This document shows, piece by piece, positions 1 through 64,000 of a DNA stretch of 64,000 nucleotides. The first letter of the stretch is position 1; the number at the start of each line of letters is the position of its first letter. The stretch covers positions 1-64,000 of the forward strand of contig CAIRMR010000007.1 of the NCBI GenBank assembly GCA_903879715.1, read 5' to 3'. Both the position numbers and the translations under genes were made by a program. Below the pieces are notes generated by a model that was not told the origin of the DNA, searched no databases, and saw only the letters and a program-made list of their open reading frames with translations. This DNA is from an uncultured Bacteroidales bacterium. Its GTDB lineage: Bacteria; Bacteroidota; Bacteroidia; Bacteroidales; UBA4417.

Positions 1-183
1 AGTACAGGTTTATCTGTATTTTTGGATCGCTTGTAGAGTCGCATATTTTTTGTTTTGTTTTGCGACTACTAATTTATGCGATTCTCAAGCACCTTTTTAT
101 TTCAAACTTTCGGATAGTTGTGAATGAAGATATAAAAGACATAAGAACGAACAATCAACCAACCAGTTCAATAACCATTAAAT

Positions 184-213
184 CGCTCCGGAGAAATCCG
201 GGGCGGTTTTTTT
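184..213 (+). terminator. Intrinsic terminator
   Basis: An 8-bp GC-rich stem (184-191 with 198-205, one G-U pair) with a 6-nt loop is followed by seven Ts. It would end a plus-strand transcript entering from the left of the window. Bases 1-183 hold no gene I can support; they include a weak GTCGCA/TGCGAC inverted repeat around 38-66. Confidence 0.7.
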
Positions 214-259
214 ATAGGAAATTAATAAAATTGAAAATATAACTGTGAGAAAATATACT

Positions 260-1543
260 CTAAATGAGAGTTTTATAAATCCCCACCATCTTTTCACTTA
301 GTATATTACTATCGAATTTTTCTTCAACCGCTTTTCGGCCGGCAAGACTCATGGCTTCGAGTTGTGCCGGATTTGAAAGTACTTCAGCAAGCTTTTCAGC
401 CAGGGCTGCGGCTGTATTGGGTTTGTAAATAACTCCGCCACCGGTGGCTTTGCTGATTTCAGGAAATGCGCCAAGATCAGGTTGAACCAACGGAACGCCT
501 GAGGCCAAGGCTTCGAGCTGGTATAAGCCGAACGCTTCTCCATTTAAAACAGGAACGGATAAAACTGTTGTTGATTTTAAAAAATCCTGCAACGCGGATT
601 GTGTAAAATCGTGTGTTATTTCAAAATCTGTTTCAATATTATTCTGTTTTAACTTGCTGATCTGCTTGTGAATAAATGCTTTGTCATCTCCGGTTTGACC
701 TCCTGTCGCTTTTAGTTTTACATCGTTGAAAGCCGGATTGTTTTTCAGAAGAACAAACGCATCTACAAGTATTTCGAAACCGTTTTCCTCGCACATCCTT
801 GAAACATAGCCAATGGCCCGCGGATCACTTGCAGGTTTGGAATACGCATACGCATCTGGAGTAACACCAACATGAAGCACATGAAGTTTTTCATTTGGAA
901 TATTCATCTTTTTCTGCATTACACCAGCAAAAAAGTCACTTACGGCGATAAAAGCATCCACGTCTTTGCCCTTTTCGGCCAGCAACTGCCACATTTTTTC
1001 ACGATGATCCGGGTGCATGGCATCCACCCAAACGTCTTCGTCCTGAAGCGAACAAACGACAGGAACTCCCACTTCATCGCGGACTTTTTTTGCCATTCCC
1101 AGCAAAAGCGCATTCGAAACGTGAACAACATCAGGTTTTTCGTGGTATTTCAAAAAATCGACCAATTGCTGAAGTTCTTCACTTTGGTGGCCTTCGGCAC
1201 CCAGAAGCATGGATTCGGTAAGTTCTTCAAGACCTTCAGCCCTGGTGGAGCTGGATTTTTTAGCTGCAAATTTTAATACAGGCGGCGAATCCATAAGTTT
1301 TTCAAACCATTTCGGCATATGCCTGAAAACCGGAAACTGTTTGAGATAGATATTTACGGCACCATAAAAAACGGGAATGCCTTCGTCGGTTTCACTGCCA
1401 TTTAGGGTAAGCGGAAGATACATGGGCAGGGTAATGGCATCGTGGCCTGCTTTTTTCAGCGAAGCTACTACACCGCTGTCGCGAAGGCAGTTGCCGCAGT
1501 AAAAGGTTCCGCCAAAACCGGGGACGATATGGACTATTTTCAT
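260..1543 (-). CDS. Glycosyltransferase family 4 (GT-B fold)
   Basis: A 427-residue cytoplasmic glycosyltransferase. The N-terminus has the GT-B pattern HIVPGFGG, with a short Gly-rich loop, followed by GNCLRDSGV. The C-terminal nucleotide-sugar domain carries an EX7E element (E-AFGLYQL-E, about residues 335-343) and then ASGVPLVQPDLGAFPE, which is typical of GT4. The donor and acceptor sugars cannot be read from sequence; transfer to a surface glycan or glycolipid is the family expectation. Its start codon ATGAAA abuts a 114-bp repeat element (1544-1657), and the BRO-type gene lies just upstream. If the element is ignored, the upstream stop and this start would overlap as ATGA. Full length for the family, with no visible damage. 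Confidence 0.85.
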   Translation of the reverse strand: MKIVHIVPGFGGTFYCGNCLRDSGVVASLKKAGHDAITLPMYLPLTLNGSETDEGIPVFYGAVNIYLKQFPVFRHMPKWFEKLMDSPPVLKFAAKKSSSTRAEGLEELTESMLLGAEGHQSEELQQLVDFLKYHEKPDVVHVSNALLLGMAKKVRDEVGVPVVCSLQDEDVWVDAMHPDHREKMWQLLAEKGKDVDAFIAVSDFFAGVMQKKMNIPNEKLHVLHVGVTPDAYAYSKPASDPRAIGYVSRMCEENGFEILVDAFVLLKNNPAFNDVKLKATGGQTGDDKAFIHKQISKLKQNNIETDFEITHDFTQSALQDFLKSTTVLSVPVLNGEAFGLYQLEALASGVPLVQPDLGAFPEISKATGGGVIYKPNTAAALAEKLAEVLSNPAQLEAMSLAGRKAVEEKFDSNILSEKMVGIYKTLI

Positions 1544-1657
1544 GTGTTATTGTTAATTTTTTACGGGTCACATGGAATACGCCAGATTGACCAATATCAT
1601 CTTCCCTGCCTGCTGCAGGCAGGGGTTGGTGATTTATTGCAATCATGGCTATTTCAT
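1544..1657 (-). promoter_or_regulatory. Start-codon-flush leader element, copy A
   Basis: Read on the minus strand it begins ATGAAATAGCCATGATTG and ends GTAAAAAATTAACAATAACAC directly before the ATGAAA start of the glycosyltransferase. It shares long blocks with copies at 16106-16203, 28186-28281 and 57223-57313: GATGATATT, TCAATCTGGCGTATTCC and CATGTGACC. GCCA-T-GATTG near the 5' end can pair with CAATC-TGGC, enclosing a loop. Only this copy carries a 21-bp palindrome (CCCTGCCTGC on each side of one base) inserted in the apical loop. The first ATGAAA overlaps the TGA stop of the upstream gene. Function unknown: a structured 5' leader or a small mobile element. Confidence 0.75.
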
Positions 1658-2490
1658 TTACTATTTTTTTTGCTTAATTGATTGGGTTTGGAAGCTTGGG
1701 GCAAATAATTCCCGGAAGAGACTATCTTTTCGCCACTCTCTTTTTCTAACTCTTTTAATGCATTTCCGGCTATTTTACCGCCAATTTTTGCAGCAGCCTT
1801 GTTTTCCATAAATCCTTTGGCATTTTTTGCCTGTGTAACTTTTGTGGTTGAAGCTTCGCCCAACATCGAAAAGATAAGTTCAAGGTCAGTCATGTGGTCA
1901 CGAAGGTTTTGACTTTTCAACCCTTTCACTTTTTTATATTCCGACGGTGTCAATCCGAAAGTTGCTTTTGAAATTTCAGAAGTAAGTATGGCATATTCAA
2001 GTTGTTCTTTTACCCCTCTGTTTTTCCATTCCTCCGTTAATTCCTCCCGAATGGCAATGCTGCGCATGCGTTTTTCAATCCAGTCGTCGGGATAACCTTT
2101 TAGTTTATAAAGTTCCCGGGTACGCTGGGTTGCAAGTTCCGGATTTTCGATTTCATCCAGTCTGTCGGATCCCACCTGTGCCAGCCATTGTTTAAAAGGT
2201 TCTGCTTTTGGAGAGGGAATAGATTGAATGATGCGGAGAAGACCTTTAGCATCGGCGCAACCCATACGTTGTTTTCCGCCTAAAGTTTCCACCCAAAGGG
2301 TAGGTACAATTTGTACCCACCCTTTGGCAAGTTCTTCATCACGCTGACGCATCTTTTTTACGTATTGTTTTGGGTCTTTGCTGTCAGTTAAAACCAAAAC
2401 AACATCTTCTACAACAAAATACCATTTTTGTTCCGTTTCGTTCCAAACAGATCTAATCTGCTTGCTTTCAAATAGTTTAATATTACTCAT
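1654..2490 (-). CDS. BRO-N / DinD-like antirepressor-type protein
   Basis: A 278-residue protein whose first ~105 residues match the BRO N-terminal domain found in phage antirepressors (IKLFESKQIRSVWNE, VVEDVVLVLTDSKDPKQYVK, GCADAKGLLRIIQSIPSPKA). The basic C-terminal half (EYKKVKGLKSQNLRDHMTDLE) resembles DinD-like proteins. Such proteins bind DNA and are usually prophage- or mobile-element-derived; some are SOS-induced. There is a promoter-like TATCTTTA on the minus strand near 2503-2510. It has no functional link to the flanking redox and glycosyltransferase genes, so it is likely a transferred accessory gene. Its stop codon overlaps the first ATG of leader element A. Confidence 0.75.
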   Translation of the reverse strand: MSNIKLFESKQIRSVWNETEQKWYFVVEDVVLVLTDSKDPKQYVKKMRQRDEELAKGWVQIVPTLWVETLGGKQRMGCADAKGLLRIIQSIPSPKAEPFKQWLAQVGSDRLDEIENPELATQRTRELYKLKGYPDDWIEKRMRSIAIREELTEEWKNRGVKEQLEYAILTSEISKATFGLTPSEYKKVKGLKSQNLRDHMTDLELIFSMLGEASTTKVTQAKNAKGFMENKAAAKIGGKIAGNALKELEKESGEKIVSSGNYLPQASKPNQLSKKNSK

Positions 2491-2534
2491 CAGTAATAAT
2501 TTTAGATTTAAAGATACGCTTTTATAGTTTAAAT

Positions 2535-3650
2535 CTATTTGGAAAAAACATATACTTTTCCATCCTGAGCGCCAACCACCACCATTTTTTGTGTAACAGC
2601 CGGTGTTCCGATTATTGCACTGCCGATTTCATGTTTCCAGATTTCTGTTCCTTTTGAAATATCCAGAAATCTCAGTCGCCCATCTGCGGAAGCTACAACC
2701 ACAAGGTTTCCCGTGATAACGGGCGAAGCATCCACTTTGTTTAATGCTTTGAATTTCCACAGAAGTTTTCCGCTGCGGGTATCGTAACAATACACTGTTT
2801 TATTCTGTGAACCGGTTATTACACGGTTTCCCGAAATGGCGGGTGAAGCCAGGAACGGACCTCCGCCTTCGGTTTTCCATTTTACTTTCTTTTGTTTTAA
2901 ATCCATGCAATAAAAAACACCATCGTAATTACCGAAAAACGCCAGGTCGCCGCTGATGGCAGCGGAGGCTGGAATATATGTTCCAATATCAATATTTCCC
3001 GAAGCTTTTCCATTATCCGTGTTCACCAGGTGCAGTATGCCGTCGCAACCGCCAAAAACAGCTTTTTTACCATAAACGGAAGCTGCTCCATTAATATAAT
3101 TCCCCGATTCGTATTTCCATAAAAGCTTGCCACTGGCTGCATCAAGGCAATAAAAGAAATAGTCGTAGCTCCCGAAAAAGATTCGTTTCTGTTTTCCATC
3201 CGGCCCATAATTCCAGTTGCAGGAACCGGAAATTTGTCCATCGGTTTTATATTTCCATTTTTGCTTTCCGGTTGCGGCATCAACAGCAAAAAGAACACCT
3301 TCGAGCGAGCCGACAAAAACAACATTATCAATAACAAGCGGAGGAGCTTCAATGGACGAACCAGCGTTAAATTTCCATTTCAACGTGCCTGTGGAAGTTA
3401 AAGCGTAAAGAAATCCGTCATCAGAACCAACGAAAATGGTATTGTTGGAAATTACAGGTGACGATTTTATGGCATCGTCCGTTTTAAACGACCAAAGCAG
3501 GGTAAGCGGAGGTGAAATTTTAGCCGGCGAAACACCCGTTAGCTGCGCATTTCCCCGGAAGGAAGGCCAGTTTTCGCTGCCGGCAACCTGGGCTGCGGCG
3601 GTCAATGATGTTGTCAGATACAGGAGGGATATGAGGAGAAGGGGATTCAT
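2535..3650 (-). CDS. Exported PQQ-type beta-propeller protein
   Basis: A 371-residue protein from the second Met (MNPLLLISLLYLTT), chosen because it begins a clean signal peptide ending AAAQ; an upstream Met would add 12 charged residues. The mature part is a string of PQQ-like blades with repeating patterns such as GSDDGFLYALTSTGTLKWKF, GSLEGVLFAVDAATGKQKWKY and GAQDGKVYVFSK. Probably periplasmic. The family includes both quinoprotein dehydrogenases and BamB-like scaffolds; no quinone-binding or calcium-binding residues were recognised, so enzymatic activity is not claimed. Last propeller gene of the redox cluster, downstream of the FAD oxidoreductase. Confidence 0.8.
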   Translation of the reverse strand: MNPLLLISLLYLTTSLTAAAQVAGSENWPSFRGNAQLTGVSPAKISPPLTLLWSFKTDDAIKSSPVISNNTIFVGSDDGFLYALTSTGTLKWKFNAGSSIEAPPLVIDNVVFVGSLEGVLFAVDAATGKQKWKYKTDGQISGSCNWNYGPDGKQKRIFFGSYDYFFYCLDAASGKLLWKYESGNYINGAASVYGKKAVFGGCDGILHLVNTDNGKASGNIDIGTYIPASAAISGDLAFFGNYDGVFYCMDLKQKKVKWKTEGGGPFLASPAISGNRVITGSQNKTVYCYDTRSGKLLWKFKALNKVDASPVITGNLVVVASADGRLRFLDISKGTEIWKHEIGSAIIGTPAVTQKMVVVGAQDGKVYVFSK

Positions 3651-3670
3651 TTTTATATGGTTTTTGTTTT

Positions 3671-3811
3671 CCCGGTTGAGACGCATTGCATGCGTCTCAA
3701 CATCGGGTAGATTTTTGTTATATCAGGAGACGCGGGCATCGCGTCTTTACCCCGATGAGAGGCGCAGGCATTGCGTCTTTACACCGAGAGACGCAAGCAT
3801 TGCGTCTTTAC
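3671..3811. repeat. Palindromic and tandem REP-like units
   Basis: A near-perfect palindrome (3675-3701, arms GTTGAGACGCA/TGCGTCTCAAC, flanked by CCCG/CGGG) is followed by three imperfect units of 24-26 bp (about 3726-3749, 3757-3782, 3786-3811) with the core AGACGCAnGCATTGCGTCTTTAC, each itself an inverted repeat. The last unit supplies the stop codon of the FAD oxidoreductase gene. Arrangement resembles a REP/BIME cluster. Confidence 0.75.
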
Positions 3812-5391
3812 AGCAGTCGTTCTTCCTGATTTTTAAACGCCATTGCACCTGTCGGACAAGCGTTTACACAGGCAGCGGCAGTTTTCTTTAGCGCTTCCGC
3901 TATGGTTTCATTAAACGGAACGCTTATACGTACATCAAATCCACGGCCAATATACGTGAGTCCGAGGGATTCTTCCTTGCCACTGATTTCGACGCACAAT
4001 CCGCAACGGATGCACTTTTCAGGTTCGTAAACGATGAGGTCGTGATGGATGGATTTTGTTAAATGTTTACGTTCGGGGCCAAGATGCTTTTTCCGGTTAG
4101 CGCCGTATTGATCGGAATAGATGCGCAATTTACACGAAGCCGGTTTGCGGCAGTCGCAATGCAGGCATCGTTTGGCTTCGGCGATAGCTTGTTCTTCGTT
4201 AAAACCGGCAATAAAACCTCCTTCCGGTTCAATAGGGAAGCCGAGGTAACTTTCTTTCAGATATTCCCTGTTTTCAGGATGTGTCAGATGCCCGAAAGCT
4301 GAATTAAAGTGAATTTTCTTAACCGGAGCTTGTGTGTTGAGATAGATACCAACTTGAGCAGCTGCAATCCGGCCTTGAGCCGAAGCTCTGACAGCCATCT
4401 CATGTTCACGAAGCATATTTCCACATGCGAATACGCCGGGGCGATGCGTTTTAAACGTCTTTTTATCGGCAATTTCATGTTCAGATTCACCACTTAAGCC
4501 AAAATCTTCAACCGGCTGGTTGATCCTGTTTCCTGTTGCCAGGATCACAGCATCGAATTTTTGTATGATTTTGTTTTCAAAAAAATCAGGAGTAATTGCC
4601 TGATTGAGCTGGAAAATCGCGCCCATGCTTCGGATGCCATCTATTTCTGCATCCAGCATTTCGCGGGGAAGCTTTTCCTCATCAATATTATAACGCATGG
4701 CACCACCGGCCTGTTCATTTTTATCGAAAAGCGTGCAATCATGTCCGGCTCGCAATAAATAGAAAGCAGCCGACAAGCCAGCAGGACCGGTTCCGATGAC
4801 GGCGATTTTCTTCCCGGTTTTCTGAATTTCCGGTTTCAGATGTTGATTTCTTCTTTCTGTATCCTGGGCAGTAAAACGTTTCAATAAACAAATAGAAACT
4901 GCACCATCGATAGGTTTACGGCGGCAGGCTTTTTCGCAGGGAGCGGGACAGATATAGCCCAGAATCAGAGGCAAAGCTATTTCCTCACGAACAATTTCGA
5001 GTGATTTTTCGAATTCGCTATTCGCGATAAGCCGGTTCATAAGCGGGATATCCATTCCTGCCGGGCATGTCAGAGTGCATGGAGCTTCGCAATCACCCAC
5101 ATGATCGCTGAGTAAGAGTTCAAGTGCTTCGCGGCGTATATCAGAAACTTCTTCAGAGGTGGCAATAATATTCATTCCTTCGGTAACCGGCATAGCGCAT
5201 GAAGTGAAGAAATTTCCCCGGTCTGCGTCCTTTACCATACAAACCATGCATGATGGATGGCAGGAATGTCCTTCGAGATAACACATTGTCGGAATTTCGA
5301 TGCCCAATAATGCAGCAGCCTGAAGAACGGTGGTGTTTTCGGGTACTTCAACTGCTTTGTTATCTATGGTTAGTTTTATCATTTTGGGCAT
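3808..5391 (-). CDS. 2Fe-2S/FAD/4Fe-4S NAD(P)H oxidoreductase (NuoG-N plus glutamate-synthase-beta-like)
   Basis: A 527-residue flavin/iron-sulfur protein. Residues 5-75 form a plant-type 2Fe-2S ferredoxin as in NuoG (C37, C44, C48, C51, C65 region). Residues ~98-175 carry the Cys-rich 4Fe-4S domain of glutamate synthase beta chains (CEAPCTLTCPAG, ICPAPCEKACRRKP). An FAD-binding GTGPAGLSAA lies at 200-209, with the second flavin motif GVFACGNM at 319-326. A cluster of cysteines follows (HCDCRKPASC), then a C-terminal ferredoxin-like part (CIRCGLC ~460 and ACVNACPTGAM ~507). It lies upstream of a NuoEF fusion in the direction of the window, with a 179-bp gap. Likely moves electrons between NAD(P)H, flavin and ferredoxin. 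No hydrogenase H-cluster motif is present. A start three codons in (MIKLTID) is also possible. Confidence 0.85.
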   Translation of the reverse strand: MPKMIKLTIDNKAVEVPENTTVLQAAALLGIEIPTMCYLEGHSCHPSCMVCMVKDADRGNFFTSCAMPVTEGMNIIATSEEVSDIRREALELLLSDHVGDCEAPCTLTCPAGMDIPLMNRLIANSEFEKSLEIVREEIALPLILGYICPAPCEKACRRKPIDGAVSICLLKRFTAQDTERRNQHLKPEIQKTGKKIAVIGTGPAGLSAAFYLLRAGHDCTLFDKNEQAGGAMRYNIDEEKLPREMLDAEIDGIRSMGAIFQLNQAITPDFFENKIIQKFDAVILATGNRINQPVEDFGLSGESEHEIADKKTFKTHRPGVFACGNMLREHEMAVRASAQGRIAAAQVGIYLNTQAPVKKIHFNSAFGHLTHPENREYLKESYLGFPIEPEGGFIAGFNEEQAIAEAKRCLHCDCRKPASCKLRIYSDQYGANRKKHLGPERKHLTKSIHHDLIVYEPEKCIRCGLCVEISGKEESLGLTYIGRGFDVRISVPFNETIAEALKKTAAACVNACPTGAMAFKNQEERLL

Positions 5392-5427
5392 TAATCGTAT
5401 CTTATGTTAGTATTTATTTGGTCAGAA

Positions 5428-5537
5428 GACCGGAGTCGGGAGTCGGAAGCAAGATACCAGGACATTTATTCATTTTTCTTCGCTGAATTCTTGTTAAACG
5501 CACTTTTCATATAAGCTAAATTTGTCTTCCGACTTCC
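5428..5537. repeat. Inverted pair of GTCGGAAG-type repeats
   Basis: GGAGTCGGGAGTCGGAAGC (5432-5450) and the opposite-sense GTCTTCCGACTTCC (5524-5537) flank ~75 bp of otherwise featureless sequence between the FAD oxidoreductase and the NuoEF fusion. The same motif recurs on either side of the S23 gene at 10405-10443 and 10988-11014. Confidence 0.65.
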
Positions 5538-5570
5538 AGCCTCTTATTTCTGACCTCAAACTCCGCACCT

Positions 5571-7928
5571 TCACACAACCTCCACCGCATCCACCGGGCA
5601 AACCTGACGGCAGATATCACATTTTATACATTTCTCCATATCAATAGCATGGATTTCGTAAGGTTTGAATTCGATAGCATCCGAAGGACAGCACTGGGCA
5701 CATTTGGTGCAACCAATACAGTCATCTGTAATTTTGTAGGTTATCAGTGGCAGGCATTTCCCGGAAGGACAATGCCCGTTTATATGGGCTTCGTATTCTT
5801 CCCTGAAATATTTCAATGTGGAAAGTACCGGGTTTGGCGCAGTTTTTCCAAGACCACATAAACTTCCTTGTTTTGTGCTTTCGGCTAGTTTTTCCAGATG
5901 GGTAATATCTTCGGGTTTTCCTTTTCCGCTTCGGATTTTATCCAATAGTTCGAGCATTCGGGTTGTGCCGATACGGCAGAACGTACATCTTCCGCAGGAT
6001 TGGTCCTGGGTAAACGAAAGGAAATAATGCGCAATATCAACCATGCAATCTGTATCGTCCAGCACGATCAATCCACCGGAGCCCATCATGGCACCGACTT
6101 TGGCCAGCTCCTCAAAATCAATTGGCAGGTCATACATTTCGGCAGGAATGCAACCGCCCGAAGGGCCACCGATTTGTACCGCTTTAAATTTCCGGTCGTT
6201 AGCAATTCCACCGCCGATTTCTTCAACAATCTGCCTGAGTGTAATTCCCATCGGGACTTCAATAAGTCCGCCACGGTTTACTTTCCCGGCGAGGGCGAAA
6301 ACTTTAGTGCCTTTGCTTCCTTCGGTACCAATATTGGCAAAAGCTTCAGCACCATGGCGGAAAATCCATGAAACAAGAGAAAATGTTTCGGTATTGTTAA
6401 CCAGAGTCGGTTTTTCCCAAAGTCCTTTTATGGCAGGGTAGGGCGGACGCATCCTCGGAATTCCGCGTTCGCCTTCGATAGAAGCAATGAGGGCAGTTTC
6501 TTCACCACATACAAAAGCGCCGGCTCCTTCGAAAACCTTTATATCAAAAGAAAAACTGCTGTTCATTACAGAAGTTCCGATAAGATCGTTTTCACGGCAA
6601 ATCAGCAAAGCCTCATTAATCCGTTTTACGGCCAGCGGATATTCGGCGCGTATATAAAAAATGCCTTGGTTGGCGCCTGTGGCATAGCCGGCAATCAGCA
6701 TTCCTTCGATTACACGGAATGGGTAGGATTCGAGCAACATGCGGTCCATAAACGCACCGGGATCGCCTTCGTCGCCGTTGCAGATAATATATTTTTCAGT
6801 GTTTACCTGGTCTTTCACCATTTGCCATTTCCGCCCTGTTGGGAAACCGGCACCTCCGCGGCCACGAAGACCACTTTTTGAGATTTCGTCAACTATCTGC
6901 TGTGGAGAAAGTTCTTCCAGGCATTTCTGTAAAGGTAAAAAACCACCACCTTCACGATATTCCTCTATATCACAAGGTTTAACTACGCCACGGTTTTCGG
7001 ATGCGATTGCCATTTGCGGGCCAAGAAACTCGGAAATGGGCGTATCACGCTGATCTGCAATATATTTACGGAAGGATTTGGGTTCGCCATCCACAACCGC
7101 TTTTTCGAAACTACTTACAAAACTACTTTTCAGCTTATTGAAAAAACCTACCGGTTGAAAATGGCTCAGGACTACTTCTTTAACTTCCTCTGGCTTTATC
7201 TTGGCATAGAATGCTGGTTCCTGTCCGGGTTTGAAAATTTCCATAACCGGAACCTGGTTGCAAACGCCGACACAGCCTACCTGTTTTACAGTGACATTAA
7301 TCCTGGATTCATTTAGAACTCTTTCGAGTTCCAGCTTAACTTCTTCACTTCCGCTTGCCACACAACACGATCCCAGGCCAATGCGTATTTCGCCCATAAC
7401 TTCAGAATTGTTATTCCTGGCAGCAGCTTTCTTTTGAACAGTTTGGAGGCTTTTCGACAGGAAATCCTGCATTACTTCGTTTACCTTTTCGGGTAAAACA
7501 TGACCATACGTTGTATCATCAATTTTAATAACAGGCGCAAGAGTACAACATCCGAGGCAGGCCACTGTTTCGAGCGTGAATGTTCCGGCAGCATCCGTTT
7601 CCTGTCCGTCTGTAAGTTTTAATTCGCGGGCAATGGCATCAAAAACCCTGGTTGCGCCTTTAACATGACAGGCTGTTCCGGTGCAAACCCTGATAATATG
7701 CTTTCCTGCCGGCTGATGACGAAATTGCGTATAAAATGTTGATATTCCGGTGATCCGTGCGGGTGTAATTTCAGTGATTTCGCAAACGTGTTTCAGCGCT
7801 TCTTCAGGCAGAAAATTAAATTCCTGCTGAATATCCTGAAGAATGGGAATAGCTGCATCGGCAGAAGTGCCGCGCTTTGCAACGATCTGGTTTACAGTTT
7901 GGATGATATGTTCGGGTGTTAGAAGCAT
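5571..7928 (-). CDS. NuoE-NuoF fusion NADH dehydrogenase / HydB-like subunit with C-terminal ferredoxin
   Basis: A 785-residue fusion. Residues 1-160 are a NuoE-type thioredoxin-fold 2Fe-2S domain (VCTGTACHVKG at 81-91, ACLGCC at 123-128). Residues ~180-260 are a second thioredoxin-like 2Fe-2S domain (GSCCVASG, GCVGVCNQVP). From ~310 comes NuoF, with GRGGAGFPTGRKW (356-368) for FMN/NADH and NGDEGDPGAFMDR (384-396), an SLBB region, and the 4Fe-4S motif SCGRCTFC. The C-terminal ~50 residues hold two ferredoxin motifs (CIGCTKCAQCCP and CIKCDICRQVCP). This layout matches NADH-binding subunits of electron-bifurcating hydrogenases and related soluble complexes. The usual catalytic partner (HydA) is absent, so the acceptor is unknown; the adjacent FAD protein is the best candidate partner. 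Confidence 0.9.
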   Translation of the reverse strand: MLLTPEHIIQTVNQIVAKRGTSADAAIPILQDIQQEFNFLPEEALKHVCEITEITPARITGISTFYTQFRHQPAGKHIIRVCTGTACHVKGATRVFDAIARELKLTDGQETDAAGTFTLETVACLGCCTLAPVIKIDDTTYGHVLPEKVNEVMQDFLSKSLQTVQKKAAARNNNSEVMGEIRIGLGSCCVASGSEEVKLELERVLNESRINVTVKQVGCVGVCNQVPVMEIFKPGQEPAFYAKIKPEEVKEVVLSHFQPVGFFNKLKSSFVSSFEKAVVDGEPKSFRKYIADQRDTPISEFLGPQMAIASENRGVVKPCDIEEYREGGGFLPLQKCLEELSPQQIVDEISKSGLRGRGGAGFPTGRKWQMVKDQVNTEKYIICNGDEGDPGAFMDRMLLESYPFRVIEGMLIAGYATGANQGIFYIRAEYPLAVKRINEALLICRENDLIGTSVMNSSFSFDIKVFEGAGAFVCGEETALIASIEGERGIPRMRPPYPAIKGLWEKPTLVNNTETFSLVSWIFRHGAEAFANIGTEGSKGTKVFALAGKVNRGGLIEVPMGITLRQIVEEIGGGIANDRKFKAVQIGGPSGGCIPAEMYDLPIDFEELAKVGAMMGSGGLIVLDDTDCMVDIAHYFLSFTQDQSCGRCTFCRIGTTRMLELLDKIRSGKGKPEDITHLEKLAESTKQGSLCGLGKTAPNPVLSTLKYFREEYEAHINGHCPSGKCLPLITYKITDDCIGCTKCAQCCPSDAIEFKPYEIHAIDMEKCIKCDICRQVCPVDAVEVV

Positions 7929-7943
7929 TCAGTTTTTTCGGAT

Positions 7944-8417
7944 CTATAGTTGATAGTAGTCAATGTCGTCTTGGTTTAAGTCTGGTGGAATATCATTTTC
8001 TTTAATTTGTTCATCCAGGAATTTCTGATATTCTTCATCAAAAGTAAACTTTTCATGGTGTTTTTCATGGTTTCGGATATATTCACGGACAGTTTTCACA
8101 GCAGAATCAGATACCGATGAAGCATAGTAGTCATCGGCCCATTCAAACTTTTGACTGATGATTTTCTGATCGTTAGCCCAATGCGATGATTCTCCTTTTA
8201 TCAGATTCAACACTTTACTTATTGAAAGTTCAGCATTTAGCAGGAGCAGGCAATGAACATGATCTTCAACGCCATTGATAAAGTCGATGTGTATGCTGTG
8301 TTTCTTTGCGTTTTCCTTGATGTGTTTGAAGACGCTGACACGGATGGATTTTGCCAGGATCGGATGGCGGTATTTTGTTCCCCAGACAGCGTGTACCCAT
8401 ATTTTTACGTATGACAT
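7944..8417 (-). CDS. REP-associated / IS200-like Y1 transposase
   Basis: A 157-residue single-strand transposase from the start MSYVKIWVHAVWGTKYRHP; an upstream in-frame Met would add 34 residues translated from palindromic DNA and is rejected. It has the HUH metal-binding pair H53-V-H55 (GVEDHVHCLLL) and the catalytic tyrosine Y113 in VREYIRNHEKHH. It cuts and rejoins single-stranded DNA at hairpins. Three strong palindromes lie directly upstream (8433-8448, 8472-8491, 8531-8558), which suits the REP-associated (RAYT) type. It sits between the NuoEF fusion and a propeller gene, interrupting the redox cluster. Seems intact. Confidence 0.85.
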   Translation of the reverse strand: MSYVKIWVHAVWGTKYRHPILAKSIRVSVFKHIKENAKKHSIHIDFINGVEDHVHCLLLLNAELSISKVLNLIKGESSHWANDQKIISQKFEWADDYYASSVSDSAVKTVREYIRNHEKHHEKFTFDEEYQKFLDEQIKENDIPPDLNQDDIDYYQL

Positions 8418-8432
8418 GGTAGTATGTTTTGT

Positions 8433-8558
8433 CAGGCCTTTAGGCCTGTGGTTTGTTTTTTTTGTTCGAGTCCCCGGCATGAATGCCGGGGTTGGGGGAT
8501 GTGATGAGGACACGAGCAACTGTACATTCTATAGCTCTGGCCTTCAGGCCGGAGCTAT
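8433..8558. repeat. Three palindromes upstream of the Y1 transposase
   Basis: CAGGCCTTTAGGCCTG (8433-8448), CCCCGGCATGAATGCCGGGG (8472-8491) and a 28-bp palindrome at 8531-8558 with core CTGGCCTTCAGGCC lie in 126 bp. All share a GC-rich stem with an AT-rich apex. These are the kind of hairpins bound by RAYT/IS200 transposases and are probably its substrate or transcript-insulating ends. Confidence 0.75.
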
Positions 8559-8569
8559 GAAAGTTGCCA

Positions 8570-10375
8570 TCACTTTCCTATACAGTATAAGTTCTTATCA
8601 CCCCTGATGATGATCTTCCCTCCAACAAATGTCGGCGTGCAAACCGAGCCTTCGCCCAACGCTGGTTCACTTACAGACGTATATGTTTTGTCCGCTTTAA
8701 AGATATGCATTATGCCTTTTTTATCCATTTGCCATACGTTTCCATCCACCAGCATGGTTGATGCATAGGTTGGTGTTCCAAAGTCTTTTTCCCAGTACTT
8801 TTCGCCGGTTTTGGCATCGTAGCAAAGCATCATTCCATAGCTTGTCGGTAGAAAAACGTATTTGGCTGTAGCTACCGGACTTGGAATATCCGAAAGGTAT
8901 TCATCCGATTCCCACAATAATTTTGGGGAAGCTCCGATTTGAACTGCAGCCAGTTTCGAATAGTCGTTTACCGAATAAACCACGCCATCCGCATAAGCCA
9001 GCGATGGACCGACTTCGCCCGAAATACAGTTAAAACGCCAGAGTTCTTTTCCTGTTGCCGGATTGTACGAAATCACAAAAGGCTCGGCTACCAGCATCAC
9101 TTCCATCTGTTTACCCGTATTTACCAGGATTGGTGATGCCCAGGTAATTTTTACGTCGCGGCTGGTTTTCCAGACCTGTTCCCCGGTTTTTCCGGCAAAT
9201 GCCATAACATTGGTATTCCCCGACTGATCATATTGCACGATCAGTAAATCGCGATACATTATAAGCGATGAGGAATGCCCGTAATGATTCTTTGGAAGTC
9301 CCAGGTTTTTGGCCCAGACTTTTTTACCTTCAAAATCCAGAGCAATAAGATCGCCATTGGCAAAAATGGCATACACACGACGACCATCTGTGGTAAGGGT
9401 TGGAGCAGCAAATCCGGTTTCTCCGTTTACTTTCGGAGTTGTAGCCGGAGAGCCGGAAATTTTGTCAACAACAGTTTGCCAGAGGAGTTTTCCTGAATTC
9501 AAATCAAAACAATAGACTTCACGCTTGGTACCACTGGCACCCGAGAGGAAGATTTTATCATTCCATACGATTGGAGAATTATATCCTGTAAGAGGAATAG
9601 CGGTCTTCCATTTTATGTTTTTGCCGCTGCTCCCATTCCAACTTGTTGGAAAGCCACGCTGAAAAACAGTTCCATTTCCTCCCGGACCTCGGAATGAGGG
9701 TGAATTAGCGTTGATTTCCTGTTGCGTAGGATAGCCATCCATGGATTGTGTAAGAGTTGTTGAATCCTGACTATTAAGTGAAGTGCTATCAGTAATTGAA
9801 GTGGAATCAGTTTTGGTAATTTGATTTTCTACCTGAGTTAATGTAGAGTCTGATGTAACCCCAACAGATTTTGCAGTAAGATTAAGCGTTTTCCCAAGTT
9901 CGTTATGAGTCAGAAAAGCAAAAAGCAAAGAAACACAAACCAGAAAAATTCCCGAATATGCCACCCATTTCCGGTTTATTTTGCGCAAATCCCAGAAATT
10001 GTCTGTTGCCGCGTCCGGAACAACAGGAATTTTTACAGTCATCAATTCAGCGGATTTCAGGCAAATGATTACAATCAGAACACTAAATAACAAGAGATAG
10101 CCACCGGTTCGTATTTGCCATTGATTGGTGAAAAAAGCTTTACGGGCAAGCAGATCGAGTTCACGAATTTCGGCTTTAAGCTGTTCGTCATCCGGATTGC
10201 TTTTAAACTTTTCGATCAGGGATTTCATAACCGGCGAGTTCAGCGGATCACTGCTTTTCACCTGGAAATAATTCACCGAAACCAGTATGCAAATTACAAA
10301 TGCAAGCAAAGCTGCTGCAAAGGCAATGCTTTGAAGCAGTCTGATGGTTTTATCCGGTGGGGTTGGAAAGTTCAT
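8570..10375 (-). CDS. Membrane-anchored PQQ-type beta-propeller protein
   Basis: A 601-residue protein with three predicted membrane segments (about 12-35, 91-107, 138-156), a Ser/Thr-rich linker (~185-212), then a PQQ-like propeller to the C-terminus. The propeller opens NSPSFRGPGGNGTVFQRG, close in pattern to the FRGxxRNGIYPE openings of propellers further upstream in the cluster. Blade motifs include GKLLWQTVVDK, GEQVWKTSRD, GKELWRFNC and GEKYWEKDFG. The likely topology puts the propeller in the periplasm. Enzymatic or scaffold role undecided. It lies between the Y1 transposase and the S23 gene. Confidence 0.8.
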   Translation of the reverse strand: MNFPTPPDKTIRLLQSIAFAAALLAFVICILVSVNYFQVKSSDPLNSPVMKSLIEKFKSNPDDEQLKAEIRELDLLARKAFFTNQWQIRTGGYLLLFSVLIVIICLKSAELMTVKIPVVPDAATDNFWDLRKINRKWVAYSGIFLVCVSLLFAFLTHNELGKTLNLTAKSVGVTSDSTLTQVENQITKTDSTSITDSTSLNSQDSTTLTQSMDGYPTQQEINANSPSFRGPGGNGTVFQRGFPTSWNGSSGKNIKWKTAIPLTGYNSPIVWNDKIFLSGASGTKREVYCFDLNSGKLLWQTVVDKISGSPATTPKVNGETGFAAPTLTTDGRRVYAIFANGDLIALDFEGKKVWAKNLGLPKNHYGHSSSLIMYRDLLIVQYDQSGNTNVMAFAGKTGEQVWKTSRDVKITWASPILVNTGKQMEVMLVAEPFVISYNPATGKELWRFNCISGEVGPSLAYADGVVYSVNDYSKLAAVQIGASPKLLWESDEYLSDIPSPVATAKYVFLPTSYGMMLCYDAKTGEKYWEKDFGTPTYASTMLVDGNVWQMDKKGIMHIFKADKTYTSVSEPALGEGSVCTPTFVGGKIIIRGDKNLYCIGK

Positions 10376-10404
10376 TTTTATAGTGGTTTCGTAATGGTTT
10401 TAAA

Positions 10405-10443
10405 GGTCGGGAGTCGGAAGTCGGGAGTCGGGAGTCGGAAGCG
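10405..10443. repeat. GTCGGGAGTCGGAAG tandem repeat, left of S23 gene
   Basis: About four imperfect copies of GTCGGGA/GTCGGAA. The reverse-oriented partner is at 10988-11014, so the S23 gene is bracketed by inverted copies. Confidence 0.7.
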
Positions 10444-10513
10444 TGCCGATCAAACAATTCACCGAAGCTGGACAAATCTTACCAGGTGGTAAAGGACTGG
10501 CATTTTTTCCAGA

Positions 10514-10867
10514 TTAATTTATTTTCTCCTTAAACTTTACCATCATATTCATCAAATTAAATGCAAAGTCATAATTCTCCCTGAATTCTTCTTCCGAAAT
10601 ATATTCACGTCTTTTGGCTTTATATAAACAGGTTACTACTTCCGCAATGGAACGAATAGAATAACCTATGAATTTTCTGAACTCCGGATCAGATTGACCA
10701 ATTGAACCTTCTGAAATATTAAGTGCAATCGAATCAACTGCCCGAAGTATTTGAGAAGAAAGGTTGTATAATTCCTTTTTAGGGAACTTATCAGTTAATT
10801 TATTAATTACCTCCCCATAATCCATTGCAAGTTGCCAGATAATGAGTTTTTCGAATTTGAAGCTCAT
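10514..10867 (-). CDS. S23-type four-helix bundle protein
   Basis: A 117-residue all-helical protein of the 23S-rRNA intervening-sequence (S23/four helix bundle) family: opening FKFEKLIIWQLAMDY, central SSQILRAVDSIALNISEGS, then FIGYSIRSIAEVVTCLYKAK. Family members occur singly or in many copies in Bacteroidota and their role is not settled; a related fold serves as the accessory protein of diversity-generating retroelements, but no reverse transcriptase is here. It stands alone, bracketed by inverted GTCGGAAG repeats, between unrelated cluster genes, which suggests a small transposable cassette. Confidence 0.85.
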   Translation of the reverse strand: MSFKFEKLIIWQLAMDYGEVINKLTDKFPKKELYNLSSQILRAVDSIALNISEGSIGQSDPEFRKFIGYSIRSIAEVVTCLYKAKRREYISEEEFRENYDFAFNLMNMMVKFKEKIN

Positions 10868-10987
10868 GACATATTGTTTAATGTTCGACCTTATATTTAA
10901 TCAACATTTTACTTCATACTTTCATCAATTTCTGCTTTCCAGTTAAAATACCACAGATGCTGAATTAACTTCTTCCTTCCCGTTCAC

Positions 10988-11014
10988 TGACTTCCGTCTT
11001 CCGACTTCCGACTC
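10988..11014. repeat. TTCCGACTTCCGAC repeat, right of S23 gene
   Basis: Three imperfect copies in the opposite sense to 10405-10443, ending immediately at the stop codon of the polyferredoxin gene. Confidence 0.65.
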
Positions 11015-11015
11015 T

Positions 11016-12284
11016 TCATTTCGGCAGCTTCACCGGGCAATAATCCACACAACGCACACAACTTAAGCATGTTCCTTTGTTTGGAGTATAGTCTGTGCGG
11101 TGTTTCGTCATCAATCGTCCGGCAATAAGGCCACCAAAAACAAGCCCAATAAATCCGCCCAGAATCCAGCTTCCGATATAAAATTTATGCAGTACTGCTG
11201 AAGCTTCCGCAAAAGCCTGGCTTTGTTGTTTCCCGGCTGATTTGAATGCTTCAATTTCGAAAGTTTCAGGCTGATTTTTTGGGGTACCCGGATTCAGAAT
11301 TTGCTTTGCCAGCCGCACTTTTACATTAACACCGGCTAAAGGTTCATGAAGTTTTGAGCCAATCCAGCCACCAAGCAACATCAGGATAGGAATCAGGAAA
11401 GTGATAAAGATCAGCTTGCGGGCCATGGTGCCTTTGTCCTCGGGATTTTTAGTAGTAACGGGCATATCGATGGCATCGTAAGGACAAGAGTTTTCACAAA
11501 GGCGGCATTGAATGCATTCGGCAGGAGTGATGGTGATGTGCTTTCGCGAAAAGCGGCTTACCCAATTAAGCAAAACGCCATATGGACAAAGAAACCGGCA
11601 ATATGGCCGGGCAATAAAAATTCCGACAATTAGTAAAATTCCTCCGAATACAAACATCCCGAAAGAAGCGTTAAACCGCCAGATCCCGACAAAAGGATCG
11701 TAACGACAGATAATAAAATCGGTACCGGTTGCGGCATATAAAACAGCAAGACCGAGATAAATGTATGGGATCACACCAAGTACAGCATTCAGCCGTGATC
11801 CAATTTTCTGCGGACTCCAGGCCACCAGATCCTGAATAGCTCCAAACGGGCAGACAGCAGCGCAGAAAGTCCGGCCAAAAAATGCTGTATAGACCAGCGG
11901 AGCCACAAAAAAGATGATCGCTGAAATTGAAATCAAATAGGAATTGTCGAATAATGCCAGAGTAACATTTTGTATGGAACCTATGGAACAAACGCAACCT
12001 TCGCGGTAAAATCCAAAATAAGCCAGAGCAAAAACCGACATCCAGAAAACTCCGTTTCGATTTCGTTTTTTTATCACCAGCCACGAAACTACCGACAATG
12101 AAATAATCAGAACCGCAATATCCAGAATGGCCAGCATTTCGGCGCGCGGATTGGGAAGCAAGGTTTCGGGCTGCACATACCCAGATTCAAATTCTGGCTT
12201 TGGAAAACGCTGTATTCCATACGAGTCCATAAACTGAACCGCGAACAGGAACAAGAGGAAAACTATTGCAAGCGTTTTTTTCAT
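11016..12284 (-). CDS. NosR/NapH-like membrane polyferredoxin
   Basis: A 422-residue integral membrane iron-sulfur protein. The N-terminus is a signal/anchor helix (3-18), followed by several membrane helices. It carries GCVCSIG (97-101), the two CxxxCP motifs typical of NosR/NapH/RdxA (CAAVCPFG from 141 and CRFLCPYG from 229), a 4Fe-4S ferredoxin motif CIQCRLCENSCP (257-268), and a second at the C-terminus (CLSCVRCVDYCP). In NosR/NapH systems such proteins pass electrons between the quinone pool or cytoplasmic donors and periplasmic partners. It is directly followed, within 90 bp, by the Tat-like ferredoxin gene upstream on the same strand, so the two probably work as a pair. Confidence 0.85.
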   Translation of the reverse strand: MKKTLAIVFLLFLFAVQFMDSYGIQRFPKPEFESGYVQPETLLPNPRAEMLAILDIAVLIISLSVVSWLVIKKRNRNGVFWMSVFALAYFGFYREGCVCSIGSIQNVTLALFDNSYLISISAIIFFVAPLVYTAFFGRTFCAAVCPFGAIQDLVAWSPQKIGSRLNAVLGVIPYIYLGLAVLYAATGTDFIICRYDPFVGIWRFNASFGMFVFGGILLIVGIFIARPYCRFLCPYGVLLNWVSRFSRKHITITPAECIQCRLCENSCPYDAIDMPVTTKNPEDKGTMARKLIFITFLIPILMLLGGWIGSKLHEPLAGVNVKVRLAKQILNPGTPKNQPETFEIEAFKSAGKQQSQAFAEASAVLHKFYIGSWILGGFIGLVFGGLIAGRLMTKHRTDYTPNKGTCLSCVRCVDYCPVKLPK

Positions 12285-12372
12285 TAAGTGATATTTTGTG
12301 CTGTGTGCTTAGTGCTATGTGCTTACCAAATGGCTAAATATTTTCCTTTCCCTAAATCCCAACCCCTAATAC

Positions 12373-13017
12373 CTAAACCCTTTCTTCAGGTTTAGCTTCG
12401 ATTCCCTGCAACAAATAGGATTTATTAGCCGGTACACGGCTGAAAGCATCGGCGGGACAATCCCGTGCTATGGCACATTCGTTGCAATTCACGCAGCGGT
12501 CGTGACGGACCTGCAGTTGCAGTGATCCGTTGCCAAAAGCTCCGCATCCTTTTACGCATTTGGCACAACCGATACACAAAGGTTCATCAATGGTATACTG
12601 GTAAAAAGGATCTTCAACAAACTTACGTTTGATAGCGGCGGTAGGGCAAAGCTGGTTTTCTGCTGCCGTCGAAATGGTTTTGGTATCGGGTTTCAGGTAT
12701 CCACCACACAAATCGCAATAGCCGCACATAGCATACACATGTACCACTTTAACGGCTGAAGGCGACATCACGCAATTTTCTGCGCAGCGCCCACACTGTA
12801 TGCATTTGGTGGGATCGAGCTGCCAGACGGTTTGCCTGAAAAGCGTTGCTTCCGGTAAATCACAACTATGGGATTTGCCACAATTTGTACAGGAAGAACC
12901 TAGTTCGCAAGTACCGCCTTTAACAGATCGGTAAACCAGAATCCCTGTTGTAGCAGTCAGTCCGGTGAGAATAGTCCCGCGGCACAGCATGTTCAGAAAG
13001 TCTCTTCGGTTCTGCAT
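12373..13017 (-). CDS. Periplasmic multi-cluster ferredoxin with Tat-like leader (NapG-like)
   Basis: A 214-residue protein starting MQNRRDFLNMLCRG, an RR-DFL twin-arginine-type leader followed by a hydrophobic stretch (~12-30). The mature protein is packed with cysteines: CIQCGRCAENC (72-82), CGYCDLCGG (98-106), LCPTAAIK (124), CIGCAKCVKGC (148-158) and CVNCNECAIARDCP (175-188), enough for about four 4Fe-4S clusters. This is the layout of NapG/MauM-type ferredoxins, exported folded through Tat. Its partner should be the membrane polyferredoxin just downstream. An additional Cys group at 37-52 (CELGSSCTNCG) is unusual. Confidence 0.85.
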   Translation of the reverse strand: MQNRRDFLNMLCRGTILTGLTATTGILVYRSVKGGTCELGSSCTNCGKSHSCDLPEATLFRQTVWQLDPTKCIQCGRCAENCVMSPSAVKVVHVYAMCGYCDLCGGYLKPDTKTISTAAENQLCPTAAIKRKFVEDPFYQYTIDEPLCIGCAKCVKGCGAFGNGSLQLQVRHDRCVNCNECAIARDCPADAFSRVPANKSYLLQGIEAKPEERV

Positions 13018-13084
13018 AGCTTAATTTATTTAGTTTCACCTTTTTCAGTGTGCAGACACCCTGCGGGTGTGCAGACACTGAAAA

Positions 13085-14044
13085 TCACTTCGGTTCAAAT
13101 ATACGTACAAGCTTCTTCGCCGGATCGAGTACCAGGATTCGGTTTTGATTATCAACCGCCAGATCGAGGCCGGTGGTTCCTTCCTCAAACTGGTCGGGAG
13201 TGGCAACAACAGCCAGGAACGTGCCGTCGGTATTATAAATTTTTACCCTTTCAATTCCTTTTTCGCTGGTTACAAATAAGCTGTCGTTAAGGAAAGCAAA
13301 GTTAGATGGATTGCAGCAGCCGCAAAAGCCTTCCATGGCATTTGATGCTTTCACCCAGGAAGTAAGCAACGTTCCGTCGGATTTGTATTTTTCGAAACTG
13401 TGCCGGCCGGGATTTACTACCCATAAATTGCCATCCTTGCTGATGCCAAGATCAAAATACGGGCTGGGAATAATAAATCCGGGAACGCCGGTAGCCGGAT
13501 CTTTCAAGCCTATTTTATTAAAGAGATATCCCTTAACATGACAGTGATAAACTACTTTCTGACCTGCATCAGCTATAAAAATATCCTCACCTTTTACAGC
13601 AATACTTGTAATTACAGCATCTGCCCCCAGGGATGCCCATCTGGATAGTCGATTTCCGCTTTTATCCCAGATTTCGATATGATCCTTGACTCCAATGAAT
13701 ATTTTTCCATTTTGAGAAATTGCAATGCATTGTGCGGTACTGTCGATTTTGAATTTGGTTTCAACTTTTCCTGAAGAATTAAAAATCTCAATACCATCTT
13801 TTCCTGAAACATAAATTCTCCCTAGGCTATCAGTTGTAAGGCCATGAATTTCTTCCAGCGTTGTTTTGATTTGTAGTGTTTCGGAATAAACGGCTTTTGT
13901 GGTATCCCCTTCACGGATATTGTCTAATTCAAACCTGTATGGATTGGTGTTATCAGGCTTGCTAAAAAAAAAGTCCTTAACCATAAATGCTACCAAAACA
14001 AGCAGCAAAACCAGGGCAGAGCTAATGATAATCTTTTGTTTCAT
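13085..14044 (-). CDS. Membrane-anchored NHL-type beta-propeller protein
   Basis: A 319-residue protein with one N-terminal membrane anchor (about residues 4-22) followed by a periplasmic six-bladed-type NHL propeller: repeats such as GLTTDSLGRIYVSGKDGIEIF, AISQNGKIFIGVKDHIEIWD, DLGISKDGNLWVVNPGRHSF and LAVDNQNRILVLDPAKKLVRIF. A Cys pair in GFCGCCNPSNF is notable and may bind metal or a cofactor. NHL propellers usually bind proteins or small ligands. It sits between the ferredoxin and a PQQ-type propeller with short gaps, in keeping with one operon. Confidence 0.75.
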   Translation of the reverse strand: MKQKIIISSALVLLLVLVAFMVKDFFFSKPDNTNPYRFELDNIREGDTTKAVYSETLQIKTTLEEIHGLTTDSLGRIYVSGKDGIEIFNSSGKVETKFKIDSTAQCIAISQNGKIFIGVKDHIEIWDKSGNRLSRWASLGADAVITSIAVKGEDIFIADAGQKVVYHCHVKGYLFNKIGLKDPATGVPGFIIPSPYFDLGISKDGNLWVVNPGRHSFEKYKSDGTLLTSWVKASNAMEGFCGCCNPSNFAFLNDSLFVTSEKGIERVKIYNTDGTFLAVVATPDQFEEGTTGLDLAVDNQNRILVLDPAKKLVRIFEPK

Positions 14045-14077
14045 GGATTAATGTATTATGAATTATTTTTACGCTTT

Positions 14078-15505
14078 TTACTTCGCCCTGATATCAAGGC
14101 AGACCATTGTTTTAGAATCCCGCATCAGAAGATAACCACCTGTGATAGCTATCGGTCCCCACGAATCCTGCCCGTCAATTATTTTAGCTTTATCCAGAAC
14201 GGTAAACTTTGAGGTCGAGTATTTGGCGATAGTCATTTCCCCGTCATCGTTCAGGATAAAGAATTTGTTATCGGCTAAAATATAAGGTCCAAGTCCGAAT
14301 CGTTCCGTTTTACCACTGCTCATAATAGCTTTGCGGGTATCGCTGCTTTTGTAGCAGGCAAATTGGCCGCGGAGTTCGCCGGCATCTTTGGGTAAAATTC
14401 CGAAGACAAATCCGTTGTAAAAAATCGGAGTTTGCTGCTCCGATGCCAGTCCAGCCAGCGGTTTGTATTGCTGAACGATTCCGGTTGAATATTTCCCGCC
14501 GTTTTCTTTTACCTGGATCAGGACTGCACCGGCTCCATAACCGGCTGTCATGTAAACAAGTCCGTTATCAAGTATCAAAGGTGATGGCGCGATTACCGCA
14601 GGTGAAAAGGCAGGCGTTTCCCAAAGGATTTTGCCTCTGTCGGCACCTTCGGCAGAAATTCCGCATATACCGCCAATAGCGCAATACACGTACATCTTTT
14701 TACCTTTAAAAGTCATTGGCATAATGGAAGAATGCGACATCTTCCAGTTTTTGGGATTAGGTGTTTCCCAGGCTTTTTTGCCGGTTTTACAGTCGATTCC
14801 AATTAATAAAGCTTTTCCACCGGTAGCTATTATTGCCGTGTCGTTTACAATTAACGGGCACTGACCGGTGTACCAGAAAGGCACTTCGGTATTGTATTCT
14901 GTAACCAGGTCAAGTCCCCATAGCAGATTGCCATTCAGGCGGTTAACGCACATTACCTGGCAGCGCGGTCCTATGGAAACAACAAAATTTTCGGTTACAG
15001 CCGGAATGGTGCGCGACAAGCCGTGATTCCTTTTCAATCGTACATTATAACCACGTCGCCAGAGTTCCTCGCCGTTCAGAAGCGAAAAACAACGGAGCTG
15101 GTCTTGTTTTGAAGGTTCATCGTAATCAAGAATATACACACGGCCATCATAAACAGCCGGAGCTGCGTGCCCTTCGCCAAGTGGTATTTTCCACAGGATT
15201 TTCGGACCTTCTTTGGGGAATTTATCAATGAGTCGGGTATTTTCCTTGCTCACATTATCAAAATCCGCGCCACGAAACCTGGGCCATCGTGTTCCCGGAA
15301 TATCATCGCAGGTTTTAAAGAAAGTGAAGGTTTCGCCGATATTCACTTTTTGAGCGGCAATGGCTCCGGTTTTGCGTTCATCCATTCCGGGAACGGATGG
15401 TGTAAACGATTTAACCGGATTGTAGATCAGCCACCATGCCAGAATGCCAACTCCAACCACTATAAAAGCGGGAAGAAAGTACTTGTACAGGCTGATTTTA
15501 GGCAT
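14078..15505 (-). CDS. Membrane-anchored PQQ-type beta-propeller protein
   Basis: 475 residues from MPKISLYKYFLPAF. I prefer this start to the Met eight codons upstream because a TACTTTTG -7-type promoter box lies at 15532-15539, which would place transcription start near or after the upstream ATG. One anchor helix (about 8-28) precedes a PQQ-like propeller: TRWPRFRGADFDNVSKENT, GHAAPAVYDGRVYILDYDE, GNLLWGLDLVTEYN, GKKAWETPNPK, GKILWETPAFSP. First gene of the operon-like run 14078-11016. Confidence 0.8.
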   Translation of the reverse strand: MPKISLYKYFLPAFIVVGVGILAWWLIYNPVKSFTPSVPGMDERKTGAIAAQKVNIGETFTFFKTCDDIPGTRWPRFRGADFDNVSKENTRLIDKFPKEGPKILWKIPLGEGHAAPAVYDGRVYILDYDEPSKQDQLRCFSLLNGEELWRRGYNVRLKRNHGLSRTIPAVTENFVVSIGPRCQVMCVNRLNGNLLWGLDLVTEYNTEVPFWYTGQCPLIVNDTAIIATGGKALLIGIDCKTGKKAWETPNPKNWKMSHSSIMPMTFKGKKMYVYCAIGGICGISAEGADRGKILWETPAFSPAVIAPSPLILDNGLVYMTAGYGAGAVLIQVKENGGKYSTGIVQQYKPLAGLASEQQTPIFYNGFVFGILPKDAGELRGQFACYKSSDTRKAIMSSGKTERFGLGPYILADNKFFILNDDGEMTIAKYSTSKFTVLDKAKIIDGQDSWGPIAITGGYLLMRDSKTMVCLDIRAK

Positions 15506-15531
15506 AAAGGTATGATTGGAATAGTCCAAAG

Positions 15532-15539
15532 CAAAAGTA
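15532..15539 (-). promoter_or_regulatory. -7 promoter box (TACTTTTG)
   Basis: Matches the Bacteroidota sigmaABfr -7 consensus TAnnTTTG on the minus strand, ~27 bp before the preferred start of the propeller gene at 15505. The -33 element is weak. 15540-15769 holds nothing else I can support. Confidence 0.45.
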
Positions 15540-15769
15540 CTTATTAACTATGATACTCTTGCGATTTGCAGATATGTAAATATTGAGTTTTATGCCAGAT
15601 TTAACTGATAAATACTCACATTGGCTATTGTTGAAACACCTGAATGTTTATTTTTACAGCCCGCCAAACTGGATGAGTATCTAAAATCAGTCAGGATTTT
15701 TTTAACTCAGGAAATGGAGTTTGATCTCCCGATATCCAGGGAGGCCTTGTTATAAAAAACCTATTTTAT

Positions 15770-16105
15770 TCAGTGAGATACAATTTCATTCAGTGCTTCG
15801 AAAACATATCTGTTCAGGGTAATGCCCCGCATTTTTGCAGAAATGGCAATTCGCTTGTGAAGTTCTGGCGTGAGGCGTATATTGAAACTGCCTTTGTAGC
15901 TTTTTTCAGGTGCAATGTTTTCAGCTTCACAATCTTTAATATGTTCATCAACCATAAAGCGAAACGCAGCAGTTAACTCCTTTACGGTTTCGCCTTCAAA
16001 TGTTACAAGATCGGTAATACCTTCTATTTTTCCATAAAAGATACTATCATCTGCCATAAAGTGGACAGAGCCGATAAATCCCTTATAATTTAAAACATCT
16101 TTCAT
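15770..16105 (-). CDS. hicB: HicB-family antitoxin
   Basis: A 111-residue antitoxin: the N-terminal partial RNase H-like HicB domain (YKGFIGSVHFMADDSIFYGKI, TFEGETVKELTAAFRFMVDEH) and a C-terminal ribbon-helix-helix DNA-binding part (FNIRLTPELHKRIAISAKM, ~73-92). It neutralises HicA and likely represses the operon. The upstream hicA ends 113 bp away instead of the usual few to 20 bp, because leader element B (16106-16203) lies between them. Its start ATGAAA is flush with the element's 3' end. Confidence 0.9.
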   Translation of the reverse strand: MKDVLNYKGFIGSVHFMADDSIFYGKIEGITDLVTFEGETVKELTAAFRFMVDEHIKDCEAENIAPEKSYKGSFNIRLTPELHKRIAISAKMRGITLNRYVFEALNEIVSH

Positions 16106-16203
16106 GTGTTATTAATTTGTTTTTTAAAGGTCACATGGAATACGCCAGATTGATCATAATATCATCTTCGGTTGGTGATTTATTCCAATCATGGCTATTT
16201 CAT
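16106..16203 (-). promoter_or_regulatory. Start-codon-flush leader element, copy B (inside hicAB)
   Basis: 98 bp between hicA and hicB. On the minus strand hicA's stop is followed by CAGGAGGATAAAAAG and then ATGAAATAG, the start of the element; the element ends in TTAATAACAC and the true hicB start ATGAAAGATG follows. Removing the element and one ATGAAA would give a normal hicAB spacing of 15 nt with AGGAGG properly placed. This is strong local evidence for insertion with ATGAAA at both borders. GCCA-T-GATTG pairs with CAATC-TGGC as in copy A. Confidence 0.8.
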
Positions 16204-16218
16204 CTTTTTATCCTCCTG

Positions 16219-16461
16219 TTAAATTAAACCCTCTTTTTTAATTTCTTCAAGAATCAATCCTATTTGATATTGTTTGAGAATGTTTCCCGGATGAGGCTTA
16301 TGGAGCTTAATTTTATGTGTTTTGCTTTGGAAACAAACCCTTGATCCGGTTCCCTGCAACTCTTCGTAACCCCAAACTGAAAGTACGCGTTTTAGTTCCG
16401 AATATGTAAAGTCCTTCGGATTTGATAATAACCGCGCCATCAATTTTTCGGTTTTCGACAT
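16219..16461 (-). CDS. hicA: HicA-family mRNA interferase toxin
   Basis: An 80-residue toxin with the HicA dsRBD-like fold: RVLSVWGYEELQGTGSRVCF followed by HKIKLHKPHPGNILKQYQIG. It belongs to the subfamily with GSR in place of the GSHH signature, and with the HKPHPG motif. HicA cleaves mRNA; HicB (15770-16105) is the antitoxin. Toxin first, antitoxin second, as is usual. A -7 box (TATCTTTG, minus 16483-16476) precedes it. Confidence 0.85.
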   Translation of the reverse strand: MSKTEKLMARLLSNPKDFTYSELKRVLSVWGYEELQGTGSRVCFQSKTHKIKLHKPHPGNILKQYQIGLILEEIKKEGLI

Positions 16462-16475
16462 AGCGATATTTTATA

Positions 16476-16483
16476 CAAAGATA
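16476..16483 (-). promoter_or_regulatory. hicAB promoter, -7 box TATCTTTG
   Basis: Consensus TAnnTTTG on the minus strand 15 bp before the hicA start; a TTG-containing -33-like element lies ~20 bp further upstream (around 16503-16508). Confidence 0.6.
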
Positions 16484-16617
16484 CAATAGAAAAATAAAGC
16501 AACCATTATTTAGTTGCAGATTTTATCTCGTTTTAGATTGGATCCATCCTGGCGGATGTCATTTCCTTGAAATTTCCTCAAAAATATTTGTATATCTCTC
16601 GTATCCTGTTTATTATA

Positions 16618-17838
16618 TTATTTTTTCCTGATATCATACACCAGCATGGCATCACCATGCCTCATATAAAGCACTCCTTCCGAAATTACCGGAATAGTAA
16701 AAAACTCCTTGGTGCCAACAGGCATTTTAAAAGAACTGATAAGTTCCATTTTTCCATTGTCAACCTTTACCAGTCCAACCATTCCTTTTTCGGTATAGCA
16801 ATACAGCATATCGTCGGCAAAAATAAGGGACCCTTTATCGAATTTCAGGGAGTCGGAAAGCAAACCGGTAGTTGCATCCAAACTGCAATACCTGCGTGGT
16901 TTATACTGTGATGTATAAATGTAATTGCCAACTTTTACAAAACCGCCGTGCACATCGGTGACATTCGGGTTGTTCCAGGTTTCTGTTACCGAACGTCCAT
17001 CATCCGACAAAGCCAGTTTTACAGCGCCACTGCCACTACCTGCTAAAAAGTAAATACTTCCGTTATCGAAAAGTGAAGTATTGCCATGAATATCGCCCGT
17101 GCCTTTTAGTTGTTTGTTCCACAGAAGTTCTCCGGTAGCTGCATCCAGTCCAATCAGGTTGTGAATCGAAAAATTTACTATGATTTTTCGTGAAGGCAAA
17201 GAGATCAGCATTGGCGAAGTATAGGCTGTCGAATCGCCCATTGCTTTTGAAACCCATTCAATCTTTCCACTGAAACGGTCAAGCGCCACCGCATTTGTAT
17301 CAGAACCTCCCGGGAAACAATAAACCAAATTATTATTCAACAACAGTCCTTCGGAATATCCGAAACGGACATTAATGCCGTTTAAATCTTTTATCATATC
17401 GACCGACCATTTTTCTGTTCCATCAAGTGCATCGAAACAGATTACGCGGCCCATACTGGTTTCAATATACAGCAAACCATCTACCAGAGTTGGCGTGGAG
17501 CGTGACCCAGTGAAATTTTCCATCCACTCACGTCCGGTTGCTTTTTTCCAGATTAATGAGCCAGATTTATTGTAAGCAAAAAGGTACCCGATGCTATCGA
17601 TTTCGCCGGTTACATATATCCTGTCACCGGAAATAATAGGCGAACTGTATCCGTTGCCAATTCCTTCCACCTTCCAAAGCATTGCCGGACCTTCGGCAGG
17701 CCAGGATTTCAGCAGGTTTGTTTCCGGGTAAATACCGTTGCGCTGGGGACCACGGAATTGAGTGATGGTTTGTGCCAGCAGACTTCCCGAAATGAAAAGA
17801 AAAGCAATAAATAGGGTGACTTTAAATTTTTTAATCAT
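16618..17838 (-). CDS. Exported PQQ-type beta-propeller protein, tandem paralogue 1
   Basis: 406 residues with a signal peptide (IALFIASGSL-like hydrophobic core ending SLLAQ, about 1-22). The mature start FRGPQRNGIYPETNLLKSWP and the end RHGDAMLVYDIRKK are closely shared with the two upstream propellers at 18112 and 19658. Blade motifs include GSLIWKKATG, GTEKWSVDMIKDLNG, GKIEWVSKAMG and GELLWNKQLKG. Probably an eight-bladed periplasmic or surface propeller; no quinone ligands recognised. Confidence 0.8.
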   Translation of the reverse strand: MIKKFKVTLFIAFLFISGSLLAQTITQFRGPQRNGIYPETNLLKSWPAEGPAMLWKVEGIGNGYSSPIISGDRIYVTGEIDSIGYLFAYNKSGSLIWKKATGREWMENFTGSRSTPTLVDGLLYIETSMGRVICFDALDGTEKWSVDMIKDLNGINVRFGYSEGLLLNNNLVYCFPGGSDTNAVALDRFSGKIEWVSKAMGDSTAYTSPMLISLPSRKIIVNFSIHNLIGLDAATGELLWNKQLKGTGDIHGNTSLFDNGSIYFLAGSGSGAVKLALSDDGRSVTETWNNPNVTDVHGGFVKVGNYIYTSQYKPRRYCSLDATTGLLSDSLKFDKGSLIFADDMLYCYTEKGMVGLVKVDNGKMELISSFKMPVGTKEFFTIPVISEGVLYMRHGDAMLVYDIRKK

Positions 17839-17954
17839 CGAATTTTAAGATTGAAGAACATATGCTTTTAAATATTGATTTTATCAAGTCCGGAACCCTT
17901 CAAGGGTTTGGCAGCGAGAAAAAATATCATGCATTAACCCTTGTTTCTGTTTTT

Positions 17955-18089
17955 TTATTGGTTAAGGATTCTATGAAGCCATTGACCAAATTCGAACCCA
18001 TTGCGCCAAAGTACAATAACCAAAGCAGCAAGTATAACGGGTAATAGTATTTTAAATCCTTTTGATTTGAAAAATTCTTCTTGTGTCAT
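17955..18089 (-). CDS. Small single-pass membrane protein
   Basis: 44 residues from MTQEEFFKSKGFK, with one membrane helix (ILLPVILAALVIVLW, about 14-28) and a C-terminal GFEFGQWLHRI. The Met used here is preferred over an upstream in-frame Met that would overlap the neighbouring propeller gene. Comparable small membrane proteins with a KSKGFK opening and EFGQWL ending occur in Bacteroidota; function unknown. It lies between two paralogous propeller genes and may act with them. Confidence 0.6.
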   Translation of the reverse strand: MTQEEFFKSKGFKILLPVILAALVIVLWRNGFEFGQWLHRILNQ

Positions 18090-18111
18090 AAAACTATTGT
18101 TTAAGTGTTTG

Positions 18112-19356
18112 TTATTTCTTCCTGATGTCATACACCATAAAAGCTTTTCCGTGGCGGATATACAGAACTCCATTTTTTATTACCGGGTGTGAAAAGTGTT
18201 CTTTGGTTCCGGCTATGATTTTAAATTTGCTGATCAACTCCATTTTGGCTGGAACAGGTTTTATAAGATTCATTTCACCACGCTGATTGTAGTAATAGAG
18301 CAAATTATCAGCCAGTGCCATTGATCCGGTGCCGATTTTCAGAGAATCGACAACCTTTCCGGTAGTGGCATCAACGCATATCAGCGAACGTTTCGATTCA
18401 CTGCCGGTATAAATGCGGTTATCAATTTTGATGAAACCACCCATGTAATTATCGACGGCTTTGTTGTTCCAAACCTGTGTTATCTGTTTTCCGTCGTCCG
18501 AAAGTTTCAGTTTTGTGCCGCAGTTGTTATCACCTGCAACATAATAAATATAGCCGTTTTCGTAATATGCCGAATTGCTGTGTGTATCACCCATTCCTGG
18601 TTTGCGTTCAGGTACAGGAACATTTACCTGCTCATGTGCCCAGAGTAATTTACCGGTTTCGGCATCAATTCCCATCAAATGATAAGCACTGAAAGTAACC
18701 AGTATTTTTAGTGATGGCAGGTTGATCATAATAGGAGAATTGTAACCGGGAATTTCACCAAATCCTTTGCATGACCAATTTATTTTACCTGTAAAACGAT
18801 TCAAAGAGACCACATTGTTGTCTACACCGCCGGGGGTAAGGAAAACCTGGTCGCCATCAATCAAAGGCGATTCGGCATGCCCGAAAAGCGTGAAATTCCC
18901 ATGTAAATCTTTAAGCATATCAACTGACCAAACCTTTTTACCTGATTGGGCATTCAGGCAATACAGGTTTCCAAGCCCGGAGCATACATAAATCAAATCA
19001 CCGACAACGGTAGGAGTGGAGCGCGATCCCTGGTATGAAACTACCCATTCCTGACCAAAATCTGATTTCCAGAGGAGCTTTCCCTGCAGATCAAACGCAA
19101 AAAGATAAGCAATGCTGTCTACTTCGCCTGTGATATAGACACGGTCGTTAGTTATAGCCGGCGGGCCATATCCGTTTCCTACCTCATTGTTGCTCCAGAG
19201 TAACGCCGGACCTTCGGCAGGCCAGGATTGCAAAAGATTTTTTTCAGGATAAACTCCATCGCGGTTGAGACCACGGAATTGAGCAATAACTTGTGCCTGA
19301 AGGCTAGCAGAAATCAAAACCGTGATGCAAACCAGGAAAAATGCGTTGCGGATCAT
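18112..19356 (-). CDS. Exported PQQ-type beta-propeller protein, tandem paralogue 2
   Basis: 414 residues; signal peptide ending SLQAQ (~1-21). Shares with its neighbours FRGLNRDGVYPEKNLLQSWP at the start, GEVDSIAYLFAFDLQGKLLW, GKKVWSVDMLKDLHG, and RHGKAFMVYDIRKK at the end. Slightly longer than paralogue 1 through an insertion after GKLLWAHEQVN (PVPERKPGMGD). Same predicted role and location as the other members of the triplet. Confidence 0.8.
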   Translation of the reverse strand: MIRNAFFLVCITVLISASLQAQVIAQFRGLNRDGVYPEKNLLQSWPAEGPALLWSNNEVGNGYGPPAITNDRVYITGEVDSIAYLFAFDLQGKLLWKSDFGQEWVVSYQGSRSTPTVVGDLIYVCSGLGNLYCLNAQSGKKVWSVDMLKDLHGNFTLFGHAESPLIDGDQVFLTPGGVDNNVVSLNRFTGKINWSCKGFGEIPGYNSPIMINLPSLKILVTFSAYHLMGIDAETGKLLWAHEQVNVPVPERKPGMGDTHSNSAYYENGYIYYVAGDNNCGTKLKLSDDGKQITQVWNNKAVDNYMGGFIKIDNRIYTGSESKRSLICVDATTGKVVDSLKIGTGSMALADNLLYYYNQRGEMNLIKPVPAKMELISKFKIIAGTKEHFSHPVIKNGVLYIRHGKAFMVYDIRKK

Positions 19357-19534
19357 AGTGTAAGTATTATGGATTTTTAATCGAAGGCCGGTTTACGAAT
19401 CAGGCTCAGCCGGGAAAGTCGCAATTCACAAAGTAAAAATATGCTATTGCTGAATATGTCAGATATTATTTTGATAAATGTCCGGAAATAGTCGTTGAAA
19501 GGCAGGAAATTATCTGCAAGCGCCTTGTTAAGAA

Positions 19535-19653
19535 CCAAATCCCAAATCCCAAGAACCAAATTCCAAGGAAATTTAACTAGAAGGGTTTGGAATTTACGAT
19601 TTATGAGGTACGAAGTACGATTTGGATCCTGGTTCTTGGAATTTGGATCTTGG
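19535..19653. repeat. Inverted AAGAACCAAATCCCAA-type repeats
   Basis: CCAAATCCCAAATCCCAAG (from 19535) and the inverse GGTTCTTGGAATTTGGATCTTGG (19631-19653) bracket ~55 bp in the 301-bp gap 19357-19657. No gene is seen in this gap. Confidence 0.6.
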
Positions 19654-19657
19654 TCTC

Positions 19658-20878
19658 TTATTTCCTGATATCGTAAACCATCAGCGAATTGCCGTGGCGA
19701 ATATACAAGCGGCCGTTTTCAATTACAGGATGTGCCCAATGCTGAGCCGAGCCATATGGAACTTTAAACCCGCCAAGTTTTTTAAATCCTGCAAGCGTAG
19801 GTTCAATAAGGGCTACTTCGCCGCTTTCATCGTATGTAAACAGTAACCCGTCAGCTGAAATGATACTTCCCATACGGCCATTGAATTTTTCATAGGCAAC
19901 TTCGTTGCCGGTTTTCCAATCGATAGCAAAAAGGCCTTTTACTTTATCGCCCAATCCGTAAATTTTCCCGTTGAGCAATACAACACCTCCCATACGGCTG
20001 TCGAGACGTGAATTTTTCCATACCTTTTCAACTGAACTTCCATCGGCTGAAAGTTTCAGTATTACACCACCACAACCATACCCGGAAACACAATACAGAT
20101 ACCCGTTGCTGTAAAGCGGAGTGTTTGCATGAACGGCATACTGGTTTATCTGCTCGTAACTCCAAAGTTTTTTGCCGGTAGCAGCATCTAATCCAAGGAT
20201 GGATTTTTCCGTCATGGTTACTACAACTTTTCGGGCTGGTAAAGTAATCAGCAATGGTGAACAATAAGCGCTGATTTCACCGTTACCGGGATTACTCCAT
20301 ATAAGTTTGCCTGTATTTTTATTTAGTGCGATCACATTATTTTTAATTCCTCCAGCTGTGCAAAACAGTTTATCTCCGTCAATCAGCAGGTTTTCAGTTA
20401 CGCCCCAAACGATATTGCGACCATCGTAGTCCTTCATAATATCCACTGACCATAAAATATTTCCTTTATCGGCCGAAAGACAAACAATTTTCCCCAAAGC
20501 ACTCATCAGGTAAACTTTTCCGCTGTTAATCAATGGTGTAGAGCGTGATCCCGGATAACTTTCAATCCATTCGTCGCCGTATGGTGTGCTCCAAATGAGT
20601 TTTCCGTCGAGTGAAAAAGCGAAAACTTTCCCTTTACCATCGGTAGCGCCGGCAGTGTAAATTTTTTCATGAGCAACCACAGCTGCCGAAGCATGTCCTT
20701 CGCCGAGGTTATCGTAATGCCATAAAAGTGTTGGACCGGCTGTCGGCCATGATCGAAGAAGCCCTTTTTCATCATAAATTCCATCGCGGTCTTTTCCGCG
20801 CCATTGAGAGGCTTGCTGTGAAAATAGCATATTGGTAAACAACAGCAAACTAACAATGACTGATAATAAATATTTCAT
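19658..20878 (-). CDS. Exported PQQ-type beta-propeller protein, tandem paralogue 3
   Basis: 406 residues; signal peptide to about residue 20 (LLLFTNMLFSQQ). Opens ASQWRGKDRDGIYDEKGLLR, with GHASAAVVAHEKIYTAGATD, GNILWSVDIMKDYDG, GKLIWSNPGNG and a C-terminal RHGNSLMVYDIRK shared with paralogues 1 and 2. It is the most diverged of the three (WPTAGPTLLWH against WPAEGPAxLWx). First gene of the minus-strand cluster, preceded by the pgi terminator. Confidence 0.8.
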   Translation of the reverse strand: MKYLLSVIVSLLLFTNMLFSQQASQWRGKDRDGIYDEKGLLRSWPTAGPTLLWHYDNLGEGHASAAVVAHEKIYTAGATDGKGKVFAFSLDGKLIWSTPYGDEWIESYPGSRSTPLINSGKVYLMSALGKIVCLSADKGNILWSVDIMKDYDGRNIVWGVTENLLIDGDKLFCTAGGIKNNVIALNKNTGKLIWSNPGNGEISAYCSPLLITLPARKVVVTMTEKSILGLDAATGKKLWSYEQINQYAVHANTPLYSNGYLYCVSGYGCGGVILKLSADGSSVEKVWKNSRLDSRMGGVVLLNGKIYGLGDKVKGLFAIDWKTGNEVAYEKFNGRMGSIISADGLLFTYDESGEVALIEPTLAGFKKLGGFKVPYGSAQHWAHPVIENGRLYIRHGNSLMVYDIRK

Positions 20879-20986
20879 AGGAATAATGCATTAGAATTCC
20901 GCATAAAATTACAACTAAAACGGAAATTGCATGCCGGTTCAAAGAAAAAAGACGTAATTGCGACAAAACTCATTTTTGATAAAATT

Positions 20987-21019
20987 AAAAAAGCCCCATG
21001 AAAAATATCCCAGGGCTTT
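20987..21019 (-). terminator. Intrinsic terminator of pgi
   Basis: AAAGCCC (minus 21019-21013) pairs with GGGCTTT (20996-20990), followed by further Ts to 20987 on the minus strand, about 20 bp after the pgi stop codon. Confidence 0.8.
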
Positions 21020-21040
21020 ATGATTGAAATTATCAGGCTG

Positions 21041-22690
21041 TTACCTCATTTTTTTATACTCATTAATTAATCCATTTGTAGATGCATCCAGGCTTTTAAC
21101 TTCAGCATCTCCTTCCAGTTCCGGAAGTATGAGATTTGCCAGTTGTTTCCCTAATTGTACGCCCCACTGATCGAAACTGAAAATATTCCAGATCACACCC
21201 TGGACAAATATTTTTTGTTCATACAGGGCAATCAATGATCCTAATGTACGTGGTGTTAGTTTTTTGAAAAGGAAGGAGTTGGTTGGAATATTTCCTTCAA
21301 AAACCATAAATGGAAGCAATTCGTCAATTTCGATCTGGCTTTTGCCGGCAGCTTTCAGTTCGGCTTCCACTTTTTCAGCGGTTTTTCCAAGCATAAGTGC
21401 TCCGGTTTGGGCAAAGAAATTAGCCAGCAGTTTTGGATGATGGTCACCAATCGGGTTGTGACTGATTGCTGGAGCCATAAAGTCACAAGGAATCATTTTA
21501 GTTCCCTGGTGGATAAGCTGGTAAAAAGCATGCTGCCCGTTTGTGCCGGGTTCGCCCCAGAGGATCGGACCGGTTTGATAAGTGACTTTTTTGCCGTTGC
21601 GATCCACGGATTTGCCGTTGCTTTCCATATTTCCCTGTTGGAAATAGGCAGCAAAGCGATGCATATATTGGTCGTAAGGTAAAATGGCCTCGGTTTCGGC
21701 ACCGTAAAAATTGTTGTACCAGATTCCGATTGACGCAAGGATTACAGGGATGTTCTTTTCAAATTCAGTTTCTTCAAAATGCTTGTCCATCGCGTAAGCG
21801 CCTTCGAGCAGTTCAATAAAATTATCCATTCCAATGGCACATGCAATCGAAAGGCCGATGGCTGACCATAACGAATATCGTCCTCCGACCCAATCCCAGA
21901 ATCCGAACATATTACGTGTATCGATGCCAAATGCAGCTACTTCTTTTGCATTTGTTGACAGAGCGACAAAATGATTCTTAACAAATTCAGGATCACCTGC
22001 TTTGGCAAGGAACCAGTCGCGGGCCGATTCGGCATTAGTCATGGTTTCCTGGGTGGTAAATGTTTTGGAAGCAACCACAAAAAGAGTTGTTTCCGGGTGC
22101 AAATACTTTAGTGTTTCGGCAATATGTGTGCCGTCAACATTGGAAACAAAATGAAGTTTAATGTTTTCATTCTGATAATGCTTCAGCGCTTCGGTTACCA
22201 TAAGCGGGCCAAGGTCGGAACCGCCGATGCCAATGTTTACAATATCTTTAATCGGCTTACCAGTATAGCCTTTCCATGAACCGGAAATAATGCTTTCGGA
22301 AAACATTTTCATCTGCTCCAGCACGCCATGAACATCAGGCATTACATCTTTTCCGTCAACAAACACAGGTTTATTGCCGCGGTTACGTATAGCGGTATGA
22401 AGTACAGGCCGGTTTTCAGTTTTATTAATGCGTTCACCGGTAAACTGGCTTGTAATGGCATCTTTCAATCCACACTCGCGGGCCAGTTGCATGAAAAGCG
22501 AAAAGATATGGTCGTCAACAATATTTTTTGAAAAATCGGCCAGGATATCTTCGAATTTTAGTGAGTATTTCTCAAAACGCTTTGGATCATTCGCAAACAG
22601 ATCTTTCATCTGTGTGCCTGTAAAGGTTTTGAAATACGCTTCAAGATCTTTCCACGCTGCTGTGGTGGTGGGATTTACGGTTGGGAACAT
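21041..22690 (-). CDS. pgi: Glucose-6-phosphate isomerase
   Basis: A 549-residue cytosolic enzyme interconverting glucose-6-phosphate and fructose-6-phosphate. Both family signatures are intact: [15 protein letters not shown] in the middle and [13 protein letters not shown] near the C-terminus; the sugar-phosphate motif [15 protein letters not shown] and [15 protein letters not shown] are also clear. Length and motifs match the long bacterial/eukaryotic type. Monocistronic: own promoter at 22745-22738 and own terminator. Confidence 0.97.
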
Positions 22691-22737
22691 TATATTATAG
22701 TATTAGAATCTTTGTTTCTAAGAAATGCCTTAAGTTG

Positions 22738-22745
22738 CAAAGGTA
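22738..22745 (-). promoter_or_regulatory. pgi promoter, -7 box TACCTTTG
   Basis: Perfect TAnnTTTG(C) on the minus strand, ~48 bp before the pgi start. Confidence 0.6.
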
Positions 22746-22905
22746 CTAAACTTGGGAAAGAGATTCGTAATTATAGTGAAAGTGATATGATTAGCACTCT
22801 TTTAATTACGAATAAGCCGGTTATTGAATAACCGCTAAAGGGCTGACTTCAGTTTATTGTTAAAGGAAAATCTGTTGATGAATTTCGGACTTAATAAGTC
22901 AGATT

Positions 22906-23433
22906 TTATTCTTGCTGATAAGCTCTGTAATTTATTGATCCGTTTAATTTCACATCCTCCAGGCTGAGCAACTGGTTGGGATCCCAACTTACACTTATGC
23001 CAAAATCAGTTGGATTTTGGGATGCGTTTTTTGCTGCCTGGTCGCAATATGCGGTCCACAGATATGAACCATCGCTGATCTGTTTTGAATATACGGCAAC
23101 AGATCCCGGGTCAAAAAAGCCGCCACCTCCAAAAAAGACTATTAAAATCGGTGGCTTCACGTTGGTTTTGGCAAGTTCTTTATTCTTGAACCAAAATTCC
23201 AGCTGCATCTGAGTATGACAATCTTTATCAGCATCAAGGACAGCTCCGTTTTCATTAGCCACAGTTATTTGCCAAAAGCTACTTCCATCAACAAGCAACT
23301 CGCCGCTTTTTGCAATACTATTTCTGTTTTGGGTACATTCGTCGTCAGGATCATCCGGCAGGCAAGAGATATTATTTATAAATGCCAACACACAGAAGGT
23401 GATTAAAATCTTTAGATACATCCGGGATTTCAT
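22906..23433 (-). CDS. Exported lipoprotein-like protein of unknown function
   Basis: 175 residues. The N-terminus is a signal peptide (LKILITFCVLAFINN) ending in ISC, a weak lipobox, followed by an acidic linker DDPDDE. The mature part has a glycine run FFGGGGFFDPG and alternating hydrophobic residues suggesting a beta-sandwich. No family recognised. It stands alone between pgi and the tRNA-modification pair, with its own -7 box. Confidence 0.7.
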   Translation of the reverse strand: MKSRMYLKILITFCVLAFINNISCLPDDPDDECTQNRNSIAKSGELLVDGSSFWQITVANENGAVLDADKDCHTQMQLEFWFKNKELAKTNVKPPILIVFFGGGGFFDPGSVAVYSKQISDGSYLWTAYCDQAAKNASQNPTDFGISVSWDPNQLLSLEDVKLNGSINYRAYQQE

Positions 23434-23461
23434 GGCAAACAGATTTTAAAGGTTTGTCTCC

Positions 23462-23469
23462 CAAAGTTA
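23462..23469 (-). promoter_or_regulatory. -7 promoter box TAACTTTG
   Basis: Minus-strand TAnnTTTG 29 bp before the start at 23433, with TTG-rich -33-like sequence (TTGATATTG) upstream. Confidence 0.55.
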
Positions 23470-23616
23470 CAATAATATATCGACAATATCAAGATGTGAG
23501 TTTGATAGAACGTCTTATTTCTGATACTTTTATATAAAATTATCAGTGAATGTTTGCGAACCGTTTATTTCAATGACTCTAAAGAGTCAACGTTCCTGCA
23601 ACTCTTTTATTTGAAG

Positions 23617-24627
23617 TTATAAACCGATCAACGTCTGATGCTGGTTTTCCATTTCATCGAGAAGATGAAGCGCTTCATCGTACCCATGCGCCCTCATAAA
23701 CGCATCGCGCCAGTGAGCAGCATTGCTGAAACCATTCAGGTAAATCTTAAAAAACCGTTTCAACACATTATAATCTTTGCCATTTCCCCAGGTATTTTGG
23801 TATAACGTAATATGTTTTCGCATCAGTTTAATACGATGGGTAACAGTAATTTCAACCGGTTCGGTATTAAACATCCATGGATTTTTAAAAACACCGGTTC
23901 CAACCATTACTCCATCAACGCCATATTGCACAATACGATTCAGTGCATCGGAATAACTGAAAACTTCGCCATTTCCCAGGATAAGTGTTTCGCTGTCATG
24001 CTGGTTTCTCAACGCGACTGCTTTACCAATTTCGTCCCATAGTGCCGGTCCGTTCGACATCATTTTACGCGTCCGGCCGTGAATGGTGATTGCCTTCGGC
24101 TGGGTTTCGAGCAAATGGCTGATCCACTCTTCGGTAACAATCTTACTGAAGCCAATACGGGTTTTTACACTTACCGGCAAATGAGTTGATTCGGCTGTAG
24201 CATAAATAATTTCCTTAGCCAGTTCCGGGTAATTTATCAGGTTGGCGCAGCTTTTGTTTTTTACCACCTTCTTCGCCGGGCAGCCCATATTAATATCGAT
24301 GCCGTCAAAAAGATTCATTTCCGAAATCATCTTTGCGCTTATGCTAAATTTTTCCGGATCGCCGCCCCATATCTGGGCAACCAACTTTGTATTCCGTGAT
24401 TTCAACAACCGCATTTCGCTGGCATTCACAAGCAGGCGTTCAATCACTTTTGGCCGGCCCTTTTCGTGGCACAGGCCATCGGTTGAAGTGAATTCGGTGA
24501 AAACCACATTCAGTGCATCCGGGTCCGAAACCGAAAGTACCACTTCACGGAATACCGTGTCGGTAACATCTTCCATGGGAGCGAGCGCAATAATGGGCTT
24601 ATGAATGGTTTGCCAGAAATTATTCAT
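23617..24627 (-). CDS. dus: tRNA-dihydrouridine synthase
   Basis: A 336-residue FMN enzyme reducing uridine to dihydrouridine in tRNA D-loops. Motifs: IALAPMEDVTDTVFRE at the N-terminus, DGIDINMGCPAKKVVKN with the proton-donor cysteine in KSCANLI, ITIHGRTRKMMSNG, and GVDGVMVGTGVFKNPW for phosphate binding. Its start overlaps the upstream trhO stop by 8 bp, so the two are translationally coupled. Confidence 0.92.
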   Translation of the reverse strand: MNNFWQTIHKPIIALAPMEDVTDTVFREVVLSVSDPDALNVVFTEFTSTDGLCHEKGRPKVIERLLVNASEMRLLKSRNTKLVAQIWGGDPEKFSISAKMISEMNLFDGIDINMGCPAKKVVKNKSCANLINYPELAKEIIYATAESTHLPVSVKTRIGFSKIVTEEWISHLLETQPKAITIHGRTRKMMSNGPALWDEIGKAVALRNQHDSETLILGNGEVFSYSDALNRIVQYGVDGVMVGTGVFKNPWMFNTEPVEITVTHRIKLMRKHITLYQNTWGNGKDYNVLKRFFKIYLNGFSNAAHWRDAFMRAHGYDEALHLLDEMENQHQTLIGL

Positions 24628-25687
24628 GTATGGCAGCTGCCTGTTCAGTTTTTGAATTTGTATTAAGCAAAGTGGGTGAAAGTTTGCTCTTATAAATTTT
24701 GCTCCCGGAATATTTGAGGTGATTGGTTACACGCAGTTCGCGCCGGGCCTCCAAAGGTAGTTTAATAATGGCAGCGCATTCTTCAGAACAGCATTTATCG
24801 TATGTTGCAGCACATTCGCTGCATTGGATAAAAAGAAGGTGGCAATCATCATTGGCACAATTCACATGCGTATCTGCAGGCTTTCCGCACTGGTGGCAAT
24901 GGGATATTACCTGTCCATTTATGGTTTCACCCAGGCGTTCGTCAAACACAAAATTCTTGCCTAAGAACTTTGATGGAAGTCCGAGGTGCTTGATTTGCTG
25001 AGCATATTCAATAATGCCGCCATAAAGTTGCGAAACATCAGTAAATCCGTTGTGTAAAAGAAATGAACTGGCTTTCTCGCAACGAATTCCTCCGGTGCAG
25101 TAAAGCAATATTTTTTTATCTTTCTGCGATTTAAAATCGTTGATTACCATCTGAATGGCATCTTTAAATGTATCCGCATCCGGGCATACCGCATTTTCGA
25201 AACGTCCGATTTCACTTTCGTAATGGTTACGCATATCAATTACCACGGTTTCAGATGCGCCTGCCAATTCATGAAATTCAAGTGCTGAAAGATGTTTCCC
25301 TACTTTTGACAAATCATAGGCATCATGATCGAGCCCGTCGGCGACAATTTTGGGCCGCACTTTGATTGTAAGTTTATAAAAGGATTTTCCGTTATCGACA
25401 ATTGCATATTTTATCGGCATTTCAGCAAACCTGTTAATAGAATTGAGTTGTAAAAGAAACTTTTCAAGATTTTGTTCAGGCACACTCATTTGAGCGTTTA
25501 TGCCTTCGCGGGCAATATAAATGCGGCCGAAGCAATTCAGCTCCGACCATTTGCGGAATAAATCATCACGGAATTCTGAAGGATTTTCTATAGTTGTGTA
25601 GCGGTAAAAAGAAAGTGTTTTACGTGTAAATGTTTCAGCGGCAAGGCGCTGTTTAAGGATTTCTTTGTTTATTCTGTTTTCAAGCAT
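24620..25687 (-). CDS. trhO: tRNA uridine(34) hydroxylase (rhodanese family)
   Basis: 355 residues from MLENRINKEIL; an upstream Met 11 codons earlier is less likely. N-terminal acylphosphatase-like region (FGRIYIAREGINAQMSV, 53-69), central rhodanese domain with the active-site loop CTGGIRCEKA (C197), and a C-terminal Cys-rich zinc-type region (CHQCGKPADTHVNC, CSECAATYDKCC). TrhO forms 5-hydroxyuridine at wobble position 34. Overlap with dus makes a two-gene tRNA uridine modification operon. Confidence 0.92.
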   Translation of the reverse strand: MLENRINKEILKQRLAAETFTRKTLSFYRYTTIENPSEFRDDLFRKWSELNCFGRIYIAREGINAQMSVPEQNLEKFLLQLNSINRFAEMPIKYAIVDNGKSFYKLTIKVRPKIVADGLDHDAYDLSKVGKHLSALEFHELAGASETVVIDMRNHYESEIGRFENAVCPDADTFKDAIQMVINDFKSQKDKKILLYCTGGIRCEKASSFLLHNGFTDVSQLYGGIIEYAQQIKHLGLPSKFLGKNFVFDERLGETINGQVISHCHQCGKPADTHVNCANDDCHLLFIQCSECAATYDKCCSEECAAIIKLPLEARRELRVTNHLKYSGSKIYKSKLSPTLLNTNSKTEQAAAIHE

Positions 25688-25839
25688 GTATTTTATGTTG
25701 TCAAAATAAATATGGCACAATCATTTTATTCACTGAATACCAGTGAATAACATAAAACAACAACCTTAGAGAAGGAATTGTTTGATGGAAGAAGTCAAAT
25801 ACAAACAACTTTTACGGAAGGCTTGAATGAATTTCAAAT

Positions 25840-26622
25840 CTATTTGCTCCCGAACACCAGATCCAGTGTCGGCCACATCTGCCACTTCGGTGTTAAGTAG
25901 GGATATTTTCCATAAGCGAGTATATATCCACCCTTGATTCTTAGCGATTTACCCAATGCCCACATAATGGTTCCTGTGTTTTCGAAAAAGAAATTGTTTT
26001 CCGAACGGGTAATGATAAAAGCTTTTACGCCTTCTTCGTAAAACCACCTGGAGCTGATGCGCCCTTTAACTGCTGTTCCCAAACGGATGGAAGTTCCTTC
26101 GTAATAATGAGCCATCCGGGGGTAAAACAGCGGAATATCGATGCTTGATTGTGGATCGGGTTTTTTGCCACGCAAAGCAAAAACAAAACCCGCATTAGCT
26201 GAAATCATTACCGAAGGAGCTATCTGCCGCGAAACAATAATTGCATTGCTTACCGACAGAATAAACGAGAAATCATATTCAGGAGAAATCAATCCGCCTA
26301 TTCCCTTGCGGCTAATCATATTCAGAAAGGGTGTCGGAACGCTTAAGCTGTGTTCGCTGGCGATAGCAAAATCCTTTTTGGTTCCCCATGACAATTTGGC
26401 CCCGGCTTCCGGGATAAAAGGGAGCATCAGCACATTTGTAAAGACTTCCAGTTTCTGATTAATGCCATACCTGAAAGGCTGAAACAGACCGCTTTCCCAC
26501 TTTCGTGCAGGCATAAGGCTAGCTGTGTTGTAGCTCCACTTTTTCAGTAAAGGTTCATCCTGGGCGTGAAGTATACCAGCAAAGCATACTATTGAAATAA
26601 TTGCGATAAAATTCCTGATCAT
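25840..26622 (-). CDS. Outer-membrane-like protein of unknown function
   Basis: 260 residues with a signal peptide (FIAIISIVCFAGILHA, cleaved near residue 20). The mature part shows alternating hydrophobic/aromatic stretches (LEVFTNVLMLPFIPEAGAKLSWG, YDFSFILSVSNAIIV) and ends in an aromatic-containing strand, in keeping with a small outer-membrane beta-barrel. No specific family recognised. It stands alone between trhO and the EEP-fold protein. Confidence 0.65.
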   Translation of the reverse strand: MIRNFIAIISIVCFAGILHAQDEPLLKKWSYNTASLMPARKWESGLFQPFRYGINQKLEVFTNVLMLPFIPEAGAKLSWGTKKDFAIASEHSLSVPTPFLNMISRKGIGGLISPEYDFSFILSVSNAIIVSRQIAPSVMISANAGFVFALRGKKPDPQSSIDIPLFYPRMAHYYEGTSIRLGTAVKGRISSRWFYEEGVKAFIITRSENNFFFENTGTIMWALGKSLRIKGGYILAYGKYPYLTPKWQMWPTLDLVFGSK

Positions 26623-26768
26623 GGTTTTATATTTTTATCCTAACAAAGGATGTTATAATTTTTCTTTTAAATACCAATTCTAATTCGCATCCTCCTTTAG
26701 TTCATTAGTCCCGTAGTCTGCCTCTGTCTCTTTTTCGCTCCATCGCCCCTCATCTTGACAAACTAAAA

Positions 26769-27887
26769 CTACTCTTTCACCAAAACAAACTCCGCGCTCA
26801 CCGGAGCGTGATCCGATTCGCCGAAAAACTCCTGGTGTGTTATAGCTGAGCCTGCACGCCAGCGGTAATTAGTAAACAAATAATCTAGCGTACGATCCCA
26901 GGTATGTTCAGGCCTTGTAGTGTGTGTGAAATAAGCAGGCTGGTTTAGTTGGTAATCTGCAAGTGAAAAGGCACATTTGTAGTCATTATAAATTGGAGTC
27001 AGCCAGTCTTTTTCCAGGGTATAATCGCTGCCTGCTTTATGTTGTGGATCATCGCCGGGCTGGTGAAATGATTCGCCGGGGCACATATCCTCGTAACAAA
27101 AATCGGTGGAATCACTTCCGGGAGGAAGCTCGTTAAAGTCGCCGCCGGCAACAAAATATTTGCCAGCTGCATCCAGTTTATCCAGTTCGGCTTTAAATTC
27201 CTCGTAATGTTTTTTCTTTGTATCATCTGTCGCAAAAGCCGAAGCATGCATATTAAGCAGCGGAACTTCCTTAAATCCCGGAATCTTTATACTGCCTGTA
27301 ACGATGCACGAGTGGAGATAAAAATAATTTACAATTCCTGCCTGGTCGCCGCGCGTGGCAAGATTAATGCGTTTTGCATCGGTTATTGGCCATGGCGAAA
27401 GGATCACCAATCCCATATCCATGCGGCCCAGGCCGTCGCTGGGAATAAATTCCGATTTCCATTCCGAAACGTAAGCGGCATAATTAAAATAGGTTCTGTC
27501 CAATATGTACTGCAGCTCATCAATATATGCCGTACGGTTTGATTTTATATCACATTCCTGGAGGAAGAGAATATCGGGTTTTACTTCGTTGATGCGGGCG
27601 ACTATTTTGTCCAAACCCGGAATTACCTCACTTTTCGTAAAAACCGTATTGTCGCCGCAGGCATCGCCAAACCACGATTGACGGCCAATCCCGAAACGGA
27701 TATTCCATGTCATTACTTTGATGGTGGAATCGGGAAGAGGCGGAGCAACTTTTTCGCTTTTGGTATACATTATTGCGTCTTCCACATCCTCGAAGGTGGT
27801 TGCAAGCGGTTCGCAGGAGTTGATTGCCGCTAAAAACAAAGGCAGAATCAGCAGGAGAATTATTTTTCTGATAAAGGGAATGTTCAT
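26769..27887 (-). CDS. Endonuclease/exonuclease/phosphatase-fold lipoprotein
   Basis: 372 residues. Signal peptide with lipobox-like AAINSC (~25), so probably a lipoprotein. EEP-superfamily motifs: MTWNIRFGIG, LFLQECD (metal-binding Glu), MDMGLVILS, GGDFNELPPGSD (catalytic Asp/Asn) and SDHAPVSAEF (catalytic Asp-His). Members hydrolyse phosphodiester bonds in nucleic acids, phosphoinositides or sphingomyelin; which one is not readable here. The extra mid-region GRQSWFGDACGDN is typical of extracytoplasmic members. Confidence 0.85.
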   Translation of the reverse strand: MNIPFIRKIILLLILPLFLAAINSCEPLATTFEDVEDAIMYTKSEKVAPPLPDSTIKVMTWNIRFGIGRQSWFGDACGDNTVFTKSEVIPGLDKIVARINEVKPDILFLQECDIKSNRTAYIDELQYILDRTYFNYAAYVSEWKSEFIPSDGLGRMDMGLVILSPWPITDAKRINLATRGDQAGIVNYFYLHSCIVTGSIKIPGFKEVPLLNMHASAFATDDTKKKHYEEFKAELDKLDAAGKYFVAGGDFNELPPGSDSTDFCYEDMCPGESFHQPGDDPQHKAGSDYTLEKDWLTPIYNDYKCAFSLADYQLNQPAYFTHTTRPEHTWDRTLDYLFTNYRWRAGSAITHQEFFGESDHAPVSAEFVLVKE

Positions 27888-27908
27888 GGTTTTTTGCGCT
27901 TATTTATT

Positions 27909-27916
27909 CAAAGATA
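27909..27916 (-). promoter_or_regulatory. -7 promoter box TATCTTTG
   Basis: Minus-strand TAnnTTTG 22 bp before the EEP gene start at 27887. Confidence 0.55.
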
Positions 27917-27990
27917 TGGAAAGATTGGAATATGTAGTTTAGAATAATGGAAATATTTAAACCCGGGTGGATTTAAATGAAACTGAAAAG

Positions 27991-28140
27991 GTAACCACGG
28001 AGGCACGGAGAGTACGGAGAAACACAGAGAAAAATTAATATTCGATGAGTTTCACTGCTTTTCAGGATTGAAACAGGCAGAAGTGACATCAACCTTAACC
28101 TCCGTGAACCGCTTTGTTCTTCGTGCCTCCGTAGTTAGAA
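27991..28140. repeat. Inverted CCACGGAGGCACGGAG repeats
   Basis: TAACCACGGAGGCACGGAGAG (from 27992) and, inverted, GTGCCTCCGTAGTTAG (28125-28140) with additional TAACCTCCGTGAACC (28098-28112) enclose ~70 bp. Together with leader copy C this fills the 394-bp gap before the acyltransferase gene; no ORF is supported. Confidence 0.6.
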
Positions 28141-28185
28141 AAATCAAGTCCAGCCCCGAATAATAAAATCGATTATTTTTACAGA

Positions 28186-28281
28186 ATGAAATAGACCTGA
28201 TTATATAAATCAACAACTAAGATGATATTATTTTTAATCATGCCGTATTCCATCTGACCCGCAAAAAATTAATACAAACAG
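28186..28281 (+). promoter_or_regulatory. Start-codon-flush leader element, copy C
   Basis: 96 bp beginning ATGAAATAGACCTGATTA and ending GCAAAAAATTAATACAAACAG directly before ATGAAAACTCC, the acyltransferase start. Shares AAGATGATATT, GCCGTATTCCAT and TGACCCG with copies A and B. The pairing is TGATTA with TAATCA here, different bases in the same position as GATTG/CAATC in A and B. Confidence 0.72.
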
Positions 28282-29088
28282 ATGAAAACTCCAGATGAAC
28301 TCAACTCCGGATGGCGCAAAGCTGCATCGTCCATTTATCGCAGGCCAACCGATTCAAAACTCTTTGGCTCGGTAGAAATGGATATCACCGAACTTGAACA
28401 GTATATAGCCGAAAAGCGTAAAAACGGTGTTAAAGCCACGCTTACGCATATTTTTATACTTGCTGCTGCCCGTGCGCTGAAAGAAGAAGTCCCTGAACTG
28501 AACACGTATATTAAACGCGGAAATGTTGTGTTGCGCGATCATATCGATGTAATGGTCAGTGTTTTACTCCGCGAATCGCAGATGGGCTCTGTTTTGATTA
28601 AGGATGCGGATCAGCTCACCCTCCAAGAGTTGATTAAAGTAATGAATGAAGAAGTTAAAAATTCGCGTAAAGGCAATGAAAATAAGACTATGCGAATGAA
28701 AGACAAACTGGCCCGGATTCCATGGCCTGTGCGTGGCTGGGTTTTCCGGATGCTGAAAACTATTACTTCCGACTGGGGATTTTCATTTCCTTCGCTGGGC
28801 TTGTCGGCAAATACTTTCGGCTCATTTGTAGTTTCAAATATCGGCAATGTGGGACTCGATATGGGTTACCCTGCGCTGCTTCCTTCGTCGAATGTGGCCT
28901 TTGTTCTGGTGATTGGCGGTGTAAACCGGAAACCTGCTGTAGTTGGCGACCAGATTTTACCCCGCACCATTTTATCACTGGGTGCTGCCCTTGATCACCG
29001 CGTGGTGGATGCTTCGCATGGCGGATTGCTGTTCCGTTACCTGAAAAAGATTGTTAAAAACCCGGAGTTGCTGGATGAAAAGATATAG
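28282..29088 (+). CDS. 2-oxoacid dehydrogenase E2-type acyltransferase catalytic domain protein
   Basis: 268 residues corresponding only to the chloramphenicol-acetyltransferase-like catalytic domain of E2 proteins; no lipoyl or peripheral-subunit-binding domain. The catalytic HxxxD appears as DHRVVDASHGG near the C-terminus, with Ala where E2 enzymes normally have Gly. GSFVVSNIGNVGLD corresponds to the usual TxxNxG region. Probably a CoA-dependent acyltransferase acting on an unknown acceptor. Preceded flush by leader element C; followed by a hairpin at 29139-29171. Confidence 0.8.
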   Translation: MKTPDELNSGWRKAASSIYRRPTDSKLFGSVEMDITELEQYIAEKRKNGVKATLTHIFILAAARALKEEVPELNTYIKRGNVVLRDHIDVMVSVLLRESQMGSVLIKDADQLTLQELIKVMNEEVKNSRKGNENKTMRMKDKLARIPWPVRGWVFRMLKTITSDWGFSFPSLGLSANTFGSFVVSNIGNVGLDMGYPALLPSSNVAFVLVIGGVNRKPAVVGDQILPRTILSLGAALDHRVVDASHGGLLFRYLKKIVKNPELLDEKI

Positions 29089-29138
29089 CGGTGAGTTTAT
29101 TTGCTGAGTGGCTTTAAGTTACCCCGCGAAAAGGAAAA

Positions 29139-29171
29139 ACTCTGCTTGTCGCAAGAAGTGACAGGCAGAGT
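29139..29171 (+). terminator. Terminator-like hairpin
   Basis: ACTCTGC (29139-29145) pairs with GCAGAGT (29165-29171), extended by TGTC/GACA; about 50 bp after the acyltransferase stop. The T-run is weak (CTTATTC). Confidence 0.5.
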
Positions 29172-29228
29172 CTTATTCAAAATTCTTTGTGTTTTATCCT
29201 GAAATATTCATCAAACCCAATGCGCAGC

Positions 29229-29536
29229 TTATTGAACCCGCAATTTACTGGTTTTGATTTTTCCATTGGAATTATCTGTCATTTTTCCAAAATAAAGCCC
29301 TTTCGGAAGAGCAGTGCAATCGAAAGTAGCCGCAACCGGGCTAAAGGATTTCTGCATATCCAGCCTTACAACCTGGTCGGTTACTGCAAAGTGCCTTTAC
29401 TGTTTGTATTTGTATAAAGTGTGAACTGTGTGTGCGTGGGGTTGGGAAATACCAAAAGCAAATTGTTTGTATTCGCCTGTGTTCCATTGATACCAACCAT
29501 TTGAACACCGTTAACTTCTATGTCGTCCAATCGCAA
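29229..29536 (-). pseudogene. Decayed T9SS C-terminal sorting domain fragment
   Basis: Minus-strand reading gives GVQMVGINGTQ, then LLLVFPNPTHTQFTLYTNTN, breaks at a frameshift near 29381-29390, and resumes as VTDQVVRLDMQKSFSPVAAT ending LPKGLYFGKMTDN...KLRVQ and a TAA stop at 29231-29229. The FPNP motif, length and final basic residues fit a type A T9SS sorting domain. The rest of the gene is missing, cut off within ~300 bp of the integrase. Likely a host gene truncated or eroded by the element's arrival. Confidence 0.75.
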
Positions 29537-29798
29537 TTAAGGCCGGTTTCCGCCAGCAACTCCGGCTGATGATTTAAAATATATCCAGCTTAGCTGTACG
29601 ATAGGTTGACCGAAGAAGTTAATACCTATGAGACAAAGGAATTGATTCCCAGGGTAATAAAATGTGAAAAGCAATTACTTCTGATTAACAGTCACATTTT
29701 TTACTTTCCGATGATTTCTTATGTCTGTTAATATTACTTAACACACTGATAATCAATAATTATTTTTCCTTTATTTGTTTTTGTTATCCTTTATTTCA

Positions 29799-29806
29799 TA
29801 TCTTTG
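29799..29806 (+). promoter_or_regulatory. Integrase promoter, -7 box TATCTTTG
   Basis: TAnnTTTG with a TTTG -33-like element at 29774-29777 (21-bp spacing). 29537-29773 is AT-rich with no gene. Confidence 0.6.
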
Positions 29807-29817
29807 TGTATCAATAT

Positions 29818-29841
29818 GGTCGCATTTTTGGTCGCATTTTT
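29818..29841 (+). repeat. Direct repeat GGTCGCATTTTT x2
   Basis: Two perfect 12-bp copies directly before the integrase start. Such repeats near Bacteroidota integrases may be arm-type binding sites or part of the attachment site; not proven here. Confidence 0.6.
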
Positions 29842-29853
29842 AATACTGATATT

Positions 29854-31086
29854 ATGATAGAAAACACAGCAACAGTGGGCTTTGTAATAGAAGGAACCAA
29901 GGCAAACAAGGACGATAAGTACCCCGTAAAATTAAACATTTATTACGGAGAAGGCAAGAAAAAATATGGCATCAAAGAAGCCGTTACCAAGGACGAATGG
30001 GAAAAGGTATTCTCTCCCAACCTCCGCGATGCTGATCTTAAGGCGCTGAAAGTTCGCCTGAAAGTAATTGAATCCAAGGCGCAGAAGATTATTGATAACC
30101 TCCACCCTTTCTCTATTGTGGCTTTTGAGGAAGCGTTCTTTCAGCGTAGCCCGCTCTCAGGTGAACAGCACCTTTCAAAGCTCTCCTATTGGTTTGACCG
30201 GTACATCAAGACCTTGAAGGAAAACGGCCAGATCGGAACAGCTATTTCCTACCAGACAACTATTAACTCAATCACCGAGTTCAAAAAGAATCTGACTATT
30301 TATGACATTACCCCCGAGTACCTGCAGTCCTATGAAAACCACATGACAAAAGCCGGGAAGTCAACAAGCTCAATTGGCATTTACATGCGGCAGTTCAGAG
30401 CCATCATTAACCAGGCTATTGATAATAACATGCTTTCAGCAGATAAATACCCTTTCAAAAAGTATCAGATTCCTGCTGGCCGGAACATTAAAAAAGCACT
30501 CCCATCTGATGACCTTCAAAAGTTATTGGATTATACCTCCACGGAACTGGCAAAACAAAAGGCAATTGATTTCTGGATTTTTTCTTACCTCTGCAATGGA
30601 ATAAACTTCACAGATATTGCCCATCTGAAACCCGAAAATCTGGATGGCAATTATATTAATTTCTATCGCGAAAAAACCAAGAGGACTAAGAAGAAGGATT
30701 TGCGCCCCATCAAGGTTGGGCTTAATCCGCGAGTTCTGGAGATTATAAACCGGCAAAAAAATACCGATCCGGAAAACCCCTATTTGTTTCCTATACTGGA
30801 AGCTGGTTTAAATCCGGTAACCGTTAAGCACAGGTGCCAGCGTTTTATCAAATGGGTAAATAAGCACATGGAGGATATAAGGGTAGAAAAGGAAATAGCG
30901 ATGAAGATCGGAACCTATGCTGCTCGTCATTCATTTTCAACAGTCCTCAAGCGAAAAGGCGCTTCAACATCATTCATAAAAGAATCTCTGGGCCACAGTT
31001 CAGAATTAACCACCGAAGGATATTTAGATAGTTTCACTGATGATGTTAAGCTGGAATATGCTAACTTGCTGACTCAATTGAAATAG
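29854..31086 (+). CDS. Tyrosine-type site-specific integrase
   Basis: 410 residues from MIENTATVGFVIEG; upstream in-frame Mets overlap the TCGCA repeats and promoter and are rejected. N-terminal arm-binding beta domain (1-95), SAM-like core-binding domain (~110-210) and C-terminal catalytic domain with KKDLRPIKV, the box II YAARHSFSTVLKRKG and the terminal LGHSSELTTEGYL containing the nucleophilic Tyr. Catalyses integration and excision of the element. First gene of the element, transcribed inward. Confidence 0.95.
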   Translation: MIENTATVGFVIEGTKANKDDKYPVKLNIYYGEGKKKYGIKEAVTKDEWEKVFSPNLRDADLKALKVRLKVIESKAQKIIDNLHPFSIVAFEEAFFQRSPLSGEQHLSKLSYWFDRYIKTLKENGQIGTAISYQTTINSITEFKKNLTIYDITPEYLQSYENHMTKAGKSTSSIGIYMRQFRAIINQAIDNNMLSADKYPFKKYQIPAGRNIKKALPSDDLQKLLDYTSTELAKQKAIDFWIFSYLCNGINFTDIAHLKPENLDGNYINFYREKTKRTKKKDLRPIKVGLNPRVLEIINRQKNTDPENPYLFPILEAGLNPVTVKHRCQRFIKWVNKHMEDIRVEKEIAMKIGTYAARHSFSTVLKRKGASTSFIKESLGHSSELTTEGYLDSFTDDVKLEYANLLTQLK

Positions 31087-31093
31087 GGCTATT

Positions 31094-32146
31094 ATGGAAT
31101 CTAAGATATTACATAGCATTATGCATGGGGAATTAATGCCCTGGACTATTGATTTGAAAAGCAAAACCTTTGCTGAGAAAATTAAAGAGGTTGGAAATAA
31201 GGAACCCGAAAGCTTAGATGTTTTAACCCGGCATGTTAAAGCCCTGGTAATTGACTTGCCTGATCTATCAGCCTGGTTAAATAAGAATAGCCTGGCATCA
31301 TCAGAAAAGCTCATTGATTTATATTTCAGTTCCGAACTGCCGGCCTATCACATCACAATTACAAAATACTATACTTTGCTGATAAGTAAAGAAGTATTAC
31401 GGGTTTTCAACGAGTATTTGCTTCGCGCCTCAAAATGGACCAATAGAATCGACATTATATTTCAGACAACATCCTTATTACGAAATTTAAAGACCCTTAC
31501 AAAACAAGTAAATTCGGAACTCGCTGCAAGAAACTATAACGAATTTCCGAAGGATCAATCTGATCCTATCCATTTCACACTATACCTGCTGAAACTGGAA
31601 CTGATTAATTTATACTTCAGCATACAGGAAGTTCATATGGACATCCTGGAAGAAGTAGTAACCCTGGAAGACTTTTACCTGCTTGAATTAAACGAATCCA
31701 CCTCAGCCATATATAAGATTTATTCAACCAAGGATAAAGTTTTCATTGAGGGTGACAATTCACCCAAAACTGAGCATAAAATCAACTTTGGTTTTAAAGG
31801 CAAACCTGAAAGTTTAAAAGCAATTATCACGCAGTTGACCAACAAAGTCTACCTCCTCAATGAGGCTAAGACTTCCACTGAAGATATGCTTTCAGTACTT
31901 ACTTCCAAAAACCTGATTCCAGGATCAGCTGAAATCTATCTGGATTGTGAGACTGCTGTGTTCCGCGACATTTACGATCAACTTAAATTATTGTTTACAA
32001 ACCTTACGTTAACTGCAATTGAAAAATCCAAAGTGTTTTACTCTAAAAATGGCACGTTGCTAACTGCTCAAAATCTATCATCGAGTAAGATTGTAAACTC
32101 TAAATCAAAGGAAGAAATTAATAAGATATTCAACCATCTGCAATAA
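31094..32146 (+). CDS. Integrase-linked protein of unknown function
   Basis: 350 residues starting 8 bp after the integrase stop, so co-transcribed. Mostly helical: long amphipathic stretches (LSAWLNKNSLASSEKLIDLYF, TSLLRNLKTLTKQVNSELAA), no signal peptide, no recognisable motif. Several Bacteroidota elements carry an uncharacterised gene at this place next to the integrase; a role in element maintenance is only a guess. Confidence 0.7.
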   Translation: MESKILHSIMHGELMPWTIDLKSKTFAEKIKEVGNKEPESLDVLTRHVKALVIDLPDLSAWLNKNSLASSEKLIDLYFSSELPAYHITITKYYTLLISKEVLRVFNEYLLRASKWTNRIDIIFQTTSLLRNLKTLTKQVNSELAARNYNEFPKDQSDPIHFTLYLLKLELINLYFSIQEVHMDILEEVVTLEDFYLLELNESTSAIYKIYSTKDKVFIEGDNSPKTEHKINFGFKGKPESLKAIITQLTNKVYLLNEAKTSTEDMLSVLTSKNLIPGSAEIYLDCETAVFRDIYDQLKLLFTNLTLTAIEKSKVFYSKNGTLLTAQNLSSSKIVNSKSKEEINKIFNHLQ

Positions 32147-32152
32147 AAAACA

Positions 32153-32186
32153 TTGAGTACTTTGAGATATCTCATTGAGCACTCAA
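32153..32186. promoter_or_regulatory. Nested palindrome before the HTH genes
   Basis: TTGAGTACT...AGCACTCAA outer arms (one mismatch) enclose a perfect GAGATATCTC palindrome (32164-32173). Placed between the 350-residue gene and the first HTH gene, it could be an operator for one of the HTH proteins or a terminator without T-run. Confidence 0.5.
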
Positions 32187-32248
32187 TACCTCAACCTCGA
32201 CCCATTTTTTACTATATTCTTTTGCATCGTTTTTAAAATTATAGAACG

Positions 32249-32551
32249 ATGTCACAAGAAGAATTGATCCTCGACAAGCTCTCCGAGATAGCTAATAAGC
32301 TGGATGAGCAGAACCTGTTGCAAAAAACAGTTCTCAACTTTAACGAGGCTTGCTCCTATCTCGATGTAAGCCAGTCCCACCTCTATAAGCTAACCAGCAC
32401 GCGGCAAATTCCCCATTTCTGCCCGCAGGGTAAGAAATTGTATTTCAACCGTACTGAACTGGATGCTTGGTTACAACGTAACCGCCAATCCACCAACGAA
32501 GAAATCGAACAGGAAGTAACCGAGAAACTGCTTAAATCACGGAGGGGATAG
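32249..32551 (+). CDS. Excisionase-type helix-turn-helix protein (HTH_17)
   Basis: 100 residues. MerR-like winged HTH: FNEACSYLDVSQSHLYKLTS, then QIPHFCPQGKKLYFNRTELD and AWLQRNR. This is the usual domain of Bacteroidota excisionase-like proteins that bind element ends or regulate excision. Preceded by an N-terminal helix (residues 5-30). Followed within 3 bp by a second HTH gene. Confidence 0.85.
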   Translation: MSQEELILDKLSEIANKLDEQNLLQKTVLNFNEACSYLDVSQSHLYKLTSTRQIPHFCPQGKKLYFNRTELDAWLQRNRQSTNEEIEQEVTEKLLKSRRG

Positions 32552-32553
32552 GA

Positions 32554-32832
32554 ATGGAACACTGCAAAACCTGCCGTGAACCTCTAGACAATGTGATGGA
32601 ACGGCTCAATCGTCTCGAAACAATCCTGGCTCAAAAGCAGCAGTCTTGCCCTGACCAGGTCTTCTTCGACAACCAGGAGTTTATCCAGGTAATGAACATC
32701 AGTAAGCGCACCGCCCAGGCATGGCGCGACACAGGTATCATTGCCTATTCTCAGATCGGTTGTAAAATGTACTACCGGCTTACCGACATTCTGGCTTTGC
32801 TCGAAAAGCACCACAAACCTGCTAAATCCTGA
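32554..32832 (+). CDS. Helix-turn-helix protein, excisionase-like
   Basis: 92 residues. N-terminal Cys pair CKTCREP and a coiled-coil-like stretch (VMERLNRLETILAQKQQ), then a MerR-type HTH: EFIQVMNISKRTAQAWRDTG, GCKMYYRLTDILALLEKHHK. Such pairs of HTH genes sit between the integrase and the VirE-N/DUF3987 gene in many Bacteroidota elements. Confidence 0.8.
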   Translation: MEHCKTCREPLDNVMERLNRLETILAQKQQSCPDQVFFDNQEFIQVMNISKRTAQAWRDTGIIAYSQIGCKMYYRLTDILALLEKHHKPAKS

Positions 32833-32837
32833 ACAAT

Positions 32838-35096
32838 ATGGCAACAGCAACCATATTCACAGGATTTAACCAGCCGGTTGAGAACAGGTCCTTGATCCTA
32901 ATCCTTAACGACATTAAGATAGGCAAATACAGGGCGGATATCGAACGAATCCGTTCCTGTATTGTCTCCGGCGATACCGAAAAAGCCGACCATCTCAAAA
33001 AGCAGCTCCCGGCTTTCACTCCTTCAGGCACGTATGAAGGCGGGCGCAAAGCACACCTGCTGAAACAATACAGTGGCTTTGTTCACCTCGATTTTGACAA
33101 GTTGACTCCAGATCAGTTGAACGATGCCTTTCTCAAAATCAAGCAAATCCCTTACACTTTCGGCTGCTTTCGCAGTCCAAGTGATAAAGGTTTGAAAGTT
33201 TTCATTGAGGTAAACACTTCCGCTGTGCATCATGATATTGCCTACCATCAGGTACAAGAATATTATGAAAAAGCACTCGGAATTCTTTGCGACCCTAAAT
33301 GCAAGGATATTACAAGGCTTTGCTTTGTAAGTGATGATCCTGATGCATATAAAAACCTCAACAACGAAAAGTTTATAGTACAACTTTCCGAAGCTGCTAT
33401 CCCTGTTTCGGTTCTGCCAACTACATCTCAACCAGCTTCACCTATTATCACTCCTGATAATCCGGAAGACCTGGATTCCCTTTTCATCTTTAATCAGCAA
33501 ATTCAGTTCACCAATCAGAAATCAGAATATTCCGATGGAAACCGTAATAATCATATTTATCTCCTGGCCTCTAATTGTAATCGGGCAGGACTCCCTGAGA
33601 ATGATACTCTTCATTTGTGTTCACAGCATTTCGACCTTCCTGAAAAGGAAATAAGAGCATCGGTCCGAAGTGCCTATACAAACCATTCGGGTGAATTTGC
33701 GAAGTTTGCAAACTCTGCAAAGTTGCAAACCTCCACTACTGGTGCAACAGATGAAATCTCTGAAGATTATCTGAAAAACACCCCCATGCTGCCCGACGAG
33801 TTCTTTCCGAATCTCCCTTTATTGCTTCAATCGGGTGCCGGAGCTTTCACTGACAGGCGCGAAAGGGATGTATTCTTCACCGGCGCACTCGCCATCCTTA
33901 GCGGATGTATGCCGAATGTAAGAGGCTTCTACAAACAGCAAAAAGTCTACCCAAACCTCTTTGCCTTTATCATTGCACCCGCCGCCAGCGGCAAAGGTGC
34001 TTTGAAATTCTCAAAGATGCTGGCCGACAAACGGCACGATCTGCTTATCCGGCATAGCCGCGAACAACAGCAACAATTTGAAACGGAAATGAATCAATTC
34101 AAAACCCGTGAACGCTCCAAAAAGAAAAATGATCCTTCTGAGGAACCACCCGAGCAACCACCTTTTAAAGTTGTTTTTATCCCGGCTAATTCAAGCTATG
34201 CAAAGATCCTGACACACCTTCAGCAGAATGAAGGCGAAGGCATCATCTGCGAAACTGAAGCCGACACGATGGGAAATGTATTGAAACAGGAATGGGGCGG
34301 ATACTCCGACATGCTCCGCAAAGCATTCCAACATGAGCGTATTTCCAGCTCCAAGAAAACCAACAACGAGTATATCGAGGTTAACGAACCCCGCTTATCG
34401 GTTGCCATCTCCGGCACTCCAAACCAAGTAACTGGGCTAATTGCTTCTGCCGAAGATGGTCTTTTTAGCAGGTTCATCTTTTATGCATTCAAGGTTGAGC
34501 AGCAATGGCTCGATGTATCGCCCTATGCCAACAGCATAAACCTCACAGACCATTTTACACAATTATCGCAGGAAACCTTTGATATGATTAATCTGCTCGA
34601 ACAGTATCCGACCATTGTTGAACTTTCGCGCTGCCAGTGGGACCGGCTGAATGCTACATGCAGCCATTGGTTGTACGAGGTAGTTACTTTTACCAGTGAT
34701 GATGCCGGCAGCATCGTAAAACGTCTTGGATTGATTCTTTATAGGATTGCCATGATATTTACAGCTTTACGGAAAGTGGAAAATGGCGATACATCCCAAT
34801 GTGTTGAATGCACTGATGCTGACTTTGATTCTGCTCTTTTTTTAGCTGACCTTTATCTCCAACACAGCCTGCTTATGTTTCACAATTTACCAAAGCAGGG
34901 CGATTCAGCAGTTTTTAAATCGGGCGACAACAAAAGAAAATTCTTTGAGGCTCTGCCACATGATTTCAAACGTGCCGAAGCTATTGAGCTTGGCAAAAAG
35001 TTCAGCCTTTCAACACGCTCCGTTGATGCTTTATTAAAAGAGCTGAATGGACGATACCTGGTACAGCCTCATTTTGGTTGCTATTCAAAAACCTGA
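32838..35096 (+). CDS. BT4734/VirE-N plus DUF3987 protein
   Basis: 752 residues, 5 bp after the second HTH gene. The N-terminal ~200 residues match the BT4734/VirE-N-type domain (SGFVHLDFDKL, GCFRSPSDKGLKVFIEV). From ~300 comes the DUF3987 region with a P-loop-like APAASGKGALK and a central ETEADTMGNVLKQEWGG. These proteins are primase/helicase-associated and frequent in mobile elements, thought to act in element replication. The C-terminus has a winged-helix-like tail (RAEAIELGKKFSLSTRSVD). A terminator hairpin follows at 35119-35154. Confidence 0.85.
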   Translation: MATATIFTGFNQPVENRSLILILNDIKIGKYRADIERIRSCIVSGDTEKADHLKKQLPAFTPSGTYEGGRKAHLLKQYSGFVHLDFDKLTPDQLNDAFLKIKQIPYTFGCFRSPSDKGLKVFIEVNTSAVHHDIAYHQVQEYYEKALGILCDPKCKDITRLCFVSDDPDAYKNLNNEKFIVQLSEAAIPVSVLPTTSQPASPIITPDNPEDLDSLFIFNQQIQFTNQKSEYSDGNRNNHIYLLASNCNRAGLPENDTLHLCSQHFDLPEKEIRASVRSAYTNHSGEFAKFANSAKLQTSTTGATDEISEDYLKNTPMLPDEFFPNLPLLLQSGAGAFTDRRERDVFFTGALAILSGCMPNVRGFYKQQKVYPNLFAFIIAPAASGKGALKFSKMLADKRHDLLIRHSREQQQQFETEMNQFKTRERSKKKNDPSEEPPEQPPFKVVFIPANSSYAKILTHLQQNEGEGIICETEADTMGNVLKQEWGGYSDMLRKAFQHERISSSKKTNNEYIEVNEPRLSVAISGTPNQVTGLIASAEDGLFSRFIFYAFKVEQQWLDVSPYANSINLTDHFTQLSQETFDMINLLEQYPTIVELSRCQWDRLNATCSHWLYEVVTFTSDDAGSIVKRLGLILYRIAMIFTALRKVENGDTSQCVECTDADFDSALFLADLYLQHSLLMFHNLPKQGDSAVFKSGDNKRKFFEALPHDFKRAEAIELGKKFSLSTRSVDALLKELNGRYLVQPHFGCYSKT

Positions 35097-35118
35097 TTTA
35101 TGAATACCAATTAATTTT

Positions 35119-35160
35119 AACTGCAGACTTTGCACGATTCACAAGGTTTGCAGTTTTTAT
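35119..35160 (+). terminator. Terminator-like hairpin
   Basis: AACTGCAGACTTTG (35119-35132 region) pairs with CAAGGTTTGCAGTT (12 of 14), followed by TTTAT. It separates the element maintenance genes from the restriction operon. Confidence 0.65.
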
Positions 35161-35187
35161 TTGTCCTTACTTTTTATATCCTTAATT

Positions 35188-35204
35188 TTGTCAATAATTG
35201 ACAA
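35188..35204 (+). promoter_or_regulatory. Palindromic operator TTGTCAATAATTGACAA
   Basis: A 17-bp perfect palindrome (8-bp arms, one central base) 15 bp before the XRE controller gene; the most likely binding site for that protein, giving autoregulation of the restriction operon. Confidence 0.7.
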
Positions 35205-35219
35205 GACAATCAAAATCAA

Positions 35220-35522
35220 ATGAACCAATTTGGCCCTTATATCCGTGAGCTTAGAATCAAGCAGAATATTCGCCAAAGGCAGATAGCTGCATTGCTTGAA
35301 GCTGATACTGCTTTTGTGAGCAAGATGGAAAAAGGAACTCGGAAACCCAGGCGTGAACAGGTCATCCTTCTTGCCGATTTATTTAAAACCGATAAAGAAG
35401 AATTACTTTCGATCTGGCTTGCGGAAAAGGTTTATGATCTTATTAAAGATGAAGAAGTCGCTTTGAAATCTCTGAAAACGGCTGAAATAAATGTTAAACT
35501 TAAAAACAAAAAGACTGAATGA
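35220..35522 (+). CDS. XRE-type controller/regulator of the restriction operon
   Basis: 100 residues. Classic five-helix XRE HTH at 6-60 (IRELRIKQNIRQRQIAALLE, DTAFVSKMEKGTRKPRREQV). It overlaps the hsdM start by 4 bp (ATGA), so is translationally coupled, and has a palindromic operator upstream. The arrangement is that of restriction-modification controller proteins, which delay or balance expression. Confidence 0.88.
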   Translation: MNQFGPYIRELRIKQNIRQRQIAALLEADTAFVSKMEKGTRKPRREQVILLADLFKTDKEELLSIWLAEKVYDLIKDEEVALKSLKTAEINVKLKNKKTE

Positions 35523-37741
35523 TTACAAAACAGCAATTAGGGAATTACTTATGGGGAATGGCGGATATTCTTTACGGAAAAGTTGAAGATTACAAGTCCT
35601 ATATTTTAACCTTACTATTCTATAAGCGGTTATCCGATAACTATGCATGGGAAGCCAATAACAAGGTTAGCGAGTTTGAAGATAAATACGGAAAACAACC
35701 CAATGTCAAACAATTAGAACAAATCACCAAGTATGCTCATCAGTTTATAATTCCGGCAGGCTGCTTTTGGAATGATGTAAAACAAGCTCCTCTTATCAAA
35801 AAGAATGAGCTAATGCAAAATGCCTGCGACGAGATTGCCAACTCCAACAAATTGCCGGATGGCACATTCCCGCTTAAAGGAATTATAAATGCTGTTCGTT
35901 GGAACGAAGCTGCTCCGGATGGCTCAGGCAGGAAACGGCTTGACCCGAGTATTTTACAAAATCTTATTATCTATCTCGACCCGATGAATCTTTCCAACGA
36001 CAGGGTCCCATTGGATATTCTGGGCCATGCGTATGAATACCTCATAAAACGTTTCGCCGATGAGAACAAAGGAGGTACGGTTGCCGGGCAATTTTATACA
36101 CCTCCCGAAATTGTTGAACTTATGGTTCGCACCCTTAAACCTCAAAATGGTCAGCGTATATATGATCCAACTTGTGGCTCGGGTGGTTTTTTAATTAAAT
36201 CAGCGAATTATGTCAGAGAGAAAAACGCCGAACTGAAAGGTTTACGATTATATGGACAGGAAACTATCTGGACCACTTGGGCTATCGCTACAATGAATAT
36301 TATGCTGCATGGTATTGAGGGAAAAATCGTTCAGGGTGATACTATTAGAGATCCAAAATTTCTGAAAAGCGAAAACAGCATCGATTCGTTTGATATGGTC
36401 TTTGCAAATTTCCCTTTTTCAGTAGAGAACTGGGCTGGTAATGGTACTCCTAAAAAAGACAAGAAGGGCAAAGCCGTCTTGAATAAGGACGGTTCGCCTC
36501 AATTCTCTTTTCCCTCCAAAGACAGCTATTCCGATAAATTCGGCCGTTTTATTTATGGTGTACCTGATTTCTCAAACGGCGACTTCGCCTTCATTCAGCA
36601 TATTATCGCTTCACTTGAAGATGAAGGCCGTGCAGCCGTGGTATGCCCGAATGGCGTCCTGTTTAAGGGCCAGTCCGAAAAAACAGAGGAAGAAGATGGG
36701 CAAAATCGGAAAGCGGATGATCTTTATCTCATTCGTCGAGGATTTATTGAAGGAATAGGTTCGGAAAAGAAGAACATTATTGACGCCATTGTTTCCTTGC
36801 CCGAAAACATGTTCTATGGAAATACCATTCCTGGATGTATTCTCTTTTTCAATAAGAATAAGCCCGAACACCGCAAAGACAAAATTTTAATGGTTTGGGG
36901 TGCAAAAAAAGGCTGGTATAAAGAAGAACCCGACCAGAATATATTGCGCCCACAGGATGTAATGCGTTTATTGGTGCAGCTCGAAAGTTACGGTGATAAA
37001 TCTGAAGCCGAAAGAATAATCCCGGTTGAAGAAGCCCGGTTATTCCAGCTAGTTGACGACAATCTTGCCTATAAAGAACTTGAAATCAACGACAATTATA
37101 AAGAAGAGCAGGAAGAATGGATTAAAACAGACGCTCTTTTCAGATGTATGGCGGAGCTATCGGAAACCGAACAAACTCTAACCTTCACTACTACCAATGA
37201 TATAATAGTTAATTGCAAAGTTAAACATGGCAAATTCGACTTTCTGCCAAATGAGGAGGGTAGCCAGAAACTGCCATTGGGAGAAAAAAGTATGCTTCGT
37301 CTAAAGATTGAAAACGGCGCAGTGCTCGAATTGAAAGTTAAAGCTGACAATAAAGCGGCTATCAGTAAAGCCGATCTTGAGAAAGTGACGAAGAGACTGG
37401 CTAAACTTACCGAAATCCTTCAAAAAAGGGATAAATCCCTGGCTGATGCCAGGCTGGAAGCCATACGCGAAAAAGAAGCTATACAGAAAGTAAGCGCTGA
37501 ATTACTCATTGTATTCGATCATCCGGAACTCCGGAAAAGCTATTTTTCCCTGGTAGAAATCGACGAGATTATCGAAAACGAATATAACCTTAACCTGCCC
37601 CGATATATTGATACAGTTGAGCCGGAGGAAGAAATACCGGTTGAAGTAGCAGTTTCGGAATTAGAAGCAGCATTAATCAACGAAAAGGCAGCAGAAACAA
37701 AATTGAATAAATACTTAAAAGTGCTTGTAAATGCTGACTAA
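35519..37741 (+). CDS. hsdM: Type I restriction-modification methyltransferase subunit HsdM
   Basis: 740 residues. N-terminal HsdM helical domain (LGNYLWGMADILYGKVEDYK), GQFYTPPEIVELMVR, SAM-binding motif I DPTCGSGGFLIKSA, and motif IV as ANFPFSVENW. Motif IV is usually NPPF/Y; here the second residue is Phe, a variant seen in some HsdM-like proteins. The C-terminal ~200 residues, with a long charged coiled coil (KAAISKADLEKVTKRLAKLT), make it longer than typical (500-550 aa). Makes N6-methyladenine with HsdS. Overlaps hsdS by 11 bp. Confidence 0.93.
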   Translation: MITKQQLGNYLWGMADILYGKVEDYKSYILTLLFYKRLSDNYAWEANNKVSEFEDKYGKQPNVKQLEQITKYAHQFIIPAGCFWNDVKQAPLIKKNELMQNACDEIANSNKLPDGTFPLKGIINAVRWNEAAPDGSGRKRLDPSILQNLIIYLDPMNLSNDRVPLDILGHAYEYLIKRFADENKGGTVAGQFYTPPEIVELMVRTLKPQNGQRIYDPTCGSGGFLIKSANYVREKNAELKGLRLYGQETIWTTWAIATMNIMLHGIEGKIVQGDTIRDPKFLKSENSIDSFDMVFANFPFSVENWAGNGTPKKDKKGKAVLNKDGSPQFSFPSKDSYSDKFGRFIYGVPDFSNGDFAFIQHIIASLEDEGRAAVVCPNGVLFKGQSEKTEEEDGQNRKADDLYLIRRGFIEGIGSEKKNIIDAIVSLPENMFYGNTIPGCILFFNKNKPEHRKDKILMVWGAKKGWYKEEPDQNILRPQDVMRLLVQLESYGDKSEAERIIPVEEARLFQLVDDNLAYKELEINDNYKEEQEEWIKTDALFRCMAELSETEQTLTFTTTNDIIVNCKVKHGKFDFLPNEEGSQKLPLGEKSMLRLKIENGAVLELKVKADNKAAISKADLEKVTKRLAKLTEILQKRDKSLADARLEAIREKEAIQKVSAELLIVFDHPELRKSYFSLVEIDEIIENEYNLNLPRYIDTVEPEEEIPVEVAVSELEAALINEKAAETKLNKYLKVLVNAD

Positions 37742-38954
37742 AGAAACCCGGTTAGGCAGTTGCAATGCTGCCTTTGATGTTGTTCCGTTAAAGGAGATGA
37801 TTGATAAAAACGATGCCGGTAGCTGGGGCTCAGATCCTGTTGACATTTCAATGAATGTTGTCCGTAGCACCAATTTCAATGAAACAGGTTACCTGGACTT
37901 ATCCAATGTGGCAAAACGTTTTTTAGTGCCAGAAACTTTTGAAGAATTGAAACTCGAAGAAAATGAAATCCTGATCGAACGTTCCGGAGGGAGCGAAACC
38001 CAACCTGTTGGCCGGGTCTCGTTTATCACAAAAGAGGTTGCTGATCAGGGTTTTGCTTATGCGAATTTCATCCAACGCATTTCGGCTAAGCCCGGTATTG
38101 ATCCAAAGTATTTATTCTATTGCCTATATCAGATGCATAGTGCAGGCTTCACGCAAATAATGCAAAACCAAACCAATGGAATCCGTAATCTTGAATACCG
38201 TTTCTTCCTAAAGCAAAGGCTCCCCAAGCCTGAATTTATTGAGCAACAAAAAATTGCCGCCATCCTTTCGTCTATCGACAATTCAATAAAAGCCACCCGA
38301 ACCAGCATTGAAAAACTCGACCGACTCAAAAAATCACTTATGCAAAACCTGCTTACGGGCAAAATGAAACCTGATGGTTCTTGGCGTAATGAGGATGATT
38401 TCTATCAGGATGAAAAATTAGGGCAATACCCTAAAGAATGGGCAATTGGTCGAGTTAAAGAGTTTTTTGTTCTGCAAAGGGGTCATGACTTGACAGATTT
38501 AGAAGCAAAAGCTGGCAAATATCCAGTTGTTAAATCAAACGGTATTTCTATTAATCATTATGAATTTAAAGCAAAAGCTCCTGGGGTAGTTACAGGTCGT
38601 TCTGGTACTATCGGAAATGTATTTTACATTGATAAAGACTTCTGGCCTCATAATACTACTCTTTATGTCAAAGACTTTTGCGGGAACATACCTCGTTACG
38701 TTTATTACTTGCTGATATTCATGCGTTTGGACATATATTTAGCAGGGACGGGAGTGCCAACTTTAAATCGTAATGATATTCATAGATTAAGATGTATTTT
38801 TCCTAAAACAACCGATATACAGCAACAGATAGTTTCGATACTTGACGAGGTTGTAAACAACATTGATATAAAAAAGACGAAAGTAACAAAACTCGAAAAG
38901 CTAAAAAAGTCTCTGATGCAGAAGTTAATAACCGGGCAGGTGAGGGTGAAATAA
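37731..38954 (+). CDS. hsdS: Type I restriction-modification specificity subunit HsdS
   Basis: 407 residues with two target recognition domains (about 1-170 and 230-360), each followed by a conserved helical region ending in a matching tail: LDRLKKSLMQNLLTGKMKPD and LEKLKKSLMQKLITGQVRVK. TRD halves are unlike each other, in keeping with a bipartite asymmetric recognition site. Determines the DNA sequence that HsdM methylates and HsdR restricts. Confidence 0.93.
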   Translation: MLTKETRLGSCNAAFDVVPLKEMIDKNDAGSWGSDPVDISMNVVRSTNFNETGYLDLSNVAKRFLVPETFEELKLEENEILIERSGGSETQPVGRVSFITKEVADQGFAYANFIQRISAKPGIDPKYLFYCLYQMHSAGFTQIMQNQTNGIRNLEYRFFLKQRLPKPEFIEQQKIAAILSSIDNSIKATRTSIEKLDRLKKSLMQNLLTGKMKPDGSWRNEDDFYQDEKLGQYPKEWAIGRVKEFFVLQRGHDLTDLEAKAGKYPVVKSNGISINHYEFKAKAPGVVTGRSGTIGNVFYIDKDFWPHNTTLYVKDFCGNIPRYVYYLLIFMRLDIYLAGTGVPTLNRNDIHRLRCIFPKTTDIQQQIVSILDEVVNNIDIKKTKVTKLEKLKKSLMQKLITGQVRVK

Positions 38955-38962
38955 AAATTTTA

Positions 38963-38989
38963 TTTAATTAACAGTTGGTGTTAATTAAA
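38963..38989 (+). promoter_or_regulatory. Inverted repeat operator upstream of higB
   Basis: TTTAATTAAC and GTTAATTAAA, 10-bp perfect arms separated by 7 bp, lying immediately before a -7-type box; probably the HigA binding site for autoregulation. Confidence 0.65.
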
Positions 38990-38996
38990 ACTTATA

Positions 38997-39004
38997 TATC
39001 TTTG
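38997..39004 (+). promoter_or_regulatory. higBA promoter, -7 box TATCTTTG
   Basis: Perfect TAnnTTTG one base before the higB ATG at 39006. Transcription from it would begin about at the start codon, suggesting a leaderless or nearly leaderless mRNA. Confidence 0.55.
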
Positions 39005-39005
39005 T

Positions 39006-39347
39006 ATGGAAATTACGTTTAGCGATAGAAAACTCGAAAAACTGGCAAACGATGATCGTAAATGCCTCAAAGAGATGGGCAAAGTCAGGGCCGGGAAATA
39101 CAAAACCCGCCTCACTCAATTGGAAGATGCCGAAACGTTGGAAGATGTCAGACATTTGGCAGGCAATTACCACGAACTTGTTGAAAATCGTAAAGGTCAG
39201 TGGGCTTGTGACCTCGATCAACCCTACAGGTTAATTTTCAAACCTCACGAAAACCCTATCCCAACAGATGAGGATGGTAAATATATCTGGTTAGAGATTA
39301 CGGGAGTTGAGGTAATAGAAATTACAAACTACCATAAAGAAAAATAG
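39006..39347 (+). CDS. higB: HigB/RelE-ParE family toxin
   Basis: 113 residues, RelE-superfamily toxin of the HigB type: MEITFSDRKLEKLANDDRKC, RLTQLEDAETLEDVRHL, QWACDLDQPYRLIFKPH, IWLEITGVEVIEITNYH. Ribosome-dependent mRNA cleavage is the family activity. Two bp before higA; the toxin-first order is typical of higBA. Sits between hsdS and the rest of the restriction operon. Confidence 0.88.
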   Translation: MEITFSDRKLEKLANDDRKCLKEMGKVRAGKYKTRLTQLEDAETLEDVRHLAGNYHELVENRKGQWACDLDQPYRLIFKPHENPIPTDEDGKYIWLEITGVEVIEITNYHKEK

Positions 39348-39349
39348 TC

Positions 39350-40441
39350 ATGACAAAGCAAAATCAATATTTCCCGCAATCCAGGCCACACCCGGGTATT
39401 ACACTTGAAGAAAAATTAGAAGAAATGGGAATGGGTCCAAAAGAATTTGCATTGCGTACCGGTAAACCGGAAAAAACCATCACAGCAATTCTTAAAGGCG
39501 ATAGTTCCATCACTGCTGATACAGCAGTACAATTCGAGAATGTTACAAAAATTCCTGCTCATTTCTGGCTAAATAGCCAGCGTAGTTATGATGAATATTT
39601 AGCCAGGGTTAAACGTCAGGACGTTATCGAAAAAGCTGTTGTATGGGCAAAGAACTTTCCTCTGGCTCAAATGGTAAAGCTTTGCTGGTTAAATGCCGTG
39701 GCATCAAAAGAGGAAATGGCAGCACAACTATTAGCTTTCTTTGGTGTGGCTTCTCACAAATCATGGGAAGATTACTATTGCAATCAGCAGTTAAAAGTTG
39801 CATTTCGCATTTCACTCGCTCATACCAAAGAACCTTATGCTATATCCGCATGGTTGCGTAAAGGTGAAATTTCAGCACAGGAAGTTCAATCTCCTCCCTA
39901 TTCCGAAAAAGCCTTCAAGGAAATACTCCCACGCATCAAAGCTGTTATGGCTGATCAACCGGAAGATTTCTTTAGCCAGCTTCAGCAATTATGCCTCAGC
40001 GCAGGAGTTAAAGTGGTTTTTACGCCATGTATTATAAAAGCCCCTATTAATGGCGCAACCCGTTGGTTGAATGATTCACCGCTCATTCAACTTTCCGGTC
40101 GTCATAAGCGGAACGACATCTTTTGGTTTTCATTTTTCCATGAAGCAGGGCATATTCTGTTACATGGGAAAAAAGAAATTTTCTTAGAGCAGATCGAATA
40201 TGCCGATAAGGATCTCGAAAAAGAAAGAGAAGCCGATGAGTTTGCTATAAAATGGACTTTCACCCACGAAGAAGAAGCAGAATTGAAAAAGATTCTTCCG
40301 GTCTCCGAACGTGAATTTCTGGAATACGCATCTACGATAAAAACCCATCCGGCTTTAATAGTTGGCAGATTGCAACACAATCACGATATTCCCTATACAT
40401 GGGGTCAGGAGTTTTTCAAAGTAATTGATTTAACTAATTGA
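39350..40441 (+). CDS. higA: HigA-type antitoxin with ImmA/IrrE metallopeptidase domain
   Basis: 363 residues, much longer than a minimal HigA. N-terminal XRE HTH (ITLEEKLEEMGMGPKEFALR, KPEKTITAILKGDSSITADT) and a C-terminal ImmA/IrrE-type zinc peptidase with FFHEAGHILLHG and a downstream acidic READEFAIKW. Neutralises HigB and probably represses via the 38963-38989 inverted repeat; the peptidase part might relieve repression by cleavage, as in ImmA/ImmR. No obvious damage. Confidence 0.88.
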   Translation: MTKQNQYFPQSRPHPGITLEEKLEEMGMGPKEFALRTGKPEKTITAILKGDSSITADTAVQFENVTKIPAHFWLNSQRSYDEYLARVKRQDVIEKAVVWAKNFPLAQMVKLCWLNAVASKEEMAAQLLAFFGVASHKSWEDYYCNQQLKVAFRISLAHTKEPYAISAWLRKGEISAQEVQSPPYSEKAFKEILPRIKAVMADQPEDFFSQLQQLCLSAGVKVVFTPCIIKAPINGATRWLNDSPLIQLSGRHKRNDIFWFSFFHEAGHILLHGKKEIFLEQIEYADKDLEKEREADEFAIKWTFTHEEEAELKKILPVSEREFLEYASTIKTHPALIVGRLQHNHDIPYTWGQEFFKVIDLTN

Positions 40442-40454
40442 AAAAAAACAAAAT

Positions 40455-41366
40455 ATGGAAGCAAGATATGATTTTGATTCTCCAATTTTTAAAGGAAGCC
40501 AACCGGTTAAAGTTTTAGAACGTGAACATGATTTTCTCCTGGGTGAAATGCTTTCTAATCTAAATCTTCTGCATTATAAACCGGCAATTATTTACGACAG
40601 AGTCATAAATCAATTAATTGGCCCCTTTGCCGATACTAATAAGCATCTGACAATTCAGGAGACTTTCCAATCTTTTTTATGGATTTGGAATTATGCTCTT
40701 GTTACAATTTATGACGAAGCTATTGCCAAACCCCGATTAAAAATGCCTTTCGATACTACAAAAGTAGATAGGGCATTTGAACTTCTTGATTACGGGTATT
40801 CTCTTTTTACTGCTTTTAACCCCTGGAATTTAAACTTACCTAATACACAGAATTATACTGAAGAAGATGCCGAATATGTGACCAAAGCGAATGCTGCCTA
40901 CTTATTTTCGTTAAACAAAATTATTCTACACGAAATTGGTCATATCGAATTAGGCCATATCGACAAAGTCATAGATCAAATAGCTGGTAAATATGTTATC
41001 ACAGCTACTGAGCGTAAGCAATTTGAATATGATGCTGATTCGTTTGCTATAAAGAATTTAGTGATAGGGAACAATAATCCACAATTCAAAAGAACTATTG
41101 AATATGGATTGATTGCAGGATTTTCCGCGATTATAATAATCCAGAATAAGCTTAGAGCTGGTCAATATCCTGATGCTGATGAACGGTTGAAAATTGGGAT
41201 TGAAAGCCTTAATCTCGATGAAAAAGATAATTATTGGGGTGTTGCATGTCTTGCAATAAAGTTATGGAGCGCTAAAAACCTGAAAGACCTTAATTGGCCA
41301 GATCAATGTGAAACATACAAGGAACTGTTTTATGAAACATTGAAAACGATTGAAACCTTTAAGTAA
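40455..41366 (+). CDS. Putative zinc metallopeptidase (Lit/U49-like)
   Basis: 303 residues; starts 13 bp after higA. Contains LHEIGHIELGHIDKV (HExxH) followed by FEYDADSFAIKNL (third ligand-like Glu/Asp region), the pattern of peptidase U49/Lit, whose founding member blocks phage T4 by cleaving EF-Tu. Assignment to that family is tentative; the gene's place inside a restriction operon fits a phage-defence role. Ends 1 bp before hsdR. Confidence 0.6.
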   Translation: MEARYDFDSPIFKGSQPVKVLEREHDFLLGEMLSNLNLLHYKPAIIYDRVINQLIGPFADTNKHLTIQETFQSFLWIWNYALVTIYDEAIAKPRLKMPFDTTKVDRAFELLDYGYSLFTAFNPWNLNLPNTQNYTEEDAEYVTKANAAYLFSLNKIILHEIGHIELGHIDKVIDQIAGKYVITATERKQFEYDADSFAIKNLVIGNNNPQFKRTIEYGLIAGFSAIIIIQNKLRAGQYPDADERLKIGIESLNLDEKDNYWGVACLAIKLWSAKNLKDLNWPDQCETYKELFYETLKTIETFK

Positions 41367-41367
41367 T

Positions 41368-44300
41368 ATGACACACATTTCAGAATTATTTGGTGTTGAA
41401 ATGCCGGTTTATGAATGGCTAAGTCTATTAGGCTGGACTCCCCGCCTTGATGAGGATTTAAAACAGTACAAACGTCCCATTTCAAATCCGGTCATTGATC
41501 CTATACTATCCGAAAAAATTCAAAGTATCAACGGAATTTCAGCCGCCGATGCCAAAAAAGTGATGGATATTTTATTTGCCCCATTTAATAATCCGAATGC
41601 GCTACTGGCAAATGAGCTATTCCTCGAACTGGTAACCAAGGGTGTTAATATCAAAATTGGTCACAACGATAAAACAATAAGAATAATTGATTTTGAAAAC
41701 AGATGGGCAAACAGCTTTATTGTTACCCGTCAGTACTGGGTACAAGGTGGCGATTTGGTAAAACCCGATATTGTTCTATTGGTTAATGGTATTCCGCTTA
41801 TCTGTATTGAGGCTAAACAGAGAGCTAAACAAAATTCAAATTATTTTGAAGGCATAAAGCAACTGGGTCGCTACGAAAGTAAAGCCTCCAAATTATATGT
41901 CTGTAATTTATTCGGGGTTGCAGCCAATGGCAAGTTTGCAAAATATGGCACATTAGGCTCATCAGCTTCATATTTTTTTGAATGGAAAGATATGTCGATT
42001 CACAACCCCGAAAACAACCCAATTATTTCAAAAAACACTTTTCCGACAATCCTTAATCCTGAAACCGATCTTTTAGATATTGATATTCCAGAGTATGAAC
42101 AAATGAAGCAATCACTTTGCGGATTACTTCAACCGGAACGTATTTTAGATATATTACAAAACTTTATTGTTTTTGAACGTTCTCCTGAAGCCGGTATCGT
42201 TAAAAAAGTTGCACGTTACCAACAGTTTAGGGCAGCCAATAAAATTATCGCAAGAGTCTTAGATGATAAGATGAAACACGGGGTAATCTGGCACACGCAA
42301 GGTTCTGGCAAGAGTCTTACTATACTTTTTACTGCCTATAAACTCCGGAATGATGCTCAGCTTAAAGACCCAACAGTTTATATCGTTGTTGACCGTATTG
42401 ATCTCAAGGATCAGATAGGCGACACTTTTGAAGAATGCGATTTTCCAAACACATTCAAACCCTCCAATATTGGTCAGCTTAAACAAAAAATTAGATCTCA
42501 ATCCAGTGAGGTTATCATAACAACCATCCAGAAGTTTCAGGATTTGGATGGCTTTATGGACAAGCGACCGAATGTGTATGTACTGATTGACGAAGCGCAC
42601 CGAACCCAATACGGCGATTATCATTCCGAACTTAAAGCTGTTCTTCCAGGCTCAAGTCGTTTTGCATTTACAGGTACACCAATTCCAAAAACCATAAGGG
42701 AATTTGGCCGGATAAAAGCAAATGAGTTTGAGAAATTCCTTGATAGGTATAGTATTAAAGATGCTATTGACGACGGAGCAACTGTTGAGATCATTTACAC
42801 CTTCGGCCCTACTGATCTGCAGCTCGATAAGGAAAGCCTGAAAAAAGGGTGGGATGAGCTTACTGCTGAATTGAGCAACGAAGAAAAACAAGTTGTACAA
42901 CGTAAGATTCAACCCTGGAAGACAATCATAAAAAAACCTGAACGAATCGCACAGATTGCTAAAGACATATATGTCGATTTCAGGGAAACGGTTGAACCTA
43001 ACGGCTTCAAAGCTCAAATAGTGGCTGTTGATAAAGAGGCTTGCGTTATTTATTATAATGAGCTGTTAAAAAACGGTTTCGATCCGAGCGAAATACAGAT
43101 AGTCTTTTCAAAAGCACACAACGATTCCGACGAACGATACAATCTCTTCAAAGATCATTATTTAAACGATGGTGATCTAAAAAAAATAATCAAGAAATTC
43201 AAAAAGCGGATCACTCCAGAGGAGATTAAAAATGGCAACAATCTTAAAATTCTGATTGTTTGCAACATGCTCCTTACCGGTTTCGATGCGCCAATTGAAC
43301 AAACCATGTATCTTGACAGCCCGTTTAAGGACCACACCCTTTTACAGGCCATTGCACGTACAAACCGACCTTATGACGACAAACTTACCGGTGTATCAAA
43401 ACAATATGGAAGGATTGTCGATTACCTTGGTATATTCAAGGACTTGAACAATGCATTAAATTATGATCCTGCCGATATTGGCACATTCAAGGATGAAACT
43501 GAATTATTTAAAATCTTCCCCGAATCACTGGAAAACGCTTTAAAACCCTTTGAAACGATTAAGCTCGAAGACTCCTACCAATGTACTATTGAAATTGTGC
43601 GATTGTTTAACAATATTGATACAACTGAGTTTGAAAAGTCCTTTGGCAAAACGGTTCAATTATATGAAGCCATCTCTCCTAGTGCTTTGCTCGTCCCTTA
43701 CTTTGTCGCATACCAATGGTTGTTAACTATTTACCAGATTTACCTTTCAGAGTTCAAGCGGCTTGATTTTGATGCTGAATTTTATGCTGCCAAAACACGT
43801 AAACTATTACTCGATAGTACCAGTGTTTTGGATTTCAGAGGTCATTTGCCTGAAGTAAAAATCGACAGCAGATATATTGACCGCATCAATGGGCTAAAGT
43901 TAAATCCTGATGATAAAGCCGAAAAAATTATCCGCGATATTGAAACGGTAATCCGTAAAAACGAAATCCAAAATCCTGTTTACATTGATTTTCTAAAGAG
44001 GCTTGAACTTATCATTAAACAGAAATTTGAAAAAGCTAAGTCAATTGAAGATACTTTGATTGATCTTGAATGCCTTTTCAATGATGTTGAACAAGCCGAA
44101 AGCCTTCCACAACGTATGGGATTCGAAGACTTAGGCGAATTTTCCCTGTACCAGGAAATAAAAAACCTGAAAGGGGATAGCTTGCCCGAAGATGAAACCA
44201 AAGCACTGACTTTTGAAATTGCTAAATCAATAAAATGCAAGCGGTACACTGGATGGCAGGAGAGTGATCATGAAAGGCGTAACACCTTGGCTGAGATAGC

Positions 44301-44403
44301 CTACCTGTTATGCGACGAGAAATATGAACTGCTTGATCTATGCGAAAATTCTGAACTTGCCGAAGTACTGCTCAATCGGTTGATCCAACACTACGCATTA
44401 TAA
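41368..44403 (+). CDS. hsdR: Type I restriction endonuclease subunit HsdR
   Basis: 1011 residues from MTHISELFGVEMPVYEW; the upstream Met six codons earlier overlaps the previous gene. N-terminal nuclease PD-(D/E)xK as PDIVLLVNGIPLICIEAKQ; SF2 translocase motifs: HTQGSGKSLT (Walker A), VLIDEAHRTQYGD (DEAH), FAFTGTPI, and motif VI AIARTNRPYDD. Full length. ATP-driven translocation and cleavage of unmodified DNA with HsdM/HsdS. Separated from hsdMS by higBA and the Lit-like gene. Confidence 0.95.
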   Translation: MTHISELFGVEMPVYEWLSLLGWTPRLDEDLKQYKRPISNPVIDPILSEKIQSINGISAADAKKVMDILFAPFNNPNALLANELFLELVTKGVNIKIGHNDKTIRIIDFENRWANSFIVTRQYWVQGGDLVKPDIVLLVNGIPLICIEAKQRAKQNSNYFEGIKQLGRYESKASKLYVCNLFGVAANGKFAKYGTLGSSASYFFEWKDMSIHNPENNPIISKNTFPTILNPETDLLDIDIPEYEQMKQSLCGLLQPERILDILQNFIVFERSPEAGIVKKVARYQQFRAANKIIARVLDDKMKHGVIWHTQGSGKSLTILFTAYKLRNDAQLKDPTVYIVVDRIDLKDQIGDTFEECDFPNTFKPSNIGQLKQKIRSQSSEVIITTIQKFQDLDGFMDKRPNVYVLIDEAHRTQYGDYHSELKAVLPGSSRFAFTGTPIPKTIREFGRIKANEFEKFLDRYSIKDAIDDGATVEIIYTFGPTDLQLDKESLKKGWDELTAELSNEEKQVVQRKIQPWKTIIKKPERIAQIAKDIYVDFRETVEPNGFKAQIVAVDKEACVIYYNELLKNGFDPSEIQIVFSKAHNDSDERYNLFKDHYLNDGDLKKIIKKFKKRITPEEIKNGNNLKILIVCNMLLTGFDAPIEQTMYLDSPFKDHTLLQAIARTNRPYDDKLTGVSKQYGRIVDYLGIFKDLNNALNYDPADIGTFKDETELFKIFPESLENALKPFETIKLEDSYQCTIEIVRLFNNIDTTEFEKSFGKTVQLYEAISPSALLVPYFVAYQWLLTIYQIYLSEFKRLDFDAEFYAAKTRKLLLDSTSVLDFRGHLPEVKIDSRYIDRINGLKLNPDDKAEKIIRDIETVIRKNEIQNPVYIDFLKRLELIIKQKFEKAKSIEDTLIDLECLFNDVEQAESLPQRMGFEDLGEFSLYQEIKNLKGDSLPEDETKALTFEIAKSIKCKRYTGWQESDHERRNTLAEIAYLLCDEKYELLDLCENSELAEVLLNRLIQHYAL

Positions 44404-45005
44404 TGGAATTGCAAACTAACTATATCATCGAACGTAAAGAAGTAAAACACGCCCGTATTAATATTAATGAAGAGCGACGTGTTAAGCTCATAATTCCCGA
44501 GAGTTTTTCTCAGGATGATATTTCGCGTTTGATTGCTCAGAAATCCGGGTGGATACAAAAACAATTGGATTTCTTTGGGCAGGAGATGTGCAACCCCATT
44601 GAACTACAGCCAGGTCAGGTTCTTTTGTTCGGTGAAGCTTACACACCAGGTATTGCCACTTCAAAAAATGATTTAATTACAAGTTGGTATAAGGAAACAG
44701 CCAGGAACTATTTCATCAATCGGTTAGCTGAACTTTCCGCAATACACAATTTAAAATTCAATAAATTTTTTGTGCGCGACACCAAAACAAAGTGGGGCAA
44801 CTGCTCTAGAGAGTACAACCTTTCTTTAAACTGGCGATTGATTAAGGCCCCTAAGTATGTGATTGATTATGTCATTTTGCATGAATTAACGCATACATTG
44901 ATACTGAAACACACTCAAGCGTTTTGGCTAAAACTATCTATCATTTGCCCTAAATATAAAGAGGCGAGTAATTGGCTCACAAAATACGGTAAATCACTTC
45001 TTTAG
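44403..45005 (+). CDS. YgjP-type (DUF45) metallopeptidase
   Basis: 200 residues; its ATG overlaps the hsdR stop (TAATG). Carries RDTKTKWGNCSREYNLSLNW and VILHELTHTLILKHTQAFW, the conserved WGxC and HELxH motifs of the YgjP/WLM-like zincin family. Such genes are frequently attached to type I restriction operons. Substrate unknown. Confidence 0.85.
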   Translation: MELQTNYIIERKEVKHARININEERRVKLIIPESFSQDDISRLIAQKSGWIQKQLDFFGQEMCNPIELQPGQVLLFGEAYTPGIATSKNDLITSWYKETARNYFINRLAELSAIHNLKFNKFFVRDTKTKWGNCSREYNLSLNWRLIKAPKYVIDYVILHELTHTLILKHTQAFWLKLSIICPKYKEASNWLTKYGKSLL

Positions 45006-45075
45006 TTCTTATCATTATATTGTTATTCCCCAACACATGTTCTATTTATAAACAACTACTAAAAATTCTGAAACC

Positions 45076-45381
45076 ATGGATGTAATAACTTTTTTAAAAG
45101 GTCATCACCCCGAGATAACTGAAATTATCAATGGACTGAGCCCAATAGAATTTAGTTCGCACGACTTTATTGAAAAGTTTGCCAGGATGTTTGAAAGAGA
45201 ATATATCGAGATGCTATATGATTATAGAACCACCGGTAATGCATTTAAAACAGTACACAGCGCCATTGCTAAGTATTTATCACAAAATATGGCCTCATTC
45301 AATATTGTAAAAAACCCTAAAGGTCCCAGTGAACATGTGTTCGGCAACATTGATGTAATCCAATGGTGGCGTAGAATATGA
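45076..45381 (+). CDS. Small protein of unknown function
   Basis: 101 residues, soluble, no signal peptide, no motif recognised. Helical N-terminal half (FLKGHHPEITEIINGLSPIE, FIEKFARMFEREYIEMLYDY) and a C-terminal VFGNIDVIQWWRRI. Lies between the YgjP gene and the Argonaute gene, and could belong to either. The 275-bp gap that follows holds a near-direct repeat (CCTGAAAGTTGTTCATG at ~45423, CCTGAAACTGTTCATG at ~45460). Confidence 0.6.
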   Translation: MDVITFLKGHHPEITEIINGLSPIEFSSHDFIEKFARMFEREYIEMLYDYRTTGNAFKTVHSAIAKYLSQNMASFNIVKNPKGPSEHVFGNIDVIQWWRRI

Positions 45382-45655
45382 TTCTTGAGTGACTTGTTTC
45401 ACAGTCATGAAAGATTCCACCCCTGAAAGTTGTTCATGCACTTGGTGGTTTATTTACTCCTGAAACTGTTCATGATTAAACCCATGGTAATATATTCAAT
45501 GTAAGAGTTCATCTAAATAATAAATTAGTTTCTCACGTATTATTGCCCATAAAGAAATAGATAGAACCGCAGAAACAATATTTTAAAAACATAATTCATG
45601 ATAAAGTATAATTGGTAGACGTAAAAACAAACAACAATTAAAGTTATCCGGCCTT

Positions 45656-47716
45656 ATGCAACAGATTCAACTAAATATTATCCCTTTCAAACAGAGCGTT
45701 GATAAGAAATCCTTTGCTTTTTACGGAGAAAAACAGAAAGGATTTGCTCCCATATATTGGGAAAAACTATTGGAAACATTCCCTGAGGACAGGGATGCTG
45801 CGTTCAAAAATTATTATACCGATTTTCAACCGGCCCGGGAAGGCGCAATTGAAAAAGAAATAGTGTTTACCGAAGCATTAACCTTTTCCTTTCATTACTA
45901 CCGTCATTTGATCCTCAATTATTTCAAATCAATTGAAGGAACAATTGTATTCCCCAATTTTACCCGCGACATCGAAGTATGGTTCGAGGATAAAACCTCG
46001 CTAAATGAAATATACAGGCTTTATGATAATTTCACCATAAAAGTACAATACAAACAGGTAACTGATGGATATGAATTAGTATTGGCATACAACGGCACTC
46101 ATAAAATACTTAGACAAAGTCTTGCTGATATTACCGATTTCGACACAGATAAATACAATCTGATCAACTGTAACGGAGCTCTGTATAAATATGATAAGAT
46201 GCCGGATGATGTGAAACAGTATCAGGAGACGCTCTTCCCTGTTCTCAGCAATCCTCTTAAAAAAGAATTTAATGTTGAACCGGATGAGATAACAATCGAG
46301 AACAGGTACAAACCCTATCTCCGGCAAATAGAAACTTTTTACAGAAACTACATCAGTACCCCTGATTTTACAAATGCAGTTGGTATTTCAGTTGAGGCAT
46401 TCTATACTGTAGAAAACGGCAATATTTACCAGACATCCAGGAAATCAAACGAATTGCAGTTTTTAGAGAATACGCATATTAATCCCGGCTTAGGCATCAT
46501 TCTGCATAAACCATTAAAAGCTTTTACGAAGAACCATGTTAAGCTGTTCTTTATTTACCATAAGGACGACGGAGATTTAATAAAAGATACCTTTTACGAA
46601 TACATCACCAATGGCTGGCACAAGGCAGTAAAGGATAAAATTAAGCATAGTAAAAATCTTAATAACTATATCAACCAGCCTTATAGTGTTGATAAAACCA
46701 AAAGAATAGTGTTCGAAAGCACCGACACCATTTTTGAAGAAGTTTCAGCTCAGCTCAAAAACTTTGTACCTGCTCCCGAAACAACCTATGTAGCAATTTA
46801 TATCACACCTATTCACAAAACAAACAAAGATCACCCTCAGCATAATGCCTATTACAAAATCAAGGAGCTTCTGTTGCACAAAGGCATTTCATCTCAGGTA
46901 GTGTACAAAGAACATCTTAGCAAAGAAGACTTCTATTATTTCTTGCCAAATATCTATGTCGCTTTATTAGCCAAGATTGGTGGTATCCCTTGGCGTTTGG
47001 CTCGTACTCATGAAGAAGAAATAATTATAGGCATTGGAGCTTTTAAACCTCAGGGAGCAAAACACCGTTTCCTGGGAAGTGCCTTTTGCTTTAGCAACGA
47101 AGGAATCTTTGAAGGCTTCGACTGTTTCAGGGATGATGAACCAATCATGTTAGCCGGCTCAATTCAAAACGCGGTTGAGCAATTCATAAAGAAAAATAAG
47201 AAGGCGGAGAGGATTATCATTCATTTCTACAAAGAAATATCCGATAAAAAAGAACTGCAACCAATACTTGATATGTTACAGACCATCGGGGAAATAGATA
47301 TACCGGTAATTGTTGTAACGATCAATAAGACCGATAGCAAAGAGTTGATGGGCTTTGATATGAACAGCTCAGGCAGAATGCCAATAAGCGGGTCCTATTT
47401 AAAAGTAGGGTTCAATAAGTTTTTACTGTTCAACAATACCAGGTACGAAGAAAAAGACACACTGAAGGCAAGAGACTATCATTTCCCCATTAAAGTTTCC
47501 ATCAAAGCAACTAATAACGAATTAGTTCAGGATATGTCCGTCATCAGGGAATTAATCGACCAGGTCTATCAGTTCAGCCGTATGTACTGGAAAAGCATCA
47601 GCCAGCAGAACTTGCCCGTCACCACCAAATACCCCGAAATGGTAGCAGAAATCTTCCCACATTTTGAATACGGCACATTACCTCCTTTTGGGAAAGAGAA
47701 TCTGTGGTTTTTGTAA
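45656..47716 (+). CDS. Long prokaryotic Argonaute, probably catalytically inactive
   Basis: 686 residues. The MID domain (~380-450) has YYKIKELLLHKGISSQVV and NIYVALLAKIGGIPWRL, giving the YK-Q-K phosphate-binding set. PIWI follows: EEEIIIGIGAFKPQGAKHRF, where the first catalytic Asp (usually GID) reads GIG; ERIIIHFYKEISDKKE, where the usual HRDG is absent; and NLPVTTKYPEMVAEI near the C-terminus in place of the usual PVTxHYAD. It ends in Leu, as most Argonautes do. Length leaves room for N and PAZ domains, so this is a long pAgo; the missing tetrad suggests the long-B type, which binds guides and works through partner effectors. The only unassigned neighbour is the 101-residue protein. Confidence 0.85.
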   Translation: MQQIQLNIIPFKQSVDKKSFAFYGEKQKGFAPIYWEKLLETFPEDRDAAFKNYYTDFQPAREGAIEKEIVFTEALTFSFHYYRHLILNYFKSIEGTIVFPNFTRDIEVWFEDKTSLNEIYRLYDNFTIKVQYKQVTDGYELVLAYNGTHKILRQSLADITDFDTDKYNLINCNGALYKYDKMPDDVKQYQETLFPVLSNPLKKEFNVEPDEITIENRYKPYLRQIETFYRNYISTPDFTNAVGISVEAFYTVENGNIYQTSRKSNELQFLENTHINPGLGIILHKPLKAFTKNHVKLFFIYHKDDGDLIKDTFYEYITNGWHKAVKDKIKHSKNLNNYINQPYSVDKTKRIVFESTDTIFEEVSAQLKNFVPAPETTYVAIYITPIHKTNKDHPQHNAYYKIKELLLHKGISSQVVYKEHLSKEDFYYFLPNIYVALLAKIGGIPWRLARTHEEEIIIGIGAFKPQGAKHRFLGSAFCFSNEGIFEGFDCFRDDEPIMLAGSIQNAVEQFIKKNKKAERIIIHFYKEISDKKELQPILDMLQTIGEIDIPVIVVTINKTDSKELMGFDMNSSGRMPISGSYLKVGFNKFLLFNNTRYEEKDTLKARDYHFPIKVSIKATNNELVQDMSVIRELIDQVYQFSRMYWKSISQQNLPVTTKYPEMVAEIFPHFEYGTLPPFGKENLWFL

Positions 47717-47850
47717 TCCTGTCTGATTGGCCTGATTTTTGAATTTTTTCCCTTTTTAAGAAATAATTGATGCATTAAACAACAATGTATCTTAAGTCTC
47801 ATTTTTTAATTCGCTTTACTTACTACCTTCTTATCTTATGTATTTTAATA

Positions 47851-47858
47851 TATCTTTG
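47851..47858 (+). promoter_or_regulatory. ECF sigma promoter, -7 box TATCTTTG
   Basis: Perfect TAnnTTTG about 107 bp before the sigma-factor start at 47965; TTTACTTACT upstream could serve as the -33 region. Confidence 0.55.
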
Positions 47859-47964
47859 CCTTATATGATTTAATTGCAGGATGCACTTTGTGTTTCATTA
47901 GTAAAAGTTGTAACATTCAATTTATTTTACATTTTTTTTCTGGCCTGCTACTTAATTCGATTTT

Positions 47965-48567
47965 ATGAACGGCGAAAATCATCAGGATAATATAATTTAC
48001 ATTGATGAAAAATCTTTTAAAGAGCTTTTTCAGCAGTATTATACTGTATGCAAAGATTATGCCCGCTTTTATACCAACGATGCCCAAATAGCCGAAGATA
48101 TTGTACAGGATGTTTTTCTGAAAATGTGGCAAAACCGGGAAACACTCAATATTGAAACTTCATCTAAGGGGTATTTGATCAGATCAATTCACAATGCCTG
48201 TATCCAATTTCTCAGGCACCAAAAAATAACTGAACGGTATTCAGAAGAGCAGAGATACAAACTTGAAGAATCAATACTGATGAACCGTTTATTTTTTGAA
48301 GATGGTTTATCTAAGTTATTTCAGTCAGATATTAATGAAATTGTAAATCAATCGATTGCAAAGCTGCCTGTTAAAACCAGAACTATTTTCAGGTTAAGTC
48401 GCAATGAATTTAAGAAAAACAGTGTAATCGCTCTTGAAATGGATCTCTCCGAAAAATCAGTAGAGTATCATATAAGTAAGGCATTGGAATCCCTCCGTAT
48501 CAATCTTAAAGATTATCTACCTTTAATGATATTTATTACTCTTCAGGCATCAAAGTATCAAGCTTAA
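47965..48567 (+). CDS. ECF-type RNA polymerase sigma factor (FecI-like)
   Basis: 200 residues. Region 2: YYTVCKDYARFYTNDAQIAE then DIVQDVFLKMWQNRE; region 4: LPVKTRTIFRLSRNEFKKNS and EMDLSEKSVEYHISKALESL. This is the Bacteroidota group that pairs with FecR-type anti-sigma factors and SusC transporters. Its usual anti-sigma partner (52524-53573) is separated from it by three hydrolase genes. Confidence 0.92.
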   Translation: MNGENHQDNIIYIDEKSFKELFQQYYTVCKDYARFYTNDAQIAEDIVQDVFLKMWQNRETLNIETSSKGYLIRSIHNACIQFLRHQKITERYSEEQRYKLEESILMNRLFFEDGLSKLFQSDINEIVNQSIAKLPVKTRTIFRLSRNEFKKNSVIALEMDLSEKSVEYHISKALESLRINLKDYLPLMIFITLQASKYQA

Positions 48568-48788
48568 AATATTTACTCTGCAATTTTCCTGAAAATTAAA
48601 ATCATCAATATATTCAGATATATTGTTAGGGATGGCTTATTATAAAGCGTCTTACTTCAAAATAGTATTAATCTATTTCAGACAATATTATGCTCTCCGA
48701 TCATGATAATTCCGAAACAGAATAAAAATAAGATTTGAAATCACTCCTTCAAGTGTTGATCAATCTCCTGAAAAAGAAGAGAAAAGTT

Positions 48789-49517
48789 ATGCATTCAATT
48801 TGTCGTTTTTTTCTGTTTTATAGTATTGTCTTCCTAACAGGATGCGCTAATATAAAAAGTATTAGCCATGAAAAATTTGAAAAGCTTTACCCGCCCGATA
48901 GTATAACAATTATTTATCATACTGACTGGACAAAAAACCATTACCGGGAGAGGGTGCAAGAATTTAAAAAAGAACCTTTGCGCCGCGGAGATATTGTGTT
49001 TATAGGCAATAGCATCACTGAAGGAGGCAAAGACTGGGGTTTAAAATTAAATCTGCCCAATGTAAAGAACCGTGGAATTTCGGGCGATTGCACGGATGGT
49101 GTCCTGCAAAGGCTTGATGAAATTAATTACTTCAAACCTAAAGTCATATTTATACTCATTGGTGTAAATGATTTGTTTAACCTGTACTATCAGAAGCAGA
49201 TTCCTTCACCAGAATATGTTGGAATTAATATCCTGAAAATTGCACAAACCATCCATGATAAAACGCCCAAAACAATCATTTATGTGCAAACCATTCTGCC
49301 GACTTCCCAGGATTTTATGAAAGAAAATATTAACAAGGTCAATGAAGCTATTAAGGCATATGCGAACGACAACAATTATACTCTTATAGATCTTCATGCT
49401 GTCTTTTCTGATGAAAAAGGATTTTTAAAAAAAGATCTAACGTATGATGGCACACATCTGAATGATGCAGGATACAAAGTTTGGGTAAACTATATTAACC
49501 GATATGTAAAACAATAA
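48789..49517 (+). CDS. SGNH/GDSL-family hydrolase lipoprotein
   Basis: 242 residues from MHSICRFFLF; a signal peptide ends in the lipobox FLTGC. SGNH blocks: DIVFIGNSITEGG (Ser), NRGISGDC (Gly), ILIGVNDLFN (Asn) and DGTHLNDAGY (Asp-His). Probably a carbohydrate esterase removing acetyl or other ester groups at the cell surface, which fits the polysaccharide locus. Could also be a general lipase/esterase. Confidence 0.85.
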   Translation: MHSICRFFLFYSIVFLTGCANIKSISHEKFEKLYPPDSITIIYHTDWTKNHYRERVQEFKKEPLRRGDIVFIGNSITEGGKDWGLKLNLPNVKNRGISGDCTDGVLQRLDEINYFKPKVIFILIGVNDLFNLYYQKQIPSPEYVGINILKIAQTIHDKTPKTIIYVQTILPTSQDFMKENINKVNEAIKAYANDNNYTLIDLHAVFSDEKGFLKKDLTYDGTHLNDAGYKVWVNYINRYVKQ

Positions 49518-49543
49518 ATAATAACTGATTTTAAAAAATAAAG

Positions 49544-51055
49544 ATGATAGCTAAAAAGTTCAAATCAATAGTATTTATTTTACTGGTTCTCTTTTCGTTG
49601 AGAACTGTTGCTCAAACCAATTCCTATTTTACAAAGAGCACACCCGAAACTGAGGGAATATCCTCAGCGGCAATATTATCATTTATTGAAAAAGCTGAAA
49701 AAGAGATTGACGCCATCCATAGTTTCATAATTCTCAGGCATGGTAAGTTGGTTTCACAAGGATGGTGGGATCCATACGATGCAGAGACTCCCCACACCAT
49801 GCATTCACTTAGTAAAAGTTTTACTTCAACCGCAATCGGGATGCTGGTAGATGAGGGAAAACTCACTTTGAATGATCGCGTATTTTCTTTTTTTCCAGAA
49901 TATGCACCTCCTGAAATGAATTATAAACAAAAAGAAATGCGTATTCGTGATTTGCTGACCATGAATACTGGGCACATAAATGAACCACAGCTTTGGGGTG
50001 GTGGAGACAACTGGGAAAAAACATTCATTGAGGCAGAAGTGGACCTAAATCCGGGAACACATTTTAAATACAATTCGTCAGCTACATACATGTTGTCTGC
50101 CATCCTCCAGAAAGTTACTGGCGAAAAGTTGGTTGATTATCTGGAGCCAAGACTTTTTCAGCCATTGCAGATTAAAAAACACGATTGGGATACCAGCCCG
50201 AGCGGTGTTAATACAGGAGGCTGGGGATTAAATATTGTGACCGAGGATATTGCCAAACTAGGCCAATTGTATTTGCAAAAAGGAATGTGGGAAGGGAAAA
50301 GAATCTTATCTCAGGAATGGGTGGAAATGGCAACCGCAAAGCAAGTTTCGAACGGGAGTGATCCGGATAACGACTGGAATCAGGGTTATGGATTTCAGTT
50401 CTGGCGTTGCAGGCACAACGCCTACCGTGGAGATGGGGCTATGGGACAATTCTGTATAGTCATACCAGATCAAGATGCTGTCGTGGCCATTACTTCAGGT
50501 ACTTCAAACATGCCAGGTATTTTGAATCTTGTCTATGATCTATTATTACCCGCTATGCGGGAGGGGATATTACCGCCCGACCAGCAAGCTTTTTCTGCAT
50601 TAAAACAAAAAACAGCCGGTTTAAAACTGAAGCCAATTGAAGGAGAATCGAGAAGTTTGATTTCAGGGAATATATCAAATAAGAGTTATAGGGTTTCGAA
50701 AAATCAATTGGGTGTAAAATCAATCACTTTTAGCCTGGACAAGGGCAAACATTCAATTGGGGTAGAGATGGAAAATAGCATCGAAACCATACAGATTGGA
50801 TCTGGTGAATTTGTGAAAGGAGAATTGATCAGCCATTTACCCTATATAGAAGATTTAGGTAGAAGTATTGCTTCGAGTGGGGCATGGACAGAATTGAACG
50901 AATATAAACTTAGAATATATTTTTATGAAACTCCTGCTCGAATCACGTACACATTCCGTTTTCAGGATGATGAACTGATATGGGAAAGTAAATTAGAAAA
51001 TTCTCTTTTTGGATCAAGTAAACAGGAACAGTTAACTGGAAAACAAGCAAAATAA
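49544..51055 (+). CDS. Serine hydrolase (beta-lactamase/EstB family), exported
   Basis: 503 residues with a signal peptide (IVFILLVLFSLRTVAQ). Serine beta-lactamase fold with the SxxK nucleophile in HSLSKSFTSTAIG, the Tyr motif KYNSSATYM, and a C-terminal domain of unknown fold (~360-503). Such proteins in polysaccharide loci act as esterases rather than lactamases. Gap to the SGNH gene is 26 bp; to the next hydrolase 57 bp. Confidence 0.82.
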   Translation: MIAKKFKSIVFILLVLFSLRTVAQTNSYFTKSTPETEGISSAAILSFIEKAEKEIDAIHSFIILRHGKLVSQGWWDPYDAETPHTMHSLSKSFTSTAIGMLVDEGKLTLNDRVFSFFPEYAPPEMNYKQKEMRIRDLLTMNTGHINEPQLWGGGDNWEKTFIEAEVDLNPGTHFKYNSSATYMLSAILQKVTGEKLVDYLEPRLFQPLQIKKHDWDTSPSGVNTGGWGLNIVTEDIAKLGQLYLQKGMWEGKRILSQEWVEMATAKQVSNGSDPDNDWNQGYGFQFWRCRHNAYRGDGAMGQFCIVIPDQDAVVAITSGTSNMPGILNLVYDLLLPAMREGILPPDQQAFSALKQKTAGLKLKPIEGESRSLISGNISNKSYRVSKNQLGVKSITFSLDKGKHSIGVEMENSIETIQIGSGEFVKGELISHLPYIEDLGRSIASSGAWTELNEYKLRIYFYETPARITYTFRFQDDELIWESKLENSLFGSSKQEQLTGKQAK

Positions 51056-51112
51056 TTTAACAAAAACGAGTAATCCTGAACTCGTTTCTTAAAACGTCTA
51101 AAAAATAAAAAG

Positions 51113-52414
51113 ATGAGAAAAACTACGTTATTCGGGTTTGCAATTTGTATTATTCTAATTGCATTTACGCTCAATTCATTTATGCCGGAACAAAGTCCGG
51201 CAATTACTTTAAAAAATCACAAAGCTGTTGATTCCATTATTGATAGCTATGTGAATAGAGGTTTTTATCCATTCGTTTATGTAAGGTTAGAAGATAAAGA
51301 GGGCAGGGTATTCTATGAACATAGCATTGTTAACCAGAAATTATTTCCAGGTCTGGTAGTTGGTGGAGATACCTGGATGCGTATCTGGTCTATGAGTAAG
51401 ATCGTAACCATCTCGACAGTGCTGAATTTAATTGATAATGGGATTTTGAAACTTAATGATCCTGTTACCAAGTATATACCGGAATTCAGTAATATAAAGG
51501 TTGCAGTAAATGAAGATGGAATGGCTCTTTCACAACTGAAAAACCCAAAGGAGGGATGTCCGATGCACTTGGTTCCCATAGATAGTGTAATGACTGTTCT
51601 TGACCTGATCAACCATGAAGCAGGCTTTTATTATGCAACTACCAAGATAAGATGTTTGGATTCACTTTTAGCTATGCAAAATCTACCCACGGCAGTTAAT
51701 AGCCAGGAATTGATAAATCGTTTGGCAAAACTTCCTATTATTCAGCAACCGGGCACAGTATATTACTATGGCACAAACATCACAGTACTTGGTCTGGTAG
51801 CTGAACGCGCTACAGGTAAAAGCCTGAAACAATTGGTAGAAGAGCGAATTACGGGTCCGCTGGGCATAAAGGGTTTGCAGTATGGACTTCCCGAAGGAAA
51901 AAAATTGATACCCTGCGCATCTGGGAAAGATACCATTATAAGACTTGCATATCCCGGTGAACTTGACATTTTTGGAGGGAAAGTGCCCGATTATGATCCA
52001 CAGCACAAATTGTTCCTGGGAGGAGAAGGAATGCTGGCAACTGCCGCCGGATATGCTGATTTTCTGAGGATGCTTCTCCAGGGAGGTGAACTTAATGGGA
52101 CCAGGGTTCTTCAGAAATCCACTGTGGAAGATATTCATAAACCACATACACTATTAGATAATGCTTACGGATATAATGGGTATAACCTATGGGTAAGCAG
52201 TGATTCAATGCGAGTTCAGGGTAAGGGTGATGGTGGACTTTGGATTGGTGGAGGCTACGAAGGAACCCACTTCTGGATGGATCCAAAACGTGATTTTGTA
52301 GGTGTTATAATGACGCAGATGTTCTGGATACAGCCTGGAGGTAATGGAATGAACGATAACATCCGCGGTGAAATATACAGACTGCTTTCTGATAACCCAA
52401 TAATTAAAAAATAA
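51113..52414 (+). CDS. Serine hydrolase (beta-lactamase/EstB family), exported
   Basis: 433 residues; N-terminal hydrophobic segment (FGFAICIILIAFTLNSFM). SxxK motif as WSMSKIVTISTVLN, Tyr motif VYYYGTNITVLG, and a late GGGYEGTHFWMDP corresponding to the family's third motif. Second of two adjacent, diverged hydrolases of this fold. Probable esterase acting on ester-decorated glycans. Confidence 0.82.
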   Translation: MRKTTLFGFAICIILIAFTLNSFMPEQSPAITLKNHKAVDSIIDSYVNRGFYPFVYVRLEDKEGRVFYEHSIVNQKLFPGLVVGGDTWMRIWSMSKIVTISTVLNLIDNGILKLNDPVTKYIPEFSNIKVAVNEDGMALSQLKNPKEGCPMHLVPIDSVMTVLDLINHEAGFYYATTKIRCLDSLLAMQNLPTAVNSQELINRLAKLPIIQQPGTVYYYGTNITVLGLVAERATGKSLKQLVEERITGPLGIKGLQYGLPEGKKLIPCASGKDTIIRLAYPGELDIFGGKVPDYDPQHKLFLGGEGMLATAAGYADFLRMLLQGGELNGTRVLQKSTVEDIHKPHTLLDNAYGYNGYNLWVSSDSMRVQGKGDGGLWIGGGYEGTHFWMDPKRDFVGVIMTQMFWIQPGGNGMNDNIRGEIYRLLSDNPIIKK

Positions 52415-52523
52415 AATATTTTGATGTTTGTTTAGGGATGCAGTATTCCTAAGCGTCTTCCTTTAGATAAGCGTAAACTTATACATCTGTTAATAGACTT
52501 TTCAACAAAAAACATATATCACA

Positions 52524-53573
52524 TTGAAAACTCCGGAATCTATATCATATATAATCACCAATTTTCTATCAGGAGAATGTACCTCTGATGAGGCAGATTT
52601 TTTAATTAAATGGCTTGAAGAAAGCCATAAAAACCGGCTGCATTATTTCAATCTTAAAAGAATTTGGATTGAAGGCCACGACAGTATAGCTGCCCAGGAA
52701 CAATTAGAGAAGTCATGGAAGCGACTGGAAGAGAGCATAAGTAATATAGAGGAAGCCGGTCAGCATACTTTAAAACCGATAAAATTTAATTGGAAAAAAC
52801 TGGGTATTGCTGCAACCATTACTCTCTTACTTTCAGTAACTCTCTTCTTTGTTACCCGGCAATATAAACCAAATGACCTTAGTGTTTCTGTCAACGAAAT
52901 AAATGTACCCTTTGGTTCAAGGACAAATATTATTCTTCCTGATGGTACAACAGTTTGGTTAAACTCCGGCAGTAAATTAACATACAACAGCGATTATGGA
53001 AAAGAAAACCGGAAAGTTTCGTTACAAGGTGAAGCATTTTTTAATGTTAAGCACAATGAAGGCTCCAACTTCATAGTAAAGACCTCCGATATCGAAATAC
53101 AAGATTTAGGAACCGAATTTGTTGTAAAAGCATATCCTGATGAGTCCCTGATTGAAACCATCCTCATCAATGGTAAAGTTGAGATAAGTAAAACAGATAA
53201 TGTCCTGGATAAAAGACATTATACTTTGAAGCCAAAACAAAAACTGACATACAATAAAATATCACTGGATAATAACAACGAAAAAATATTTGTTACACAA
53301 GTTGATGATCCTCAAGATTATGCAGCCTGGAAGGATGAAAAGCTTATTATAACTTCTGAAACTCTTGAAGCATTGTCTCTAAAACTGGAGCGATTCTATA
53401 ATGTGAAAATCATTTTTCAGGACAATTCTGTTAAATCGTTTAAATTCAGTGGTACACTTGACGGTTTAACAGTAGAAGAAGTTTTCATGGCCATTTCAAA
53501 AACTGCTCCGATTGAATATAAAATAACAAAAAATAACATCTATCTGAAAATGAAAAGGAAACCTACTAACTAA
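52524..53573 (+). CDS. FecR-type anti-sigma factor
   Basis: 349 residues. The start is TTG (52524-52526), the only good start in frame before the conserved N-terminus. N-terminal cytoplasmic anti-sigma domain (~1-85), a single membrane helix (LGIAATITLLLSVTLFFV, ~93-110), periplasmic FecR domain (FGSRTNIILPDGTTVWLNSG) and a C-terminal DUF4974 (LEALSLKLERFYNVKIIF). It receives the signal from the STN domain of the following SusC and controls the ECF sigma encoded at 47965. Confidence 0.92.
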   Translation: MKTPESISYIITNFLSGECTSDEADFLIKWLEESHKNRLHYFNLKRIWIEGHDSIAAQEQLEKSWKRLEESISNIEEAGQHTLKPIKFNWKKLGIAATITLLLSVTLFFVTRQYKPNDLSVSVNEINVPFGSRTNIILPDGTTVWLNSGSKLTYNSDYGKENRKVSLQGEAFFNVKHNEGSNFIVKTSDIEIQDLGTEFVVKAYPDESLIETILINGKVEISKTDNVLDKRHYTLKPKQKLTYNKISLDNNNEKIFVTQVDDPQDYAAWKDEKLIITSETLEALSLKLERFYNVKIIFQDNSVKSFKFSGTLDGLTVEEVFMAISKTAPIEYKITKNNIYLKMKRKPTN

Positions 53574-53681
53574 ATTGAGAATAAAAAAACCGGAAAATGC
53601 GGCAACATTCCCCGGCTGATTAATTAATTCTCTCTCCTATAAAAAGGCAGAAAATCTTTTAACCCTAGAAGCAACAAATTT

Positions 53682-56600
53682 ATGAAAAAAAATACTCTCC
53701 TGAGCATTTTGCATCTATATAATGATGTGAAAAAAATATCTCTGGCTATGAAATTTACTCTCTTCTTCGTTTTACTTTCTGTTTTTCAGGTTTCTGCATT
53801 AACGTTATATTCACAGGGCAATATATCGTTGAATATGAAAAACACGCCTGTAAGATTTGTTATTAAAGAAATTGAAAAACAGTCACATATAAGCTTTTTC
53901 TACAATGATACCTTGCACGAATTAGATACAAAAATCTCGGTTGTAGCAAACAACGAACCTGTATTCGCAGTCCTGTCATCCTCCCTTGATCCGATAGGTA
54001 TGACATACCAGAAAATCAAAGAAAATTTTGTTGTGATTGTTCCCAAAACTATTGCAAAACCTGATGTTGTTGCCCAACCTATAACTGTCAGTGGTCAGGT
54101 AATAGATAAAGAAGGAAATTCGATTGTTGGTGTTACAGTGGCTATTAAAGGCACAACAATGGGTACTGTTACTGATGTAAACGGTAAGTTCTCACTTAAT
54201 GTTCCATCAGAAGATGTCATACTTGTTTTTTCTTTTATTGGGATGAAATCGCAGGAAGTGCCTTTAGCCGGGAGAATTGTACTCAATATAACAATGGAAA
54301 ATGACGCGGTAAACCTAGAAACCACCGTTGTTATTGGATACGGAACTCAGATTAAAAAAAATCTTTCCAGTTCAATATCCATAGTTGATGCTGAGAAGCT
54401 TACCTCAACCCAGGCACCTTCTTTTGAAGGAAGTCTACAGGGACGTGCTGCAGGTGTTGAAGTAACCAGTGGTAGTGCCTTAGCTGGCGCAGCTGTTAAG
54501 GTACGTATTCGTGGTACTTCTTCTATCAGCGCTAACAGCGAACCCCTTTATGTAATTGATGGCATGCCTGTTGAAAGCGGCGCAATAAGCTCTTCCCAAC
54601 CTGGCGCGGAAATGGGTAACTACACCTTACAAACTGCAGCTACTACAAATGCACTCGCCAGTATTAACCCTTCTGATATTGAATCAGTGGAGGTATTAAA
54701 AGATGCCGCTGCATCAGCTATATATGGATCAAGAGGAGCCAATGGTGTTGTATTGATAACCACAAAAAAAGGAAAGGCTGGAAAGACCAAAATTAATGCA
54801 TCCATTTATGCTGGCCTCTCAGATATTACTCATCGGCGAACGCTACTCAATTCAGATCAATTTATAGCACTGTCTCAGGAAGCCTGGGTAAATGGTGGAC
54901 TTAATATAGATAATTACTGGAAAAAAAATCCTGGACTACTGGTTGATGGGCTCACACAAGAACAAGCTGAAAATACAAATACCGATTGGATTGATCAGGT
55001 CCTACAAATTGGTCAGGTTCAGAATTACAATGTATCAGTTTCTGGCGGGAATGAAAAAAACATATTTTATTTTAGTGCAAATTATTCAAACCAGGAAACC
55101 ATTTTAAAGGGCAATAAATACAAAAGTTATGGCACCCGGCTTAATTTCGAGCATCAGATAAGTAAAATGTTCAGGCTTGGTGGCAATATGATGCTGAATC
55201 ATGTTGATAATAACCAGGTGCCAACCAGTTGGGCCGGTGGTATTGGTGCCGTGGGTGATGTGTTGCCTATCTGGCCAGTGTACAAAGAAGATGGAACCTA
55301 TTTCAATATTATTAAGAATCCGGTAGCCCAGATTAACTTACGCACAATTCATCTCACTAGTAATCAGATTTTAGGGAACTGGTTCTTAAAAGTAAATATA
55401 ATTAAAGGACTGGTTTTCCAAACTGATTTTGGTACAAATATGTTGTTTAATGATGATTTTCATTATAGCGATGGACGTATTAGTACCACAGGCCGAACAA
55501 CTTCGGCAACAGTTATAGGTAACAGTATATCCTGGAACTTTAAAAACTCGTTGAATTATAAGACAAAAATCAACGGACATAATTTTGATATCCTGGCGGC
55601 GACTGATGCACAGCAATCTAAAACCAAATCCAACTCCATGTTTGGTGAATCCTATTTTAATACTACCATGCAATACCCTTCTGACGCAAAAACCCAAAGT
55701 GCATCATATCTCGAAACCGGTTATTCTTTCCTGTCCTTTATAGGAAGATTCAATTATGATTTCAAAGGACGCTACCTGTTTTCCACAAGTTTGAGAGCGG
55801 ATGCCTCCTCTCGTTTTGCCCCCAATAATCGCTGGGGTTATTTCCCGACCGCATCTGTGGGCTATATCCTTAGTGAGGAATCCTATTTTGCACCTTTGAA
55901 AAAAGTATTCAATCTGATGAAACTCAGAGCAAGCTACGGCATTGTTGGCAATGCCGAGATTGGAAACTATGTCTATTATTCTACATATTCTGTAGGTAGA
56001 TATGACGGGAATACGGGTATATCGCTACAGAACTTAGGCGATGATCAACTGGGTTGGGAAAAAACAGCCCAATTAGACCTGGGGCTTACATGGGAAGCTT
56101 TAAACGGAAGAATAAGCGGCGAATTTGATTATTACAATAAGCTCACTACTGATCTTTTATTGCCATTCCCTGTGTCACAAATGACAGGCGTAGCGTCTAT
56201 CACAAAAAATGTTGGAACACTAAGTAATAAGGGCGTAGATATAATGCTGAATAGTGTCAATATAACTAATGGAAAGTTTACGTGGGAGACAAGTTTGACT
56301 TTTAATCATAATAAAAATTTGGTTGTTGATCTTTCAGATGAATTAGGTGAAGGGATTACTATACAGAGTGGTGGTTTAGGTTCTTTTACTGTCTATAAAG
56401 GATATCCCGTAGGTATAAACGAGATGGTCGAATGGGGAGGTGTTGATAAAGCAACCGGTGAGGATACTTATATTGATGCTGAAGGAAAAAAAATATTGTA
56501 CAGCCAGGTAATAACTGATTATGGCACTTTTAACAACTTTTATACTAAGAATAAAAAGCCTATGGGGAATCCATGGCCTAAATATACAGGTGGCATGGAC

Positions 56601-57089
56601 AATCGGTTTACATTTAAAAACTGGTACATGAATATCATGGTCAACTATTCTGTAGGAAAAGATTTTCTACTTGGTGAGCAGGCTCAATATGTTGCTGCTT
56701 TTGGGGCACAAAAGATAAATCCTCCTGATTATGTTCTTGATCGTTGGCAGCTACCTGGCGATAATGCAGCAATTTCACAGCTCAATCTTCAGAGTGTAAA
56801 TTGGAATAATACATCGGAATGGTTACATCGGGTTGATTATTTACGGGTAAAAGATGTAACCTTAGGATACAAGTTCAATCTGAAAAAGAGTTCATTGTTT
56901 ACAGGAATTAATTGCTATATAAAGCTAACAAACATCTTGACATTTACCAATGCGCCAGATTATTTCTGGGATCCGGAATTCACAGGCGCAATTCAAAATA
57001 ATGTAGCCGGTAATTTACAAAATGGAAGTGGTTACAGATCCGATCCCCAGGCTAAAACGTATATAGTAGGAGTTTCACTCGATCTTTAA
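53682..57089 (+). CDS. SusC/RagA-type TonB-dependent transporter with STN domain
   Basis: 1135 residues. Signal peptide (~20-45), STN signalling domain (MKNTPVRFVIKEIEKQSHIS, ~60-130), carboxypeptidase-regulatory-like domain (ITVSGQVIDKEGNSIVGVTV), plug with SusC signature (SIEVLKDAAASAIYGSRGAN-like string), then a 22-strand barrel ending ...TYIVGVSLDL with a terminal hydrophobic strand. Imports glycans together with SusD. The STN domain fits FecR-based regulation. Full length. Confidence 0.95.
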   Translation: MKKNTLLSILHLYNDVKKISLAMKFTLFFVLLSVFQVSALTLYSQGNISLNMKNTPVRFVIKEIEKQSHISFFYNDTLHELDTKISVVANNEPVFAVLSSSLDPIGMTYQKIKENFVVIVPKTIAKPDVVAQPITVSGQVIDKEGNSIVGVTVAIKGTTMGTVTDVNGKFSLNVPSEDVILVFSFIGMKSQEVPLAGRIVLNITMENDAVNLETTVVIGYGTQIKKNLSSSISIVDAEKLTSTQAPSFEGSLQGRAAGVEVTSGSALAGAAVKVRIRGTSSISANSEPLYVIDGMPVESGAISSSQPGAEMGNYTLQTAATTNALASINPSDIESVEVLKDAAASAIYGSRGANGVVLITTKKGKAGKTKINASIYAGLSDITHRRTLLNSDQFIALSQEAWVNGGLNIDNYWKKNPGLLVDGLTQEQAENTNTDWIDQVLQIGQVQNYNVSVSGGNEKNIFYFSANYSNQETILKGNKYKSYGTRLNFEHQISKMFRLGGNMMLNHVDNNQVPTSWAGGIGAVGDVLPIWPVYKEDGTYFNIIKNPVAQINLRTIHLTSNQILGNWFLKVNIIKGLVFQTDFGTNMLFNDDFHYSDGRISTTGRTTSATVIGNSISWNFKNSLNYKTKINGHNFDILAATDAQQSKTKSNSMFGESYFNTTMQYPSDAKTQSASYLETGYSFLSFIGRFNYDFKGRYLFSTSLRADASSRFAPNNRWGYFPTASVGYILSEESYFAPLKKVFNLMKLRASYGIVGNAEIGNYVYYSTYSVGRYDGNTGISLQNLGDDQLGWEKTAQLDLGLTWEALNGRISGEFDYYNKLTTDLLLPFPVSQMTGVASITKNVGTLSNKGVDIMLNSVNITNGKFTWETSLTFNHNKNLVVDLSDELGEGITIQSGGLGSFTVYKGYPVGINEMVEWGGVDKATGEDTYIDAEGKKILYSQVITDYGTFNNFYTKNKKPMGNPWPKYTGGMDNRFTFKNWYMNIMVNYSVGKDFLLGEQAQYVAAFGAQKINPPDYVLDRWQLPGDNAAISQLNLQSVNWNNTSEWLHRVDYLRVKDVTLGYKFNLKKSSLFTGINCYIKLTNILTFTNAPDYFWDPEFTGAIQNNVAGNLQNGSGYRSDPQAKTYIVGVSLDL

Positions 57090-57222
57090 TGTATTGCTCC
57101 GATACTGTCTGGACCATTGAAATAAAATGCCTGAAATACTGCAAAATTGTGCAGAAATGTACTAAACATCCAAACGAAATTTTCATTTGACCACTTGATT
57201 AAATTGTTCCAAATAAATAACG

Positions 57223-57313
57223 ATGAAACGAGCCATGCCAAAACTTTGTCACACAGAGGAATGATTATGCATGGCGAGTTCCATGTGACCAGTAAAAAAT
57301 AAAATACAAACAC
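57223..57313 (+). promoter_or_regulatory. Start-codon-flush leader element, copy D (between susC and susD)
   Basis: 91 bp, beginning ATGAAACGAGCCATGC and ending AATACAAACAC directly before the susD start ATGAAAAAG. It keeps GAATGATTATG, GGCGAGTTCCATGTGACC and GTAAAAAAT. A perfect 7-bp stem (GCCATGC with GCATGGC) replaces the one in copies A and B, i.e. compensating changes. Unlike the others the first ATG opens a 13-codon frame (MKRAMPKLCHTEE) instead of ATG-AAA-TAG. Confidence 0.72.
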
Positions 57314-58666
57314 ATGAAAAAGACTTTAGTAATATCAATTTTGATCCTGTCACTTTTAACAGGGTGTGAGGGCTTTCTCGATAATCCACCTCCTACTGGA
57401 CTCTCGGCAGATAAACTGGTCGATATACCATCAATGCAGGCTTTAATTGCCGGTGCATATGATTTAGCGAGAACTTTTGTCCCTCAGTCCTCTCTTTATG
57501 CGACGGCTATGGTAAGAGATGTTATAGTAGTTAACAGGGCTGAATATGCACAATTTTACGACCACCAGTTGTCGGATAATATGTCATCATGGATGTATAC
57601 ATCAGCTTACAGTGTACTTCATAACATTAACACAGTAGCTACTAGCGATGTAGAAAAAATGCAAGGTACAGTTGCCGTGAAGAATGCTGTTTTAGGGGAT
57701 ATGCATTTCCTGAGGGCACTGGTTTATTTTGATTTGAACAATTATTTTGAATTGCCATCTACCGGGTACTCGGTTCCATTAGTAAAAGTCCCTATTGGTG
57801 CAAACGACAGGGTTTCATGTACTCCTTCCGCTGATATAATAAAATCAATTGAAGAAGACATTGAATTGGCCAGGACCTATTTTAAAGAAACTTCAGGCGT
57901 GTCTAATTATTATGCTGCTACTGCATTAGCTGCACGCATTTACTTCTTTAATAAAGAATATGACAAAGCATATGAAAGAGCAAATGAAGTGATTGCAAGT
58001 GGAAAGTATAAAATTGAAAACGACGTAAAGGCTCCATTTGTTCCTAAGGCTAATTCTCTTGAAAATATCTTTTCTTTCAAGTATAATTCAGCAGATGGTA
58101 GTGGAAATTCTCCTACGAGCACCACATATGAAGCATATCAATTAAACGAATCGAGTGGTTTTTACAGATTAAATCCGGAAGAAGTACTCTCGCACCTCAT
58201 GCTGACTGATTCAACAGACAAACGATATCTGGCCTTTTACACCAAGCAACCTTCCTATACCTATATCAATGGCAAGTATTCAACGGATCAAATGAGCTTA
58301 ATATACATCCGGTTAGCAGAAATGTATTTAACCAGGGCCGAAGCAAATATAATGAAGAACAATTCCGTAAGCCAGCAAGATATTGACGACATTAATATCA
58401 TCCGGAAAAGGGCAAATGCATCGACAGTAATAAATTCAATTCCAGATGTGCAAACAACACTTGATATTATTTTCAATGAGCGAACTAAAGAACTGGCTAT
58501 TGAAAATGGGGATCATTACCTCAATGTTAAACGTCTGCAAAAGGGAATTGTTAGAATACCATCCGAAGGAACCGGATTAAAACCTTATAGTGAATACAGC
58601 GATTTATTGGCCTTCCCCTTCCCGCCAAATGAAGTGATCATACATAATCTTACCCGTAATCCCTGA
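57314..58666 (+). CDS. SusD/RagB-family glycan-binding lipoprotein
   Basis: 450 residues with lipobox LLTGCEGF and an adjacent DNPPPTGLSADKLVD. Tetratricopeptide-rich SusD fold: VLGDMHFLRALVYFDLNNYF, AALAARIYFFNKEYDKAYER, IYIRLAEMYLTRAEANIMK, and the C-terminal IIFNERTKELAIENGDHYLN. Surface lipoprotein forming the lid of the SusC transporter. Its start is flush with leader element D. Confidence 0.93.
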   Translation: MKKTLVISILILSLLTGCEGFLDNPPPTGLSADKLVDIPSMQALIAGAYDLARTFVPQSSLYATAMVRDVIVVNRAEYAQFYDHQLSDNMSSWMYTSAYSVLHNINTVATSDVEKMQGTVAVKNAVLGDMHFLRALVYFDLNNYFELPSTGYSVPLVKVPIGANDRVSCTPSADIIKSIEEDIELARTYFKETSGVSNYYAATALAARIYFFNKEYDKAYERANEVIASGKYKIENDVKAPFVPKANSLENIFSFKYNSADGSGNSPTSTTYEAYQLNESSGFYRLNPEEVLSHLMLTDSTDKRYLAFYTKQPSYTYINGKYSTDQMSLIYIRLAEMYLTRAEANIMKNNSVSQQDIDDINIIRKRANASTVINSIPDVQTTLDIIFNERTKELAIENGDHYLNVKRLQKGIVRIPSEGTGLKPYSEYSDLLAFPFPPNEVIIHNLTRNP

Positions 58667-58749
58667 TAGCTTTTAACTTGCTATAATGTTGATTAAAATT
58701 ACCTGTTAGCTAAATGTCATGCTTGTTACAGAAAACTCTACATATTAAA

Positions 58750-60447
58750 ATGAAAATAATTCTGCTGCTTTTTATTTTTTTACCGGTATTGCTGTCAGCC
58801 CAGGATTTAAATTATACTAATCCTATATTGCCGGGCAGTTATCCTGATCCTTCGATATGCCGTGTTGGTAATGACTTTTATATTGTTAACTCGTCTTTCG
58901 AATATTATCCGGGCCTCCCCATCCATCATAGCAACGATCTGGTTAATTGGGAATTGGTTGGTTATGGTTTGCACCGCGAAGAACAATGTACCGGCAAAAT
59001 GAACCTTGTTGATGTGCAGTCGCGCGGAGGCATACATGCTCCCACCATTCGTTATCATGAAGGCACATTCTATATTATTACCACAAATGTCTATTCGCCG
59101 ATTGACAAAACACAGCCCACAAAATTTATTAATTTTATTATAACGGCTCAAAATGTAAAGGGGCCATGGTCTGATCCTCATATTATTGAAGGTGCACCTG
59201 GTATTGATCCTGATATATTTTTCGATGATAATGGCAGAGTTTATTATATAGGTACACAGGATGTTACTCAGCCAAACGATAACGGAATAGGGGAAATTTG
59301 GGTTCAGCAGCTCGATATAAAGGAATGGGAACTTATAGGCGAACGCAAGGCAATTTGGCAGGGTGCCTGTGGAGGATGCTGCGTAGAGGGGCCACACATG
59401 TACAAAAAAAATGAAACTTATTATTTAATGATTGCTGAAGGAGGTACCAGCTTAAACCATGCAGTCATGATTGCCGCGAGTGATAAAATATCCGGGCCAT
59501 TTGAATCCGATCCCAGGAATCCGATTCTCACATCCCGGCATCTGTCCCAAAAAAATTGGGTTAACAGTACCGGTCATGCCGATTTAGTAGAACTTTCCGA
59601 TGGTAGATGGTATATGGTGGCATTAGGCATTCGCAACGACGAAGAAGGAACTTCGAATATGGGCCGCGAAACACACCTCTTGCCTGTAGTTTGGGAACCC
59701 GCCACAGTCCGTTGGAAAGAAGTGAATAAAGATAATTGGCAACCCGTTGAATATTTGTATCCCGTGGTTGCACCTGAAACCGGAAAAGTGGAACGCTATA
59801 CAAAGTTGCCGTTTGCCGGTAAAGCGCAAAAACAAAATGATGCCCTCGTTGATAATTTCGATTCCACTGAACTTGATCTGGAATGGAACTTCCGTAGGGT
59901 ACCTATGGCAAATACATATTCTTTAACAGCTAAAAAAGGATACTTGCGTTTATACCTGAAACCAGATACAATTATAGAAAGAGGCCGTTGCAGCATTATG
60001 GGTTTGCGCCAGAAAGAAAGTGATTTTGAGTATTCTGCATCTATGAACTTCCTGCCTCAGAAAAACAATGCCGAAGCAGGTCTCAGCATTTTTCAGCAGG
60101 ATGACAGTTATATAAACTTCACAATCATTAAAGAAGATGGCGTAAATACACTGAAAATTGTAGTTGCCGAACAAAATAAGGAACCTCTTTTACTCAAAAA
60201 GGAAGCGATCATTAACTTCAAAGGGGATATTGTCTTCAAAGTAAAATCCATGGTTAATAAATATACATACCTATATTCTGTTGATCAGGGAAGAACTTTT
60301 ACCTCCTTTGCCGAAACAAGAGCCGATCTAATTATAAGTAAAGGGTACACTGGGGCATACCTCGGTATCTATGCAACAGGAAATAGTCTCAAAATAGAAG
60401 AATACGCTGATTTCGATTGGATACTATATAAGGCGTATCAAAGATAA
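58750..60447 (+). CDS. Glycoside hydrolase family 43 enzyme
   Basis: 565 residues from MKIILLLFIFLPVLL, preferred over an earlier Met because it starts a signal peptide ending LSAQ. GH43 five-bladed propeller with the catalytic base in PGSYPDPSICR, the pKa modulator in GIDPDIFFDDNG and the acid in CVEGPHMYKKN. A C-terminal beta-sandwich (~350-565, LDLEWNFRRVPMANTYSL) is typical of beta-xylosidase-like members. Likely targets xylan or arabinose/xylose-containing side chains. Confidence 0.9.
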   Translation: MKIILLLFIFLPVLLSAQDLNYTNPILPGSYPDPSICRVGNDFYIVNSSFEYYPGLPIHHSNDLVNWELVGYGLHREEQCTGKMNLVDVQSRGGIHAPTIRYHEGTFYIITTNVYSPIDKTQPTKFINFIITAQNVKGPWSDPHIIEGAPGIDPDIFFDDNGRVYYIGTQDVTQPNDNGIGEIWVQQLDIKEWELIGERKAIWQGACGGCCVEGPHMYKKNETYYLMIAEGGTSLNHAVMIAASDKISGPFESDPRNPILTSRHLSQKNWVNSTGHADLVELSDGRWYMVALGIRNDEEGTSNMGRETHLLPVVWEPATVRWKEVNKDNWQPVEYLYPVVAPETGKVERYTKLPFAGKAQKQNDALVDNFDSTELDLEWNFRRVPMANTYSLTAKKGYLRLYLKPDTIIERGRCSIMGLRQKESDFEYSASMNFLPQKNNAEAGLSIFQQDDSYINFTIIKEDGVNTLKIVVAEQNKEPLLLKKEAIINFKGDIVFKVKSMVNKYTYLYSVDQGRTFTSFAETRADLIISKGYTGAYLGIYATGNSLKIEEYADFDWILYKAYQR

Positions 60448-60515
60448 AACCTTGTTTTCAAGTCTTGATAACAGGTTAAATTTCAAATGTAATACTAACT
60501 AAAAAACCATTAATT

Positions 60516-61358
60516 ATGAAAACAAAAATTACTTTAAGAAAAAGAAGAACCTTAATATCCTTGCTGGCCACAGTTGGTTTATTGGTTACATTAATTTTCA
60601 TTGCCGGCTGTTATGAGTTTACTACAGTGGGTCAGCCTGTTGCCGGATACACCAACAGTTCATTTCAGGTACCTATTGTTCTAAAACCAAATGATCCGAA
60701 TTTTAACAATGAACTTCATGACTATGGTCTTTTTGGTGTTTTACTGCCTATAGGCTGGACAATAGACGATAACATAGCTTTTAATGTTAAAGGAACATAT
60801 GTGACATTTGATCCGCTAAAACCATTTAGTACGGATGGAATATTAATACATAGTGATGTTTACTCCAAAATGTATGAAGATTCGGTTGGGTCGCCGGCAG
60901 GATATTATTGGTGGGGAGGAAAATCCAATGCTAAATATTATGTAGATAATCTTGATTCTATTAGTCTTACTGTAACAATACATACGGATAATCAGGTTGG
61001 CAACTTCGAACTACAGTATGCAATAGGCACTCTCGATTATTGGGAACGTTATCCAGTAGCAGATATTAGCAATAAAATCCCAATTTCTATTTCTTTAGGA
61101 ACAGGCATTTCTGCCTATTTAGAAAAACAAATTTCAGTTAACCTCAATTCTTCATCCAAAATACTTACTGTTGATATGGGTGACGTCAAGAATGCAAATA
61201 TTCAGATATTTGATTTGACAGGAAGACTTACAAAAGAAACAAAGTCCGCATCCGGAGTTAAAACGCTTAATCTGAATGATCTTCGACCAGGTTCCTATAT
61301 TATAAGTGTAAAAACCAGCAATGGAAAAGTCACAAAGAAAATAGTACTAGAAAGGTAA
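60516..61358 (+). CDS. Lipoprotein with T9SS-type sorting domain
   Basis: 280 residues. The signal peptide ends in a lipobox (FIAGCYEF), while the C-terminus is a type A T9SS domain: NANIQIFDLTGRLTKETKSA then LNLNDLRPGSYIISVKTSNG and KVTKKIVLER. Both signals on one protein are unusual. The middle (~45-200) resembles a small carbohydrate-associated beta-sandwich (YYWWGGKSNAKYYVDNLDSI); no family recognised. Last gene of the polysaccharide locus; followed by a strong terminator. Confidence 0.8.
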   Translation: MKTKITLRKRRTLISLLATVGLLVTLIFIAGCYEFTTVGQPVAGYTNSSFQVPIVLKPNDPNFNNELHDYGLFGVLLPIGWTIDDNIAFNVKGTYVTFDPLKPFSTDGILIHSDVYSKMYEDSVGSPAGYYWWGGKSNAKYYVDNLDSISLTVTIHTDNQVGNFELQYAIGTLDYWERYPVADISNKIPISISLGTGISAYLEKQISVNLNSSSKILTVDMGDVKNANIQIFDLTGRLTKETKSASGVKTLNLNDLRPGSYIISVKTSNGKVTKKIVLER

Positions 61359-61472
61359 ATTTTTCACTCATTCCGGATTAAGATACTTCTGTCAAACCTT
61401 ATTCCGAATAAAAATGAAATTTGCCTGACATTTAAAAACTGAAGGCAGGTATTAGGTTGATTGAGTTGATAG

Positions 61473-61502
61473 CTTCTCCGCAATTGCGGAGAAGTTTTTT
61501 TT
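61473..61502 (+). terminator. Intrinsic terminator of the polysaccharide locus
   Basis: A perfect 22-bp palindrome CTTCTCCGCAA/TTGCGGAGAAG followed by eight Ts, ~115 bp after the last locus gene. Confidence 0.85.
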
Positions 61503-61521
61503 ATCTCTTTTCCCTTCCCAC

Positions 61522-62742
61522 GCAGGCTGTGCCGGATGGCTACATGCGCTTTTTCCTGTCATGGTATTTGCAGAAAAAAGCAAATACACCGAGGCACGCC
61601 AGAAAAAAAGCGCACTCCACCACCGGAAGCTTGCATTTACATAATGTGCTCTTATGGTCTTGGTAGAAAGCCCATAAGCACACTATGCAAAGCAGCCACA
61701 GCCTGCTTACCTTCCCACTCAGCCCACTTCCTGCGTTGCTGCAAGCTATTGTCCTCAGTCTCCTTGTTCCTTCCTCCTTGTTTCGTCACCTTTCAGGCTG
61801 GCAGGTTCGGTCACTCGTTCCTCGTTCCCACGCACTAAAGCAAAGCCTCCTAAAGTCGGCTTAGCTTATAAGAAGTGCTTCACCAGCCAGACTTCAAGGA
61901 TGCCTTCACTGCGTCGTCATCCACCGTCGCCTTCGTCCAATCACTTTCGCAACCACACAAGCAGCACACTTGTATGGCAGCCAGCATTATTGCCCTCACA
62001 CCTTTTTTCGGCTCGCCGGACGCTTGCTCTCACACATTCCTTGTTACAGCGACCGGCAAGCACGAAAATCTCACACAACATAATGCAGTCCACCATCCAA
62101 GTAAGCTGCTAAGACCTGCCCACTTACAGCATTACAAGAATACAAGCCGTTTTACAAGAAGATGCCAGTCAGTTCTACAAGTGACGAGCCATGTATCCAG
62201 GTATTTTGAGTTATAAGCGGTATTTCGTATGCGCTATCGCCCTCCGGTTGATCGTTACAGCGCATAGCCACGGCGTACGGTAAAGATCAGTTGTGCCATT
62301 TATCCGGTTTTATCTTTATTATCCCTTGCCTGCTGCCCAAGCAGTATTTATTCACCGGCAATTCATTGCTTATTTTTTAAAGGTATTGCCGTCTCATTTA
62401 TACTGCCCCACGCTGCCCATAACCTACACGCCTTTATCTTCGTTTCGCAAACCTGATCCCCAAAGATATTGTTGAGCCTGCATATTCATTGCCTTCGTCA
62501 AAGCTTTTTTAGATTAGTGGCTAAAGAGGATGATTTTTTTAGGAAAAGAAAAAGGGAAAAGAAAAAAAAGAAACAAATATAAAGTAGCATTTCAGCAAAT
62601 TCAAGTACAGCCTTGCAGCATCATGCTTTCTTATTTGTAGCATAATATCGCGCTGCAAAGTCTGCCCTTAGGGTGCATTCATTATTTTATGCATGACACG
62701 CTTTGAGTTTCATAGCGTGTTTTTTTATGCAATAAAATAATG
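61522..62742. ncRNA. Candidate large structured non-coding RNA region
   Basis: About 1.4 kb (61503-62885) with no convincing gene; plus-strand open frames here are short, pyrimidine-rich and lack start signals. It contains nested stems: 61522-61634 (GCAGGCT/AGCTTGC, CCGG-TGG/CCA-CCGG, GCGCTTTTT/AAAAAGCGC, TATTTGC/GCAAATA); a ~17-bp hairpin 61640-61687; TATGCGCT/AGCGCATA at 62228-62266; and a long hairpin at 62680-62742. Mismatches in several stems become G-U pairs on the minus strand and one does so on the plus strand, so sense strand is undecided. Confidence 0.4.
62696..62727 (+). terminator. Terminator-like hairpin within a longer nested hairpin
   Basis: ACACGC/GCGTGT followed by seven Ts, itself nested in CATTATTTTAT-GCAT/ATGC-AATAAAATAATG (62680-62742). 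Could end a plus-strand transcript through 61.5-62.7 kb or attenuate entry into the genes from 62886. Confidence 0.6.
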
Positions 62743-62885
62743 ACCTGCATACTTGATTTTGCTTCCATGCTTCATTGCCTGATGGTTTCCTTTTTTTCTT
62801 TTTTCCCTTTTTCTATTTTTTCCTAAAAAAATTGTAGAAGGGGTGGTAAAGGAAAGATCGGAGTAACCTCCAAAAAACTTTCAAT

Positions 62886-63317
62886 ATGCAGAAAATCACC
62901 ACTTACAGCCCCGACCAGGTGCGAAGCCCTTTCGCCTTTTTTATCCTTAATAAAGGAATGAACAGCGGCAAACCCCTGGAGCGACCCTGCCCCAATTGTT
63001 TCACCTTCAATGCATCCGATCAAAGCGAAAAGGACCATTATTACTGGATCTGCTTTGGCCTCTGGCAGTCAAAAACATTTCACCCTTACCTCAACGGTTC
63101 AGTTATTCCTTTCATCCATCTTCGGGATCTGAACCAGGTTATTAACCAGGCATCCGAAAAAGCCCTGGCAACCCCCGCCAACTTTCAAAAGACGGTTGAA
63201 GCCCTCAAAATTCTGGATCAGCACGAGAAGCAGTACCACCGCAATCTCCTGTTAATCTCAGAAGCCAAAAAGGCAATCTTCGCCAATTACCGTTCAGTTC
63301 CATCCTTTTACCGTTAA
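62886..63317 (+). CDS. Small mobile-element protein of unknown function
   Basis: 143 residues, soluble. Contains a Cys pair PCPNCFTF and WICFGLWQSKTFHPYLNG, then a helical C-terminal half (LKILDQHEKQYHRNLLLISE). Resembles the small accessory proteins found in clusters on Bacteroidota conjugative elements (possibly the DUF6943 group), but I cannot confirm the family. First of three closely spaced small genes. Confidence 0.65.
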   Translation: MQKITTYSPDQVRSPFAFFILNKGMNSGKPLERPCPNCFTFNASDQSEKDHYYWICFGLWQSKTFHPYLNGSVIPFIHLRDLNQVINQASEKALATPANFQKTVEALKILDQHEKQYHRNLLLISEAKKAIFANYRSVPSFYR

Positions 63318-63337
63318 ATCCTTAAAACCTTCATATT

Positions 63338-63586
63338 ATGACACAATCCGAGATTATCAGTAGAACCTTCCGTTTCGTTTACAACATCCCTTCAAATTTT
63401 ATTGAAGAGATTTGGTCCGACAGCCCACTCCTGGCCGATCATCTGAAAGCAAAGTTTATTGGCTTTTGCAAATCCGAAGGATATGCCTCAGCAAATGCAA
63501 TCCTAAAATTCTTTGCATCCCTCGACGAATCCAACACCGAGAAATTCTGCATTTATGCTTCCACCTGGATGCAGCAGCACAATTAA
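63338..63586 (+). CDS. Small mobile-element protein of unknown function
   Basis: 82 residues, mostly helical, acidic/aromatic: TFRFVYNIPSNFIEEIWSDS, KFIGFCKSEGYASANAILKF, FCIYASTWMQQHN. No motif recognised. 20-bp spacing on both sides suggests an operon with the genes at 62886 and 63607. Confidence 0.6.
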   Translation: MTQSEIISRTFRFVYNIPSNFIEEIWSDSPLLADHLKAKFIGFCKSEGYASANAILKFFASLDESNTEKFCIYASTWMQQHN

Positions 63587-63606
63587 CCCCCTAAAATCCA
63601 AATCCT

Positions 63607-63828
63607 ATGAAAAAGTATTTTAACGATCCTCGCCCCATCACAATTCGTTACACCGGCAAATGTGCCGAATGTGGCACAACCCTCAAAAAAGGCTCAGCAG
63701 CTTATTATTGGCCTTCTGATGGCAAACTTTATTGCCTATCCTGTGGCGAATCCGAGTACCGGCAGTTCCTCTCAGCTGCCTCTGATGAAGAAGTCTACCA
63801 GGGAATCGGCAATCCTTTAGCCTGTTAA
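63607..63828 (+). CDS. Small zinc-ribbon-like protein
   Basis: 73 residues. Two CxxC knuckles (KCAECGTTLKKGS and LYCLSCGESEY) form a probable zinc ribbon around residues 18-50; the C-terminal AASDEEVYQGIGNPLAC is short. No enzymatic motif. A common kind of small protein on mobile elements. Followed by a terminator at 63851-63872. Confidence 0.65.
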   Translation: MKKYFNDPRPITIRYTGKCAECGTTLKKGSAAYYWPSDGKLYCLSCGESEYRQFLSAASDEEVYQGIGNPLAC

Positions 63829-63850
63829 TTACCTAAACACTTTCCTTTTA

Positions 63851-63872
63851 CCCGGTTTACCCGGGCTTTTTT
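63851..63872 (+). terminator. Intrinsic terminator
   Basis: CCCGG-TTTAC-CCGGG stem-loop followed by CTTTTTTG, 23 bp after the zinc-ribbon gene. Confidence 0.7.
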
Positions 63873-63875
63873 GTG

Positions 63876-63935
63876 CACTTTGCAGACTTTGCAAGATTGC
63901 AAACTTTGCAAACTTTGCAATTCCTGCAAACTTCA
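63876..63935 (+). repeat. Iteron-like TTTGCAAAC direct repeats
   Basis: At least five imperfect copies of ACTTTGCAAAC/ACTTTGCAGAC in 60 bp. Similar words occur at 35119-35154 and within the DUF3987 gene (~33700-33735). Could be protein-binding iterons of the element. Confidence 0.55.
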
Positions 63936-64000
63936 AACTATTTTAACCTCTTGTTATGCAATTCAGCGCAATACGTGCAATAAGACTTCATAACACATTG

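Follow-up and report, generated by a model that had tools for sequence, protein, structure and literature searches.

The mycobacterial MIRUs, scattered repeats of 40–100 bp of which some stand in tandem, are reported to be mobile and to enter genes at the start codon without doing them much damage (in passages of PMC12548453 and PMC2734929), and an ORF coupled to the gene has been described for them (in the former). The Rickettsia palindromic elements (RPE), according to the portion of PMC3733652 that treats them, are short palindromic repeats that enter genes and lie in-frame within ORFs. Miniature IS200/IS605 elements and the REP/RAYT systems, finally, combine an imperfect hairpin and a short fixed target with many copies; a guide on the 5′ side of the hairpin foot that contacts the cleavage sites belongs to the former, and GTAG or CGTC at the foot to the latter.

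Here we analyse a 98-bp element that separates hicA from hicB in a 64,000-nucleotide stretch of DNA (hereafter, the window) from an uncultured Bacteroidales bacterium (Table 1). The 98 bp are very likely a short mobile repeat, non-autonomous and site-specific with ATGAA as its target, that was inserted once. In behaviour the element is most like the MIRUs, a likeness drawn from published descriptions: it is dispersed, of similar length, forms two-copy clusters (14 of 67) and inserts at start codons (32 of 61 clusters in its own genome, 44 of 68 copies elsewhere), and three Chitinophaga copies (L223, L226 and L240) show the −4 overlap spacing that is given for MIRUs. It differs from them in belonging to another phylum, in its apparent target ATGAA, in its two covarying hairpins, and in that coupling is mostly absent, the left ORF spanning 2, 4 or 13 codons in 60 of 63 own-genome copies. 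With the RPE it shares the entry of short palindromic repeats into genes, although the commonest recognised place of the element is the start codon, whereas RPE form in-frame ORF inserts. The imperfect hairpin, the short fixed target and the many copies of IS200/IS605 miniatures and REP/RAYT recur in the element, which also has a candidate guide complementary to its target; unlike in these systems, however, no associated Y1 gene was found in its own genome, a single guide-like TTCCAT would have to serve both of its ends, and GTAG or CGTC tags are no rule. A literature search by titles and opening lines, which covered few subscription papers and speaks only weakly for novelty, returned no such element from Bacteroidota, and the available portions of two repeat papers that name Bacteroidetes (PMC3733652 and PMC5771137) hold no description of it.

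Table 1. Features of the hicAB locus and of the further element copies, in window positions
Feature	Position	Strand	Remark
hicA, 80-aa toxin of a toxin-antitoxin pair	16219..16461	−	ORF call and Pfam HicA_toxin (24.8 bits, slightly below the cut-off of 27); stop codon ends at 16219
AGGAGG of the ancestral hicA-hicB junction	16212..16217	−	also in empty G003 and G010
Inserted element, net 98 bp	16106..16203	−	missing from the corresponding junction in G003 and G010
Left junction ATGAAA (probable core ATGAA)	16198..16203	−	TAG directly after; old hicB start (16203) now Met-Lys-stop
Internal TTCCAT	16135..16140	−	complementary to both junction ATGAAA except at one position
Right junction ATGAAA, present hicB start codon and Lys codon	16100..16105	−	ORF call; hicB ATG at 16105, 98 nt beyond the old start
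hicB, 111-aa antitoxin	15770..16105	−	Pfam HicB 70 bits, above the cut-off
Hairpin H1	16135..16203	−	5′ arm ATGAAATAGCCATGATT (16203-16187), 3′ arm AATCTGGCGTATTCCAT (16151-16135); compensatory changes
Hairpin H2	16103..16137	−	CATGTG (16137-16132) with CACATG (16108-16103); holds the hicB start codon
Copy A	1538..1657	−	ends at ATGAAA of a 427-aa ORF; CCTGCCTGCAGCAGGCAGGG insert in H1 loop
Copy C	28186..28287	+	ends at ATGAAA of a 268-aa ORF
Copy D, another sub-family	57223..57319	+	ends at ATGAAA of a 450-aa ORF

Empty sites and the translation of hicB

A sequence-only reading of the window had placed a 98-bp insertion at the start of hicB and had reconstructed an empty site with a single ATGAAA. 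Comparison with insert-free relatives bears this out: among the 16 genomes of the genus, three (the own genome included) have HicB matches, and in G003 the hicA stop codon is followed by AGGAGG, a brief A-rich stretch, a single ATGAAA and hicB, while G010 has the same layout but with ATGAGA. Since both compact junctions lack the insert, the 98 bp were inserted at the hicB start codon, and a chance or old long spacer before hicB is ruled out. The same reading had held that the AGGAGG lies outside the element, and it is indeed kept in both insert-free loci. The single ATGAAA of the empty site has thus become two that flank the insert, the right one remaining the start of hicB. Together with this right ATGAAA, the hicB copy is matched by our covariance model at 16100-16203 (minus strand) with 102 bits (E 1.7e-16).

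Two further sites agree and likewise have natural empty counterparts. At the start of purA, for which 14 loci were viewed and compared by eye, the own genome (G000) is filled, G008 carries a decayed copy in the same place (L245) and 12 are empty, including G003 and G009 with a flank nearly identical to that of G000; given that G003 is nearer to G000 in PurA, this pattern reflects a loss or else a site that was hit twice. At the third site the element lies antisense within an ORF. The open stretch that is left in G000 measures 81 aa, whereas each of the nine relatives with a match has an ORF of 357–386 aa (in G009 there is an additional 144-aa match); of 10 loci inspected, 5 have a single TTTCAT at the site, and G003 is one of them.

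That hicB has been parted from its ribosome-binding site, as had also been claimed, is true of the distance, the AGGAGG now lying 98 bp further off, but less so of its consequence: Bacteroidia ribosomes are reported, in the accessible text of PMC9976891, to be blind to Shine-Dalgarno sequences, and the loss of the AGGAGG may therefore matter little. In spite of this reported blindness an AGGAGG is retained before hicB in three species (the window, L096 and L097), possibly a case like rpsU. What is said to matter for initiation in Bacteroidia, in passages of PMC9976891 and PMC8710568, is A at −3, −6, −12 and −13 and low structure; the consensus leader of the element is A-rich, but has C and not A at −3. 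With the insert, opening the start region of hicB is predicted to cost 2.9 kcal/mol, compared with 5.2 and 7.0 in the two empty relatives; averaged over 31 element-led genes the predicted cost is 3.7, and over 38 control genes 4.9. The start codon, by contrast, is predicted to be more paired in element-led genes (unpaired 0.20 versus 0.44 in controls). We considered a loss of hicB translation through folding and set it aside, as the predicted opening of the start region is no worse with the insert. On these folding predictions the probable effect of the insert is to uncouple hicB from hicA, with no clear weakening of the hicB start, and hicB, no longer tied to the translation of hicA, would be expected to use the leader of the element. 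The altered toxin:antitoxin ratio that the sequence-only reading expected is a possible outcome. For hicB the loss of the short distance to the hicA stop codon may be more important than that of the AGGAGG.

Copies, target core and hairpins

In the own genome (6.07 Mb) the covariance model finds at least 81 matches at E ≤ 0.01, which are those used below, and 94 at E ≤ 1, while a blast search with the element gives 57 matches at E ≤ 10; all own-genome copy counts are lower bounds, as 150 of 4711 first-look candidates were scored. Several contigs start or end in or beside copies (G000:C222:1-107, C20:4331-4428 and both ends of C216), and the element may therefore break assemblies and lower the counts. 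Most matches measure 93–122 bp (59 of 81), with 18 of 130–155 bp and four of 48–66 bp, and together they fall into 67 clusters. The four copies in the window have model E-values of 2e-12 to 1.7e-16, matches that are in part so by construction, because three of the four are among the own-genome copies from which the model was made. Independently of the model, a 21-mer of the element allowed up to three mismatches, with a chance expectation of 0.01, is found twice (itself and copy A). Rfam has no match in the window at the gathering score.

Some copies carry further small sequences. A GC-rich, palindrome-like insert sits in the H1 loop of two (copy A of the window and L009). In the 155-bp copies (L109, L099, L057, L111, L113 and L108) there are nested small elements, a second small repeat (TACCTGCGAAGCAAGCATTAATACC...) within the H2 loop of several and a third (ACCTTTAGCTCATTAACACC...) between H1 and TTCCAT in others. 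The window also holds a direct repeat of 126 nt, 76% identical, at 17673-17798 and 19194-19319 in neighbouring ORFs of 406 and 414 aa.

Concerning the target, the sequence-only reading had offered a 6-bp duplication or a target that re-creates the start; junction counts refine this to a probable 5-bp core, ATGAA. The left hexamer is ATGAAA in 68 of the 81 own copies, the rest being decayed, truncated or, once, ATGAAC, while at the right end ATGAA is followed by A in 65, T in 5, C in 3 and G in one (A after ATGAA: left 68/69 versus right 65/74, Fisher p 0.018). For other genomes we used 72 of 77 matches, leaving out four second readings and one opposite-strand overlap; in this set, picked by model score and with tandem copies unmerged, the left end reads ATGAAA 61 times and the right end ATGAAA 58, ATGAAC 5, ATGAAT 3 and ATGAAG once (61/61 versus 58/67, Fisher p 0.003). 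A left sixth base that is more uniform than the right one fits a common ATGAA core with the next right base supplied by the target, although the single own copy with left ATGAAC speaks against a strict left A. Judged from the junctions, the target core is most likely ATGAA. One common 6-bp junction is present in 13 of the 14 two-copy clusters, several of which mix sub-families, and this fits repeated insertion into the same core. Beyond ATGAA the two ends differ, the left continuing mostly with ATAGCC or ACGA and the right mostly with AACAC or AACAG among the listed copies. The internal TTCCAT is exact in 73 of 81 own copies and, as bottom-strand ATGGAA, could pair with both junctions except for one mismatch or wobble.

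The element can be drawn as two adjoining hairpins: across the family, left ATGAAATAGCCATGATT pairs with AATCATGGCGTATTCCAT in H1, and CATNNG with CNNATG in H2, the start codon inside. In an alignment of 19 own copies (A1), 94.8% of cells are paired and three of five covariation measures are reached by 0 of 500 shuffles; against this, 13 of 500 shuffles attain its number of double-change pairs, and its further pair types fall below the shuffles (497 of 500 as high). Alignment A2 comprises 77 matches (73 distinct rows) from other genomes, Chitinophaga and Chryseobacterium included, and gives 95.8% paired cells, double changes in 14 of 19 pairs and all five measures at 0 of 500 shuffles, a result that leans towards structure because A2 was fitted to the model. 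In H2, two pairs of A2 have both sides changed in 36 and 21 sequences. The two bases before the start codon vary together with their partners in 55 copies (CT/AG 25, GC/GC 13, GT/AC 12, and AC/GT, CC/GG and AT/AT once each), with two TT/AC against.

Start codons, leader ORFs and spread

Among the 61 own-genome clusters with a right end (6 of 67 lack one and were left out), 32 have an ORF of at least 100 aa that starts exactly there and 29 do not. In the window 57 ATGAA sites either are starts or lie outside ORFs, and 15 of these (26%) are starts, so that the clusters show an enrichment of about twofold (two-sided binomial p 1.5e-5); this background was derived solely from simple ORF calling in the window, and ATGAAA sites contributed by the elements themselves are counted in it. 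Outside the own genome an ORF of at least 100 aa begins at 44 of 68 copies, four of the 72 matches having no right ATG. In three of the 32 start clusters the ORF across the joined flanks is longer than that from the right ATG (461/414, 526/509 and 285/243 aa), so there the true start may lie upstream. As ATGAA is frequent at starts, opening 15 of the 47 ORFs called in the window, and initiation is reportedly free of Shine-Dalgarno sequences, an ATGAA-type target offers many tolerated sites. The modest excess of start codons may stem from selection and not from aim.

A rationale based on translational coupling fails in the own copies, because the ORF from the left start codon has merely 2, 4 or 13 codons in 60 of 63. 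The picture in Chitinophaga is more varied: in several copies the ORF from the old start runs through the element to a stop codon at position −13, −6 or +1 relative to the start of the gene, in others it ends about 40 nt before the gene, and in L219 it reads into it; the −4 TGA/ATG overlap with the gene occurs in the three copies named above, out of 21 loci. In 15 of 41 distinct leaders every reading frame meets a stop shortly before the start, versus 10.5% of shuffles and 1 of 22 control genes; we give this as a remark only because the leaders are related by descent.

At E ≤ 0.01, and with the own genome included, the element is present in 14 of 16 genomes of the genus and in 30 of 60 overall; an even draw across the phylum finds it in 9 of 198, own genome included, at E ≤ 1e-4, and the distribution is therefore patchy. 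The exact pattern of 19 fixed bases precedes start codons in named Chitinophaga records and one of Chryseobacterium. When two mismatches or fewer are tolerated, 24 matches are found in C. cymbidii versus 2 for a control pattern, while the 7 of G061 and 6 of G062 are background (control 8 and 8); a longer pattern gives 8, 1 and 2 matches in C. cymbidii, G061 and G062, respectively, versus none for the control in all three. The Chitinophaga and Chryseobacterium copies can be seen in context and have the same layout before start codons.

Mobilisation and rival explanations

We propose that the element moves in trans as single-stranded DNA by means of a hairpin-recognising enzyme, most likely of the HUH/Y1 type, and that the internal TTCCAT would pair with the ATGAA junctions during movement. 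With the ATG inside the target and an A-rich leader at the element end, a gene hit at its start codon would still be translatable, and such insertions would then survive. No excision or fresh transposition was seen.

The mobiliser part of this proposal can also be put as membership, the element then being a miniature IS200/IS605 or a REP whose movement depends on a Y1 transposase of the same genome; we regard this reading as quite possible while leaning slightly away from it. Its hairpin, with a putative guide at the foot, and the short fixed target beside it resemble what the relevant part of PMC6006769 describes for IS200/IS605, and the own genome has 16 Y1 transposase matches, 14 of them above the cut-off; in 16 genomes the tally of strong Y1 matches correlates with element counts (rho 0.69, p 0.003), but so does genome size (rho 0.59, p 0.016). 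Against this reading, no convincing element copy lies near the 16 own-genome Y1 loci (about 1.5 kb of flank, less where the contig ends; the best match to the model has E 0.96), and when the 250 bp on each flank were inspected by eye for 13 of the 16 genes, none proved to be flanked by the element. GTAG/CTAC, moreover, is present in just 11 of 81 copies, and CGTC/GACG in 8 (whole unit plus 8 nt each side). The 13 Y1 proteins inspected include five with a Y-Q-HH motif and three with an NP-type motif; Y-Q-HH marks a subclass that, according to the portion of PMC6006769 concerned, occurs mostly in Cyanobacteria and Bacteroidetes and lacks typical IS200 ends. An orphan Y1 group (profile A3, five own proteins) has matches in 15 of 16 genus genomes and in G064 at E ≤ 1e-10, but in none of four element-carrying genomes (three Chitinophaga, one Chryseobacterium), and G006 and G013 have the group with 0 and 1 elements; as a general helper it was rejected. 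Given no element beside the Y1 loci and no orphan group in Chitinophaga and Chryseobacterium, the Y1 route is a best guess by analogy, to which we assign somewhat less than an even chance.

Two observations on Y1 genes stand apart. The window itself contains a Y1 (HUH) transposase gene (8067-8408, minus strand). An IS200-like end finishing in TTCAT, seen by eye at L031 and L032, was set aside when its borders could not be fixed; the L031 protein resembles solved IS200/IS605 transposases.

Alternatively, the element could be a regulatory leader kept by selection, in which competing hairpins switch downstream translation, TTCCAT having two alternative partners, the left ATGAAA at the H1 foot and, through its CAT, the start codon in H2, and the spread following usefulness. 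That H2 contains the start codon and covaries, that start sites are about twofold enriched over the background outside genes, and that the same pre-start layout recurs in Chitinophaga and Chryseobacterium would all be in keeping with such a role; it is nevertheless improbable, as no ORF of at least 100 aa begins at 29 of 61 clusters, one copy is antisense in the interrupted ORF, presence at purA varies among congeners and the genes that follow the copies look unrelated to one another. A MITE of the conventional type, bounded by inverted repeats and by a target duplication from staggered cuts, would likewise be short, non-coding and dispersed with a short direct repeat on its flanks, but the ends of the element are not mutual inverted repeats and the flanking repeat is nearly always ATGAA instead of a random duplication, which makes this very unlikely. 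Least credible of all is ribosome bypassing from the old start, with exit at Met-Lys and landing on the second ATGAAA: matching take-off and landing codons with a stop straight after take-off, as in phage T4 gene 60, are seen in sub-family 1, but the other sub-families have no stop directly after ATGAAA, bypassing is superfluous where the landing site already has a start codon, and the in-gene copy is antisense.

Returning to the insertion of a mobile repeat at ATGAA, one may go further and imagine a Bacteroidota family that aims at start codons by base pairing, with TTCCAT as the guide for ATGAA, and that leaves the gene with a structured leader, where the guide can also fold back onto the start codon. 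We consider this extension rather doubtful; if it were true, one hexamer would serve both target choice and translational control.

Start-codon insertion is hereby shown outside mycobacteria and, if the element and the MIRU families are unrelated, this lifestyle in a gene-dense genome has more than one origin. The annotation of leaders, uORFs and start sites in element-bearing genomes needs to change accordingly, and the copies in named Chitinophaga isolates make start-codon insertion open to experiment.
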